NCBI GenBank assembly: GCA_003024785.1
Contig: PUQB01000179.1
Span: 310,001-374,000, forward strand
From: Selaginella tamariscina
Taxonomy: Eukaryota > Streptophyta > Lycopodiopsida > Selaginellales > Selaginellaceae
Direction of reading: 5' to 3'
DNA length: 64,000 nucleotides
Below are positions 1 to 64,000 of the stretch, in pieces. How positions within the stretch are numbered: the stretch's first letter is position 1; every line of letters starts with the position of its first letter. Below the pieces are notes generated by a model. The model ran no database searches, was not told the DNA's origin, and saw nothing but the letters and a program-made list of their open reading frames with translations. The translations under genes and the position numbers were made by a program.

Positions 1-168
1 AATTCCATTTCAAAAGAGTTACTGTTGAAGAACATATATTCCCAGTATTTCTTTATCCCTGTTTTAGGGTTAGGTCAATTAAACGTAACAATCTATTTTC
101 TGCATAGGTTCAACTACTGAAAATAATAAGAAAAATGCGCCTGTGTAGATGCTTATATGCTTATGCGC

Positions 169-213
<45 letters not shown>

Positions 214-1540
214 CCAGCATTATACATTATGTTAAAAAGGAGAAAATTCATACGCACTCCATGGGGGTCACTTCAATTTGGTCAGCAGAGTACACATACA
301 CACATAGAAAGAAATCTCATATCTATCTCGCACACACACATCATTGGATTTATCTTGGATTTCAATTTATTCCGTATAGTTTGAAAACTACCTAAAATGT
401 CTCACGTACATTAACTGTACTGCTACTTCCCTGCTGCACTGTTTTACCAGACTACATATTAACTATACACGTATGCATGTGCCTATATACATACACATGT
501 GAGTATGTATGTATACGTATAAATTTCCCACTTACCACTTTACAGGCTGCTTGCGTCTCCAGCATTTACACACTATTCGTTGGCCTTGGGTCAGCAGCAT
601 TTCACTTTCACTGCATGTCATATTCAAAAAGATTAATATCACACACATATGCACGCAAGCATGAATTACTAAGCCGTCGTCGTGAACCTATCATTTAACA
701 ACTGACTCATGTGATATCCATGCTGCCTTTTCAGACATCAATGCACCGCACCGAATCCACCATTCAAATCCCAAACTATGCAAAAATAATAAACAAAACA
801 TAAGATAATTATACAACAATAAAAATAAACGTGACAAGCATGCATACGACCAAAATATTAAAAATACGTAAAGTACGTCAGCAAGATGATACCTTGTATT
901 CCACCAACCGTAATACGACTATCACTATACACACGAAAACTACGTCAGGCCAATGCATATAAACACTTCCATAAACTTAAAAATATGTTGTAAATACATA
1001 AGGAAGTTATTGCTACAAACAAAAGAGACGTCAGAACAGAAAAATTGATACATCTTATCAAACGATACACACACTAGGAGAGAGAAAGAGATGATAATGA
1101 AATTAATTTACCTCATGAGCAGTTGTGTGTCTGTTACCCACTCTGCTGCACCCACGACTCCTAATGCCTAGGTACCACCATTAAGAAGCTCAGCTCAAGC
1201 TTACTTGTCCCGTGACATTAAAGAACCAAAAAGAACACACCCACACGCCGCACACACACACACACACACAAAAGGCAGTACCTATTGTTGCACCAGCTAA
1301 AAGCTGAGATACTTCTATCTTCTTTGAGCTGTACCAGTCACTCAACTTGCACATGCATACATACAGATCATGCATTGACATACATTATTATATATAAACA
1401 CATATTCAGATGTAAGTACCTACGAACACCAACTATGGGAAAAACATATAACTTTGTTAAACAACCCAAATTCTTGGAGCTGTGCTGTACACACTCAAGT
1501 AACGAAAATTAATGGATAAAAATATGCCTAGTTAGCTATA
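1..1540. other. Non-coding flank with CA microsatellites
   Basis: I see no convincing coding exon here. The stretch is AT-rich and carries a CA/TG dinucleotide run at about 172-206 and a shorter one at about 1253-1270. The short open frames rich in His and Thr are simply translations of the CA runs. The right end is probably the 3' flank of the OVATE family gene on the minus strand. Confidence 0.6.
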
Positions 1541-2174
1541 CTAAGCCTGAGTTACCTCGAGCTCAAGTTCATGCCATACATCCGAAAAGGACCGCTTGAT
1601 AATCTCATGGTGATCGGGGGAGTTCAAGCTAAGGTAACAGAACAGAAGCTCCTCGAGGTCACACCAGTTCCTTAATTCTTTCTCACGGATCATCTCCAGC
1701 ATTGAGTCCCTGAAGTCCCTGTAAGGGTCGTGGGAGTACTTCACAAGTGGGATGCTGTCTGCTACAATTCCCTTGATTTCTGAGGAATGGAAGCTGAGAA
1801 ACTGCTGGTTGTTGCCTCCTCTTCTTGGGTAACAGGAGACTGGATTAGCTACCTGTCCTCTTCTGAGCAATCTGAGTCTCCTCCTGAACTATATCAAACT
1901 CTACCAAGTGTAGGTTTCTGAGAAGAGCCGGTAAATCTTCGTCCTCATCTTCAATGTTGGCCTTATGCACTGCTGGGTTTGTTTCCAAATCGCTTCTACA
2001 GCTCGACATTGAAGAGAACTCCTGCTCCCAAGTGGGCTCTGTGCGGTTCACCAGATGCTTCTGTATCAGACAGGCTGTGAAATTCTCCTGTTTGGTGCTC
2101 TTGACATCCTTCTTGCTTGCTAAATCCTTGTTTTTGGTGCTTGTTTTGAGCTTGGAATGCCAGATTGAAGACAT
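1541..2174 (-). pseudogene. OFP: OVATE family protein gene, frame broken between N-terminal part and OVATE domain
   Basis: OVATE family proteins are plant transcriptional regulators of growth and organ shape that act with TALE homeodomain proteins. The ATG at 2174 starts MSSIWHSKLK, which matches the short W-x-x-K-L motif found at the start of many family members. An acidic, low-complexity linker follows. The C-terminal 70 residues (about 1760-1550) are a clear OVATE domain, with SHDPYRDFRDSMLEMI, DLEELLFCYLSLN and IIKRSFSDVW. The total of about 210 residues is normal for the family. The two halves lie in different frames that overlap at 1845-1870. No intron of sensible size joins them cleanly, and these genes are usually intronless. 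I therefore infer a one- or two-base frameshift, either a real mutation or a sequencing error. An unrecognised short intron remains possible. Confidence 0.8.
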
Positions 2175-2614
2175 AGCTAGAGATTTCCCACCATCTCATG
2201 AGCCTTGTTGTTTTAAAGCCCTAGCTCAAACAGCCGTTCCTTTCTGTGTAAGATTGAAGTGTCTCTGTTAAGAGCTGTTTTCGAGTTGCTTTCCGGATTG
2301 AATCGATCACAAGCATGTGAAAATGCAGGATAACATACCTGTGCTTGCGGATTGAACTTCCTTGTGGAGCAGCTGAAGAACCCTAGCGCTGTGTGATTTC
2401 TTTATTTCTCTCCACTTTGAAACCCCCGCCTTTGAAAACTTCAATCAGTGTGACGGGTGACGGGTGACGGTCCGCCGCCAAAGATCCGGTATCTACCTAC
2501 GGGGCCTCGAAATGAGGGCGTCTTTTATGAAATTAACGGTTGATAAATGGTTAATTTCTGAAGAAAACATTAAAACAAATAAAATAATGGGACACGTGTC
2601 GTCATGTTCAGTTG
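2175..2614. promoter_or_regulatory. Shared 5' region between divergent OVATE and PPR genes
   Basis: This 440-bp gap separates the start of the OVATE gene (minus) from the start of the PPR pseudogene (plus). It must hold both promoters if both were transcribed. I see a short repeated GTGACGGGTGACGG motif near 2450-2470 and an ACACGTGTCG G-box-like site near 2592. There is no clear TATA box. Confidence 0.35.
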
Positions 2615-4253
2615 ATGTACGCATACGAGCAGCTGTTGCGTGTGTTAAGGTCGTGCATTCGTGACCGGGACCTCGTCCAAGGCAAGCAGCTGGTGCACCG
2701 CATCCGACAAAGCCCATGGAACCAGGACACCTACCTATTGAATCTCACCGTACAGCTGTATGGCGATGTGGATGTGCTTCGGAAGCCCACAATATGTTTC
2801 ATTTCGATCCCATACAAGAACAGTTTCTCATGGAGCACCATGATAGCTGCATTTGCCGAGAATGGGCACCTCACATCAGCAAAGAACATGTTCGATTCCA
2901 TGGATTCCCGAGGAATAATTCCCTGGACAGCGATGATCACTGCCTACATCAACAACAGACGATACCCGAAGCAGGAGAGACGTCCAGGAGAATGCCCCAG
3001 TCGGACGTTGTTTCAGCGACTGCGATGGTCTCTGCATATGCCCAGTTAGGGGATCTCGACGAAGCGTATAAGGCATTCGTGTCTATGCCCTGCCATAACA
3101 TGTTCACCTGGACTAGCATCACACAGGCGTATGCGCAGTGTGGGAACTTCCAGGAGTCGCTCAGGATGTTCAACAGGATGCCACAATGGGACATGGTTTC
3201 TTGGACAACGCTTATGACTATGAATGCCGAGAACGGGCATCTGCAGGAGGCAAAAATCCACTTCGATATGATACCTTCCCGGAATGCAGTGGCTTGGTCT
3301 GCAATGCTATCCGGATATGCCAAGAACGGGCTTTGGAAGAGGCCAAGCGGGTATTTTCATCTAATGCCAGCTCGAAATCTGCTATCGTGGAACACCATGG
3401 TGTCTACATATGCCCAATTTGGGCACATCAACGATGCCAAACATGTTCTCGCATTTATGCCCGAGGAGAGTGTTTCTGCTGCAAACTCCCTGATCAAAGG
3501 CTATGCGGAGAGGTATGATATTATATATATAAATGTGGATCTTAAACGATGGATATATAGGAAGCAAGTGGAGCAAGCGAAGTTAGTGTTCGATTCACTG
3601 CCGATCGAAACGTTTTACATGGAATGCGATGGTGTTAGCATATGCCAAGAACGGGAACTGCAGCAAGCAGAGAGGCTATTCGAAGAGTGTCCTGAGAAGA
3701 ACATCTTTCCTGGAACAATATGTTAGCAGCCTATGCACAGAACGGGCAAGTAGAGCGTGCGAAGCATATCTTTGACAGAATGCGTGAGCGTGACCCCATA
3801 TCATGGAGTGCAATGCTTTCTGCGTATGCCCAGAACGGGCATCCAGAAGAAACCTGGGAGACGCTCAAGTCTATGCAAAACTCGGGGTTCGACCCGGACC
3901 ACGTCTGTTTCCTAAACACACTCAATGCTTGCAGTCACAAAGGTTGGTCGAAATAAGCCGCCAGCTTTTCCATGAAATGCAGGAGACTACCAGCTTATCC
4001 CTTGGATAGATCATTTCAGTGCCATGGTTGATGTTCTTGGTCGGGCTGGGCACCTCCAGAGAGCCGAGGAGCTGCTCGACGACATGCCTTTCTTACCTGA
4101 TGTTATCTCCTGGAGACAATGTTGTCTGCTTGCCTAGTGTACCGCGACACTGTCCGTGCGAAGAGAGCAGCTAATCAGCTATTGAAGCTTAGCCCTGAAG
4201 AATCTGCTGGCTATGTTGCATCAAACTCTATTGCTGCTGTTGCAGATACTTAA
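2615..4253 (+). pseudogene. PPR-repeat protein pseudogene with several frameshifts
   Basis: Pentatricopeptide proteins bind organellar RNA and direct editing, splicing or stability. The ATG at 2615 begins MYAYEQLLRVLRSC, then GKQLVHRI, typical of the N-terminus of plant PLS-type PPRs. Repeated units follow with signatures such as VVSATAMVSAYAQ, MVSWTTLMTMNAENG, AVAWSAMLSGYAKNG, LLSWNTMVSTYAQFG and PISWSAMLSAYAQNG. The end carries MVDVLGRAGHLQRAEELL (about 4023-4076) and an E-type tail ending at TAA 4251-4253. The units sit in three different frames: frame 2 to about 2950, frame 1 to about 3600, frame 3 from about 3720. Further slips occur near 3640 and 3955. With at least four indels this is a dead copy. 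C-to-U RNA editing could not repair such shifts. Confidence 0.85.
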
Positions 4254-4333
4254 GCATCTTGTTGTTGTAATGTGGAACTAACCATATGAATAGCATACAT
4301 TATATTGTTATTGAAAAAAAATAAAAATAAGTG

Positions 4334-6111
4334 TCACTTACAAACCTGCTCTACAAATGCATCTGTTGTAAAACGTGCAACCCATTCTGATCCGTAATCA
4401 GTGCAGCAAAAGTCGTGCATTATGTCTTCCCTTCCTACAAAGGTCCGCAAGCCTGGTACTTCCTTGCATATCTGATATGAAGATATTTAGTTGTGTGTGT
4501 GTGTGTGTGGTGTGTGTGTTACCTGCTTATGCAAACTTAGTGGTCCCCAATGATCGTCAATCCCGAACAAGAGGCAGATTTTCTTTTCATTTTGCCTCAG
4601 AAACTCCCAATCCAGCTCTTCATGCAACTGCCAAAGTGACCAATGAATATTAGTCGCTAAGCAAAATACTGTCTAATGTCATTAACCTTTCCGAACTCCG
4701 TCATGCCCATGTATACAAAGTTGTTCATCATAGAGCCCTGTATACGTTTAGATTTAGAAAACATTAAACTTAATTATTTATTAACTTACTCTGATAAGAT
4801 ATCTCCATGCTGTCTTACAGAAGATGCTCCCCATGCTCCCCAAACAGGGCTTTCATTAAATTCTTGACAACCATTCTGGCCATTTCCCCATAGTGTACGC
4901 TACAGAACCAAGTACAGATCTTATAATAGAGCTCCTGCACGTACTTACATTAATACGCTCTCTCTCTTCTCTATGAAATATTAAGAATCCGAAGTTAATC
5001 TTTTAGAATTACATTTTTAAATATTTATTATTGTGTAGTTATAATGTTTTAAATATACACATGATGTGCTGTGAACTATTAAACACATAACTAAGTATGA
5101 TATCAAAAGTAAGAATATACCCGCAAGCCGTTTTGATGACCTTTTGCTTGAAGGAGTCTGGGTTGGTCTTCAAGAATGGATATAAACCAACAACATAATC
5201 TATCTGTAAAAGAAAGCATAAGCTATACATCTATACAACACACACGCGCGCGCACACACACACCTTGTTGGGATATCTTTTCAAAAGCTCCATGATGATG
5301 TAAGCTCCGATGGAATGACCAACCTGTGGTAGAGTAAACACGCATACATATATACACAAAACATATAGAAGTACATACATGCACATACCAGGACAACTGG
5401 AAGTCATTATTCTGAAATTGTTCTTCAAGAAATGCAGCCTGCATATAAAGCATTGAGAATTGAAAGAAATATTATAAGAAAATACGAAAACCTTATGGTC
5501 TATTTGCTGCTGTAGTGTGAAGAGCTTCCCTTTTTCAAAGTCCTTAAGAAGAACAATAGGCATGTTTATGTTCATGTACGTGTATGTGCACGTTGTGTGT
5601 GTAAATATTGCATACCTGGCAGTATGTGCAATGTGGCTCACAGCTGGAAACGGATCATTAGTCGGATATACACAAACACAGACACATATGCATGCGTATA
5701 TTTCTTTACTCTCTCTCTCACACACACACATCATACAGATATGCGTACATAGTACTTGAAGGTCACCTGTTATAGAAGCGTTGCCACCTGTAAATCTGAA
5801 TAGATGAGCTACATACTCCTTGTAAAATGAGACAATCCCTGTATAATCATGTTCATGTGCCTATATAATACATTGAATGTTTTGATTGATATGTGTGTGT
5901 GTGTGTGTGTGTGTGTCACATACATAATGAATATATTACCTGGATTGCCTGGAACAAAGACAATGCGTAATCGAGGTTGAGCAGAATGTAGCTCCAGCAA
6001 CTCAGTTGTATGCCTGTTGACAAATACATAGAGTGTGTGTTTGTATAAACATATTTAGTTTGTGAAAATTACGCACCCGCCGATTGCCGCTAGACGAAGA
6101 GCGGCAGCCAT
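4334..6111 (-). CDS. LDAH: LDAH-type alpha/beta hydrolase (lipid droplet-associated hydrolase family), about 12 exons
   Basis: The family comprises alpha/beta-hydrolases linked to lipid droplets and sterol ester turnover. Exons read from the minus strand: 6111-6077, 6013-5940, 5838-5767, 5643-5616, 5542-5492, 5438-5389, 5323-5264, 5203-5121, 4899-4819, about 4737-4691, 4627-4523 and 4471-4334. Diagnostic motifs appear in the expected order. IVFVPGNPG is the oxyanion loop, TAVSHIAHT follows, and KLFTLQQQIDHK comes next. VGHSIGAYI is the nucleophile elbow with Ser, then VVGLYPFLKTN, LFGIDDHWGP holds the catalytic Asp, and IMHDFCCTDYGS the catalytic His. Stop is TGA at 4336-4334. Three joins (exons 4/5, exon 6/7 and 9/10) do not keep phase with the donors I chose, so either my splice sites are off there or small indels are present. 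The gene is head to head with TOC75, 184 bp away. Confidence 0.8.
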
Positions 6112-6295
6112 GGCCAGAAAAGATGCGGAGGATATTCTCGAGATAGACCTAGATGTTTAGGGTTCTAGGGGAGGGATTAGGGTTCTTGGCGTCTGCTCGA
6201 AAATATCTGGGCTGAGGTGTGTGATTCCGGGTAAGGAATGTGCAGCAGCGAGTAGAGTAAATCAATCCGGTAGCGGCAGGAGAACTCTCTAGAGG
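6112..6295. promoter_or_regulatory. 184-bp bidirectional promoter of LDAH-type gene and TOC75, with telo-box-like motifs
   Basis: The two start codons face away from each other across this gap. It contains TGTTTAGGGTTC at about 6154-6165 and GGATTAGGGTTC at about 6174-6185. These match the telo-box core AAACCCTAA on the minus strand, an element known from promoters of plant housekeeping and plastid-biogenesis genes. Co-regulation is an inference from the spacing. Confidence 0.55.
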
Positions 6296-9200
6296 ATGCC
6301 GTCTTGCGCCATGGTTTCCGGCCTCGCGGCGCACAATTGCTCGATTTCATCGTGTTCCTCGTCTCCGCAGCAGCCCCACCAGCAACAGAAGCGCGGCAGA
6401 AAGCATGGCGGATTTCTTCGTGCCTGGCCGTTCTCGACGAAGAACAACAAGCTCGTTGGTTCTAAGAAGAGGTAAACCATGCATTGTTTCTCGAGTTTTT
6501 AATCTATTTATTGAAGTCGCAAATTCACACACGTTATGTAGTCGTCCGGCTTGGAGATTTCGAACGGAAATCTGTGATCTCTTTAGCACATTCATTATTC
6601 ACGGTATTTTAACCATAACATTCACATTTGAATTAGCAATTGAAATAGCAAATCCACATTATTCTGTAATTTTTACAATGTACGATATTTTACTCCGAGC
6701 CCTTTCTGGTGTCGTTGCTAGTAATTATTGCTTGCAAAATTGGGAACTCGTCATGGTTTCTATGATGATGTTCTTGGATGACGAGATTTGCTTTAATGCA
6801 GTAAATGAGGCATTAGTCTGAGAGATGCATTTGCTCCTGGTATTGCAAACCACTATTTTACAACATATGCATGCTCACCATCAAGCATGCATATGTGCGT
6901 ATATTACACATATAATACTATACATGTCATAATAGTTGTATATAGTAAGTTTGTTATAAAAGCTCTTTAATTGACTGCAGAAACGGCGTAGCTATAGCTT
7001 CTGCAGCACTAGGAGCAAATGCCTTAGCAGTGCTACTGACCGGAGGAGGTGGAGGTAACTTATAACTTAACGAGTAATTAATTATCACTACATGCATACG
7101 CACATGTTCTATATGCTTGGTCATAAAAACAGTTCTAGTATGAGATTAAAATGCTGTAAGTGTCTGTTCGAGGTATGTGATGTTTGTACGCATTAATTAA
7201 CATGGTGATTATACATATTATGTAGCGTATGTATATTATTTGCAGGATTGAATGGTGGGTTTGGAGGCGGAGGTGGCGGAGGAGGTGGCGGCAGCGGGGC
7301 ACCTGGGGGAGGATTCAACTGGTGGTGGGAGCTCATATGTGCAGCCATTGGTGGAGGTGGAGCACGAGCAGATGATAAGAACAGTGGAGACTGGGATCCT
7401 CACGGTGCGAAAGTTGGTTTAACTGCACCCGTTAGCAGGTAGTAGGTGTATGTACATATGAATGTACTAACTACAATTGATTACGTATTAAAATTCAAAG
7501 ATCAATGTAAGGAGTATTAAGGTTTGAACGAGGTAAAACTGGACTAACTTTTATAGCTAACAGGTTGAGCCCTAATAAGAAGTATAAGCTTTCTGGTGTG
7601 GATCTCATTGATCAGCGTACTAAGAAGCCCATTGATCTTAAGGATCCATTCTTTGAGCTCGTTACGCTCAGGCCTGGAGCCATCGTTACCAAGGTGCACA
7701 TACATATATACAGATTTGTATGCATGTACGTGATAGATGCAGTCAAGCTTCTGTTATATACGTTCAGACATATCTATATGTGTACGTGTGTCGTGTTTAT
7801 GCACGTTTGTTTACATAGGGTTTGTGGCGTATATGCCTATCATGTCGACTTAACTATACCTTGTGTACGTATAGTTATGCATATTGTTGTATATAGTGTT
7901 CTATCAAATTAAATACATACATATCTACATGAAATTGACTTGAGCATGTATATCAAGACCCAATTAGAAGCGGAGCTTGAGAATCTAGTCAACTGCGGTA
8001 TGTTTCAAACTGTGGAAATGGAGGGTGTTACTCAGGCTGATGGAACAATCAAAATTAACATCAACTTTGTCGAGAGCCAGTGGCAAGTAAGTTATACTTT
8101 GGCAACTCATGTTACTATGATATAAATACAAATATAAATACTAGACGCTCTATATCCATTATACTGAGTAATAATTTTGCATTTGACGAAAACTTTCTTA
8201 TTTTATTTATTTGAATACATGTATAGGCAGCAAAGGCAGTCAAGTGTATAAATGTGGGCCTGCTGGCACAGACAAAGCAACCGGATTTCAACAGCATGTC
8301 TGAGAAGCAACAACAGGATTACATGTACGCATTAAGATATGTGTGTGTATATGCCTGTGTAGCACATACACTGGCATATATCTATGCATGTATAGCGGTC
8401 GAATACATATATGTATGTATTATTTCTGTTCATATTCTTGTGTGTATTTTTGGTTGATTAACATAAATGATACAGGGCCCAACAGGAAGAGGAATATAAG
8501 CGTAGAATAAAGAAATCGAGAAAGTGTATGCTACCAAAGAAAATAGAGCAAGAAATATCAGGTTGGCTATCCTCGGAGTCTAGAGTCACAGCTAGGATGT
8601 TGCAGAGGATTCGTGAGAGAATACAGAAGTGGTATCACGACGAAGGATACGCCTGTGCTCAAGTTGTGAATTTTGGGAATCTCAACACTAATGAGATTGT
8701 TTGTGAAGTTGTCGAAGGTATATATGCATGTGTGTATGTACATGGGTAAGTATTAACTATGTATGTTGGCTCTCTGAAGGTGATATCACGGACGTGCAGA
8801 TCATGTTTCAGGATAAGATGGGACTTCCTGTTGAAGGAAACACGCAAATGCCGATTATTGACAGAGAGCTTCCTGCACAGGTGTGTTAATAGTACATTAC
8901 ATATAGTATTTGTAAGTCAGTATAACGCCAGCTTGACCATGTGTGTTAGTACACACACGCACACACACACTCTATGTGTGTGTTTTGGTCTATAACACAG
9001 TTATCCATAGTTGAAAAGATTAAAGAGTGGTGTATAAACGCTTAACAAGCGCTACGATACTAATAAAACGCTATCATACGTATATGTATCTTCATGTATC
9101 GACATTATACTACGTCTTTTATGTATATATGTAAGTTATTCACGTTTGGACATTATTTATGCAGCTTAGCCCCGGTAAAATATTCAATATAGAAGCAGGG

Positions 9201-11095
9201 AAAAAGGCACTGAGAAACATAAACAACTTGGCACTGTTTTCAAATATCGAAGTGAATCCAAGGCCCGATGAAGAGATTGAAGGTGGTATCATAGTGGAGG
9301 TTAAGCTTAAGGAGCTCGAACAGAAGACTGCTGAAGTCAGCACGGAATGGAGTATAGTCCCAGGCAGTTCTGGACGCCCAACTCTGGTAAAGAATTCTGT
9401 GTGTGTGCGTGGGTACTTGATCAAGCCTATAATAACACATGCGTATACAACAGGGATCGATTCAACCGGGTGGAAGTGTCACGTTTGAGCACCGAAATAT
9501 AAAAGGCTTGAACCGATCATTGATTTGCTGCGTTACATCAAATAACCTCTTTAATCCACAGGTGTGTGTGCGCAGCAATGTATATGTATATATGTGTGTG
9601 TGTGTGTGTGTATAAAAGACATATAGACAGTTTATGAGATAAGTAGACCGTTAGCAGATAGTAAGGGCTGGAGGCGTTATTTGATATATGCATATGGTAT
9701 ATGTCCAGGATGATCTTGGTTTTAAAATGGAATATGTACATCCATACCTCGACGGTGTGACGAATCCCAGGGACCGTACATTCAGAGCGAGCTGCTTCAA
9801 CAGTCGTAAGCTCAGTGCTGTGTTCACTGGAGGTCCTGGTCTTGAAGAAGTTCCTGCTGTGTGGGTTGATCGTGCTGGTTTCAAAGCCAATGTAACCGAG
9901 GTACTATATATATTAATATAATACGTGTTCAAAGCGTTGATTCAACATATAACTTGTGATACATACAGATATAAAAGATAACTAGTTAATGTATATTTGC
10001 ATATATTGACGTCTATACTAAGGAATATGTATCCAACGCAGAATTTCACGAGACAGAGCAAGCTTACATACGGATTCGTAATGGAGGAAGTTACAACACG
10101 TGATGAGAACAGTTCTATATGTACAAATGGTGCACGCATACTACCAAGTGGTGCATTGAGTATGGACGGGCCTCCGACTACGCTCAGCGATACGGGTATT
10201 GATCGTGTAGGATTCTTCCAGGCCAATCTTACACACGATAATACCAAGTTCGTCAATGGCACACCTATTGGTTCTAGACACATATTCCAGGTAAAAGAAC
10301 TGTCATACATATATATACCCACAGACATATGCATATACAGGTCTGTGCCTCTGTCATGCACGCGCAGACGCATTTGCCTTTATATATCATATATACGACA
10401 TCGATTTTCTGAGTTCTCTTGATGCAGTTGGATCAAGGACTGGGAGTGGGGAGCAAATTTCCGTTTTTCAACAGGCACCAGTTAACCTTAACACGGTTTA
10501 TACAGCTTAAGCCGGAAGACAGGTACGGTGAGCAGCCACCACCTGTTCTTGTGTTACACGGGCGTTACGGGGCTGTGGGGGATTTGCCAAGCTACGATGC
10601 GTTTACACTTGGCGGTCCTTACTCTGTTCGTGGTTACAACATGGGCGAGCTCGCCGCCTGCAGAAACATCCTCGAGGTAAACACCCATACAATCATACAT
10701 AATTATTAAAGTCTAATTACGTGACAGGTACTGTATATTTAACATAGTTACTATCATTGTACACGCGACACGCCTTGATAGTTAAACGGTGTTTTGTTTT
10801 TTCCCTAGCATATTTTTGAGCATCACATGTCATGACGTGTGTTTCCTACATACAGACTGCAGCAGAGCTACGTGTGCCAGTGAAGAACACTCACGTCTAT
10901 GGTTTTGCTGAGTACGGGACGGATCTAGGGAGTTCAAAGGATGTACGGGGGAATCCAACGGAGTTTTTCAGGAGAGTTGGACACGGGGGATCTTACGGGG
11001 TTGGGGTTAAGCTAGGTTTAATCAGAGCAGAATATGCCAGGGATTGCAACGTGGGTACAGGCTCGTTGTTCGTTAGATTTGGTGAGCGATTTTGA
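6296..11095 (+). CDS. TOC75: TOC75, outer-envelope channel of the chloroplast protein import complex (14 exons)
   Basis: TOC75 is the Omp85-family beta-barrel through which preproteins cross the outer chloroplast envelope. My exons: 6296-6471, 6981-7054, 7246-7438, 7564-7693, 7958-8086, 8227-8324, 8476-8717, 8780-8880, 9165-9386, 9454-9561, 9709-9900, 10042-10290, 10428-10676, 10856-11095. They total 2403 nt, an exact 800 residues plus stop, close to the family's usual length. The N-terminus is a Ser/Gln/Arg-rich transit peptide. Exon 3 encodes a run of nine glycines, the polyglycine stretch known to hold the precursor at the envelope. POTRA-type sequence follows (DPFFELVTLRPG, LENLVNCGMFQTVEMEG, WYHDEGYACAQVVNFG, ALFSNIEVNPRPDE). 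The barrel includes GLGVGSKFPFFNRHQ, GGPYSVRGYNMGELA and the terminal LFVRFGERF. All introns are GT-AG and short, many opening in TG/TA repeats. No lesion seen. Confidence 0.96.
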
Positions 11096-11308
11096 TCTAA
11101 AGGTGGGTGGTTTTCTTTATTATTTTTTCCGTTGTTCCATTAGTCTCTTATTAATAATGGATGTTATTAATTTCTATTTATGTTTGGTGTGTTATGTATG
11201 GCCGATATGTGTGTATGTGTGTTACTTGGAATGAATAATATATGAACGTGCACGCACGCACACAGAGCTTGCGTTCCCACCAGACAACAAAGGACCGAGG
11301 AGAGGTGT

Positions 11309-13384
11309 GTGAGTATTTCGGGGGCAGCATTGGTTGCGCAGCTGAAACAGATTGCCAAGAGAAGGGACTTGCAAGGGGGTAAACTCTTACATTCTAATGC
11401 GATAGAAACTGGCTGTCAGAAGAACCCATACGTTGCTAGTGCTCTCATTACCATGTATAGTAAGTGCGGCAGCATGCAGGATGCACTGGATGTTTTCAAG
11501 AACATGCTCCAGCGTGATGTTGTTTCCTGGACCGCTTTGATCCTTGGATACGTGGAGAATGGGGAGTGCTTGGTTGCTTGGGAGATGTTCAATACCATGG
11601 ACTGTGCACCAAATAATGTCACATACATGGCTGTACTCAAGGCATGCGCAAGCTTAGCAGCCATTACTAAGTCGGAGAAGAACTCTTGTTTACAGAAGGG
11701 GGTCGCCCTTCATAGACAAGCCAGAGAACGTGGGTTTGACAGAGACGTATTTGTGGCAAACACTTTGGTGGACATGTATAGCAAGTGTGGAGACATGCTA
11801 CAAGCAAAGAATGTTTTCGATGGAATAATGCACCGAAATGCTGTATCGTGGAATGTGTTAATGCTTGGATACGTGGAGAACGGAGAGAGTTCAGTAGCCT
11901 TGGACTTGTTCAGCAGTATGAACTGTCCACCAAACCGCGTCACTTTTGTTGCTGCACTCAAGGCATGTTCAGGGTCGGCAATGAACAACAAACTGGATAA
12001 AAAGTCTTGTCTGGAGAACGGTTTGGCCGTTCATAGGCAAGCTAGAGAGCAGGGATTTGATAGAGAGGATTTTGTAGCAAGCACCTTGGTGGACATGTAT
12101 ATGAAATGCGGGGAGGTGTCCAAGGCCAGAGATGTTTTCGACAGAGTGCTGCGTCGAGACGTTGTATGTTGGACTAGTTTAATCCTTGGATACGTGGAAA
12201 ACGGAGAGAGTTTGATGGCTTTGGACGCGTTCAACAGCATGGAATGTGCACCAGACAGTTTTACATTTGTTGCTGCACTCAAGGCCTGTGTAAGCTTGGC
12301 AACTGACAGTAAGTTGGACAGTCTACAGAAGGGTATGATAATTCATAGGCAGGCCAGAAAGCGTGGCTTTGACAAACACGCATTTGTGTCATGCACGCTC
12401 ATTGACATGTATAGCAAGTGTGGGGACATGCTACAAGCAAGAAATGCTTTGATGGTATGAAGCACCGGGATGTCGTGTCCTGGACTGCTTTAATCCTTGG
12501 ATACGTGGAGAATGGAGAGAGTTTGGTGGCCTTGGACGTGTTCAACAGCATGGACTGTGCACCGAATGGTGTTACATTTTCTGCTGCACTCAAGGCTTGT
12601 GCTAGTCTAGGAGCATTAGAAATTGGCGAGAGAATTCATAATCGATTACGAGAGCTTGGGTTGGAAGAGGATGAAATGGTAGTAAGCTGTTTGGTGGACT
12701 TTTATGGGAAGTGTGGCAACATGGCTGCAGCTCAAGAGGCATTTAACTCTGTGCGTTCTCATGATGTAGTGTCTTGGAACGCTCTGATTGGAAGTTACAG
12801 CTTGCTTGGTGACACACCTCAGGTTTTACTCTGGTGAAAAGGATGCAGGAAGGTGGTGTGAAGATGGACAGCGTCACTATGCTGTTGATACTTACAGCAT
12901 GTAGCCACGCAGGTATGGTGGAAGAAGGGCAGAGCTGTTTCGAGTCCATGTCAAAATTCGGTATTATCCCCACTGTGGAGCATTATATATGCATGGTTGA
13001 CATCCTAGGCAGAGCCAACAGGTTGCAAGAGGCATTGTCACTTGTTAGAAACGTGCCGTTTGAAGCCCAGAGTCCCGTCTGGATGACTTTGTTAGGGGCT
13101 TGTAAGAAATGGAGTAACGTGGAGATCGGCAAAGTTGCATTCAGTGAATTGCTATGTGAGAACAACAAGGAACATGTAGCAGCTGCTTGCGTGTTGATGA
13201 GAAGCATATATGAGAGGCTAGGCATGCGAGAAAGAGGGACCAAATACAAAGTGAAACGAGGGGTCGTAAGAAAGCATGGTGGTGTAATGCAGGGGAAAGG
13301 ATGGTGCAAAGCTTTGTGGCGGGATATAAAATGGAAAGTCAAGTGACAGACAAATTAAAAGCTCTTCTCAGTGCTGATACTTAG
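11309..13384 (+). pseudogene. PLS/E-class PPR protein pseudogene, three frameshifts
   Basis: The open frame begins near 11309 with LVAQLKQIAKRRDLQGGKLL but no in-frame ATG is visible before the first repeats, so the true start may be lost or in an upstream exon. Repeats alternate as P-L-S blocks: VASALITMYSKCG, RDVVSWTALILGYVENGE, NNVTYMAVLKACASLAA, then three more near-identical blocks. The late part (LEIGERIHNRLRELGLEEDE, MVDILGRANRLQEALSL, WMTLLGACKKWSNVEIGK) is the E region. The coding frame shifts near 12450 (2 to 1), near 12830 (1 to 3) and again near 13260. After the last shift an E+-like tail (KKAWWCNAGERMVQSFVAG) runs to TAG at 13382-13384. Compared with the paralogue at 35-37 kb, the first two shifts are single-base deletions. 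Such proteins act in organellar RNA editing. There is no DYW domain. Confidence 0.88.
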
Positions 13385-14184
13385 TTTATACCTTAAATAT
13401 ATACTGAAGTCGGAAAACATAATGACTTAATTATTATAATAGTTATATGTTGTAACAAATATATATATGCATGTAATGTTGTATAGATACATGCCATTGG
13501 TGTATACATGGTTTAGCTTTTTAATACTAGAAACAATATATATACCATATTATACTTTCCGGATTTAGCTATCAGTAAAAAGTTGAGGTTAATCATGATT
13601 ACTTTGGACACGATGTAAGTTGAATCGATAACGGTCATCTATATTTTGAATTAGGCGCCAAAAGCGACGCCGCCCTAGGGCTTTAGAGGCGATGAGAGCT
13701 CCATCGACAGATCTTTGAGGCGGCGAGAGTTCCATCAACATCTTTCTTTGGTTATTCGATCTTTTCAGGTGAGAATGCTGCGTATGTAGCGAAAATCAGT
13801 GGAAAATCTTCGTTTTTCTGTCAAAATGGTTTTCTTGTTTGTTTATGGCCGAATTTGAGTGGCGCGAGTGCAAACATCCTTCTTTTCTTTGAAAGAAATA
13901 GAGTTTCTCGTAGTAGCTTCCTGTATTGTGTGTAAAAATGCCGCATTTCTTACAATTTTATGTCGGAAATGATTATTTAGTGAGCTCTTCAGTTGATATC
14001 TATCGCGATAGCCTAGAAAATGTACTGTTCTTTGAGACTATTCATCAAATCGATATGATCTGTGTGTAAAGTGTTTATTTCTCTTTTTTCAGTGTTTTCT
14101 TTGAGTTTCTAGTTTATGATTTATCGAAGCCAAAAATCTCATTTTATTACCAATTTTTATCGCAGGGGATTTTTCTTCAATACG
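13385..14184 (+). promoter_or_regulatory. Promoter, 5' UTR exon and leader intron of the 245-residue gene
   Basis: From 13385 to about 13640 is AT-rich and empty. A likely 5' UTR exon of about 13650-13768 contains a small upstream reading frame of eight codons starting with ATG at 13692. It ends in CTTTTCAG before a GTGAGA donor at 13769. A leader intron of about 397 bp follows to an acceptor TTTATCGCAG at 14165. The main ATG lies 20 bp into the next exon. The exon limits are inferred from splice consensus only. Confidence 0.45.
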
Positions 14185-14280
14185 ATGCTATTGATCAAGT
14201 AAGCAGCACACGCACGCATATATATATATATATTTGTGTGTGTGTGTGTGTGTCTGTATATGTTCATATATTATATATAT

Positions 14281-14350
<70 letters not shown>

Positions 14351-15745
14351 TATATATACAGATATATCTATATCTATCTATCTTATATATACATACATAT
14401 GTGTGTGTGTGTGATTGTGTTTCTGATGTTTTGTGTCGTTTGTTTAGTTTCTTGCTGGTTCTACTTGCGTTAGCAATTGTTGCGGATTGGATGGTAGACG
14501 AACTCGAGGGCCCAGTACAGCCTTACGGACTCGAATTCGAACCTTCTCAGCTCCCGGTATGGAGGCGACGGGGAATATGGAATGAGCATATTCGTACTGA
14601 GGATATGCTGCGTGAGCTGAATGAGTCTCGAGATCCAGGAGACGATTCATACAACCGTAACTTTGTCTTAAGCACCCTTAAGAAAAGAGCTCTTACGGTA
14701 AGTACACGCATATATAACGTTCTATTTATCTAAGTTAGGTACATACCGGTTCAAATTATCGCATTCGGTTTTTTGTAGGTTAAGGACATTGAAGCAATGA
14801 GTGATAGGAAGGAGCTTCATTTGAAACCCGGCGCTCTTAAGGACGTAAATACAGCTTTAAAGAAGCTCTACATTTCCGTAAGCTTATCTTATAACTTATG
14901 TAATGTTAAACTATATACATAATTTGTACTTAGCTACGGTATACACTAATGCATCTGGCATTTATATAGTTTAATTTTAAATGTTTAAGCTCTTGTTCTT
15001 GCAGTGGCCACTGACAGATGATGGGACTAACATGAGACGTACTTTCAAGATCGTCGCCGCGTTTTCTCACGATATAATGCGTATACTCCTCGAAAGTGGG
15101 CAGGACAATCTTATTGTGCGTCTGCTGATTCCTCGTCTCTTGAGCGCAGTCACCGACGTTACCGTCTATATTCCTGGTATGTCATTTAAAGACACACACA
15201 CACACACTATTTTATTACAATTAGAAAATAACATAGAATTAGAATTAAATTTAATATAAGTTTATAATTTAATATAGTATCTTTGGAGTAAACTTAAACT
15301 TAGAAGTTTAATGTTTTGTACATACAACATTTAATAATAATTAATAATCAATGATCTTATTATTAAAATCGTGATGTATTAAAAGCACGTTTTTAGTCAT
15401 TAGTTTGTTCTGCGTTTATGATATTATTCGCATATATAACTCATGATATGATATATATGATCCGTAACTTTGTTGCAGATTTCCCGCAGTATGAGAACTC
15501 ATTTAGCGTGAATTGGGAACGTCTGAACTTGACTGTGTCTGGAGATCCTCGCGAGAAAGCTAGTCTTGTTCAGTTTCTAATGCTGGATATCGTTAGTCGT
15601 GGAAATGCAACATTTGCGCAATCAGACTTGTGCGCTTTCTTGATTGACCTTGCTTGGAGCGGTAAAGTGTGTGTATGTGTGTGTGTCTACTATACGAGCT
15701 TTCTTTATCCATGCTTCTATTACAGAGTTGAAACGAATTCCTTAG
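14185..15745 (+). CDS. Unrecognised 245-residue protein with N-terminal hydrophobic anchor (six exons)
   Basis: I do not recognise this family. Exons 14185-14198, 14448-14697, 14779-14877, 15005-15176, 15479-15661 and 15726-15745 join in phase at every GT-AG site. They sum to 738 nt: 245 residues and TAG. This clean fit argues for a real gene. The first exon and start of the second encode MLLINFLLVLLALAIVADW, a signal peptide or signal anchor. The rest is soluble-looking and mixed in charge: WRRRGIWNEHIRTEDMLREL, ALKKLYISWPLTDDGTNMRR, LIVRLLIPRLLSAVTDVTVY and KASLVQFLMLDIVSRGNATF. It contains a possible N-glycosylation site (NLTV) in exon 5. It has no obvious catalytic motif or repeats. It lies next to a PPR pseudogene and shares nothing with it. 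A role in the secretory pathway or an organelle envelope is possible, but not shown. Confidence 0.75.
14285..14348. repeat. GA dinucleotide microsatellite in intron 1
   Basis: About 31 uninterrupted GA units lie in the first coding intron of the unrecognised gene, flanked by TA/TG-rich sequence. An array of this size is expected to vary in length between individuals. Confidence 0.95.
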
Positions 15746-16470
15746 TAGTACCATACTCGATGTTCTACGTGGTAAGATGATTGTTTATCTCGTTCCTAAG
15801 CTAATGGTGCCTATGTTTAGGTTTTGGATTCTGGTGAGCAAGTGTTCTCTTGAAGAAAAACGAAAGATTTTCTTGTTCATTGTAAGTCGTCTAAGCAACT
15901 TCGCTTAATATACATAGTACTCTTTGGTCATATTAAAAGGAAGGCTGTCTGATGTTAAACCGTATAAAATGCAGTTATGTAACTAAGCAAAAAATTTGAA
16001 ATACGAGGTTAAATATTTAAAACATAATTAAAAACTGAATACTTATATTAAACCATTTGAAATAGCTGAGATATTTGAATCTCAACCTTTAATTAAAGTC
16101 ACTTGCTCTTAATAGATTTGTAACACTGTGTGTGCGCGTGTGGACTATTTTCCCCTTTCATGCACAAGGGTATACATGTCATCTATATATAGTGTAGATA
16201 TTCGTACTTCAGTATATAGCGTGTTTTCTCTGTTTAACTGAGTAAGGAAAATTTACGTTTAGAAGCCTGAAATTTATATATATACCCTTAGAAGTTTTAT
16301 ATTTACATATATATCCTTATGGAATGAAAGTTTTAGATTTATATATATACCCGTGAAAAACTTCAATCATAATATTTGATTTTTTAAATAATAACATTAA
16401 TTAAAAATATATTTTTATATATGTTTATGATTTTAATTTAAAATATTATGAATTAACTAATTTTAATTAA

Positions 16471-16511
<41 letters not shown>

Positions 16512-17059
16512 TATATATACAACTAAAACTTCAATTTAAAACTTCAAAGTGTACGTGTAGGTGGACACGAATGTTTTGCTAAGCACATTACCTAAAGTAC
16601 ATGACTTTACGAGTGTCTCACGATAGGGTTTATATTAATGAGCTTAAGTTGTTCAACTCTTAGATCTTAAAGAGAACACCCCCTAACCAGGTGTGTCACC
16701 TAATCTCCCTTGAGTGGATGCTTAAGGTTTAGTACCTTAGTGCGAGCACAAGCACGCATGTTTGTTAAAATATTGGTGACAAACACATGACACAACCCCA
16801 AAGGGTGTGCCTCTTGTGTGACATCTAGTCCAGTGTCACATAGAGATGTGACACTGCCTTCCACGATATGGGCTATCATGCTATAGCCCTTAGATTCAAG
16901 AGTTGCACCAAGTGTCACAAACATGGCTCCTAAATGCCAACTCTAGAACCCCTTGGTGAACTCTTAGGAACTAGGTAATGTAAATCTGTCAAATAAGATC
17001 ACGCCCATAATTGCACAAGGACACGGATGTGCCTTGTTTAGCCATGACTGCTACACCTA
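15746..17059. other. AT-rich intergenic region, no gene seen
   Basis: The first 150 bp continue as the 3' region of the preceding gene. The sequence then turns very AT-rich, with TATATA runs at 16470-16520 and three near-copies of a motif with TTTATATATATACCC at about 16270-16355. From about 16680 onward the base composition resembles the repeat to its right, and short self-repeats of GTGTCACAT type occur at 16780-16860. Confidence 0.5.
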
Positions 17060-17714
17060 GTTTAATGTGGAGGAGAAGGTTGGAGACAAGCCTCAACCTC
17101 TGCCTCTTGGAATGTGCATTTTAATAAAACCTTCTATGCATGGATTTGCCAACGTTAAGGGTGAGTTATCCCGAAGGTGGGACATACCCCTATCATCTAG
17201 AAGTTAGGGCGGCATAATAGAGAGTTATGCCTTAATGACACAAGCTAGAGCTTGCACTGGCAGAAGAGCAACGAACTCAATCATGAACCCAGGAGCTCTC
17301 CTACTCATACTCTATCTTATTTATGTGACATGGTTGGCATGAAATTAGCTAGCCCCTTATTAAGTTAATGAGAGAGTGTTTAACTTAGCCTAACTTTAAC
17401 CCTAAAACCCTATCCAAGGGGGTGGGGGTTTTTAGGGCATGGGTTAGGACAACCCTAGGGTTAGGTCAACCTTGGGGTGTTCCAGAACTCATTTACATTA
17501 ACCAATCAGCCTAATTGGGACGTCAAAATTGGGAGTGAGTTTCTAAAAGGTAAGTTCTAGCTTCGCTTAGAGTGTCCTGCAAATACCTAATGACACCCGG
17601 CCGGACCATCACCAGATTAAGCGGGCCTGTTTCCTACTACATTTAAGGTCCATCAACATAGTACAGTAAGTAACAACAGTTAATGTCCAAAGTAAAGGGT
17701 CAAGTTATAGTATC
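17060..17714 (-). mobile_element. LTR fragment (same family as the LTR at 28.6-29.6 kb)
   Basis: This stretch aligns by eye with 28850-29609 in the same orientation. Shared blocks are AGGTGGGACATACCCCTATC, AGTTAGGGCGGCAYAAYAGAG, a telomere-like block (CCCTAAAACCCTATCCAAGG and TTAGGGTTAGGTCAACC) and a final CAAAGTAAAGGGTCRAGT. The better copy has a tRNA primer site placed for the minus strand, so this one is also minus. It is cut off at its right end by the chromovirus LTR. Confidence 0.65.
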
Positions 17715-19450
17715 ATGACCCGATACAGGATGTAGAATTCTAGATACAGGATACATGATACAGGATACGAGATACGGGATACGGGATATAGGATATGCCT
17801 ATAGGATATATATTCCTACAAGATATACCTACAGGATATTCTTATAGAATATGCCCACAGGATATGCTAGAGGATATGCATAGAGGATAAGGGTCACCAT
17901 TTTTAGCTCATGATTAGATCAGATTAGCTCTTGGAGTTGTGAGCATAAAAGCTCCGACTTAATTGTTGTACAATCAATTATTATCAACACCAGTCTTTCT
18001 ACGATCAATCTTGTTTTGTCTTGTTTTTGTCTTGCTCCTTACTTCATATTCTCTCCTTGTCTTGTTCCTAGTTCCTATCTTACTCCTGTCTTGCTCCTGG
18101 TTTCTGTCCTGCTCCTGTCTTACTCATGGTTCCTGTCCTACTCCTATCTTGGTTTTAGTCCTTGTCCTACTCCTAAGTCAAGCCTACTTGCTCTTGGATC
18201 GTGACTTGACAGTTTGATAGTAACTGCTTTCATAGCTCCCCGATTTTCTTCTCCTTGTTTTCCTCCTTTTTCTTTCTTTCACGGATCATGACAGATTTTG
18301 AGTAATTTCAACGTGAGTACCAAATGTTGTTTCATGAGCTTGCCACTTTACGCCAAGTGGTCACAGATCTGCAAGGTTCCACTAACATGGCGCATGCAAC
18401 TGCGGATGCATCCTCCAAGGCTGCTGCACAAGCTCTCTCTCAAGAATCTGTGATTTCCTCTTCATCGAAATCTTCTTCAGAGCCAAAGATCAGCATGCCA
18501 GAGAAGTTCAGTGGCGATTGTGTCAATTTCTAAGGTTTCCTGAATTAGATCAAGCTTTTGATCCACATGTAACCATGCCACTACTCGACTGATGCACAAA
18601 AGATTGGCTTCTTGGCATCCCTACTAGTTGGATTTTCATGAGCTTGGGTTGCCCCTTTGCTGGAGCGTGACGACCCATTTATAAAAGACTTTGAAGGATT
18701 CGTGACTGCTTTTGAAGCCTGCTTTGGAGATCCCGATAAGTACTGTTCTGCATGCACGAAGTTACGCAAGTTCACACAAGGATCCCGACCAGTTTCCGTT
18801 TATGCATCTGAATTTCAGCAACTTTGCACGAACATTTTATGGGACGAGACTGCATTAATCAAACAATTCCATTTTGGGTTGAGGGATGACGTGAAGGACC
18901 TTCTCCTTACGTTATGTGTGTGTTCTCCAAACATTAGTGGAGATCATGCAATAGACCGTTCGCTGCGACAACGTTTGTTCGAGCATCATCAGGAAAATTC
19001 CGTCAACAGTTCCTGCAAGCCAATCCTGCAGTTGTAGTACATGTTCCTACGACACCTTATGGAGTAGTTCCTATGAAGGTTGAGAAATACAAGCGTGGCT
19101 CACTTTCCGCTGCTGAGAAGTAATGTCGCCGCAGTGAGAACTTATGCTTGTATTGTGGTGAAGCAGGACACAAGGTGGCAGAATGTCCTATTAAAGCCAG
19201 GAAGTTCAAGAAGCGTGAAGTTGAAGCTGAAGTTCAGTCGGAAAACTTTAATGTCCACTTCGTTTAGGAGTCGTGAAGTTGGACGTAGGTGCAGGCTTCA
19301 TTGGTGGTGCTCATACCATTCCATCACTCAAGTTTCCTATACACATTTGTCTTAATAACCGAGAGCTCAAGGAGTTTGCCATGTTAGACACTGATGCAAA
19401 TGCATGCTTCCATTCGACTTTCTATTTCTGCTTGAATATTACCATTTTTT
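17715..19450 (+). mobile_element. Decayed chromovirus (Ty3/gypsy) copy: LTR, gag and protease start
   Basis: The first 495 bp (17715-18209) are a diverged copy of the LTR of the nested chromovirus at 23-27 kb, in opposite orientation. They hold the same repeated GATACAGGATAC/ATATCC tract and the CTTGACA end followed by GTTTGATAGTAACTGC. Gag follows from about 18290 with FHELATLRQVVTDLQG, SACTKLRKFTQGS and a CCHC knuckle (CLYCGEAGHKVAEC at about 19144-19185). A start of the protease (IHICLNNRELKEFAMLDTDA) comes next. The active site reads DTDA instead of DTGA. There are several stops and frameshifts. The copy stops near 19450, where pol sequence of another element in opposite orientation begins. 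Confidence 0.8.
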
Positions 19451-19499
19451 TGTAATTGATGAATTTGTTTCCTCAAAATCGTGCCAACTTCTGTTGCCA

Positions 19500-20513
19500 T
19501 CTAGCATACTTTGGCAATAGCTTCAGCTGCGTTTCAAAACACCTTAGAGTTACATTATCTGTCAAAACCACAATGCCATAACTTGGAAGATAATGACGCC
19601 AATACTCCAAGGAAGCAACAATAGCTCCTTTTCGTGAGTAAGCCATTAAGTTTGCACGGCATTTAACTTTTTCGAAAAAAATGACATTGGATGTTCTTTC
19701 TGTTGCAATACACCACCAATTCCAAAGTCGGAAACATCACATTTTACTTCAAAGGGATCTTCAAAGATGGGCAACTACAAAATTGGCTCAGAAGAGATAG
19801 CTTCTTTGAGTTTGACGAATGCACGTTGGCACTTTGGAGTCCAATGCCATGGAATGTTCTTTGTGAGATCTATCAATGGGGTCACTATCTCCAAATAACC
19901 TTTTATGAATTTTCGGTAATACCCCTTAGACCAAAACATGATTTAACTTCATGTATGTCTTTCAAAGTTTTCCACTCGGTAATAGCTTGAATTTTCTTTG
20001 GATCTATGGCAACCTTTCCATATGAGATCGAGTGTCCCAAGAAATCTATCTTGGTTTGACCAAATGCACATTTGCTTTCTTTAGCATATAACTGGTTCTC
20101 CCTCAACCTCTGAAACACTCTTTCTAAGTGTTTTACATTTCCTCAATTGTCGAATTGAAAACTAGAATGTCATCAATATACACCACCACAAACTCGTTTA
20201 GATAATTTCTAAACACGTCATCCATCATTGTGCAAAAATTTGTTGGAGCATTGCACAACCCGAATGGCAAGACTAGAAACTTAAATGATCCATAACGCGT
20301 TCGAAAAGCGGTCTTCTCAATGTCATTTTCTGCTACTTAAATCTAATGGTATCCGAATCTCAAGTCTATTCTTGAAAAATACTTTGCTTTCGATAGCCTA
20401 TCAAATAAGTTGTCTACTTGTGGAAGAGGATACTATTTTTGATAGTTATCATGTTTAGCGCTCGAAAGTCCACACACATTCGCATTGTACCATCTTTTTC
20501 ATTACAAACTGAT
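19500..20513 (-). mobile_element. Ty3/gypsy reverse transcriptase/RNase H remnant
   Basis: On the minus strand I read [20 protein letters not shown] (about 20280-20210) and the polymerase motif [10 protein letters not shown] (about 20200-20165). LYAKESKCAFGQTKIDFLGH follows (about 20080-20025), then the RNase H start FEVKCDVSDFGIGGVLQQKE (about 19755-19695). The frame is broken in several places and no LTRs belong to it. Its upstream part ends exactly where the large LTR element at 20514 begins, so that element inserted into this one. Confidence 0.8.
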
Positions 20514-21187
20514 TGACGGTGGTCTGACACCGTCAAACTACCAGTTGGCGTGGACGAGTGACGAGACGAAGCGTCGGATAAGAGAGGTACTGCAAGTACG
20601 GACTAATGGCGACAGATGTCAGGCAGTGGTGTAATTGGGTGTAAATCCGATTGTTCGGATCAACTACCCAGGGTACACAGGACAACATGCATGAGGGAGG
20701 CGCATAAATGAGACAGACATGACTCTGTCACAGGGCGGCAGACTAGTAAGAAAGCGCCACATGTACCTAGGGTCTAACACTAGGTGACCCACTAAGGAAG
20801 GCTGGTAGTGGGTCGAGTCTTTTGGGAAGTCAAGTTTGCGTCTTGTATCTTGCTTGCCTATCGGAGGTAGTTGTATTTAGGCAGGCACTATATATACATG
20901 CTCCTTCTATCCATCATCTTATTGGTGCTTCCCTTCTTTTTCGGCTCCTAGGCTAAGCAGCGCACTTTGCTAACCATCACAGCGATACCCTAGGAGAACT
21001 CCCCCACTCCTATACATGGACCCTCGCAACATCCGAGTAAAGGCCATTTAGCACCTTCTAGTACTCCCGAGGTAAAGCCGGCTTGCCAGCTCGGACCCCC
21101 ATGGTTGGACGCTATTCACAGCGTCCTGGCGACCACCGAGGCTTCTTAAGAAACACCACATCTGGCTTGTGGAGTCCCCGACGACTA
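20514..21187 (+). repeat. Left LTR of the large element
   Basis: It pairs with 31125-31774. Shared blocks include GGATCAACTACCYAGGGT, GAGGGAGGCGCATAAATG, AGGAAGGCTGGTAGTGGGT, CAGGCAAGCACTATATATA (TATA-like) and CTAGGAGAACTCCCCCAC. A TGTGGCGACCACGGAGGGG stretch immediately downstream is a candidate primer binding site. Confidence 0.75.
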
Positions 21188-22639
21188 TTTGTGGCGACCA
21201 CGGAGGGGTAAATAGTACACACGGATGGAGTTCACTGTAGCAAGTAGAGTGGCCCAAAGGAGAGCTAGGATTAACTCGTTCAAACAACTAGAGATCAACA
21301 AGCATCAGCTAGCCAGGAGGATGTGACGGGCTGGCTGAGGGAGGTTGATAGAAGGTAGCGAGGCACCCCGTTGCCGCAATCTGCCCCTGCCTCACCTACC
21401 CGAGGGAAAGACGCAAATACTGCATGGCCGAATCTCCAAGTAGTGGTAAACCCGGCACAGTAGCGGCAGAGGTGGTCGCACGCCGTCGACGATAAAGAAG
21501 GATATGAAGAAACCGCAGCACCTTCAAACGTTAGTCCAGGTACAGCAGCATGTAGGAATGAGCAGTACCCAGACGGGCGACTTCGCTTGACAATGACTTA
21601 TGATGCAGAGTGGGATGGATGGCAGGACGATGGAAGCCCTCCACCTCTCGACGTAAGTGAAAGTGACGGCCACGATGAGCCCCCACACTAAAGAGCAAAA
21701 CCTGTGTTCGATGAGTACCCCCGAGGGAGGAAACCCCGCACATGAGAACCCCAGGAAAGGGAAGGCCTACGGCAGAGGCAGGAATCTCAAGGTGGCGAAA
21801 GCAACACGGATAGCGACAGGGGACGTGAGCCGGAGGTCCAAGGTGGCCAGCGCCACGACAAACGTAAGGTAGGAACCCAAGGCCGCTGTCACCCACCAGG
21901 GTAAGGCGGGGGGCCCGTGGTTGCCTGGAAAGAAAGAAAAAAGAGCCTCATCTGGAAGGCCTTTGTAGGGAGGGGCATCGATTACCAATAAGGCAACCTC
22001 TGCACCAGGAGTTCAGCCAATCAAATGATGCAGCAGGCCAAGGTGGTTACCAGGATGAGAACCCAAGGCTTCAGAAGGTCGGGGTACACATGGGACGTTG
22101 ATGAATGATGAACTGGGAGAGGTACCAGTAAGGGGGCCGCACAGTGGCCACTCTGGGCAACGGACGAGGGGATTCCGTCCATGGGCAAGGGAAATCCGCT
22201 CGAAGTGACCAACAACGTGCCGACCCCGCCAGGAAAATCCGCCAGGGCACACAACAGAGTCGCAATCATCATTAGACGAGGGGATACCGTCTCAAGGCGA
22301 GGAGAATCCGCCCCATCAATCACAACCATCTAGACGCCACAAGGGATTCTGTGCACGGTCCTACAAAGCCACTCATTGGATGAGGGATACCGTCCAGCCG
22401 AGGGTAAGCCGCGTCACCACGTCATCAGGTTGACCCTGCGAAGGGGGCCCCTGAGGGACAGTCGGAAGGAGCCCATCCTCATCCACCCACCCTCAACAAG
22501 AGGGTAGGGCCATGAGGGAGGAGAAAGGTACCGCAGAATACCGGTACGTCAACTAACCACGTCCAAAGTGGAGGGTCCAGATTGAAGCACTTCTCAGGCC
22601 AACGGGATGCCATGGAATCAATCCGGTTACCTACTAGCC

Positions 22640-23160
22640 CGCGCGCTCAATTGAATGCAGAAGAGCCGTGCCCTTACTGCATTCCGTGGAGCGAAGGGTG
22701 AAGATGCAGACAGACACATATGCAAGTTTGAACAGGTATGCGAACTGAGGATCATAAGCGACACCCGACCCAAGAAGTTGAGTGCATTTGCATGCACTCT
22801 GGACAAGAAGGCACACGCCTGGTGGATGTGATTCTATGAGGCAAATGAAGGAGTTTGCTGAAAAACTGCACGGAGAGCGTTTCTGGATACCTTCCAGGAG
22901 GAAAAGAGTGAAGAAGAGGTGATCCACAAGCTAACGAGCTTGAAACAGAAAGCGGGAGAGTCGATCGACGAATACATGGTCCGCATGCTGGGGCACATCG
23001 CCCGGCTAAGGAATGCCCCAGTTGACCTGACTAAAAAAATGTGGTACCGAAAGGGACTGCGGCCGGAGATCCGCAAGTGGATCGGTCTAGATGATCACCG
23101 GATGTTCGACAAATTACTCTAGTACGCCAAGAAGGCGAAGAAGTGAAAAGCCAAAAGACG
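22640..23160 (+). pseudogene. Retrotransposon gag remnant of the large element
   Basis: The capsid-type domain is seen as CKFEQVCELRIIS, KKLSAFACTLDKKAHAWWM, AFLDTFQEEKSEEEVIHKL, KQKAGESIDEYMVRMLGHI and WYRKGLRPEIRKWIG. This matches the retrotransposon gag family (core with W and the E-S-I-D-E-Y-x-x-R motif). In-frame stops occur near 22827, 22857 and 23121. The protein continues after the nested chromovirus at 27577-27850, where KGHMQLQCGE is the second half of a zinc knuckle that the insertion split. Confidence 0.75.
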
Positions 23161-23284
23161 CCATGAGAGGAAGATGCAAGACAAATTGGACGCCGAGGGG
23201 GCAAATGACACCACCTCGGATGAGGAAAACCTCTCCAATGTTCCAAAGCTAGCCAGAAAGGAGAGACGGTCGGGAGCCAAGGGG

Positions 23285-23848
23285 TGTCAAGCCACGATCC
23301 AAGAACTAGGAAGAGAGTAGGATTCCAAGAATAGGAAGGCTTGACTCAGGAACAGGACTGAGAGCAAGACCAAGCACAGGATAGGATCCAGGAACTAGAC
23401 AAGAACAGGATAGGATCCAGGAGTAAGACAGGAAGGCGCAGGACCAGATCCAGGAACAAGACAGGAACAAGACAGGATCTGGGAGCAAGACATGAGCAGG
23501 AGGCAAAGAGTAAGACAAGAACAAGACAAGAACAAGGAACAAGAATAATTGTAGAATGACTGGTGTTGATAGTAACTGATTGTACAACAATTAGGTCGGA
23601 GCTTTTATGCTCACAACTCCAAGCTAATCTAGTCATGAGTCTAATCTAGTCATGAGCTAAGAATAGTGTCCCTTATCCTCTAGGCATATCCTGTAGCATA
23701 TCCTACAGGCATATCCTATAGGAATATCCTATAGGTATATCCTGTAGAAATATCCTGTAGGCATATCCTGTAACCCGTATCCTGTATTCGAAATTCTGCA
23801 TCCTGTATCCTGTATCCGGAAACCTGTATCCTGCATCGGGTTGTGACA
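23285..23848 (-). repeat. 3' LTR of the nested chromovirus
   Basis: About 564 bp, matching 27015-27571 with few differences. It has the TG...CA ends of an LTR and lies against the purine tract of the element body. Confidence 0.9.
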
Positions 23849-24320
23849 GTACCTCCTCCCTAAGGACGAGTTCCACGAGTCTTAGGACTTGGTTTAGCAA
23901 GATAATGCCGATGGAAGGCAGCAACTTTGGAAGAAGCATGGAGTAAGTTGGATGCAGGTTTCCAAGTGCGATCAGTAGGCAAATAACCTTTCCAATCCAC
24001 CAAGTATTGAAGTTGGCGGCGATGAAGACGAGAATCAAGGATGGCTGCAACTTCGTACTCAGGTTCACCAGCAATGACCACAGGAGGGGAATAGAAGAAG
24101 CACGACCAAGAAGAGAAGAAGGATGATACGGCTCCAACAAGGAGGTGTGAAACACAGGATGAAGTTTCACCGTGGATGGTAACTCGAGTCGGAAAGCTAC
24201 AGGATTTACCTTTGCCACGATCCTGTAAGGGCCCAATCGTTGAAAATCCAACTTAGAAAAAGGCTTGTTGGTGCGAATGTGTCAACGAAGAAGCCACACG
24301 AGATCACCAATCTTGTATGC
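23840..24320 (-). pseudogene. Chromovirus integrase C-terminus and chromodomain
   Basis: The minus strand reads FQRLGPYRIVAKVNPVAFRL and LHPVFHTSLLEPYHPSS, the GPY/F module at the end of integrase. After a frameshift it reads PEYEVAAILDSRLHRRQLQY, LVDWKGYLPTDRTWKPASNL and AAFHRHY, a chromodomain with its aromatic residues. The chromodomain places the element in the chromovirus clade. Such domains steer integration to particular chromatin. Confidence 0.88.
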
Positions 24321-24416
24321 AGGTGCCGGCTGACGGTGAGCATCAGCATGATGCTTGTACCGTTCCTGTGCCTACTGAAGATGAACCTGGAGATCATCCT
24401 GTACCTGACGAAGATG

Positions 24417-25460
24417 CTATAGACGATCCTGTACTACAGGAGCGGAAGGAGAAGCAAGAGGAGTAACTTGTAGTGCTGATGAACTGACAGGAGGTGAATC
24501 AGGAGTGGAAAGAACTTGCGGATGTGCTGAGGAACTGACATAAGGTGAATCCTGTTGAGGAGGTATCTTCAACACTAATACAGGATTGGAAGAACTCTGT
24601 ACAAGAAATCGTGAACTGAGGAGAGCCTGAAAATGTGCTGACGAACTGATAGAAGGTGGATCCTGTCGAGGAGGAACTTTCGAAAATCGCAAACTAAGGA
24701 GAGCCTGAGAATGTGTTGATAAACTAACAGGAAGTGGATCCTGTCGAGGAGGAGTCTTCAACACCGATACAGGATTGGAAGAACCCTGTATAGGAAACCG
24801 CAAACTGAGGAGAGCATGAGAATGTGCTGAGGAACTGACAGGAGGTGGATCCTGTTGAGGAAGAACCTTCAGAAACCGTGAACTAAGGAAAGCCTGAGAA
24901 TGTGCTGACAAACTGACAGGAAGTGGATCCTGTCTAGGAGGAGTCTTCAACACCTATACAGGATTGGAAGAACCCTGTATAGGAAACCGCAAACTGAGGA
25001 GAGCCTGAGAATGTGCTGAGGAACGGACAGGAGGTGGATCCTGTTGAGGAGGAACCTTCGGAAACCGCGAACTGAGGAGAGCCTGAGAATGTGCTAAGGA
25101 ACGGACAGGAGGTGGATCCTGTTGAGGAGGAACCTTCGGAAACCGCAAACTGAGGAGAGCCTGAGAATATGCTAAGGAACTGACAGGAGGTGGATCCTGT
25201 CGAGGAGGAGTCTTCAACACCGATACAGGATTGGAAGAACCCTGTATAGGAAACCGCAAACTGAGGAGAGCCTGAGAATGTGCTGAGGAACGAGGAACCT
25301 TCGGAAATCGCGAACTGAGAGAATGTGCTAAGGAACTGACAGGAGGTGAATCCTGTCGAGGAGGAACTTTCGAAAATCGTGAATTGAGAAGAGTCTGAGA
25401 ATGTGCTGACAAACTGACAGGAGGTGGATCATGTCGAGGAGGAGTCTTTAACACTGATAC
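24417..25460 (-). repeat. In-frame tandem repeats of about 26 codons in the chromovirus polyprotein
   Basis: The basic unit is 78 bp: for example the GGAACCTTCGG starts at 25051 and 25129 are exactly 78 bp apart. Units encode Pro/Ser/Gln-rich segments built on PPQQDPPPVRSLAHSQALL and SSRFPKV. Longer variants contain IQGSSNPVSVLKTPPRQDP. Roughly a dozen units continue the protease frame. They occupy the place where reverse transcriptase should follow. Confidence 0.9.
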
Positions 25461-26917
25461 AGGAACATGCATGGTCGATCCTGAAGCTTGTATTGCATCA
25501 AACACTAAGGATGTATCCTGCACGCAGGAAGGTACAAGATTAATCCTGGCTACCGGAGAGGAAAACGTGAGCGTTCTAGACCTCCAATCGATCTGAGGAT
25601 TTGCAACCACAAACCATGGCATGCCTAAAACAATGGGAGTCGACCGAGTCTTGATCAAGTTGAAGGAAATCGAATAGTTAAATGCGCCATGACTGCAAGA
25701 GAGAGGTGTGGTAACGTGAGTAACTACGCCTGAAGCAATTAGACAACCATCGGCCACCTCTACAGGAACTGCACGCTTCAACTTCACCACCGGAATGCCA
25801 TGCTGAGTTGCAAAAGTGTCATCCATGAAGCATGCATTTGCACCAGTGTTTAACAGGGCAAATTCCTTGAGCTCTCGATTGTTGAGGTGAATGTGTACAG
25901 GAAACTTGAGTGATGGAATGGTATGAGCAACACCAATGGAGCCTGCATCGTCATCCAACTTTGCGGCTCCTAGATGAAGTGGACATTGAACTTTAGTTTC
26001 AACTTCACACGTCTTGAACTTCCTAGCTTTAGCAGGACATTCTACCACCTTGTGTCCTGCTTCACCACAATACAAACATAAGTTCTCACCGCGACGACGT
26101 TGCTTCTCCGCAGCTGAAAGTGGACCACGCTTGTATTTCTCAACCTCCATAGGACTACTCCAGAAGGTGTCGCAGGAACATGTGTCCAGCTGCAGGATCG
26201 GCTTGTAGGAATGCTGACGGATTTTTCCCGACGACGCTCGAACAAACGGTTATCGCAGCGAATGGCTTGTTGCATGATCTCTGTTAATGTTTGAGCATCC
26301 GGTAACGTAAGGAGAAGGTCCTTCACGTCATCCCTCAACCCAAACGGAAGTGTTCATCAATGCAGTCTCGTCCCATGGAATGTTCGTGCAAAGTTGCTGA
26401 AATTCGGATGCATAACGGAAACTGGTCGGATCCTTGTGTGAGCTTCCGTAACTTCGTGCATGCAGAACGGTACTTATCGGATCTCCAAAACAGCTTCAAG
26501 GCAGCCACGAAACCTTCAAAGTCTTCCATCAATGGGTCGTCACGCTCCAGCAAGGGAGCAACCCAAGCTCGTGGAGATCCACTTAGTAAGGATGCCAAAA
26601 GGCCAACCTTTTGTGCATCCGTCGAGTAGCGGCGTGGTTGCATGCGGATCAAGAGCCAGATCTGATTCAGGAAACCTTGGAAATCGGCACGGTTGCCACT
26701 GAACTTTCTGGCATGCTGATCTTCGGCTCCGAAGAAAAGTTCGATGAAGAAGGAACCACTGATGCCTGAGAGAGGCCTGCGCAGCAGCCTTGGAGGATGC
26801 ATCAGCAGCTGCATGTGCCACATGGGTGGAGCCTTGCAGATCGGTGACCACTTGGCGCAAAGTGGCCAGCTCATGAAGCAACATTTGGTGCTCGCGTTGA
26901 ATGCTCAAAAACGCCAT
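25450..26917 (-). pseudogene. Chromovirus gag, zinc knuckle and protease
   Basis: Gag begins at 26917 with MAFLSIQREHQMLLHELATL and continues with a frame change near 26780. Later parts read LLERDDPLMEDFEGFVAAL and SACTKLRKLTQGS, then RDDVKDLLLTLPDAQTLTEI. From about 26150 the frame is open: MEVEKYKRGPLSAAEKQRRR, then the knuckle CLYCGEAGHKVVEC, then the protease with FALLNTGANACFMDD and VLGMPWFVVANPQIDW. The catalytic Asp of the DTG triad is Asn here, so the protease should be inactive. Gag is broken by at least two shifts. Confidence 0.85.
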
Positions 26918-27014
26918 GATCTATGAAAGAGAAAAAAGGAGGAAAATGAAGAAAAGAATCAAGAAAAAAAAGTAGTGGGAAACGGAGAGCTATGAAAAGC
27001 AGTTACTATCAAAC

Positions 27015-27571
27015 TGTCAAGCCATGATTCAGAACTAGAAGAGAGTAAGATTCCAAGAACAGGAAGGCTTACTCAGGAACAGGACTGAGAGCAAGACCAG
27101 GACAAGATAGAATCCAGGAACTAGACAGGAACAGGATAGGATCCAAGAGTAAGACAGGAAGGCGCAGGACCGGATCCAGGAACAAGACAGGAACAAGACA
27201 GGATCTGGAGTAAGACATGAGCAGGAGGCAAAGAGTAAGACAAGAACAAGACAAGAAAAGGAACAAGAATAATTGTAGAATGACTGGTGTTGATAGTAAC
27301 TGATTGTACAACAATTAGGTCGGAGCTTTTATGCTCACAACTCCAAGCTAATCTAGTCATGAGTCTAATCTAGTCATGAGCTAAGAATAGTGTCCCTTAT
27401 CCTCTAGGCATATCCTGTAGCATATCCTACAGGCATATCCTATAGGAATATCCTATAGGTATATCCTGTAGGAATATCCTGCAGGCATATCCTGTAACCC
27501 GTATCCTGTATCCAAATCCTACATCCTGTATCATGTATCCGGAAACCTGTATCCTGCATCGGGTTGTGACA
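27015..27571 (-). repeat. 5' LTR of the nested chromovirus
   Basis: About 557 bp, matching 23285-23848. Its outer part holds many tandem ATATCCTRTAGG and GTATCCTGTATCC units, a sequence oddity shared by all copies of this family in the window. The inner end, AAGCCATGATTC..., is followed on the minus strand by GTTTGATAGTAACTGC rather than a methionine tRNA site. Confidence 0.9.
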
Positions 27572-27576
27572 AGGGG

Positions 27577-27854
27577 CACATGCAGTTGCAATGTGGGGAG
27601 ACCCAACGAGGGGCCACATGGAAGGAAGACTTAACCACAATGCTAGCTCAAATGGGATACACCGCACATGGGGACAAGTACTATCGGATATGTAACATCC
27701 GTGGGTCCCACAACATGGATGATTGCTATCGGCTCGCCGAACTCCTGAGCAATAGGCTACCACAAGCAGCCGCATTGACGGTAGAACGGAAGGCCAGAGG
27801 GGATGCAGATAGCCAAAGGAGTTACGACCACAGGACGGAGGGGGATAATCTTTT
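27577..27854 (+). pseudogene. Large-element gag, right half after the nested insertion
   Basis: The frame opens with KGHMQLQCGETQRG, continuing the zinc knuckle interrupted by the chromovirus. It runs through ICNIRGSHNMDDCYRLAELL, a second possible Cys/His cluster. It merges at about 27855 into sequence of another element on the minus strand. Confidence 0.6.
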
Positions 27855-29609
27855 CTGTATTTCTCACGGAAGTAGCCTCGAATTAACTTTCCATATCATA
27901 CAACCAGTCATCCAAAACCTTGTAATCCTTTGAACCCATGAAATCCAAAGGCTTTACCGGTTTGATATTATTGGGACCTCCACCACCTACTTTCGTCGAA
28001 GAATTTGATTTAGAGGAACTTGATTCTGAGTCATGCTTTTTCTTCTTTTTTCATGTGTCTGGTTGTGGAACATCTGGCACTGCAGTATTCATCAGAATCC
28101 AAACGGCAACATTATCGATTCAGTCATTCAACCCCAAACATCTCCTCGAAGTTTGTTTAGGGCATCCATCATTATTTCTCGCCAACCAGGTTGTTGTCTA
28201 ACTTTAGGGGGTCGACCTAGATTAGCCTCATCCATCTCCTCATTTTGAGCCCTTGCGACAGCCCTCTTTGCCTCAATCTTTGGTTGCTTTCTTTTACTCA
28301 TCATATTGAACCCTAGTCTCAACACTCGGAGAATATGCTTGGAATATTCTCAATATGAAGTTGGAAACACCCTGCACAGGTTATACACCCACACACATCA
28401 ACTTAAACTAGCATAAGACTTTTGGACATACCTAGAATCTCACGCCGACTCACTAAGAAAGTGTTTTCCAAAGTTTGACAACTCACAGGATCAAACTCTC
28501 TGCGTAGAATACAGACATGTTAACCGAAAGCGATAGAGTATATCAAGAATTTAGAGTTATCTAAACACTAAAATACCCTATCACTTCAGGCAGTCCTACT
28601 GACCGCAGAGAACCTACTCTGATACCAATTATCAAAGTTTTTACATGGTGCCACAAAGGCGGCTTGCCATGTGCCAACCCTGGAATCCCCTCTATGGAAA
28701 CCCCACAGAATCTGGTAAAGTAACCCATATTAGGAACCCAACCCTTAAGAACATAAGCCCCTAACTGACCAAGTCCACGAACAAGGCTCACCTTGTGAAT
28801 CAGGACACGTGGACTAGTTGAGCTACAGGTATCGTTCCTAGCTTGGCATGGTTAAGGCGGCCGAAGCAAGGCCTCAACCAATAGTATGTGGAACGTGAAC
28901 TTGGGCAATGCCATTTGAGCATGCAAGTAGGTTTTCGTGCCAAGGAATTTGACTAACTCCTTGGAAGTAACGTACCTCCGTCACAAAGGCGTGATCCTGC
29001 CAACGATAAGGATAGTTTAACCCAAAGGTGGGACGTACCCCTATCGTGTGAAAGTTAGGGCGGCACAACAGAGGGTTGCGCCTTGACGACACAAGCTTAG
29101 CTTGCACCGGTAGGAGGTTAACGAGCTCTCTTTTGAACTCAGGAAGCCTCACTACATATACTCTACCTTATTTATGTGATGGACCTCCCCCCCCTGTTTT
29201 CCTAAGTGAGTAAGTGGGCTGGCACGGAAATGCTAGCCCTTAGAGAAAATGAGTTGTCCTAACCTAACCCTAAATCTAACCCCTAGGGGGTTTAGGGCGT
29301 GGGGTTAGGGAAACCCTAGGGTTAGGTCAACCCTAGGGGTGTCCCTAACCCTTTTTGACAAGCTATACTTTTTAACGGAAAACCTACTTTGGAACATTAA
29401 ACCGGAGAAGAGTTTTCTAGAAGGTAAGTACTACCTTTGCCTAGAGTTTCTCAAGGTACCTAGTGACAGCCGGTCGGACTACCCCTAAACACCTAAGTGC
29501 ACTAAGCGGGGCTGTTTCTCACTATAACTAGGGTTCGTCACACATCTCGGTAGGTAACAACAGTTAAACCCCAAAGTAAAGGGTCGAGTCATAGTAAAAA
29601 CTATGACAT
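27855..29609 (-). mobile_element. Partial LTR retrotransposon: LTR, methionine-type primer site and gag start
   Basis: Reading the minus strand, an LTR begins TGTCATAG at about 29609 and runs to about 28637. Two bases later comes TGGTATCAGAG (28633-28616 region), the common site for initiator methionine tRNA. A gag start follows: KRKQPKIEAKRAVARAQNEE at about 28300, then SSSSKSNSSTKVGGGG and PLDFMGSKDYKVLDDWLYDM. It has a stop at about 27900 and ends there. The rest of the element is absent. It lies inside the large LTR element. Confidence 0.7.
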
Positions 29610-31124
29610 CCCACCACCACAGGGACCCATGCGCTACAAGGCATACAAGTGAGGGAGGAAGCATCCGAATTCATAGCACTAGTGGCCTTCATGCTCATAG
29701 GAAGAACAGGGAGACAGATCACTAGGTGGTTGGTGAACGGTCTCTGCAAGGCCTGGGAAGGAGTTGTAGTAAATTGGGCAGACTATCTTAAGCAATACTT
29801 GGTTCTGGCTCTAACCAGCGGAATCCACGAGAATAAAGACTTTCCACGGCCGATCATATCGCTATTATAACCACAAGCTCATTTGGTCGAACAACAATTA
29901 AAGCACCACCACCGCTCCAGACGAGGGATGAAGAATAGAGGAGTAAAAGTCAGGACAACCGTAAGGAGCAGCCAAGACCCCCGAAGTCGACAGAGGAACA
30001 GGCGGAAGGTAGTCCCCCTCCTGACCAGGAACTACCAGAGCATGGGACGTCGGAACCTATACACGCGGTTCCTTTGGTTATAGGACCCCCGTTACCACCG
30101 GAATCCCCGTCGGAAACACCTGAGTAATCAACCAGACCAGGCTAGGGAGAAAAAGAAGGCAAGTCCAAGGAAGAGTCAAAGGCTAACTACCAACATTTTC
30201 AAGCCGATGGACGGTGGGCCTCCACGGCCTACATCAAGCTCGCGAAGGTCTTCGACCAGCTAAAGGAAGCAACGGCAGCATATAACAACCTCAACCTCCC
30301 AGCTGTGGCGAAAGAACACGATGCCATAGTGGCTGAGTTTACGGAACGACGGCAGGAAGCACGAGAGGATACCCAAAAAGCTAAGGAATTGCTACGTCAA
30401 GGGGCCGACTATGTATGATAGTATTAAAAGGGAAGAAGGATGCCTGGGAACTCTAGAGTGTGAGGGCAGCGAAGTTTTGTAGGTTATACAGTGAGTGCGA
30501 AACCCTTCTAGGGCTACTAGACGACCACTAGCACACCTGCAGCTAGGCCATAACAGAAAGGAACAGCAAATACACGAACTTAGGTCCCGGATCGAGTGAA
30601 GGAGTGGGGAGCTTGCAAAAGCCCAAGCAGAACTAACTGTGGTCAGGGGGGAATTGCATCAAAGGGCTCAACTCGTAAGGGCCAGTACCACACCTATGGC
30701 CAGCCAGCAGGAACCTCTAACTGGAGGGCCAGAGGCGAGTGGTGCATTATTGCCAAGTACAGGGCAAGAGCATGGCTCACCAAGGAAATAGGACCCACCA
30801 CAAATCACTGCCACCGAATTGATGGAGCACGCCTGACAACAAACCCAACTACTCGCAGCAAGGGAACAAGAGGTATAGCACTCACGCAAGTGAGCCCGGG
30901 AGTTGGAGGCTCAAGTAAAACACTTGCAGGAACAGTAGGAGGTGGGGTTCCAGAGGGAGCTACAGAAGGCTACCAAGCTACATGAGGCAACGAGCGAAGC
31001 CCTGAAGCAGAAGCTAGCCATAGTGGAAAACGAAGTCGCTACCTACCGTGACCACTCAGGCATAGCATAAGGGAGGGAGCACATGGCCCGAGGACATGCC
31101 AACGAATAAGCCTGGGCATCTGGC
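29610..31124 (+). other. Inner region of the large LTR element, degenerate and coiled-coil-like
   Basis: No known domain is recognisable. A 73-codon frame at 29649-29870 (with WLVNGLCKAWEGVVVNWADY) and later segments rich in Ala, Glu, Gln and Lys (KVFDQLKEATAAYNN, EFTERRQEAREDTQKAKELL, ATKLHEATSEALKQKLAIVE) could come from one coiled-coil protein now full of stops. Purine-rich strand bias is strong. Confidence 0.4.
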
Positions 31125-31774
31125 TGATGGTGGTTTGACCATTGCCAAACTGCTAACCAGAGCAAACGAGCGACGGGATGGAGCACCGAGCAAGGAAGGT
31201 ACTGCAAGTATGAACTAACAACGACAGTTATTAGGCGGCAGCATAATCAGGCGTAGATCCGATCGTCCGGATCAACTACCTAGGGTGCTTAGGACAGCAC
31301 ACGTGAGGGAGGCGCATAAATGTGACAGACAGGACTCTATCACATGGCAGAAGACTAGTGAGAGAGTGACACCTGTAGCTAGGGTCTAGCGCTAGGTGAC
31401 CCACTATATAAGTAGGAAGGCTGGTAGTGGGTTGAGGTCCTTCTAGTGGAGTTTTCGTCTTGTATCTTGCTCCACTTTCCTGAGGTAGTTTGTACTCAGG
31501 CAAGCACTATATATATAAATACACACATGCATGCATACACACGCTGATATGTACACACACACACACACAGTTTGCTCTAGGAGAACTCCCCCACCCCTAT
31601 ACACGAACCCTTGCGGCGTCCAGGTAGAGACCATTCAGCACCTTCCAGTACTCCCGAGGTAAGGCCGGCTTACCGGCATGGACCTCCGAAATTGGATACT
31701 ATCCACAACGTCCTGGCAACCATCGAGGCTTCATAAGAAGCACCACATCTGGCCTATGGAGTCCCTGACGACCA
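31125..31774 (+). repeat. Right LTR of the large element
   Basis: Pairs with 20514-21187. It additionally contains a CA/TATA microsatellite at about 31508-31569 inserted after the TATA-like block, absent from the left LTR. Confidence 0.75.
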
Positions 31775-31784
31775 ATCACGTCCA

Positions 31785-32080
31785 AGGAGTTAGTTAATTC
31801 TTTGGTCTATCAACATGTTCATAAGCTTGAAAAGGATTGTCTGAGTTCATGTTTCACAAGACTAGTGGATGAGGCCTTGCTTCACCCGCCTCATACTAGT
31901 AGCTCAGCTAGCCTACACATCTTGACTCACAAGGTGAGTCTTGACCGTGAACTTGGCCAATTGAGGGTGTGAGTTCCTAAGAGACAAGTTCCTAATATGA
32001 GATATCATAGGGTTTCCAAAGAGGGATTCCAGGGTTGGCATCTGACAAGCCGCCTTCGTGGCACTAGGTAAAACTCTAAT
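31785..32080 (+). mobile_element. LTR fragment inverted relative to 28640-28950
   Basis: The segment is a reverse-complement relative of the LTR at 28637-29609. TTCCAGGGTTGGCATCTGAC and AAGCCGCCTTCGTGGCACTA correspond to the complement of 28641-28690. It begins directly after the right LTR of the large element. Confidence 0.65.
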
Positions 32081-32245
32081 ACTAAGGCCTAAGTGGGAGT
32101 GGACTAAAAGACAATCCTAATCAACTACCCAAGTAGGCAGAACATCATTAGGGTTCTTACTTGAGTGGGAGTATTTTGTATTCTAAATCAACTAGACAAA
32201 AGAGTCATGTTTGTCCAAGTAGGCAAACTATATGTATGTACAAGG

Positions 32246-32605
32246 CTAAAGTAATTGTAATAGAGAGATTTGATAAATAAAAAGTGTTTTATTTAATTTC
32301 TTTTGCTTAATCTTTACAAGTTCAATGCACAAAGTGCTAAAGGAACTTGAGGGGGTCACAGCAATCAATTGTTTCATATGCAGTTGTTTTATAGTGAAGA
32401 GCTCCAATGTACATAGTTTCCTGAGATGTCTCCACTTCTCTCTGCAAGGTGCTAGTACCACGTCGTGTTTGTTGTACCCAAAGGACTTGGTAGCCATCAG
32501 TTCATGCCTAGATGCAAATACACGACCGTGTGTCTTCAAAACTTCTTTTGCCATGGCCAGTGAGGAAACAACCAAATAATGTAGCGCTCCAAGCTTAAGA
32601 AACAT
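32246..32605 (-). pseudogene. Cytochrome P450 N-terminal fragment
   Basis: The minus strand encodes MFLKLGALHYLVVSSLAMAK, EVLKTHGRVFASRHELMATK and YNKHDVVLAPCREKWRHLRK with CTLELFTIKQL. This is the beta-1/helix B to helix C region of plant CYP71-clan enzymes, including the W-R-x-x-R-K helix C motif whose residues touch the haem propionates. Similarity ends after about 85 residues. No I-helix, K-helix (ExxR) or haem-Cys motif follows, since retroelement sequence lies beyond. It also lacks the membrane anchor before FLKLG. It is a gene fragment. Confidence 0.8.
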
Positions 32606-33149
32606 AACATCTAAATTGTTTTTAAGATATTGTTGGAACAGTGACTATCCAATTAAGTACAAAGATTGGAATACAAAAAGCAAGTGGAGAAGGTGGTAGT
32701 TTCCTATATGTTCTCTTAAACAATGCTATGTATGTGATTGTGAACAAAATAATGCAAATGCAAATAAGACATACAACTCATCTTGTTGTTAGATGCTTTA
32801 CTACATACGTCGTACTCAAACATTATATATATGCATTTGATAGTGGATTTTATTATGCTCATTCATATGGTAGGTATTAATTGATTAAGTCATATTTAAT
32901 TAATAAATACTGTTCAACTTATAGAATATATTATTTATAATTTTTATAAACATTTATTAACTAAGAGTAAGACCACTTCACACCAACCCTTAACATCAAT
33001 TTAAAAAGTGATTTGTATGGATTTTTACCTTTGTACATGTACTTGTACTTAAGTATATATGCATCACTTTGATTTATGTTATGTATGCTGCATTACCCTT
33101 ACCTTGTATAACCTTATATATTATATAATTAGGGTATGGTGCATCAAAA
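32606..33149. other. AT-rich region, no gene seen
   Basis: No coding exon found. A segment at about 32966-33000 (AAGACCACTTCACACCAACC) resembles the terminal parts of short non-coding transposons, but I cannot find its partner. Confidence 0.4.
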
Positions 33150-33464
33150 ACAAATGACTTTTAAAATTAGTAATATTTTTATTTATATTCCATAAAATTT
33201 ATATATAGAATCTAGATATTAAACATTAATTAATAATATAGTACAGATTTATATATTTACACATAATATAATATAGATTTATATATTTATTAATAAAATA
33301 TTTATAATAAATAGTAATTATATTCTTATTATGTCCCTTTAATATTCCATGTTGCATTTAATTTTATAAAAATAAAAATTAAATATACCATATAAATTAT
33401 TTGCTGTGCATAATATATATTAATATATTAACATATATAGTGTGTACATACATATTCTTGTCAC

Positions 33465-33497
<33 letters not shown>

Positions 33498-34110
33498 ATA
33501 TACACCAGTATATGCATACATTAGAACAAAATATATGTGTTAATTTAAATTTAAATATAAATTTTACTTTTAAGTACACGTGAGAATGTATTATATTTAT
33601 GTTAAATACATAAGTATGGTGCGAATTGAACATTCATAATATAAAAATATATGTTAAAAAAAAGGTTAGTGTGGATGTAAAAATATTTAAGTGGCACTCT
33701 TCAAAGGTTTTCTTAATGGTAAGTGCAAAATGAATTTATATCAATTTTGTAAGTATGTATCTAAATTTAAGTTATGTTAAAAGCGGTGCGAACCAGCCCT
33801 AACGGCTTATTTGCATTCACCTTTAACATAACTTAAATTTAAAAACATATTTAAAATCTATGTAAATTTGTTTCACATCATTAAGCCATTCAAATATTTT
33901 TATATTTAGGGTTAACTTTTTCCTTAACATAAATTTGTATGTTATGGGTGTTCAATTTGCACTAATACTTATGTATTTAATATAAATACAATACATTTGC
34001 ACATATACTTAAAATTAAAATTTATATTTAAATTCATGTTAAACATGTATTTTGTTGATTAATTTATGCATATACTAGTATCTATATATGACAAGCACGA
34101 GAATGTATAG

Positions 34111-34144
<34 letters not shown>

Positions 34145-34403
34145 GCACTATGAGTTCAAAGTTGTGTTAATAAGTAATTTATTAATTTTTATCTTTATAA
34201 AATTTTATGCATATTTAGGAGACATAATAAGAATATAATTTCTATCTTCTATTATTAAATATATAAACCTATGTTATATTACATGTTCATATGAAATATA
34301 AAATTTGTATTATATTATTAATTCATGCTTAATACTTAGATTCTATATATAAATTTTATGAAATATATTTATAAATATTACTAATTATTAAAAGTCATAC
34401 GGT
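33150..34403. repeat. 1.25-kb AT-rich foldback (long inverted repeat)
   Basis: The left arm 33150-33792 and right arm 33815-34403 are imperfect reverse complements around a 22-bp spacer. Inner ends are TTTAAGTTATGTTAAAAG and its complement CTTTAACATAACTTAAA. Mid-arm, AATACATAAGTATGGTGCGA (33605) pairs with TGCACTAATACTTATGTATT (33959). Outer ends, AAATGACTTTTAAAATTAG and CTAATTATTAAAAGTCAT, pair as well. No coding sequence lies inside. It may be a foldback or MITE-like transposon, or a source of small RNA. Confidence 0.85.
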
Positions 34404-35155
34404 TTTTCTCACACGACATTAAAGGAATGTTTAATGGCTTCAATATGTAGTCTGTTTTCTCAAGCCTGATAATTGAGTAATGCAATATCGCTTTTCGCAA
34501 CATACACACACACACACTCCCCATCAATAACATTTCAACTAGTTAAGACAACAAAGGCATTCAATGCTATACATAACAGACAAATATGTATGGTGTGTAC
34601 TACTGCTATGTACGACAGCTTGGAGCATACAACTTGATAGAAACACTTGTAATTATAAGCTGGGCATTGGCAACGATGAAGACAGATATGAGAGAGAGAA
34701 GAGTTGAACACATATTGTAATGAGGAATTCATTATTGAAGTCACAAGCCACATAATGAAGTCATAAGTATATTGAAGCCACTTAATAATGACGTATGTGT
34801 ATGTGTTTAATATCCAGGAACTTAGGCACACTGCAGTGGACTTTTAATTTCAGTCCCCAAGGTTTGTCAGGTTAATTAACTGGGCTTTGTACAGTTGACA
34901 AGTCAGTTGATAACATAATTTGCAGCCAAACGTTTGGATATGCAGCCAACGCGTTTGGCTGCAACTATGGTTGATAAAGTTTATGGAGCTGGCAATGAAC
35001 GATACCCCGGCGGTGAACCATACACTTCTCACTTGTGGATAGTTGGAGTAACGAAAATAAAGCGCTCTAATGGGCTCATAGGTATGCTGTCTCTCTCTCT
35101 CTCTCACACACACGCACACAATTTATATTAAGATAGACACTACACGTATATAGTT
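34404..35155. other. Intergenic; one possible exon on the plus strand
   Basis: Mostly AT-rich. At about 34940-35080 a frame beginning MQPTRLAATMVDKVYGAGNE and containing RYPGGEPYTSHLWIVGV ends at a GTATGC donor followed by a CT run. It has a coding look but I do not recognise it and find no partner exon. Confidence 0.3.
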
Positions 35156-37296
35156 TCAACATCCATTAACAGGCACAAATAAAAATTTAAGTAGTTGTGC
35201 TACTTCCTCTTCTATGTTATCTCCTAGTGTAAAGCTACGTGTGATCCTTCCTTGTGCGTCGTACCACCAGGTTCTCCTCACTTTCCTTCTTTCAGCTTCT
35301 ATCTGCTCTCCCTCCAGTTGCATGCCTAGCTTCTCATACGTGTTCCGCATCAAAACATAGGCAGCCGCTACATGTTCCTTGTTTTTATCGGTTAACAATG
35401 CCATGAATGCAACCTTGCCAATTTCTACATTACTCCATTTCCTACAAGCCGCTAATAAAGTCATCCAGACTAGACCACTGGATTCAAATGGCATGTTTTC
35501 CGCAAGTGATAATGCCTCTTGCAACATATTTGCCCTGCCCAACATGTCAACCATACATCTATAATGCTTGCAAGTGAGACTAACACCATACTTTGCCGTA
35601 GACTCAAAATACATCTGACCCTCTTCTACCAGCCCGGTGGCTACATGCTGTTAGTATTAACAACATTGTAACGCCATCTATTTGCAGTCCGGATTCCTGC
35701 ACTCTCTCCACCAATCTAAACACTTGAGACGTATCACCAAGCAAGCTGTAACCTCCAATCAACGCATTCCAAGACACAACGTTACGAGAACGCATCCGCT
35801 TAAACACCTCTTCAGCTGCGGGCATGTTGCCACACTTGCCATAAAAGTCCACCAAGCAGCTTGCTACCATTTCATCCTTTTCTAATTCAAGCTCGTGTAA
35901 TCGTTCATGAATTCTCTCACCAATTTCTAATGCTCCTATACTAGAACAAGCCTTGAGTGCAGCCACAAATGTAACAGCGTTTGGTGCACAGTCCATGGTG
36001 CTGAAAGCTTCCAAAGCTGCCGAGCCCTCTCTGTTTTCCACGTATCCATGGATCAATGCATTCCATGATATAACATCCCGATGCATCATTCCATCGAAAA
36101 CTCCTCTTGCCTGTATCATATCCCCACATTTACTATACATGTCTACCAAGGTGTTTTCTACAAAACTGTCCTTGTCACATCCATGTTCTCTTGCTTGTCC
36201 GTGAATAGCAACTCCCTTCTGCAAGCAACTCCACTTATCCATCTTATAGCCGGCTGCCAAGCCTGCACAAGCCTTTAGTACAGCAGCAAAACTAAGTTGG
36301 TTTGCTGCACAGTCCATATTATTAAATACTTCCAGAGCTAGCAAATGATCTTCATTTTCCACGTATCCAAGCATTAAGGCGTTCCAGGATACAACACTCC
36401 GGTGCGTCATTCCATCAAAAACATGTCTTGCTTGTAACACGTCTCCACATTTGCTATACATGTCTATCAAGGTGCTTGCCACAAAGACATCCCTGTCAAA
36501 GCCACGCTCTCTAGCCTGTTTGTGAATGTCCAAACCCTTCCGAAGACAAGCCTCTTTCTCCAGTTCGCTGCCACCTGCCAAGCCTGCACACGCTTTGAGT
36601 GCAGCAACGAATGTAAGGCGGTTTCGTGCACATTCAATGGCGTTAAACACATCCAAGGCTATAGAACACTCCCCAATCCCCACATATCCAAGGGTTAACA
36701 CAGTCCACGATACTACGTCTCGCTGCGTCATTCGGTTGAAAACAGCTCTTGCTCTTAACATGTCGCCACATTTGCTATACATATCCACCAAGGTGTTTGC
36801 CACAAGTATGTCTCTGTCAAAGCCCTGCTCCGTGGCTTGCCTGTGAATGCTGACCCCCTTCCGTACGCAAGTCTTCTTGTCCAAGTTGGTCGCCAAAGAT
36901 GCACATGCCTTGAGGGCAGCAACAAACGTGACACGATTTGGAGCGCAGTCCATGCTGTTGAAGACGTCCAAGGCCACTGAGCTCTCTCCATTCTCCACGT
37001 ATCCAAGGATCAAAAACGTTCCAAGATACCACACTTCGATGTCTCATTCCATCGAAAACATTTCTTGCCCGTAGTATGTCACCGCACTTGCTATACATGT
37101 CCACCAAGGTGCTCGCCACATATAGGTCTCTGTCAAACCCATGCTCTCTGGCTTGCATGTGAATGCTCACGCCCTTCCGTAGGCAACTCTTCTTGTCCAA
37201 TTTCTTGCCTATTGCCAGAGCTGCACATTCTTTGAGCGCACAAACAAATGTAGCACTGTTCGGTGTGTGAAACACGTCCAGGCTCACCGAACTCAT
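35156..37296 (-). pseudogene. PLS/E-class PPR protein pseudogene, paralogue of the 11.3-13.4 kb copy
   Basis: Read leftward, four or more long P-L-S blocks repeat: VASTLVDMYSKCG, VVSWTVLTLGYVGIGE, NRLTFVAALKACAGLAGG, LRKGLDIHKQARERGFDRD. The E region follows (LEIGERIHERLHELELEKDE, RCMVDMLGRANMLQEALSL, WMTLLAACRKWSNVEIGKVA) with an E+-like tail KVRRTWWYDAQGRITRSFTL before the stop at 35156. There is no DYW domain. The frame is broken twice. Near 37020 one extra T lies in a T run (GAACGTTTTTGATCC). Near 35625 about two bases are missing, after LTACSH. The N-terminus is truncated: the frame begins at about 37296 inside a repeat, and a gypsy element lies 250 bp upstream. Such proteins act in organellar RNA editing. 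Confidence 0.88.
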
Positions 37297-37395
37297 TCAA
37301 TTGCCTGTCCACCGTCCCATCCAAGAACAAGTTTTTATTGCATGCATTCGCACTATTATATTTTAAAGAGAGATGTATACCTATGTGTGTGTGTT

Positions 37396-37432
<37 letters not shown>

Positions 37433-37547
37433 GAATAGAACACACAACAACCGTATCAATTTAAATGGTCTGTTTAGTCAATGTAGAAAAAGAAACCAGG
37501 AAACGAAAATACATTTACAATACGCAATTTCCATTATAAAATTATTA

Positions 37548-37708
37548 TGTAAGATCCACGTGTACGGCTGCATGTGCACATACTATTATTAGCGTAGTGG
37601 ATTTTGATAGCCGTCGGATTGGATTCAATCTGGACCACTCGCTCTTGTATATAAGTTAGGGTTTCTGAACTAATGGATATACACATTTCTATATTCCGAG
37701 CTCTCACA
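37548..37708 (+). repeat. 5' LTR, 161 bp
   Basis: Matches 42273-42431 at almost every base apart from a change around AACTAATGGATAT versus AACACGGAGAG. It contains TTGTATATAAG, a likely TATA box, about 60 bp before the LTR end. TTGGTGGAGGTGAGGGGCAC right after it is the candidate primer site. Confidence 0.93.
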
Positions 37709-37845
37709 TTGGTGGAGGTGAGGGGCACCTCTAATTGTCCCTACGGAGTGCTCGGATTTGTGTCTTTTTTCTCTGTCTTCTTAGGTCTAGCTTTTCCATT
37801 GTCTAGATCTATTCCTTTCTTGTGGATTTTGTCTCTTCTTCATCC

Positions 37846-38780
37846 ATGAATCCACAACAGACAAATCCCTTGTCTGTGGAGCAGTTACTCATGCAGTTGT
37901 TGGATGCCATGCGTGTGCAATTGAACAATCATTCTCAGTTGATGGCAGCATTCACAGCCAGGGTACTCCTCCTACGCATGTTGCAAACCCCCGTGTCCGA
38001 CCGGATTTCTTTCGCGGAAATCCTGGAGATGATGTGTACCATTGGTTTGACCACTTCACTGTGGTTGCCACATATCATTCGTGGGACGGTGCTCAGTGTT
38101 TGCGCGAGTTTCCTACTTGTCTTCAAGGGACGGCGTTGCAGTGGTACAATGGTCTGGACGTTGCAACTCGTGGCGATTGGAATATTCTTCCAGAGATCTT
38201 CAAACGTGCATTTGGGCATGCGGACGACTGTGATGATGCTTTTCAGCAGTTGCATCGTATTCGTCAGGAGCCGTCTGAGTCGGTGATGCAGTTTGGTGTT
38301 CGCTTTCGAAGCCTTTTGCTGCGTGCAGAACCTAACATGTCGGAACGCATCAAGTTAGGTATGTTGTGGCCAGCACTTCGTCAAGACCTTGTGGGGCTTG
38401 TGCATGCACTAGCTCCAGTGACTCTTGACGATGCTTTGAGGCTGGCACAACGATATGAGTCGTCACCTCTCCCACTTGTGCCTTCACGTGCTCTTGTTCC
38501 ACTCCATGTTGGGGATGGACCTGCTCCGATGGAGGTTGAGGCTGTTGCCGCTCGTGTACCAGCACAAGGTGGGGCCCGTGGACGAGGACGTGGACGTGCA
38601 GTTCGTTGTTGGGCATGTGATGAGGTTGGACACACGTATCGGCGCTGTCAACGGTTTCCCGATTGGCGTCCCCCATTTCCAGGATGGAGGCCATGGCGGC
38701 AACAACGTCCGGTTGGTGCTGCTGCAGTGGAAGGTTGTGATGCGGTGGATCTTCCGGGAAACGACGAATCGCACGAGTAG
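37846..38780 (+). pseudogene. Gypsy gag with zinc knuckle
   Basis: Starts MNPQQTNPLSVEQLLMQLLD at 37846 and shifts frame near 38025. The capsid part reads VYHWFDHFTVVATYHSWDGA, LQGTALQWYNGLDVATRGDW and RIRQEPSESVMQFGVRFRSL. An Arg-Gly tract and one CCHC knuckle CWACDEVGHTYRRC (about 38609-38650) follow. The protein ends at 38780. Confidence 0.9.
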
Positions 38781-38806
38781 AGGAGGGTCCTCGTGCGAAT
38801 AAATTA

Positions 38807-40670
38807 GTGACCCCTCCATCTTTCTTTCGGGAGTATCATCAAGGGGTTCACTCGGCACCAAATCATCCGGTTTTCACTTTTCAAGCTCGTTTCAATCGCA
38901 CACCTCATCCTGTTTTCCTTTCAGTGTTGGTGGATACAGGTTCAAGTTTGTCCTCTGTTTCTCAATCTGTTGCTACACGTTGCAGCCTTCATTTGCGTCG
39001 TGCGGTAGAACCAGTCTTCATTCTGTACGGCAACGGACATACTCATGCTTGTTCGCGGGATGAAGTGGACATTGTTGTTCGTGTGGATGATTGTGAGCTC
39101 GAGCTTCAATCTTTGCGGGTGGTGCCGAGTCAAGCTTTTCACCTTATTCTTGGTATGGATTGGTTAACTCGCAATCATGCCAAGTGTGACTTTGAAAAGT
39201 CTCCCCCTTGTTTGACTCTCCCTCGTCTTTCTTCCATTCCTCTTACTTCTATTCCACTTCGTCCATCTGCTTCCACCTCTGCTTCCATCACTTTTGTCTC
39301 ACCCTTATTTCCAACCATTTTCCCTTCATGCTCTTCCTTTTCTTCTTTGGATCCATCAGATGATCGTCGTGCTGTAGTTGTTGATCAACTCAAGAAGGAG
39401 TATGCTGATCTTTTCAACTTCGACTTGTCATCTGGGGCCAAGATTGCGACACGCCACCCTATTCCAACTGGAGAAGCTAGGCCAATCAAGGTACCTGTTC
39501 GGCGTCGATCACCAAAGGAGCTCAAGATCTTACGAGCGAATGTCAAAGAGATGTTGGAGAAGGGTGTTATCCGGAAGTCTCGAAGTCCTTGGGCGTGCGA
39601 ACCTCACCTTGTGACGAAGCCTGATGGGAGCGTTCGATTCTGCATTGATTATCGCCCGTTAAATGAGGTAACCGTCTCAGATGTGTACCCACTTCCTCAT
39701 ACTGCAGACCTTTTGGATCGACTGGGGCGGAGCCGTTGGTTCACCAAGTTAGATCTCGCATCTGGATATTGGCAAGTTCCGATGGCTGACATGGACATTC
39801 CCAAGACTGCTTTTCGAACACCATTTGGCCTGTACGAGTTCCTGGTGATGCCTTTCGGTTTGAGCAATGCTCCAGCAACTTTCCAGCGTATGATGGATGA
39901 GGTTCTTTGCGACATGCCGGAGGTGACTGCGATTTCATCGATGATGTTTTGATCCATTCGGATGGAACGTGGGAGGAGCATGTCGGTGATGTACGTAAGG
40001 TTTTGGATCGACTGCGGGAAGTTGGTTTGAAGTTGAAGCCATCTAAGTGTGTATTTGGATCAAAGGACACCACTTATCTGGGTTATCGCATTTCACGTGA
40101 AGGTTTGCAAGTCGATCCTGACAAACTAGTTGCAGTTTTGAAGTTCCCTACGCCAAAGTGTGTGAATGATGTGCAACGCTTTCTTGGCAAGGTACAATAT
40201 CTGGGTCGTTTTCTGGATCATCTTTCAGATCGTACTGCACCGTTGCGCGCGTTGTTGAAATCGTCAATGACTTCTTTTGTTTGGTCTAAGGATTGCAAGC
40301 AGGCATTTGCAGATCTCAAAGAGTTGTTGACGACTCCTCCAGTTTTGGCGTACCCGGATTACACTCGTCCTTTCATCTTGCGTGTAGATGCTTCTGACAT
40401 CGGCCTCGGGGGTGTATTGATGCAGGAGAGTACAAGTGTTCCTGGCCAACGACATCCCATTGCATACATCAGCCGTACATTGCAGCCAGCAGAGGTGAAT
40501 TACTCCACAACTGAAAAGGAGTGTCTAGCAGCAGTTTGGGGTTTTGAGAAGCTCCATGCCTACTTGCATGGTTCGCGGACGTTGTTGGAAGGTGATCATG
40601 CAGCAGTCACTTCGTTGTTGAGCGAAAGAATTTGATTGGGCGTACTGCTCGGTGGGCCTTGAAACTTCAA
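38807..40670 (+). pseudogene. Gypsy protease, reverse transcriptase and RNase H
   Basis: Protease: FLSVLVDTGSSLSSVSQSVA with an intact DTGS, then LILGMDWLTRNHAKCDF. Reverse transcriptase: VIRKSRSPWACEPHLVTKPD, RFCIDYRPLNEVTVSDVYPL, WFTKLDLASGYWQVPM and FLVMPFGLSNAPATFQRMMD. The frame breaks directly before the catalytic FIDDVLIHSDG (about 39937-39963). RNase H: FILRVDASDIGLGGVLMQES, SRTLQPAEVNYSTTEKECLA and, after one more shift at about 40633, the end VVHRPGSSMADADALSRAPL. The shifts leave this copy unable to make an intact polyprotein. Confidence 0.92.
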
Positions 40671-42240
40671 ATTTACGACTTTGAAGTTGTTCATCGTCCA
40701 GGGAGTTCCATGGCTGATGCTGATGCTCTTTCTCGGGCTCCTCTTCCACCTTCTCTCTCTTCTGTTGCCCCAGAGGAACCAGTTGTTCCAGCTTCAGTGG
40801 ACTTTTTGGATGAAGATTCCGTACCATCAGCAGTTGCTGTGCTTGACGTTCAGTGTCCGCAGAATGCAGAGTTAGATTTGCCGTCTTTGGATGAGGTTCG
40901 GGAAGCTCAAAAGGTTGAGCCGTGGATTCGAAGGCTTCGTGATGGGTTTGAGAATCCTGCATCACTTGCTGATGACTTGCCTTTCAGGCATTTACATTCA
41001 CAGTATCGCCTTCAGGATGACCTTCTTTATTTTGTGGGGACTGATCCAGATGATCCTTTGCGGTTGGTGGTACCTTCAATCTTCATTCCACGCTTCCTCC
41101 ATGCTTACCATGACTCTCCTATTCTTGGCGGGGCACATGGGACATCGTCGGGTGATGGAGAAGCTGCGCAGATCTTTCTATTGGCCGGAGTTGCGAGGAG
41201 ATGTGATTCGGTATGTGCGTAGTTGTGTGTGGTGCCAAGCTCGCAATACTCCCCCATGTGCTTCGGAAGGACGGTTGGAGTCAATTGCAGTTTCTCGTCC
41301 GTTTGAATTGGTGGCATTTGATTTGATGGGACCTTTTCCGCGGTCAACTGCTGGTAACGAGTACGTTATTATTGCTTGATTAATTACCTAACTCGTTGGG
41401 TAGAAGTTGGTGCTCTTGCTAGTGCGACTGCTTCTGCTGTTGGTCAGTTTCTCCTGAATCGGTCGTGTTTCAGCATTCTTGTCCGGAGCGAATTCTCTCG
41501 GATAAGGTCCGCATGGCATGATTTTGGCTGAGGCATTTCATGTTTTGACATCTCGATTAGGGATACGCCACACTTTCACAAAGTGCTTATCATCCTCAGA
41601 CAGATGGTTTAGTGGAACGGCTTGTTAGAACCTTCAAGGGGATGATCGCAAAGTATGTGAACTTTCAACATTCAGATTGGGATGGTTATCTGCCGTCTCT
41701 CCGATATGCTTATGTCACTGGAGTTCAAAGTTCCATTGGTACTTCTCCATATAAGCTTTTGTATGGTCATGACCCGGTGTTGCCAACGGAGTTGGGTTTG
41801 CCGTCTCGGTTACCGCGAGCTGCTGATGCTAGGTCATGGGATCGGTATCTGACAAGCATCTTCCATTGGTTCGTGCGGAGTCAGCAGAACACTTGGGCCG
41901 CGTACAAGTAGGACAACAACAACGGTACAACTCGCATCATCGTCCTCCTGCGGAGTACAAGGTTGATGAACTGGTGTTGGTTCGTTTTCCCAAGCTTACG
42001 GTACGTGGTTTAGCTAAGAGTCTCCTTCCTCAATGGAAAGGACCGTATCGAGTGTTACGGCAAGTAGGACCACAGGTTTATGAGGTTCGGCACGACATTC
42101 AACCCGATCCTCCGGAGATTGTACATGTACAACGGTTGAAGCATTTTGTGCAACGGGAACAAGTTGTGCCGCCTATAGATCCACCAGTGCCTCCTCCTGA
42201 TGTTCCTCCAGATCCGGGCCCGTCTACAAGAGAACCCTAA
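40670..42240 (+). pseudogene. Gypsy integrase
   Basis: The zinc-binding part is seen as LAGHMGHRRVMEKLRRSFYW and RSCVWCQARNTPPC. The core begins LVAFDLMGPFPRSTAGNEYV, holding the first catalytic Asp, and ends in a stop at 41380. Pieces continue in other frames to MERLVRTFKGMIAKYVNFQH (with the last catalytic Glu), then LRYAYVTGVQSSIGTSPYKL and LYGHDPVLP. The C-terminus has QWKGPYRVLRQVGPQVYEVR, the GPY/F module, and a proline-rich tail to TAA at 42238-42240. Confidence 0.9.
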
Positions 42241-42272
42241 CCAACTTACACCCTTCCGAGAGGAGGGGATGA

Positions 42273-42431
42273 TGTAAGATCCACGTGTACGGCTGCATGT
42301 GCACATACTATTATTAGCGTAGTGGATTTTGATAGCCATCGGATTGGATTCAATCTGGACCACTCGCTCTTGTATATAAGTTAGGGTTTCTGAACACGGA
42401 GAGACACATTTCTATATTCCGAGCTCTGACA
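42273..42431 (+). repeat. 3' LTR, 159 bp
   Basis: Pairs with 37548-37708. It directly follows the purine tract 42256-42272 and ends at CTCTGACA before AT-rich flank. Confidence 0.93.
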
Positions 42432-43330
42432 ATTCAAAATTAAATTTATATACTATTTTTTTATTACAATCTATTTAGTATATATAGTATTTAACATATA
42501 TTTATAATTTTAATACATTGTTAATAAACACATTTAATAAGTTTAATTATAATTAAGTTTTAACACAATTGACTTAACCGATTTAATATTTAATTTAACG
42601 GAATTTAGTTTATATTTCACCGTTAGATTCATATCAAAATCCAACGGTCCGATGGCCGTATATGCATAAACAAGGTTTCTCTGTGTATGTGTCTTCAACG
42701 CAGTTGACAAATATGAGGTTAGTATTTTATATGTATGTAATATGTCATTAAATACGAATCTATAGAGGTATCATAAGATGCGGAGGGTTGATCTAGTAAT
42801 AAATCTTTTTAGTATATATAATAAATTTATATTTATGTATATGAATGTGTATAATTAAATTTTAAACTTTTACATTGGGAAACATTCTATGATGACGAAT
42901 GACAAGAGTTTGGAAATAACATGTGAATAATGGTGTCTCAAATATTTGTTAAATAAATATATCACAATATTTATATTTTATTATACCATTACTTAGTCAA
43001 ATTTGACGAAGATTAGCAACGAGGGTTTGGAATGGTGCATTATGCCGAGTGGGTAAAAATGTTCATGTTCAAACACTTCCCCATACCACACCTACAATTA
43101 TATATACGTATTTTGTGAATTTATATATGTTAAACAATATTTATAATATTTTCATTGCTTTAAATGATTTTTTCCTTTGAGCTAAAATAAAAAATGCTAT
43201 TTATATATGGATAGGATATTTATATCTTAATTAGATTTTATTAAAAGTTAAATCATGGATTTATTTCTTATAAGTTATACTTATAATAACATATTTGTTG
43301 GAGATAAACTGTGAACTGATTCTAAGAACG
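42432..43330. other. AT-rich upstream region of the first CLE gene, no gene seen
   Basis: Very AT-rich with no convincing exon. A missing 5' exon with a signal peptide for the CLE gene would have to lie here, but I did not find a hydrophobic reading frame with a suitable donor. Confidence 0.4.
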
Positions 43331-43759
43331 ATGTTACTCCCACCAGCGGGTCCGAGCCCCATCCACAACGGGCTACATCCTGCTAGCAAGAAGGTGGTCA
43401 CTCCACCAGCGGGTCCAAGCCCCATCCACAACGGGCTGCATCCTGTTAGCAAGAAGCGTGTCACTCCACCAGCGTGTCCGAGCCCCATCCACAACGAGGT
43501 GAGCTTCCGTCAGGTTCCTTCTGGTCGTGATCCCATTCACCATGACGAGGTGAACTTCCGTCAGGTGCCATCAGGCCGAAACCCTATTCACCACCAGTTG
43601 GTTGATCTTCATGGGGTTCCCTCGGGTCCTAACCCACGACATAACAATGCGGTGTTCACCAGCATTCTAGTTCTTACAGGGCCTAATCCGATTCACAACA
43701 ATTACGACACTAACAGTGTTGGAAAGAAGCATCCAACTCCGAGTCCTATCGGCAACTAG
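43331..43759 (+). CDS. CLE: Multi-CLE peptide precursor (seven CLE-like motifs plus one degenerate)
   Basis: CLE peptides are 12-13-residue secreted plant signals cut from precursors and sensed by leucine-rich-repeat receptor kinases. The consensus is R-x-V-P-x-G-P-[DN]-P-x-H-[HN]. The single open frame from ATG 43331 to TAG 43757-43759 holds, in order, PPAGPSPIHN, TPPAGPSPIHN, TPPACPSPIHN, RQVPSGRDPIHH, RQVPSGRNPIHH, HGVPSGPNPRHN and VLTGPNPIHN, then a weak PTPSPIGN. Units are spaced by 8-11 residues, and two of the early ones follow Lys-Lys/Arg pairs (ASKKVV, VSKKRV) suited to proteolytic release. Ordinary CLE precursors carry a single motif at the C-terminus; multi-motif ones exist in some plants. 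No signal peptide is visible at this ATG. The frame just upstream (SKNDVTP-like) shows that the 5' end may be shifted or in another exon. A second related gene lies 0.5 kb downstream. Confidence 0.75.
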   Translation: MLLPPAGPSPIHNGLHPASKKVVTPPAGPSPIHNGLHPVSKKRVTPPACPSPIHNEVSFRQVPSGRDPIHHDEVNFRQVPSGRNPIHHQLVDLHGVPSGPNPRHNNAVFTSILVLTGPNPIHNNYDTNSVGKKHPTPSPIGN

Positions 43760-44280
43760 GTTGATGAAAACCAAACATTCGTTATTTGTTTCCATTTTCT
43801 TTTTTCCCTTTTCATTTCAGTTTTTGCTCTGTAGCTAACATTTTTTAAAAACATTAATAAACCTATATCCAAAAATTTCACATTCATACATTGATATTAT
43901 TTACTCTTACATCTACTTTGCAGTCGTGAGTCATGTAGTTTCTCGTGGCTTATAAGCACGTTGTTATTTCTACTGTACCGTGATAAAAGGTTGTGATAAA
44001 AAAAAAAAAACATATAAAAAATATCAACCTGAAAAGTCTTTGAACATTTGCCAATACCGCTTTGTTTTTTTTTTATATCAGAAGCTGCGTAATTATGCAT
44101 GTTCAAGCTATTTTAGTCTAGATTACCCCGTAGATTTCTACGAATCACCACTGAATCTTTTGAGCGGATGCCAAGATGCCATGAACCTGAAAACAATGCT
44201 CCTCAATATGGAGCACGTACGGCTCGAAGTTCGGCTCCTCTGGCAAGTTTAAAAGCCGATCACAATGACGCTTTTAATTC
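43760..44280. other. Spacer between the two CLE genes
   Basis: AT-rich, with A and T homopolymer runs at about 43998-44011 and 44065-44074. No exon seen. Promoter of the second CLE gene is expected near the right end. Confidence 0.4.
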
Positions 44281-44820
44281 ACCAGCAGCTCGAAGTTGTT
44301 TCTTGTGCTCTTTGCATCCCTGATGTTGTTGACCATTGCTCAAGCCGGTCGCTCTTTGCAGGGTCTGGGCATCTCTCCACCAACCCAGGGGAAACGCTGG
44401 TCCTCATTCATATGTTCAATCCAAGCGTGATGTTACTCCACCATCAGGCCCAAGCCCCATCCACAACAAGGCTAGCGTTGCTCTTTCACTGCCAGATGGT
44501 CCGAACCCTGGAGGCAATGCTGGTCCACTTGCAGAGGTTCAATCCAAGCGGGAGACCACTCCACCTTCTGGTCCGAGCCCGATCCACAACAAAGCAGCGC
44601 CGCCAACCGGCCCTAACCCTGGAGGCAACAGGGCGAGGTTCCTTCGGGTCCAAATCCACTACACAACCATGGGGTGAACTACCGGGAGGTTCCTTCCACT
44701 GCACAACCATGGGGTGAACTACCTGGAGGTTCCTTCGGGTCCCAACCCACTCCACAACCATGGGTTCACTGATGTTAATACCAGGAGTCGCCCACTGATG
44801 AAGACGACACTCTCTTTTTA
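44281..44820 (+). pseudogene. CLE: Second multi-CLE precursor, with signal peptide, frames broken
   Basis: A signal peptide is clear at 44293-44355: KLFLVLFASLMLLTIAQAGR in frame 1, but it has no ATG in frame; a stop lies just upstream. From about 44410 the CLE repeats run in frame 2: SKRDVTPPSGPSPIHN, SLPDGPNPGGN, SKRETTPPSGPSPIHN and PPTGPNPGGN, two of which lack the final His. From about 44637 the frame changes to 3: EVPSGPNPLHNHG, a perfect CLE core. A partial unit (REVPSTAQPW) follows. A final shift gives EVPSGPNPLHNHGFTDVNTR, ending in TAA at 44818-44820. The Lys-Arg pairs before the repeats match those of the first gene. Three shifts imply decay, unless undetected introns join the parts. 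Confidence 0.7.
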
Positions 44821-45815
44821 ATTATTTCTGCGTATTCTCGCATAGTTTCTTCTTTCTAGTTTATTAATAAATTTTATTCAATTATATAATTATAGTACAT
44901 CGCATTTGACAAAAATATTATTGAATGATTACAAAACAGTTATTTAATACACCAAAACAGAATATGCTCCTGACACGTGGCTGAACCTCACTCGTTCAAT
45001 CTCTGGCTGAAGAGAAGTTGCCTTTCATTGAATCCTGCGTCTCTGATAGACGATGAAGCGGAGTCCAAGTACTTGTTTCCGTGAGCTCGAGTCTGCTCGG
45101 GACGACCTCAAAGAAAGTGGTGTTGTTGACGCAGTACCTCGAGAAGATGGAGGAGATCCCACCTCCTACCTTCTTGTGGAATGTAATCGTAGCATTCAGT
45201 CCAAAACTTTCCTGCCCCGAGAAATGTGGAATCTTGGAATCTCAACCTTGCAACAGAAGCCGATTGTGGGGTTCTGGTGAGGTTGCTTGTGTGTTCAATC
45301 CTGGAAGTCGATTAGAAAGTGACTTTTATATTTATTATGATTTCTTAGAACGAAACCGGTGGCGCGTTAGAAGTTCAATAACTAAAACAAAAAACATGAG
45401 GGAAAACTTAGGGAAATATGAGATGAGAGACGTAAATGCGATGGAAGTCGGAGGGAAATCGAAAAATCCAGGGAAAAAGAAAAAGAAAATAGAAAATCGA
45501 GGGAAAAAGAAAAAAAAAAAAAAAGGGAAATATAACATTTTCAAATAACCAAAAGCTTTTTCGCTTAAATGGAAGAGCAGGAATCTGGAGCTCTTTCCAA
45601 ACCAAAAAAATAAAACAAATTACGTTTTTCCTTCATATACTACACAGAAAATTTCTTAGCTTCAGATGAAAGTTTTTTCTGCTAGGAAAGGCAGCAAAAC
45701 TACAATAACGAAACTAACAAGCACGTGGCTGACTCCCAACGGCTCTCTTTGGCATATTCGTTTTTATCACATCTTTAGGGCTCGTCACTCCTAGAAAAAA
45801 AGAAGAGCATAGAAT
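44821..45815. other. Intergenic with a short unassigned frame and a purine-only tract
   Basis: A frame at 45053-45280 starts MKRSPSTCFRELESARDDLK and is not recognised. From about 45380 to 45535 the plus strand is almost all purine, with repeated GGGAAA and an A run, translating to Lys/Gly-rich nonsense. The region 45700-45815 is the likely promoter and leader of the kinesin gene. Confidence 0.4.
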
Positions 45816-48480
45816 ATGGGCGCCGGGGGAAATCTTCCGGTGGAGGTTGTGGGTCGGATTCGCGAGCACCCAGAAGCCAAGCAGCAAGCCCTCACCATCA
45901 GCCCCACTTCTCTCCGGGTCCGAACAGAGCAGGGCTACCGAGACTTTGCCCTGGATGGGGTCTCGGACTCGGGCAACGAGACTCTCCCCTCCTTCTACTC
46001 GCGGTACGTCCAAGCTCGGGTTGACGATGTTCGATCGGGCGGGCGGTGCACCATCATGATGTACGGGCCGACCGGAGCCGCGGCTCGGCTCGAGAGCCCG
46101 GGGTAGCCTACCTCGCGCTTCGCCAGGTCATGTCGAACAACGGGATCCAGGTGAGCGCCAACGTTCTGGAGATTTACAACGAGGATGTCTACGACCTGCT
46201 CGCCGCTTGCACAAACACCCGATTTCCAGCCCCGGCCCAAGAACTCTCAAAGCTGGCGCTTCACTTGCTCGGGTACGTGTATTTTCACCGCATGTAGTGT
46301 TAGGCTTTTTGTTTGACAGAGAAGATGGTTTCATGTAGAAGTTTTGTATCTCTGTGTTCTTCGTTGCGCTGTGTTTTATTTCATCCAGAAAACTCCTTTT
46401 TTTGATAGAAGATATCTTTGACGTGGAGGTTTGTGTTCGTCGTTGCATGGCTATGTTGTTCTTTTACGTAGAAAACTCGTTTGTTTGTTATAGGAGGTGT
46501 TTTAGGAGTTTGTTTATGTCTTACATCAGAAGTTTTTCTGAGTTGATGAGCTTTTGTTTGCTCTTTGTTCTTGCAGCCCAAGCTGGAAGTTCGTGGGAAG
46601 AAAGTGCGAAACGCCGTGAGCATCTGCAGCTCGGATCCCACAAAGCTTGTTCAGGAGATCGCCAAAGTTGAGAAGCGACGAGTTGTCAAGAGTACGAATA
46701 GCAACGACAGGAGCTCTCGTAGCCACTGCATGGTACGATGAAAACTTTTTTTTTCCTCCGTTTTTGGTTTTTGTTCTTAAATATTGTTTCAATGATTTCT
46801 GCAGGTGGTGCTGGAGATTTCAAACGTTGGTGGAAGGCTGGTGCTGGTTGACATGGCCGGCTCTGAAAACTCGGATCAAGCTGGCTCAGGCGCTGAAGCC
46901 AAGCTGCAGGTACCTGACTTTTTATGTTGTAGTTTTAAGGGTTGTTTAATGTTTATTTCTAGTATTACTGTCAGAGATACTGATGTCTTTTTTGTTTTGT
47001 TGTTTTTAAACTTGTTTGCAGACCGGAAAGATAAACCAAGGCAACAGTGCTCTCAAGCGAGTTGTGGAGTGCATCGCCAACGGCAACCCATACATTCCTT
47101 ACAGAGACAGCAAGCTCACCATGCTCCTCCAGGTGAATTCCCGGGTTCTCTTACAGTTTTTATTCCTCGTTATTATTATCGCTATTTCCTTTTTCTACCA
47201 CCTTTGTTTCTCTTTCGTTTCTTATGGTTTTTTTTCATTTGTTTATTTCTCTCACAGGATTCTTTCGAAGACGACGGCTCAAAGATCCTGATGATTCTCT
47301 GCGCGAGCCCGGACCCAAGGGACGTTCACAAAACGATCTGCACGCTTGAGTACGGGGCCAAAGCCAAGTGCATCGTTCGCCTGCCGAGCTCGCCCTCGAA
47401 AGACGCGAGTGGCAGCTCGGCAACCGAAGCCGTGTTACAAGCCCGGCTCCAGTTCAAAGACGAGTGCCTGGAGCGCCTGCGGGTCGAGTACGAGGTGAAA
47501 GCCCGGGACCACGAGTCGGAGATGGGGAAGCTGGCGGAGAGGGAGCGGGAGCTCTCGGCGCTGAGATCGACTCTGGAGCGGGTTGAAGCCGAGTACTTGC
47601 TGAAACTCGCCAGCCTCAAGCGGGAGATGGACCGGGTGACGGAGGAGAAGAGCCGGCAGCTGAAGGAGGAGCTGGAGCTGGAGATCCGAGCTGCTGCGGC
47701 CAAGACCTCTTCTTCTTCTTCTTCTTCTTCTCTCGGTTTGCGGAACTGGGGCGGGTGATCGAGCAGCAGAAGCTGGAGATCGAGCGGCTGCGGATGAGAG
47801 CCGAGAAAGTGGAACCGAGCTCTCGGTGCTCCAGGGCCTGGCGACTCACAGGGGTGCGAGTGAGGAGGAGGAGGGGCTCATGCGGTTTGAATCCAAGCAG
47901 CTGGCGCAGGTCTCAGCGGTGGCGAGCTTCAACTCTTGGGCTCAGAACTCGAATTCATCCCCGTCTCCCGAGGAGGAAGAGGAGGTGATGCGAACTCCGA
48001 GCTCGGCCTGCAAGAAGCTGGAGCTGGAGTTCAAGTTCAGCTGCAGCCCGGCGGAGAAAGCCGAGGATGACGAAGTTCGGGGCTCTTCTTCGCAGGCGCA
48101 ACATCACCGGCGAGTTTCATCGCCAGCCGCGGGCTCGCCCGATGCGGCTGCGGCTCGGAAGGCCCGGATTGAGAACATCTTCCTACTGTGCGGGACAATC
48201 GCGAGAGGAGCAAGACGAGCTCCGGTTCACACTCTCCCGAGGTGGTGCTGCTGGTGGAGCGAGCCCGTTGAGGGCGCTGGAAAATCTCCTCCCCTGAACT
48301 CCGCCGCCGTCATCATCCTCCGACAAGAAGCTGAGGAAGGCTTGGTAGGCATCAACGAGGCACGGAGAAAACTCTGCTCCTGCACTACTCGCTTAATCGT
48401 AGAATATCCTCCGGCAACAAGCTCAGAACTCAACCGAGACATTCCTTACAGAGACAGCTCTCCAAGTAAATTCCGCGTTT
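45816..48480 (+). pseudogene. KIN-10A: KIN-10-type kinesin (PAKRP2-like) with the ATP-binding loop deleted
   Basis: KIN-10 kinesins such as PAKRP2 move on phragmoplast microtubules during cytokinesis. From ATG 45816 the motor starts LPVEVVGRIREHPEAKQQAL, GYRDFALDGVSDSGNE and CTIMMYGPTGA. The remainder of the P-loop (G-K-S/T-H-T-M-F-G in the family) is missing. The sequence runs on as AARLESPG and then, in another frame, VAYLALRQVMSNNG and SANVLEIYNEDVYDLL. Exons 46577-46732, 46805-46909, 47022-47132 and 47258 onward give DRSSRSHCM (switch I), LVLVDMAGSENSDQAG (switch II), YIPYRDSKLTMLLQDSFEDD and ILMILCASPDPRDVHKTICT with TLEYGAKAKCIV. A coiled coil follows. The frame stops at 47758 and resumes one base off (ELGRVIEQQKLEIERLRMRA). 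Loss of the Walker A Lys and several shifts mean no working motor. Confidence 0.85.
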
Positions 48481-48486
48481 CTTTGT

Positions 48487-48512
48487 ATTATTATTATTAT
48501 TATTATTATATT
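48487..48512. repeat. ATT trinucleotide microsatellite
   Basis: About eight TTA units lie in a presumed intron or spacer near the 3' end of the kinesin locus. Confidence 0.9.
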
Positions 48513-48539
48513 TAATATCATAATTGTTTTTTGTTTCGT

Positions 48540-48960
48540 AGCGGGAGGCCGCGAGCTGAGGCTTCTTCTTCTCCCCATGCCGATCGGGCTGCGGGCGAGA
48601 GCCGAGAAAGCGGAAGCCGAGCTCTCGGACCTCCAGAGCTTGCGAGTGGCTTGATCCAAGCAGCTGGCGCAGGTCTCAGCGGTGGCGAGCTTCAACTCAT
48701 GGGCTCCCGCCTCCGAGCGAGGTAGATTCAGGGACGAGGAGGGAGAGGAGTTGATGCGAGCTCCGAGCTCTGCCTGCAAGGAGCTGGAGGTGTAGCGTTC
48801 ATCATCGAGATTCAGGAGCTGGCTGCTCGGATGGGGAACATGTTCTTGCTGTCCACGGGAGGAGCAAGACGAGCTTGGCTACTCCCCGGTGGTGGAGCAA
48901 GCCTCCCTCGAACTCATCCTCCGCTGGTAAGAAGCAACGAGTTAAGCACCGAGTTTAAAC
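48540..48960 (+). pseudogene. Partial tandem duplication of the kinesin 3' region
   Basis: The block GAGAGCCGAGAAAG...GAGCTCTCGG and AAGCAGCTGGCGCAGGTCTC with AGCGGTGGCGAGCTTCAACT occurs at 47795-47945 and again at 48597-48705, about 760-800 bp apart. A shared 3' part with GAACATSTTCTTGCTGT is at 48172 and 48835. The second copy has stops in every frame. Confidence 0.75.
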
Positions 48961-49382
48961 ATGATAATGAAATAGTATTTTACTTTATTTTTTAATATAA
49001 AACAAAGGTGGAATAAATGATAATGCGAGCGTGAAGAAAGTGGAGGGCTTGTGCTCGGAAGCCACCTATATCGAGAATGTGAATCACACCAAGGTTGAGC
49101 TTGTCAAGATCAGCTTCTTCCTTTTTGTTCAAGTTCCACCTTGTCTTGGGAGATCACTATTTTTTTGTTTGGGGTCTGATTGATTCGTACACCTTAAAAC
49201 ATTGAATTTTCTTATGTTTTTTATGAGTCCAATGACAGCCTTCCAGATTCCCTTGTTCTTCCGCCCATCTGCTTGCTTGCTGAGAGTTTCAGCATCCTTC
49301 ACCCGAGTTTAGGGAAGATTATCTTTTCTGAAAACAAATGGTTGAATAGGTATTCGTATTAGGGTTTTTGCAGCAGAGGGCG
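48961..49382. other. Spacer with a possible last kinesin exon
   Basis: A stretch at about 49010-49110 can be read as an exon (NDNASVKKVEGLCSEATYIE) after a weak acceptor. It may be the remains of the kinesin C-terminus. The rest is T-rich and empty. Confidence 0.3.
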
Positions 49383-50485
49383 ATGAGCGGCAACAAGCGC
49401 AAAGGGAAGGGCAAGGCGTCCTCATCAAGCGGTGAATCGGTAAGCTCGAAAATTCTCCACCCTAGCGGGATTTTGTTCTGGTGATGCAGGAGGGATCTGC
49501 GTCGAGTTCGTGGAGGCGGACTTGGCATACAACCAACCTGAGCTCATCCATGGCGGCAAACGATGCATTCAACGAGAGCGTCCAGAGGGGCATCCAGAAG
49601 TACCCAGCGATGACTGGCATCGACCGTCGAGAATTTCTTCAGTATCCAATTGGTACCCACATTTAGTTTTATTTTATTTTTTTCCTTCTTTTTGAGGAAG
49701 TACTGATGCCATGCAAGCAGATGGGCTGGATAAGCTGACGCTGGGGAATGGGTGGCACACTGTTACGGAGCCCCTTCGACGGTGATACTGTTCACGAAGC
49801 GAGGCAAGGGTTTATTGGCCAAGTACAAAGTCATTAGCGATATTCTGACAGAAGAGATCGAGAAGTGCAGCTCGTTGGAGAAGCAGCTCAAGCGGGAAGC
49901 TGAACTGGCCAGAAACATGTTCAACAATGAGTGGGCCCGCGAAAAGGCATCGGAAAAGCAAGTCGCTCAGCTGGAGCTGGACGTGGAGGCTCAGAAGAAG
50001 GAAGTGGAGGGTCAGAAGAAGGAAGCGGAGGAGCTCAAGGAGAAGTACAAGGTTGAGAGGGCCAAGGCTTCCAGCTGCGAGGAAAACCTTGCCAAGGTTC
50101 TGGCCAAGCTGGAGGGCTGGCGGAGGCGGTGGAGCAAGAGAGGGCGGCCCGAGTATGAGCTGCTCAGGCTGCACGAGCGGACGTCGCAGCTGGAGGCTAT
50201 GGTGCAGAACCAGCATGGCGAAATCATCTCTGTGAAGACCACTCTGGAGGTGTTCACGGGCCCGGGCCTGTGCAGCCGTGAGCGTGCTCGGGACGGAGAG
50301 TTTTTTTTAGAGGGGAACATTTTTGGTTCTAACTGGTTAACTTTTGAGTTCCGGAGGTTTTACGTTTTGGACACTTCGAAAACGCTGCCAAAAAAAAAAA
50401 AGAAAAAAAACTCGATTCTCATCAAGTATCCCTTGGTCATTCATTTTTTAAGTTCTCACTTATACTCCATCTTAAAACGCAGTTG
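49383..50485 (+). CDS. Coiled-coil protein of unknown function, spliced
   Basis: I do not recognise the family. The first exon begins ATG at 49383 with MSGNKRKGKGKASSSSGES and ends at a GTAAGC donor. The second, about 49494-49663, encodes MAANDAFNESVQRGIQKYPA and MTGIDRREFLQYPIG. The third starts near 49722 (DGLDKLTLGNGWHTVTEPLR) but meets a stop at 49783, and the long frame that follows starts at 49752 in another phase. It holds LLAKYKVISDILTEEIEKCS, then a heptad-rich coiled coil (KQLKREAELARNMFNNEWAR, EAQKKEVEGQKKEAEELKEK, LRLHERTSQLEAMVQNQHGE). The mismatch between the third exon and the coiled coil is either a missed splice or a frameshift. The residues after about 50290 look non-coding. 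Confidence 0.5.
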
Positions 50486-50690
50486 AAAACTGTTTCATAG
50501 ATAGCACCATCCAGTTCGATAATCCGGAGGTGTAGAAAACTGTAGGTATGTTTGTTTGATGAAGTTGCATTTGTTTCCCAGGATCAAGCACTACCCACTG
50601 AGGTTGTGAAGGTCTCCTATTTTATTTGATCTTTACTTTTTTATTTATTTATTTTTGAGACGGGAAAACAAAAACAGAGTGTTTTAGGGC

Positions 50691-50699
50691 AGGAATGAG
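50691..50699. repeat. Left 9-bp target site duplication AGGAATGAG
   Basis: Identical to 58422-58430. Nine bases is the usual duplication size of MULE transposons. The inverted ends start directly inside both copies. Confidence 0.8.
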
Positions 50700-50812
50700 A
50701 AGGATTAGCAAAAACTGGGCTTCGTACAATGGGCTTTTCGCATATTCCCGAATATCCAGGAATATTCTATCAAATAAATGGGAATATTCTAGAATATTCT
50801 ACCAAGTAGATT
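50700..50812. repeat. Left terminal inverted region of the MULE-type element
   Basis: Pairs, complemented, with 58316-58421. The outermost 24 bp match best. Further in, both hold clusters of GGAATATTCTA, itself a near-palindrome and a plausible transposase binding unit. Confidence 0.65.
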
Positions 50813-50929
50813 ATCTTTAACTTTCAATAAAATGCCGACCAACAAGTGAAAAACGCTAATTTTTGCCGACTAGACTTTACTATACCGATTGGACTTAAAA
50901 GGTCGTAGGTTCGACATTGCGCTTGCAAT

Positions 50930-53900
50930 CAACCAATAACCGATGCACTTCTGCTGGAGTAAGGGTCCGCCTCTGTAAGATAAGTAATCGTTGGGTCCAA
51001 TCCAAGAACATGAGTGTACACAAAATACATGTGTTGGCAGGGGCTCCAGTTCTTGGCTTTCTGAAAAGTTGCACAAGTGCATGACAGAACAGTAGAAATT
51101 GTTACCTTAGCAGATTGCATGCCTGCAGAGACAATGAAGGCCTCAGTCTTCCCTCTTTGAACCACCTCCACGTTGTTGATCCGACCTTGAAGAATCTTTG
51201 CCTGGTTGTAATGTTTCTCATGTTCCTTGGACATTCTTGTTGGTGTTCGCACACTCCGTCCATGGTATGTTGGTACTCTATGTGCTCCTCTCCTCTTGGT
51301 GGTGATGGTGTTCGATCCATTTGGCTACTACTGCCGTCTACCATTTCTTCAAATCCCTCCAACTTGAATCCTGCTTTCAGAAGAGCTTCAACCTCATTTG
51401 CATTCAAGTTTGTTCCTTTTTGAACTGGCCAAACCTCTGGAACTTCTGGAATACTCTCAGGAGGAATCCCTGCATATGGTCGTTTGAAGCAACAAGAATC
51501 GCGTGGGCAGACCATAACATCTGATGAGTGAACTCAATGTTCCCAAATGCATTTGTATTTGCCGTCTACCGTGAAATCCTGGTGCCGGTACACAATGTGG
51601 ATATCCTATGGGTCTGCCACACTTGCTGTTACCGTCCTGAGTAGACCTAGACATTTCACTTGACTTGCCTCCCCATGCGTCTAATGGCCCACTGAGTCAT
51701 CAACGTCTCTCTTTCAGTGAACATTGACATCTTGAAACTTGAGTTTTTTCCTACGTGCATTTGGGATGACTTGTTCTACATATTGTGTGTCATGTCTATG
51801 TGTACGAAGCGCATCAATCCCATGGTCCCCAGTTGACGGTTGATGAACGGTTCGAACACGAACATTTGTTGTAGAGGCAAACTTTGGACTTGCAAGATGC
51901 TCTTCATCACTAACAAGATTTGCAAAAGTTGTTGGAGACACTGATTTTCCCGCTGAAAGTTTCTGCTGTGCACGTTTCAGAAGAGTTTCCATGGAAGGAC
52001 CTGTGCCTGAATATCTCCTTCAAATGATGCCTTGACCTTTGCACTTTGGAAAACAGCATCTGTTAAATCTACATTGTTGCCTCCAACAAAGGAACACGCT
52101 TCATCAGCCTTGCTCTTCGTGCTCTTGCATGAACAATTCGGAGTTGTTTGGTAGCACATTCGCAACACCATCTTCTGTCAAGTCAATTATCTCTGTCATG
52201 GGAAATATTGATCTTCATGTCTTGCCCACCATGACAGCCATGTTTGCAAAGCGCTAACGTTACTGGACCTGCCTTCCCAAAATGACTCCAACATTACTCG
52301 TCGTTCCAACTTATCTTGGTTGGTTAGTGCTGCAGGCCATGAGCGTGCAAGGTTCATGTGCTCCTCCCTGTGTTCCTCAAGTATCACTTCTTTGTAACTT
52401 GACGCACTGACTGCATGTAATGGAACAAACAACTCCTTTCTCTTCCTCTCATCTTTGACCCATTGTTGAAAACTTAACGCAATGCTAACCAAATTGCACC
52501 TGACTCATCTGACATGAACCCCGCAAAGTTCACATTATGAAGTCCTTGCTTGCTGCACACTTGAAGCATAGTGTTCAAAAATTTGATCACCGCCACACTA
52601 TCCTCCCTGATCATGTCACCATAAGCAAGTGTCACCATCGACCTTAAACTACACAAACATAAGTGCATTATATTAGTAAGTATTTTAAAACATAGATATA
52701 TTAATACTTACAATGGATCATAGAGATGTATTCCCAGTGTACACCAATCATCAATACGATATGTGTGGTCTAGCACCACCCACTGCTGTTCGAGATCACC
52801 TCCAGATTGACACCTTCTAATGTAGTCTATTCCGGATCCTGGGCCGGCAATCGTCATTTTGAAGATTAAAGGCTGCTCTTCAGCTCCGTTGAGGTCCATT
52901 CCGGGTATGTGGATAAATGTATGAATGGGATTGATAGCTTCTTCTTTAACTGCAGAAGTCCTTCGTAACCTTCTTTGAAACGAGTGTCTCTTGTTCTAGC
53001 CTGAGATATCCATTCTCTTGTTCTACAGTGGAAAGTTAAGCATCTCCAAAAGGAAATAATAATTTTTTTGCTTACCGGCGGTGATTTGTGAGTGGTAATA
53101 ATCTGATAGAACCTTGTCGTATGATACATCTCCAGAATCTGTTACCAGTTTTTCCAAAATTATATTGCGTGCTGCTTGAAACTCTATGACACGTTGATTA
53201 GTTCTTGGGGTTGTAGCGATGCTTTGTTAATTGTCTCCTTAGCTCTGTCTTTAGAGACCATGGATTCGGGTGGTCTACGTGGATGTTGATGTTCTCCAAG
53301 ATGGATGAAAAGCCTCGTGCATGTGATATCATCTGGAATTATGTAATATGCAACAACGGAGCATGTCTGCACTAGAAGGGGCTCATTGTTGCAATGCACA
53401 CACTTCATTCCAAGCACTCTACCATCTGAAGATAACTGGACTTTATCAATGGTGCCCTTAAATTGGCAGTCATTTGCTTTCTTACTGAAGCTGATGAACG
53501 GACATGTTTCCTTTACGCATTTCATGTGGCCAATACATGAACTGCGACTAACACGAGCTGGAACATTCCAATGTGTTGTGCAGCGTTGAGTCCAGTAATC
53601 ACACCCATCCTTCCTATTCATCCCTTTGTACTTGTCCTTCATTGTTTCGTGTGCTGGCAACTCGTAAATCACATTTCCGTTGCAATCTTCTGGGACCTCA
53701 GCAACTTGCTGAATCGATGACGAGACCACCAGTTGCTTCCCAATCCTACATCTCTGACTATTGCGAAGTATTGTTACCATAGAATTGTCCCGATCTGTTG
53801 TCTCCAACCGGAATAGTGGTCCTTTGGAAGGAAGAAGTGTGTAATACACAAAACTGCTAGCTCTTGCCCCTTCTGGTTCTACCTCAACATTCGCAGCATC

Positions 53901-54053
53901 TCCACCAACAACAGACATCAAATGCAGCACTTTAAAAGATTGCTAAGGTGGAATGTCAAATGCAGACCTGAGATCTGTTTCAAAGACAAATGCAATACCA
54001 TCTTCATCTGCAGGGAAGTCCTTGTCAACACCATTGTAGCTGATTCTTGCCAT
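50930..54053 (-). pseudogene. MULE transposase with GCM/WRKY-like zinc finger and SWIM finger, decayed
   Basis: ATG at 54053 starts MARISYNGVDKDFPADEDGI. An in-frame TAG (53945-53943) sits in DLRSAFDIPP-stop-QSFKVL, consistent with a CAG to TAG change. The next 240 residues carry a Cys/His module, with RKDGCDYWTQRCTTHW, CIGHMKCVKETCPFISF, MKCVHCNNEPLLVQTC and FIHLGEHQHPRRPP. This fits the GCM1/WRKY/FLYWCH-type fingers at the front of MULE transposases. After a shift near 53195 and an intron (donor at about 53076), the DDE core appears: WVVLDHTYRIDDWCTLGIHL (first Asp), then FAGFMSDESGAIWLALR (second Asp, about 52500). The third acidic residue is not certain. A basic linker follows, and a SWIM zinc finger (CTCATFQKAKNWSPCQH, about 51100-51045). 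Several other shifts exist. No function remains in this copy. Confidence 0.82.
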
Positions 54054-54889
54054 GTAGCAAAAATGGAACAAACAAAAGTTAAAATTCAAAGACAATGAAC
54101 ATATTACACACGATGGTTAATGTGTTTGTTAGTCGTGAGGCAATCATTTCATTGACAAATATTAAAAATAATATTAGTGAATTAATTTACTGCGTCTGGG
54201 TAGGTTTTTTGTAAATTAAAAAGTTTTACTATGTACAAGTGGCGATCATGCATGCAATATGTTTACAGAAATTAGGTTGGTTTTTAATTGATTTAGGGCG
54301 GCTAGGGTTTTGCAATTAGGGCGGCTAGGGCAGCTAGGGCGGCTAGGTTTTCGTGGAGCAGGGGCTCATTTGGGGCATAGCGTGGAGCAAGTGTGGCTCA
54401 GGGATTAATCACAATAGGCTTCCATTGAGGGGTGAGTATTTTCTGATTTCTTCATGATCTGCTCATGATCTGTTCATCTTTTTACATCTCTTCACAGTTG
54501 CAAGAAATCCGAGTCGGCCTGCCGACTCGGACTGACTTCGTTGTCCGTCCCAGTCGGCAGGCCGACTGGGTGGACTGTTCCAGATCCAGTCAACATTTTG
54601 ACCGGGGTTGACTGTTCCAGCCCCAGTCAGCATTTTGACTAGGGTTGACTATTTAGTCCCACCTAGCATTTTGACTAGGCCTCCCTTTGTTGCCAGTCCC
54701 AGTCGGCATGCCGACTGGGCCTCCCTTTGTTGCCAGTCCCAATCGACATGCCGATGGGACTTACAGCAACTGCTCTCTCAGTCGGCACGCCGACTGTGAG
54801 GGCTAGTATGTTTTTTTAATTTTTATTAAACATCTTTGAACATTTATTACAAAACCTTATTGCTTTTGTAGTGCTCTTCACAACGTTTA
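54054..54889. promoter_or_regulatory. Divergent promoter region between transposase and ParB-methyltransferase genes
   Basis: It separates two genes transcribed away from each other. The left part is AT-rich. A block of GGCGGCTAGGG repeats occurs at 54295-54345. The right half holds the palindrome cluster described separately. A 5' UTR intron for the plus-strand gene probably ends at the acceptor TTGCTTTTGTAG near 54873. Confidence 0.5.
54509..54796. repeat. Cluster of dyad repeats with core AGTCGGC-NN-GCCGACT
   Basis: Four strong copies: 54509-54530 (10-base arms CCGAGTCGGC and complement, centre CT), 54549-54570 (arms CCCAGTCGGC, centre AG), 54698-54719 (same arms, centre AT, a perfect 22-bp palindrome) and about 54779-54796 (arms CAGTCGGC, centre AC). 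One weaker copy lies at about 54738-54759. Three diverged units of the form GTCA-n6-TGAC lie between 54590 and 54680. They look like binding sites for a dimeric protein. Confidence 0.88.
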
Positions 54890-57800
54890 CAAGAAAAGAA
54901 GACGAAGGAGCCTACTGAGAGAGAAGTAGAAGCTAAAGCTGCAATTCAGAGAGGGCGTCGAGGTCGTGGGAGAGGAAGTAGGAAGCTGGCTGTGGTTCAG
55001 GAACAAGGACCTTCAAGTGATGCTCTAGTTGAACAGGCAAGCCAACAGGACTGGTCAGGAGAGCAAGAGGATGTAGTTCAACCCCAACAAGAAACAATCA
55101 GACTTTGTTGAAGAAGTTGAGGATGATGTCTTACTACAGGAGACACAGGAGCAGACAGAAGGCACACAAGCCTCATGCGCAGTGACTTTGTTGAGTGACG
55201 AAGAGGATGAACCCAAGAACAAGAAGAGACGACGCAAAGCTGCTGGAGATTCAGAGGCTGCTAAGAAGAAGAAGGGTAAAGCAGAAGTGCCAGATAATGA
55301 GGAAGTTTACAACATTGCAGCCAGCATGCATTTGGAGAGTGCAGTGCATCTTCTCGCGAAGATCACAATCCGAGAATATGGAGAGGCACCGAATGTCCCT
55401 ATTTGCTGAATTCTGGGAAATGAACAGGTGCGGAGAGTCAATCCAGCGGATCTGGAATCTTTGACTAGGAGTTTCAAGAAGGCAGTTGGTTATTTGCGCA
55501 ACACCACTCAGTTCATCCTTCAAGTTGGGGACCCCATGACAGATGCAGATCTGGCAGCATGAGAAGCGATGAAGCGATGAAGCGATGAAGCGATGTATGC
55601 TCAGCATTTGGCTTTTGAGGAGGAGCTTCAGTCTGACATGTTCCGGCAATGGGCACCAATGCTTTCGATGAAGAAGTTCATCTATTGGGATGGTAATCAC
55701 AGGCTAAAGGTGCTTCAGAAGCTGTACATAGAAGACACGGAAGATAAGAATCAGTGGGCAGTGAGAGTGCGTTCAGGCTTCATCCGTGCTGGGGTCATGG
55801 ATAATCTTCAGCTTGTGACAATGTTTCAGCAAATTAATAGGTAAACATAGTGACCTCTAGATCATAGGATTAATTAACTTCGAGATTTTCAAATATGCAG
55901 TTCCTCCGCAATGGCAGTGCAAATCACATTGCCACATCTTTGCTATCTGTGAAGACATGTTGCACCAGTGAGGAGGGCACAGCGAAGATCTTGGCCATGC
56001 TCAGTGACAAGGAACGAGATGACATAAGAAAGTGGAAGGAAAGCGCAACTGGACAACAAGCTTGGCATCCACTTCCGAATTTGATCTGTGCAAAGATTTT
56101 TTTTGAGGTACCACGTCTCACACTTATATTACTTAGTTGATTACGTCTGTGAATTACAGAGTGAGATTGAGGATGATCTTGAGAAGGCTGCAAGGGCATC
56201 CAAAGGCAACAAATACCAGGAGCAACAACAGGTCTACATTAAACATGACAAGCGCATGATGAAGATCTTAGCCATCATCGATCCTGCATTGGGTGAAGAG
56301 TGGTTCGACAAGGTGACCCAAATCACATGGAAACAATGCAGATGGATGGGGTTGGAAAAGCTGTACGCGCTTTCAAGGGCGAGAATTCCAAACGAGACGA
56401 GAATCATGTACTTCAATAAACTGGTACGTCTCGATCTGAAGAGAGAGCAAGAGACACTTGGATTGCCGGGTGTTCAGGATAAGGAGTGGATCAGGTGGTT
56501 TATTATCGATTTGTATTGGCGAGCAATCAGAGAGGAGGCAGTCCAGATTCTCACGGGACTCATCGAGGATGGCGAGTGGACCAGGCCAGTTACAGATTTC
56601 ACGACTTGGTACGATGAAGTGCGGGTAAAATGCAAGAACGTGATGTTCCAGCCATTCCATGAGTGTGTGAAGTTCACTTACTCCATAGAGCTGAAAGAGT
56701 TCCTCGAACACGAAGAGACAGCAAGAAGGATGATTTGGAGGTAAGGATGATCTTCTTGACATTGTTACATTCTGACACTACTGTATGTTCATTACATGTA
56801 TGTCACAGCGAGAAAGGTGCCTCACACACAGACTATGGTATTCTGGTCAGATTACATGGAAGCACCACACATGTGGTCGAAGACAAGATCTGGCCTGACA
56901 GAGTTTGAACGTGTAAACGTACCGTTCTGGCTTGATTATCCACCTGGGCAACCACCAACATGGGAGAAGGATCTCTACAATGAACACTCAAAAGATCTCC
57001 CATGCATCTCATGGGATCCGGCAGAGGTCGACTTCATTAAGAAGACAAAGGCCAAGGCAAAGCGGTGTCAGCCTGTGCAGCAGTCAAAGAAGACCTCAGA
57101 TACAGTAGCTAGCACCTCCACTACTCGCGATCCAGCTGCCTTATTTCAATTTATCTGAAGTGCTACCATCGCAGGGAACCATGAACATCAAGGATGACTT
57201 GGTCACATTCGTCCCTTCACTTGTACAACTCGAGGTGATAATTTCTTGGCGATTGATGACATCGAGGAGATGCAACAGGCTGTGCTCACGGATGAGAAGG
57301 AAGAGGAGGTTCCTGCGCTAGACTAGTTCCTTATAGAAAAGTTCAGACACAGGTGGCCAGGTACCATACAGTTGACAGCCAGACTCGCTACCAGCATATT
57401 GCGGGAGAATATGGTTTCAACTTGGTGATCTTCGACCTTCCAAATGGGACCTTGCCAGGAAATACAACGAGTGATACGCCATACCTCTACCTTGATCCAG
57501 TGAAGTTCGATGAAGCACTCCAATTTGCAGGTATGCATATGGCTGCAAATGGTTGGTTGGTTGTGTTTGCTTCAGCAAACACCTGGGATCAAGTTGTCCG
57601 AGCTGCAAGTGTGGTGGACCTTCAACTTGCTGCAACGTACTACATCTACAGAGGGCGTGGTTGGGGCTACCGCAACAAGATGAAGGTACTTTTTTTTATT
57701 CATGAAGTTCATTAATGATTTTTGATGTTTTAACAGGAGAGCATCCTGCTCCTTCTTGTCTTCCAAGATGCATCTAGAGGATTGCGCGATAATCCGCTGC

Positions 57801-58197
57801 GTTTGTCATCAACAATTCTTGTTGATAATCCTGAGCGGTTCCAAGAACCATGGTAGGCATTTCATTTCAACAATTTAAGTATTTACCATTATCTTCACAT
57901 GAAGGATGGACTACCAACCGAAGAGCACTCGATTGATGCAGCTCGTGATAGAAGACTCACCCGGCCAGGTGATCTTATCTGGGATATAGGCAGTGGTACG
58001 GGTCCTCAATGCTTGTAGCTATCGAGCTGGGGAGAAACATTGTTGGGACTGAGAAGAACCCTGAGCTCGAGAGAATTGCTATGAACATGATTAAAGAGAA
58101 CATCCAGCCAGAGGAAATCCCAACCCAACCAATAGCGACGTCAAGTAGGACTGGTGGTTCACGAATTGCAGCATTGCTCAATCGTAAGAAGAAGTGA
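54884..58197 (+). pseudogene. ParB/sulfiredoxin-like domain fused to a beta-class-type DNA amino-methyltransferase, decayed
   Basis: The first part is Gln/Glu/Lys-rich with a GRRGRGRGSRK tract and a basic stretch KNKKRRRKAAGDSEAAKKKK (nuclear localisation likely). A ParB/Srx-type domain follows: ILGNEQVRRVNPADLESLTR and later FIYWDGNHRLKVLQKLY (about 55680-55730), where DGNHR matches the family's conserved G-x-[HR]-R box. A TGA at about 55408 lies in PIC-stop-ILGNEQ (Arg CGA expected). Exons of about 55596-55841, 55896-56106, 56159-56742 and 56813-57158 form a helical middle region. The C-terminal third is a methyltransferase: NLVIFDLPNGTLPGN (motif IV position, DPPY-like), WLVVFASANTW, a target region, then KSTRLMQLVIED and DLIWDIGSGTG (motif I) with VAIELGRNIVGTEKNPELER. 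Motif IV before motif I is the beta-class order. Two shifts split the last part. Confidence 0.75.
55563..55595. repeat. Four tandem copies of GAAGCGAT
   Basis: An 8-bp unit repeated four times inside the ParB-like coding region, between the ILGNEQ and DGNHR parts. It introduces stops (GATGA) and shifts the frame, so it is probably an expansion within this copy. Confidence 0.85.
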
Positions 58198-58315
58198 CAA
58201 GTGTTGAATTGTACTCTTTGGTGTTGAAATAAAACTTTAATAATATAGTATAAACATGGCTATGATTTAAATATTTTTGTTGTTAATTGTCGACTAAGCC
58301 AAAATCCTAAATTCT

Positions 58316-58421
58316 AAGAATATTTAGGAATATTCTAAGAATATTCTGGTAGATTTTTAGAATATTCCGGGTCCAAGCCCGGAAGCCCAGAAGCCCAGAA
58401 GCCCTCTTTTTGTCGGGACTC
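58316..58421. repeat. Right terminal inverted region of the MULE-type element
   Basis: Contains three GAATATTC units and a run of AGCCCAGAAGCCC repeats, mirrored at the left end by GGGCTTCG and GGGCTTTT. Confidence 0.65.
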
Positions 58422-58430
58422 AGGAATGAG
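58422..58430. repeat. Right 9-bp target site duplication AGGAATGAG
   Basis: Identical to 50691-50699. Confidence 0.8.
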
Positions 58431-58962
58431 CAGCTGAATTTAATCTTCTCATGCCCGCAACTCGCAACTGTATAGCCCGGTACAACTCCCATGCTCCTTC
58501 TAGTGGCTCACTTCTGCTGCAGGGAAACGAACGAGGTACAGATGCCCCCAAGCGGCATTTTCATTGATGCTCGCAGTTGCCTCGCTGCTCCACGGCTGGC
58601 TCCCTCAACGATGATCATGCTTCACAAGCCTGAAAAGTTTCGTGCCCGGTTTCCTCTTCCAAGTTCTCTGGCTCATGACTCCTGATTTTGTATAGCCGCC
58701 CGGATCATAGGACTATAGCTCCATTTCTCTCGAGGGATTTTTCTCTTGGATGCTCTTGTGATGAGGGAAGTTCTTCAAGGTTTTCTGGGTGATTCAAATC
58801 TTCATGGGGTTCACAATGGACTTGCTTGCTTCCTGCATTATTACTAGTATTGTCATTCGTGGGATTGATGATGATCACAAGTCGTTAGTTTTCTTTTTGA
58901 TTGATGTTTTTGTATTTGTTTTAATTTTCAGGTAAATATTAACCTATCGGAGCTTATTCATG
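58431..58962. other. Flank without a clear gene
   Basis: One short frame at about 58540-58685 (MPPSGIFIDARSCLAAPRLA) has a mild coding look but no known domain. The rest is T-rich. This would be continuous with the region left of 50690 before the transposon inserted. Confidence 0.35.
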
Positions 58963-59696
58963 TTAAAATGACTTCAAAAGCAAAGGGAAGGAATAAGTTT
59001 CAATGTGAATTTGAACTAGACAACCTACAGGAAGGGTCAGAGCGGGTGGCTCCGTTAATCTCATGCTGGTGTTCAGCTTGGACTGGAGAAGAGGCCCCAT
59101 GACAACCGCGGGATTCATCACCACAAGCTTGAGATTTGGATTCTCCATTGCGAATGTCCAGGCCGCTTTCTCAGCCAGAGTCTTGGCCAGGCAGTACCAC
59201 TCGCCAACCTTTGCGAGATATTCGATGTCGCTCCAGCATGACTCATCCAGAGGATCCTCCGGGCATCTGTTGGGATCCAGATACATTGCTCCAATGGAGG
59301 AGGTGAAAATGATTTTGGAGACTGTTCCGGAGATCCTGCTGGCCTCGAGGACGTTCAGAGTTCCGGTCACCGAGGGATCAATGAGCTCGGACTTTGGATC
59401 AAAGATTCGAGTAGTGCTGGCTTCTGGACAGGGGCGAATGACAATGTGTGAGCCTTTGATGGCATCTATCAGGCTCTGCTGGTCCAGCAGATCGGCTTTG
59501 ACAAGCTCTAGGCGATCTTTGGCCCCCTTGAGAGTAGTGAGATGCTCCACCTTCAAAGCATCATCAGGATCACGAACCGTTCCACGAACTGAGAGTAGCC
59601 CCGCTCCAACAAAAACTTGACGATCCATGAAGCGATGAATCCAGCTGCTCCTATCACACAAACTATTATTGATTCTTGGATCACCTTCAGCTCCAT
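58963..59696 (-). pseudogene. CCR/DFR-like NAD(P)-dependent reductase, frameshifted and C-terminally truncated
   Basis: This extended SDR family includes cinnamoyl-CoA and dihydroflavonol reductases. I place the start at ATG 59696 (MELKVIQESI), because this frame gives the nucleotide-binding motif VCVIGAAGFIASWIVKFLLE. Near 59597 the frame must slip to continue as RGTVRDPDDALKVEHLTTLK, DRLELVKADLLDQQSLIDAI and SVTGTLNVLEASRISGTVSK. The catalytic Ser is in IIFTSSIGAMYLD and the Tyr/Lys pair in EWYCLAKTLAEKAAW, where CCRs have a similar WYC...K. PNLKLVVMNPAVVMGPLLQ follows. After LNTSM the sequence stops matching the family, so about 110 C-terminal residues are missing. One shift plus truncation suggest a pseudogene, unless a distant exon exists. 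Confidence 0.8.
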
Positions 59697-60475
59697 CAAT
59701 GAGAAAACTGTTTTGCAGGAAGGAAACCCACCCTTCGAGTAAATACAGCTTGGTGACCTTCCTTGTTCCTTCCCTTTCAGTGGTAAAACTACAAACCTTC
59801 AAGGCCGGTCAGCTCATAACCGAGTAAACGCCGGTCAACACAATTCTTCACCTCCTTTTTACATTCGTATATATAGAATGCTCCGTCAACTAAGTGATAT
59901 TAATGCAGCTTGAGAATGTTGAATTCTCATGCACTAGATCGTTCATGGTGGTGGTGATTCTGGTGAAGAAGCTTGCATGAAACTGAGTGTGTTTTCTCTC
60001 CTTCAGACTTGCTTTCGGCGATCAACCTACCCCCACTAAAGCATAAAGCCTCTTTATCGCTAAACAGTGACGAGAGTAGAAAAAACTGAAGCGGGATTCA
60101 GATCCACCCAGGCTGAAAACTTTCATAGTTAGCTCCACATTGACGACAACAAGAAATTGACAATGCCGGCTAGTGGGTGATGTTTTCAGCGGTGATTCTA
60201 TGCTCACAGTGACATTCTTCTAGATTGATGCTGCTGAGAGTATGAGTTTCTATATTATTATTTGCGCACCCACTTTTTATCTAAAAGTGCTAATTTCAAA
60301 ACATGTATTAGACTAATAATAATAATCTATTTAATAATTTATTAAACTAAAGATAAACGTTTATTAGGGCTTACAATGGACAAACACATTCCCTTCTGCT
60401 ATTGTCTCGCTGGATCACAACTCCCTTTGGTAAGAAAACCAATCAACAGGTCTACAGATTTCTGATTGTTTTCAG
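59697..60475. other. Upstream region of the reductase, no gene seen
   Basis: AT-rich spacer with ATA/TAATAAT runs at about 60310-60335. No exon recognised. Confidence 0.4.
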
Positions 60476-61020
60476 GTATCGAGCTTTATCACCGGAAGAA
60501 CCTCTGGAGTGCAAGGCATGCAAGAGTAGAACTGGATACACTGTGGCTACGAGATGCGTCTACAAACTACAGGTAAGCTGAGCAAGAAAAATAAGTTGAA
60601 AGCAAACATATGATTCAGGCTCCCATTGTGGTGTCTGACGATTGACAACATTCATAGCTTTGGATCCCAACCGAGGATCAGTGGTTGAGCGGCTCAGTTC
60701 CTCATGGGTGCTCCCGTTGACGAGTTTTCTAGATTTGCTTCCGATAATCCAAATGCAGGTATAACCGAAAACTGTTGAGGAAATATCTTTTTGTCCCACC
60801 GCCCCGCCCCATTGGAAAAACTTGTTGGTGATGATGCAGGCCAAACGGCAGCAGAGATTCTAAAGAGTGAGATGGTGCGCATGGTCTTGAAACAAGCGAA
60901 ATGTGGCTATGCCCAGCACCCAAGGGCCGTCGTCCTGGAGCCTTTGTCGTCCAGCTTCCAGCCGGTTATGGAGCTTCTTCGGACACAAAGCTCTTCAGCT
61001 GAGCTCAGGTAGATTCTTTT
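60476..61020 (+). other. Two possible exons of an unassigned gene
   Basis: A segment 60476-60571 between AG and GTAAGC can encode YRALSPEEPLECKACKSRTG and YTVATRCVYKLQ. A second frame at 60791-61012 encodes LEKLVGDDAGQTAAEILKSE and AQHPRAVVLEPLSSSFQPVM, ending in TAG. Both look more coding than their surroundings, but I cannot join them or assign a family. The Cys pair CKAC could be part of a zinc site. Confidence 0.3.
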
Positions 61021-61288
61021 ATGGGAAACAGGAGCTTGGAAAGTTGAGGCTGCAAGCTCCTCTGAGTGGGGACAATACAGCTGGAAGGATTTGAGCTTAT
61101 CAGTTGTATTGGTTCACATCAGAAATGTGTGGTCTTTGTTGTATACATACAGTGAAAATATATATAAAATATATATAAGAAAGGAAAAAACAATCTTTTC
61201 TTTCTCTGTTGATCTTCTGTCTTCCTTGTTTTTGTTGTGTTTTTTTTTCCCTGTAAAAAATAAATTATGAATATCAAAATTCATATTG

Positions 61289-61621
61289 TCCAAGATGCTG
61301 ATCTTGTCATGCCAGACTTCATGTTCCTGTCCTCGTCGAGCGACACCATTCCCAGATGAGTCGGGTCCTCGAGCAGCATCTTTGCAACCAGATACCCTGC
61401 AATGGACCTGTTAGGCACCTCTACGTACAATCTAGAGACCCTCACAATACCCCCCGACCTCCCCCGAGCTGTCTCTAGTCTCCACACGCTGCTCTCCAAG
61501 AAAGGCTTCCAATAATAGTGTGCCCTTAATTCTCTCTTAGATCTAGGTATAGCTCCTTAGGAATATTCTAGCTTATACCTTTCTAGGGAATATTCTTTGA
61601 TTCGTTATATGGGTCATAACA
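61289..61621 (-). repeat. 3' LTR of the right-edge gypsy element
   Basis: Starts TGTTATGACCC after the purine tract. The distal end at about 61289 (TGTCCAAG on the plus strand) is a guess from the TG...CA rule. It holds GAATATTCC motifs. Its partner lies outside the window, so the length is unconfirmed. Confidence 0.55.
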
Positions 61622-61777
61622 ATCCTCCCCCATTAGCAAGTCCTTGTCCTCAAGGGCAGTATAACTTACTCAATTGGTCCTGTATCATTAGCCTCGTACA
61701 TCCACAAAGAATCTACCCGGGACTCGTTCTTGTGAGTACTCTCTTTAACTGGCTAACGTGAAACACTGGGTGCACCC

Positions 61778-62760
61778 TCACTCCTTCTGGCAGCCGTAGT
61801 CGATATGCCACCTTACCGATATGCTACAGAATCTCATAAGGACCTGAGTACCTGGGAGACAACTTATCTCATTGCGTCCCTTCCGTAAGGCCACAACTGT
61901 GTTCCGCCTTACATGTGTGGCAAATACCACTCGGAGATATACATAATCCCCCACCTGGAACTCTCGGAAGCTTCTGTGCTCATTAGTAAACTTGATAGCT
62001 CGGCTCTGAGCTGCTTGTAAGTTCTTCTTGCACAAACTCTGAATGTTTTCAAGTTCAACACTCAGATCTTTAGCTTCCTCATCCATGTTGCCTTGAGCCT
62101 TCTTACTTGCTAAACCGAGCTCAAAAGCTGTCTTGGGATGTCGTCCAAACATAGCATAATATGGACTCATTCCAATGCCACTGTGCTGGCTGTTATTATA
62201 AGCAAACTCGAGTAATGGAATATACTTATCCCACTGACCTTCCTTCTGGTTAATAGTGCACCTTAGCATATCTTCCAGAACTTGGTTCACCCTCTCTGTT
62301 TGCCCATCTGTTTCGGATGATCTCCGCTACACAGCTTAAGCTTCACTTCTATGCACTTGGAAAAGCCTCTCCAAAAGCTAGAAGTGAACTTGGAGTCCCT
62401 ATCACTTACAATATCATCTGGAAATCCGTGGATAGGAAATACATGTTGTAAATACATCGTAGCCAGCTCGGATGCATTCACATTCTTCCCCAAGGGAACT
62501 AACTTGACAAACTTTGTCAACCTGTCCACAATGACCCACACCTGTTCATTCTGCCTCTGTGTCCTTGGCAAATGGGTGACAAAGTCCATAGAGATACTGC
62601 CCCATCGCCTGTCTGGAATAGGCAATGGTACTAATAGCCACCTGGTTTCTCCCTGGGCACCTTTACTTGCTGACACTTGTCACAAGTCTTGCAGTACTCT
62701 ATGATATCAGCTTTCATATTCCTCCAATAGAACCTTCTCTTGATCAACTCATACGTTTTC
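61778..62760 (-). pseudogene. Gypsy integrase, frameshifted
   Basis: The zinc part RRFYWRNMKADIIEYCKTCD with KCQQ is at about 62740-62675. The core follows: SISMDFVTHLPRTQ (first Asp), FPDDIVSDRDSKFTSSFW (second Asp), then a shift near 62300. VLEDMLRCTINQKEGQWDKY and YNNSQHSGIGMSPYYAMFGR continue to a C-terminus that loses its frame near 61920. There is no chromodomain. Confidence 0.88.
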
Positions 62761-62944
62761 CCCCCCAAAATGACCAGCCTCCGGGCGATCATGATGAAAA
62801 TATAGTACCTAGTTGATCAAATGGTCCACACGAGGAAGGTACACATGGCCATTGTAGTACAAAACCCCATCCTGAAATGAGAATGGTGCTAGCTGTCCTT
62901 TGGCTCCTGCACCTCGCGTCTTGTGCTTGAGCATGTTGAACTAC

Positions 62945-63490
62945 TTAGCTAAACTCACTGACCGTCCTTGTTAATGCATTACATAAGTGTGTTTGGAATT
63001 CTCCCACTATTGTGGCTCTCCTAACGCGTGACAAAGCATCTGCCACCACGTTTAGTCTTCCTGCGCGATGCTCAATAGGAAATTCGCCAAACTCCATGAG
63101 CTTAACCATCCAGCGAGCTTGCCGAGAGTTTAACTCTTTCTGTGTGAACAGATACACCAAAGGCTTGTGATCTGTAAACACCTTGAAACTTGCACCATAA
63201 AGATAGTGCCTCCAAACTCGTAATGCATTAACAATAGCCAGTAGTTCTTGCTCATACGTTGAGTACCGTTGCTCTGCAGGATTCAAAGTACGACTCTCAT
63301 AAGCAATAGGCCTTCCCTCTTGCATAAGTACAGCTCCAATGGCCACTCCACTTGCATCACACGATACCTCATAAGGCTTAGAGGGATCTGCAATACATAA
63401 AACTGGTGCACGTACCAAAGCTTGTTTCAAAGCTTGGAAACTGCTCTCCTCTGAAGCACTCCATGCAAAGGGAACGTCCTTCCTTAGCAA
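62945..63490 (-). CDS. Gypsy RNase H domain
   Basis: FAWSASEESSFQALKQALVR, YEVSCDASGVAIGAVLMQEG (first catalytic Asp), ESRTLNPAEQRYSTYEQELL (Glu) and FKVFTDHKPLVYLFTQKELN (Asp), then IEHRAGRLNVVADALSRV. All expected catalytic residues are present. The frame runs to 62945. Confidence 0.92.
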   Translation of the reverse strand: MLRKDVPFAWSASEESSFQALKQALVRAPVLCIADPSKPYEVSCDASGVAIGAVLMQEGRPIAYESRTLNPAEQRYSTYEQELLAIVNALRVWRHYLYGASFKVFTDHKPLVYLFTQKELNSRQARWMVKLMEFGEFPIEHRAGRLNVVADALSRVRRATIVGEFQTHLCNALTRTVSEFS

Positions 63491-63495
63491 CCTAG

Positions 63496-64000
63496 TTAAC
63501 GGAGAAGCTTTCTTGGCATAATCCTTGACATACCGCGGTAATAACCAGCCATGCCCAAGAAACTCCGTAACTCTTGTGCATTGCTAGGAACTGGCCATTG
63601 CTCCACCACTGCCACCTTCTGTGGATCAGTCTTCACTCCACTTGGCGTCACAATGTGACCCAAATACTCCACTTCGCACTGAGCAAATGCACATTTGCTC
63701 TTCTTTGCATAGAGCTTGTTCTTCCTCAGCAATTGAAGAACTCTCCGCAAATGCTCCACATGCTCCTTCATATTCTTACTGTAAATAAGAATATCGTCGA
63801 GGAAGATCTCCACAAAGTCATGCAAGTAGTCACCAAACACCTCAGTCATCAACCGAGTGAATGTGGCTGGGGCATTTGTTAAGCCAAATGGCATAACAGT
63901 GAACTCAAAATGCCCGAAGCTAGTGTTGAAAGCAGTTTTGTAGATATCTGCCTCCTTCACAGCAATCTGATGATACCCGCTACGCAAGTCTATCTTGGTG
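63496..64000 (-). CDS. Gypsy reverse transcriptase (partial, continues beyond window)
   Basis: Opens at the edge with [20 protein letters not shown]. It continues [20 protein letters not shown], the catalytic [14 protein letters not shown] (LDD in place of the usual VDD), [20 protein letters not shown] and [20 protein letters not shown]. The frame breaks near 63500 before RNase H. Confidence 0.92.

Follow-up and report, generated by a model that had tools for sequence, protein, structure and literature searches.

The locus described here raises the question of whether a plant DNA transposon carries, next to its transposase, a gene of the kind that phages and bacteria use to methylate DNA amino groups, and what such a gene would do for the element. 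A sequence-only reading of the window (the entire analyzed stretch of 64,000 nucleotides) had proposed that a plant transposon acquired a prokaryote-style module consisting of a ParB/Srx-like domain joined to a methyltransferase. Comparison across the genome bears out a transposon family with this gene pair and a methyltransferase-like domain whose closest detectable relatives are found in phages and bacteria, and leaves the ParB part as a motif recognized by eye. The interpretation favored here, which we regard as probable, is that of a MULE-like cut-and-paste element with an amino-methyltransferase gene of phage or bacterial derivation that would act for the element's own DNA against silencing. 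The features of the copy in the window are listed in Table 1.

Table 1. Features of the transposon copy in the window (positions are those of the window; numbers in brackets are positions of single palindromes)
Feature	Position	Strand	Basis
Whole transposon copy, 7722 bp, decayed	50700..58421	.	Ends common to other copies; substitutions against the copy majority
Left target-site duplication AGGAATGAG	50691..50699	.	Sequence; exact repeat at right end
Right target-site duplication AGGAATGAG	58422..58430	.	Sequence
Left terminal region: degenerate terminal inverted repeat and three GAATATTC palindromes (50760, 50782, 50792)	50700..50800	.	
Right terminal region: GAATATTC palindromes (58328, 58339, 58360)	58320..58421	.	
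Transposase gene, 3 exons in intact copies (1018 aa), broken here	50898..54053	-	tblastn of L026 protein; gene model
Intergenic tandem array, 18-bp palindromes of CAGTCGGCATGCCGACTG type (54551, 54700, 54779)	54509..54798	.	
Accessory gene, 5 exons (model from other copies), 1032 aa, broken here	54870..58197	+	tblastn; native-exon model
Methyltransferase-like region over exons 3-5: motif IV FDLPNG, then motif I DIGSGTG	57420..58150	+	PF01555 and PHROG match the motif I half; alignment with five phage methyltransferases

The element and its copies

With a 1-kb probe from the transposase, 40 scored places (the window among them) match at 98-100%, and 20 of the 39 places other than the window, chosen via this probe, make up the detailed sample. 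The perfect 9-bp repeat first noticed around 7722 bp of the window is real, and exact 9-bp target duplications also flank 11 of the 20 fetched copies (all different, that of the window included), which rules out a chance origin of the repeat. Among the other fetched copies, L015, L023, L026, and L027 show repeats of 7-9 bp if the ends are allowed to shift by 1-3 bases, L028 is flanked by an 8 bp repeat with one mismatch, and L012, L013, L016, and L017 show no target duplication. These duplications were compared with the 8-11 bp expected of MULEs (PMC6446971), a range that the exact 9-bp repeats fall within. The ends had been described as degenerate inverted repeats, and this description holds: in L010, the one copy tested, the terminal inverted repeats give a local score of 24 against a maximum of 14 among 500 mononucleotide shuffles. 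Terminal inverted repeats are absent from the non-TIR MULEs. The left flanks differ between the listed copies (L013 and L024 excepted), the window copy carries 117 substitutions relative to the majority of 17 copies, and the family is young and high-copy.

Both genes are present in the window as the divergent pair originally described (tblastn). In 27 of the 40 places an amino-methyltransferase match is found on the predicted side at a distance of 5.5-6.2 kb, compared with 0 on the mirror side. The sequence-only reading had called for a genome search for further copies with the same gene pair and their own 9-bp duplications; more than 90% of the methyltransferase coding length is retained in 18 of the 20 fetched copies. 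Copies with the terminal repeats and no methyltransferase gene, which would have spoken against that reading, amount to one among the 20 obtained with the transposase probe (L015, which has both element ends and has lost most of the gene, as in a non-autonomous derivative). The gene pair travels together in many near-identical copies with duplications of their own.

Two sets of palindromes accompany the genes. The terminal GAATATTC palindromes occur in all four copies checked (the window, L010, L023, and L026), with the spacing at the right end being the mirror image of that at the left. The array of 18-bp palindromes between both genes varies in number among copies (2-9 sites per copy, mostly ~40 bp apart), an arrangement recalling, by analogy, the VANDAL/VANC anti-silencing elements.

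The transposase gene

The transposase frame is open over 1018 aa in L010 and L026; in the window it is interrupted by 2 stops and 18 frameshifting indels, and the start anchor of the other copies' gene model is absent. Of the three domains originally named for this protein (a GCM-like finger, a DDE core, and a SWIM finger), the last is borderline, with the SWIM-like CxC..CxH C-terminus scoring 19.2 bits against PF04434 (cut-off 19.6) as a C-terminal piece and 14.5 bits when the entire protein was used. The CxC and CxH parts of this finger are readable in 16 of 20 copies. SWIM zinc fingers are common in MULEs, though not universal. The Cys/His-rich, GCM-like N-terminus and the DDE-like block are recognized by eye: the N-terminal piece matched no GCM, WRKY, or FLYWCH model in Pfam (just weak, unrelated rows), and the DDE piece matched no MULE model there, with no match at E<=10. 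LDHTY and SDESG, taken by eye as two Asp sites, are present in 20 of 20 copies. The assignment of the element as MULE-like is based on the 9-bp duplications together with the SWIM-like transposase.

The accessory gene

The predicted accessory protein has an acidic/basic N-terminus, a ParB/Srx-like motif, a long middle, and a C-terminal N6_N4 methyltransferase-like domain. Its 1032-aa frame was read from the native exons of three copies, the introns are GT-AG, and the commonest exon lengths keep the frame (959+840+889+116+295 = 3099). No single fetched copy holds a fully open methyltransferase frame that matches this gene model, and the gene in the window has 1 stop and 8 frameshifting indels. 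A model with an additional intron in exon 2 was ruled out, since stops appeared in the resulting frame and L020 has an exon 2 that is open throughout.

The methyltransferase half of the proposed fusion is supported by PF01555 (N6_N4_Mtase), which matches with 36.3 bits against a cut-off of 26.7 over profile positions 165-220 of 221 only, and by phrog_67 in PHROG (E=2.9e-11); in one further HMM comparison the match was weaker and under the family cut-offs. Weak PDB matches include DpnA, MboIIA, and CcrM (E 0.003-0.009), with ribosomal L11 methyltransferases in an equal range, and the PDB profile search with alignment A1 was governed by its five phage sequences and is uninformative on the accessory protein. 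As read from the sequence, motif IV precedes motif I, which is the beta-like order and characterizes one kind of phage and bacterial amino-methyltransferase. The N6_N4 amino-methyltransferases follow the catalytic motif rule (D/N/S)PP(Y/F/W). Motif IV of the accessory protein departs from this rule, reading DLPN in 18 of 20 copies (the region is absent from the other two) and lining up with D(P/L/I)PY in five enzymes from phages. Because motif IV is DLPN and not DPPY, methyltransferase activity of the accessory protein is doubtful. Divergent PF01555 places also occur in the genome (C1293, C565:331665, C885:163325, C516, C1016, C531, C586, C50, C14, C111, and C113 among them).

The ParB/Srx half of the fusion did not find the same support. 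The motif WDGNHRLK was seen by eye, the intact ParB-like domain matched no ParB model in Pfam, the nearest Pfam model (ddrB-ParB), with 12.4 bits on a piece lacking an omitted stretch, stayed below its cut-off of 27.6, and a single-sequence structure model of the ParB-like piece had a pLDDT of 37.8, too low to be of use. The ParB-like assignment denotes a candidate motif seen by eye.

The closest detectable relatives of the methyltransferase are from phages and bacteria, in collections that are mostly non-eukaryotic. A tblastn search of phages returned 17 records; in each, the match spans 5-10% of the query and lies around its SAM-binding half, and genome_contigs gave a single 32-residue match, from Patulibacter; viral_contigs gave no match. 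Three protein searches yielded no homologues at E<=1e-3 (E<=0.01 in one), which is weak evidence of absence, since they recover exact-word relatives only and one of them scored just the 8000 candidates with most words in common.

Selection and alternative explanations

Purifying selection acts on the transposase (omega 0.27 with p=1e-4, and p=0.02 for unique changes; counted without L016), and the signal for the methyltransferase is weaker (omega 0.57, p=0.003 on totals; 21 of 59 unique changes synonymous, p=0.14, not significant; counted without L015 and L017); the copies are related, so that p-values on totals overstate. One-base deletions are rarer in coding columns (68 in 6155) than in non-coding columns (58 in 1767) across 17 copies, and assembly error may account for some short indels. 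A rival view, which we consider rather unlikely, is that the methyltransferase gene is a passenger, captured by an active transposon, hitch-hiking on it and decaying without any role of its own. The altered catalytic motif, the lack of a fully open copy among those fetched, and the result for unique changes would favor a passenger, as would the 101 frameshifting indels in 18 copies of the methyltransferase gene versus 39 in 19 copies of the transposase, a contrast qualified by sampling with a transposase probe, which favors error-free transposase sequence. However, the overall omega, the frame-consistent exon lengths, the GT-AG introns, and the coding length of over 90% retained in most copies argue against a passenger.

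It is less likely still that the methyltransferase-derived protein aids transposition (through strand choice, post-replicative marking, or target choice), comparable to MURB of the maize element MuDR, instead of countering silencing. The two-gene layout matches that of other two-ORF MULEs (PMC6446971), and DNA nicking is reported for a ParB-methyltransferase fusion from Bacillus cereus (PMC5512222), but the palindrome array is internal and not at the ends, where a transposase would have to bind. Finding a bacterial-type domain in a plant assembly often calls for caution, yet an artefact, either contamination or a bacterial gene joined by chance to a plant repeat, is extremely improbable given the introns, the one-sided linkage, and the recurrence of the pair at many places with differing left flanks (save L013/L024); contamination is ruled out by the introns together with the repeated linkage.

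A possible anti-silencing role

Under the favored reading of an element protected by its own accessory gene, the second protein would enter the nucleus via its basic stretches and be recruited to the element by its non-methyltransferase part, most plausibly at the palindrome array, which varies among copies and separates the two promoters. There it would deposit 6mA or 4mC on the element's DNA, unless catalysis has been lost with DLPN, in which case it would act as a factor that binds DNA and SAM. In both cases, the promoter region would be kept open against host CG/CHG silencing, as VANC does for VANDAL elements. Chemical marking or shielding of the transposon's DNA by the transposon itself is thus a possibility that its gene content suggests. 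Regarded as rather unlikely is the specific proposal that a phage-type ParB-methyltransferase forms a self-recognition device, reading the 18-bp palindrome array in the element's promoter region, writing 6mA or 4mC there, and so escaping CG/CHG silencing; if true, the element would be a DNA transposon that marks itself and brings a foreign (non-plant) DNA mark into a plant genome. With a working enzyme, the family would allow two questions to be tested directly and genome-wide, namely whether a transposon in a plant can write a DNA mark of its own and whether plants can have adenine or N4-cytosine methylation at all; a dead enzyme would represent a methyltransferase fold reused for element recognition.

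Comparison with known systems

MULEs with extra genes are already known, as are DNA methyltransferases on transposons, among retrotransposons. In searches confined to open papers, no report was found that places an amino-methyltransferase gene on a MULE or any other DNA transposon of plants. The VANDAL/VANC elements of Arabidopsis are likewise MULE-type, with 9-bp duplications, a second gene, and fast-changing non-coding tandem repeats (PMC10398659, PMC6446971), and the VANC protein binds the VANDAL tandem repeats and removes silencing (PMC10398659). However, VANC is not termed a methyltransferase in the parts of that paper drawn on here (PMC10398659), and the likeness is one of repeat array and two-gene layout. 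A transposase is likewise paired with a second ORF in maize MuDR (mudrA/mudrB) and in further two-ORF MULEs, but a DNA methyltransferase is named 0 times in the main text of the survey, which lists a SET domain in Phytophthora MULEs (PMC6446971).

DNA methyltransferases are encoded by DIRS1 and by DNMT-carrying elements of dinoflagellates and charophytes; unlike the present family, these are retrotransposons, with a DIRS adenine methyltransferase or a C5 DNMT (PMC3266345, PMC5890265), and DIRS1-like elements are reported as absent from green plants (PMC3266345). Fusions of a ParB-CTPase fold with N6_N4_Mtase, described in phages and prophages (PMC12704722), would pair their domains in a similar way, provided that the ParB-like part of the accessory protein is genuine. 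The N4CMT of bdelloid rotifers is also a bacterial amino-methyltransferase taken up by a eukaryote, although it is described as silencing transposons and not as carried by one (PMC8885841). Epigenetic enzymes on DNA transposons are found in the TET/JBP elements of fungi and the SET-carrying MuDR elements of oomycetes, where the enzyme is instead a dioxygenase or a histone methyltransferase (PMC12730594).

Decay of the window copy and its host

Decay of the window copy is unevenly distributed by site (CG, 25 of 484; CHG, 34 of 729; CHH, 21 of 2390), and this CG/CHG bias points to methylation of the copy by its host at CG and CHG. Elsewhere in the window, pentatricopeptide-repeat-like ORFs were recognized by eye, and these, the CG/CHG decay, and the spliced genes fit a plant host.

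The transposon family and its copies

A 1-kb probe from the transposase region, searched against 300.7 Mb in 1391 contigs, matched at least 40 genome places at 98-100% identity (best 40 of 756 first-look candidates), the sole 100% match being the window copy. Twenty of the other 39 places were fetched with ~1 kb of flank each (handles beginning with L). The sequence-only reading had placed a 9-bp direct repeat around a 7722-bp element, and this is borne out: exact 9-bp duplications, no two alike in sequence, flank the window copy and 11 of the 20 fetched copies. L015, L023, L026, and L027 have flanking repeats of 7-9 bp if the ends may move by up to 3 bases, L028 has an 8-bp repeat with one mismatch, and a duplication was sought at the ends of L012, L013, L016, and L017 and not found. 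The termini GAGGATTAGCAAAAACCGGGCTTCG...GAAGCCCTCTTTTTGTCGGGACTC are common to the copies except L016 (left end disrupted) and L017 (right end); the degenerate inverted repeats that had been described for the ends were recovered in L010, and triplets of GAATATTC lie near both ends in mirror-image arrangement in all four copies checked. The composite element is real, and the family has been active recently.

Ahead of the left end, L013, which lacks a duplication, and L024 have identical bases (14 shown, CAGCTTTCGAAGTG), and their right flanks differ. Copies may have recombined with one another here, or the assembly may have joined two of them.

Features of the window copy and of the window (window positions unless a copy is named)
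Feature	Position	Remark
Transposon, window copy	50700-58421	7722 bp
Target-site duplications AGGAATGAG	50691-50699 and 58422-58430	exact repeat flanking the window copy
Tandem array with 18-bp palindromes CAGTCGGCATGCCGACTG	54509-54798; L023 5009-5427	between the two genes
Palindrome sites	54551, 54700, 54779	
Ty3/Gypsy-like ORFs	38034-41222 and 62945-63490 (-)	by eye
Pentatricopeptide-repeat-like ORFs	2716-3726, 11309-12460, 35604-37034 (-)	by eye

Linkage of the two genes

The transposase gene has three exons encoding 1018 aa, and its frame is fully open in L010 and L026. The accessory, methyltransferase-like gene has five exons with GT-AG introns (1032 aa); because a fully open frame occurs in 0 of the 20 fetched copies, it was pieced together from exons native to L022, L020, and L023, and the commonest exon lengths total 3099, divisible by three. 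Both genes are matched, at least partly, in all 20 copies. More than 90% of the coding length aligns in 19 of 20 copies for the transposase (exception L016) and in 18 of 20 for the accessory gene (exceptions L015, with 721 of 3099 through internal deletion, and L017, with 2179), in a sample that, having been picked by a transposase probe, does not represent transposase-less elements. An independent genome search with the N6_N4_Mtase profile PF01555 gave at least 150 matches above cut-off (150 of 150 scored; best 150 of 739 first-look candidates). Among the matches listed, one lies 5.5-6.2 kb from the transposase, on the predicted side and strand, at 27 of 40 places, and on the mirror side at 0 of 40, supporting the claimed pairing of the two genes in one element. 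Thirteen places are unlinked, among them the window copy; at some of the others, the cause may be PF01555 matches beyond the best 150 of 739.

Copies without the methyltransferase gene had been named as evidence against the composite; L015 partly fits that description, retaining both ends but having lost most of the gene, and the 18 copies with more than 90% of its coding length do not. L015 is an internal-deletion derivative with 5.2 kb between its ends, flanked by an 8-bp repeat when the ends are shifted, and a candidate non-autonomous family member. Several PF01555 matches deviate from most of the others in aligned stretch or open-frame length (contig places C1293:521691, C885:163325, C516:760708, C1016:101040, C531:72094, C586:478833, and C50:53506, and others on C14, C111, and C113). 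They may belong to transposon families that are older than, or sisters of, this one, or they may be genes of the host.

Identity of the second protein

The DNA amino-methyltransferase domain proposed for the divergent gene was recovered by profile: N6_N4_Mtase matches the C-terminus at 36.3 bits (cut-off 26.7), and phage DNA-methyltransferase families also match (phrog_67, E=2.9e-11). NCBIfam matches (corrinoid-associated methyltransferase, 4.8e-6; CcrM, 1.3e-5) all score far under the family cut-offs, and PDB matches (DpnA, MboIIA, CcrM, and ribosomal L11 methyltransferase) are weak (E 0.003-0.009). These matches fall on the SAM-binding half. Upstream of it lies FDLPNG, present in 18 of 20 copies and with its region missing in the other two; in an alignment with five phage methyltransferases, it falls opposite their D(P/L/I)PY. 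Motif IV precedes motif I, the arrangement in beta-type amino-methyltransferases. The sequence evidence supports methyltransferase ancestry, while activity is possible but doubtful. A ParB-like WDGNHRLK motif, convincing by eye, was read in 18 of 20 copies; profile searches gave this part no support, and its predicted structure was too poor for use.

Second ORFs are frequent in MULEs, and the main text of a 2019 survey uses the word "methyltransferase" 0 times, listing SET domains for Phytophthora elements (PMC6446971). DNA methyltransferases are described in DIRS1 (PMC3266345) and other retrotransposons (PMC5890265), and TET/JBP or SET enzymes in DNA transposons of fungi and oomycetes (PMC12730594). 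Fusions of ParB with N6_N4_Mtase are a recurrent theme in phages (PMC12704722), a Bacillus cereus ParB-methyltransferase fusion is said to nick DNA (PMC5512222), and bdelloid rotifers have a functioning amino-methyltransferase of bacterial origin (PMC8885841). In searches of the open-access literature, no plant DNA transposon with an amino-methyltransferase gene was found.

Selection and decay

Across 19 copies, the transposase has 13 non-synonymous changes against 22 synonymous ones (omega 0.27, p=1e-4). For the methyltransferase gene, the figures across 18 copies are 62 against 43 (omega 0.57, p=0.003), or 40 against 30 (p=0.004) with the decayed copy L025 removed. Kinship of the copies means that p-values on these totals overstate the evidence. 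Unique changes number 8 and 10 in the transposase (p=0.02) and 38 and 21 in the methyltransferase gene (p=0.14). Frameshifting indels are commoner in the latter (101 in 18 copies versus 39 in 19).

Eighteen of the 21 sequences (the window copy and 17 others) were aligned; L015, L016, and L017 were excluded for their large rearrangements. Over ~7.9 kb, each of the 17 copies carries 6-53 substitutions relative to the majority sequence of the 17, and the window copy carries 117. Summed across the 17, indels of 1-2 bases (236, versus 365 substitutions) exceed the expectation from age alone, so part may be assembly error; one-base deletions per column are ~3 times rarer in coding (68/6155) than in non-coding sequence (58/1767). 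The window copy is decayed. Its transposase shows no constraint (26 non-synonymous and 11 synonymous changes, close to neutral expectation). C-to-T and G-to-A changes account for 80 of its substitutions and fall at 25/484 CG, 34/729 CHG, and 21/2390 CHH sites, the spectrum that plant CG and CHG methylation and then deamination would be expected to leave; a plant is therefore the most likely host.

The intergenic palindromes

The palindrome array is a feature absent from the sequence-only reading. Each copy holds 2-9 palindromes (≤3 mismatches), differing in number among copies and spaced mostly by ~40 bp. VANC, which the second gene of Arabidopsis VANDAL MULEs encodes, removes silencing and binds rapidly changing tandem repeats with short motifs in non-coding DNA (PMC10398659). 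The present family likewise combines a second gene with variable non-coding tandem repeats; the parallel suggests the palindromes as a putative binding site of the second protein.

Elsewhere in the window, ORFs resembling Ty3/Gypsy gag, protease, reverse transcriptase, and RNase H were seen, as were long pentatricopeptide-repeat-like ORFs, which fit a plant genome.
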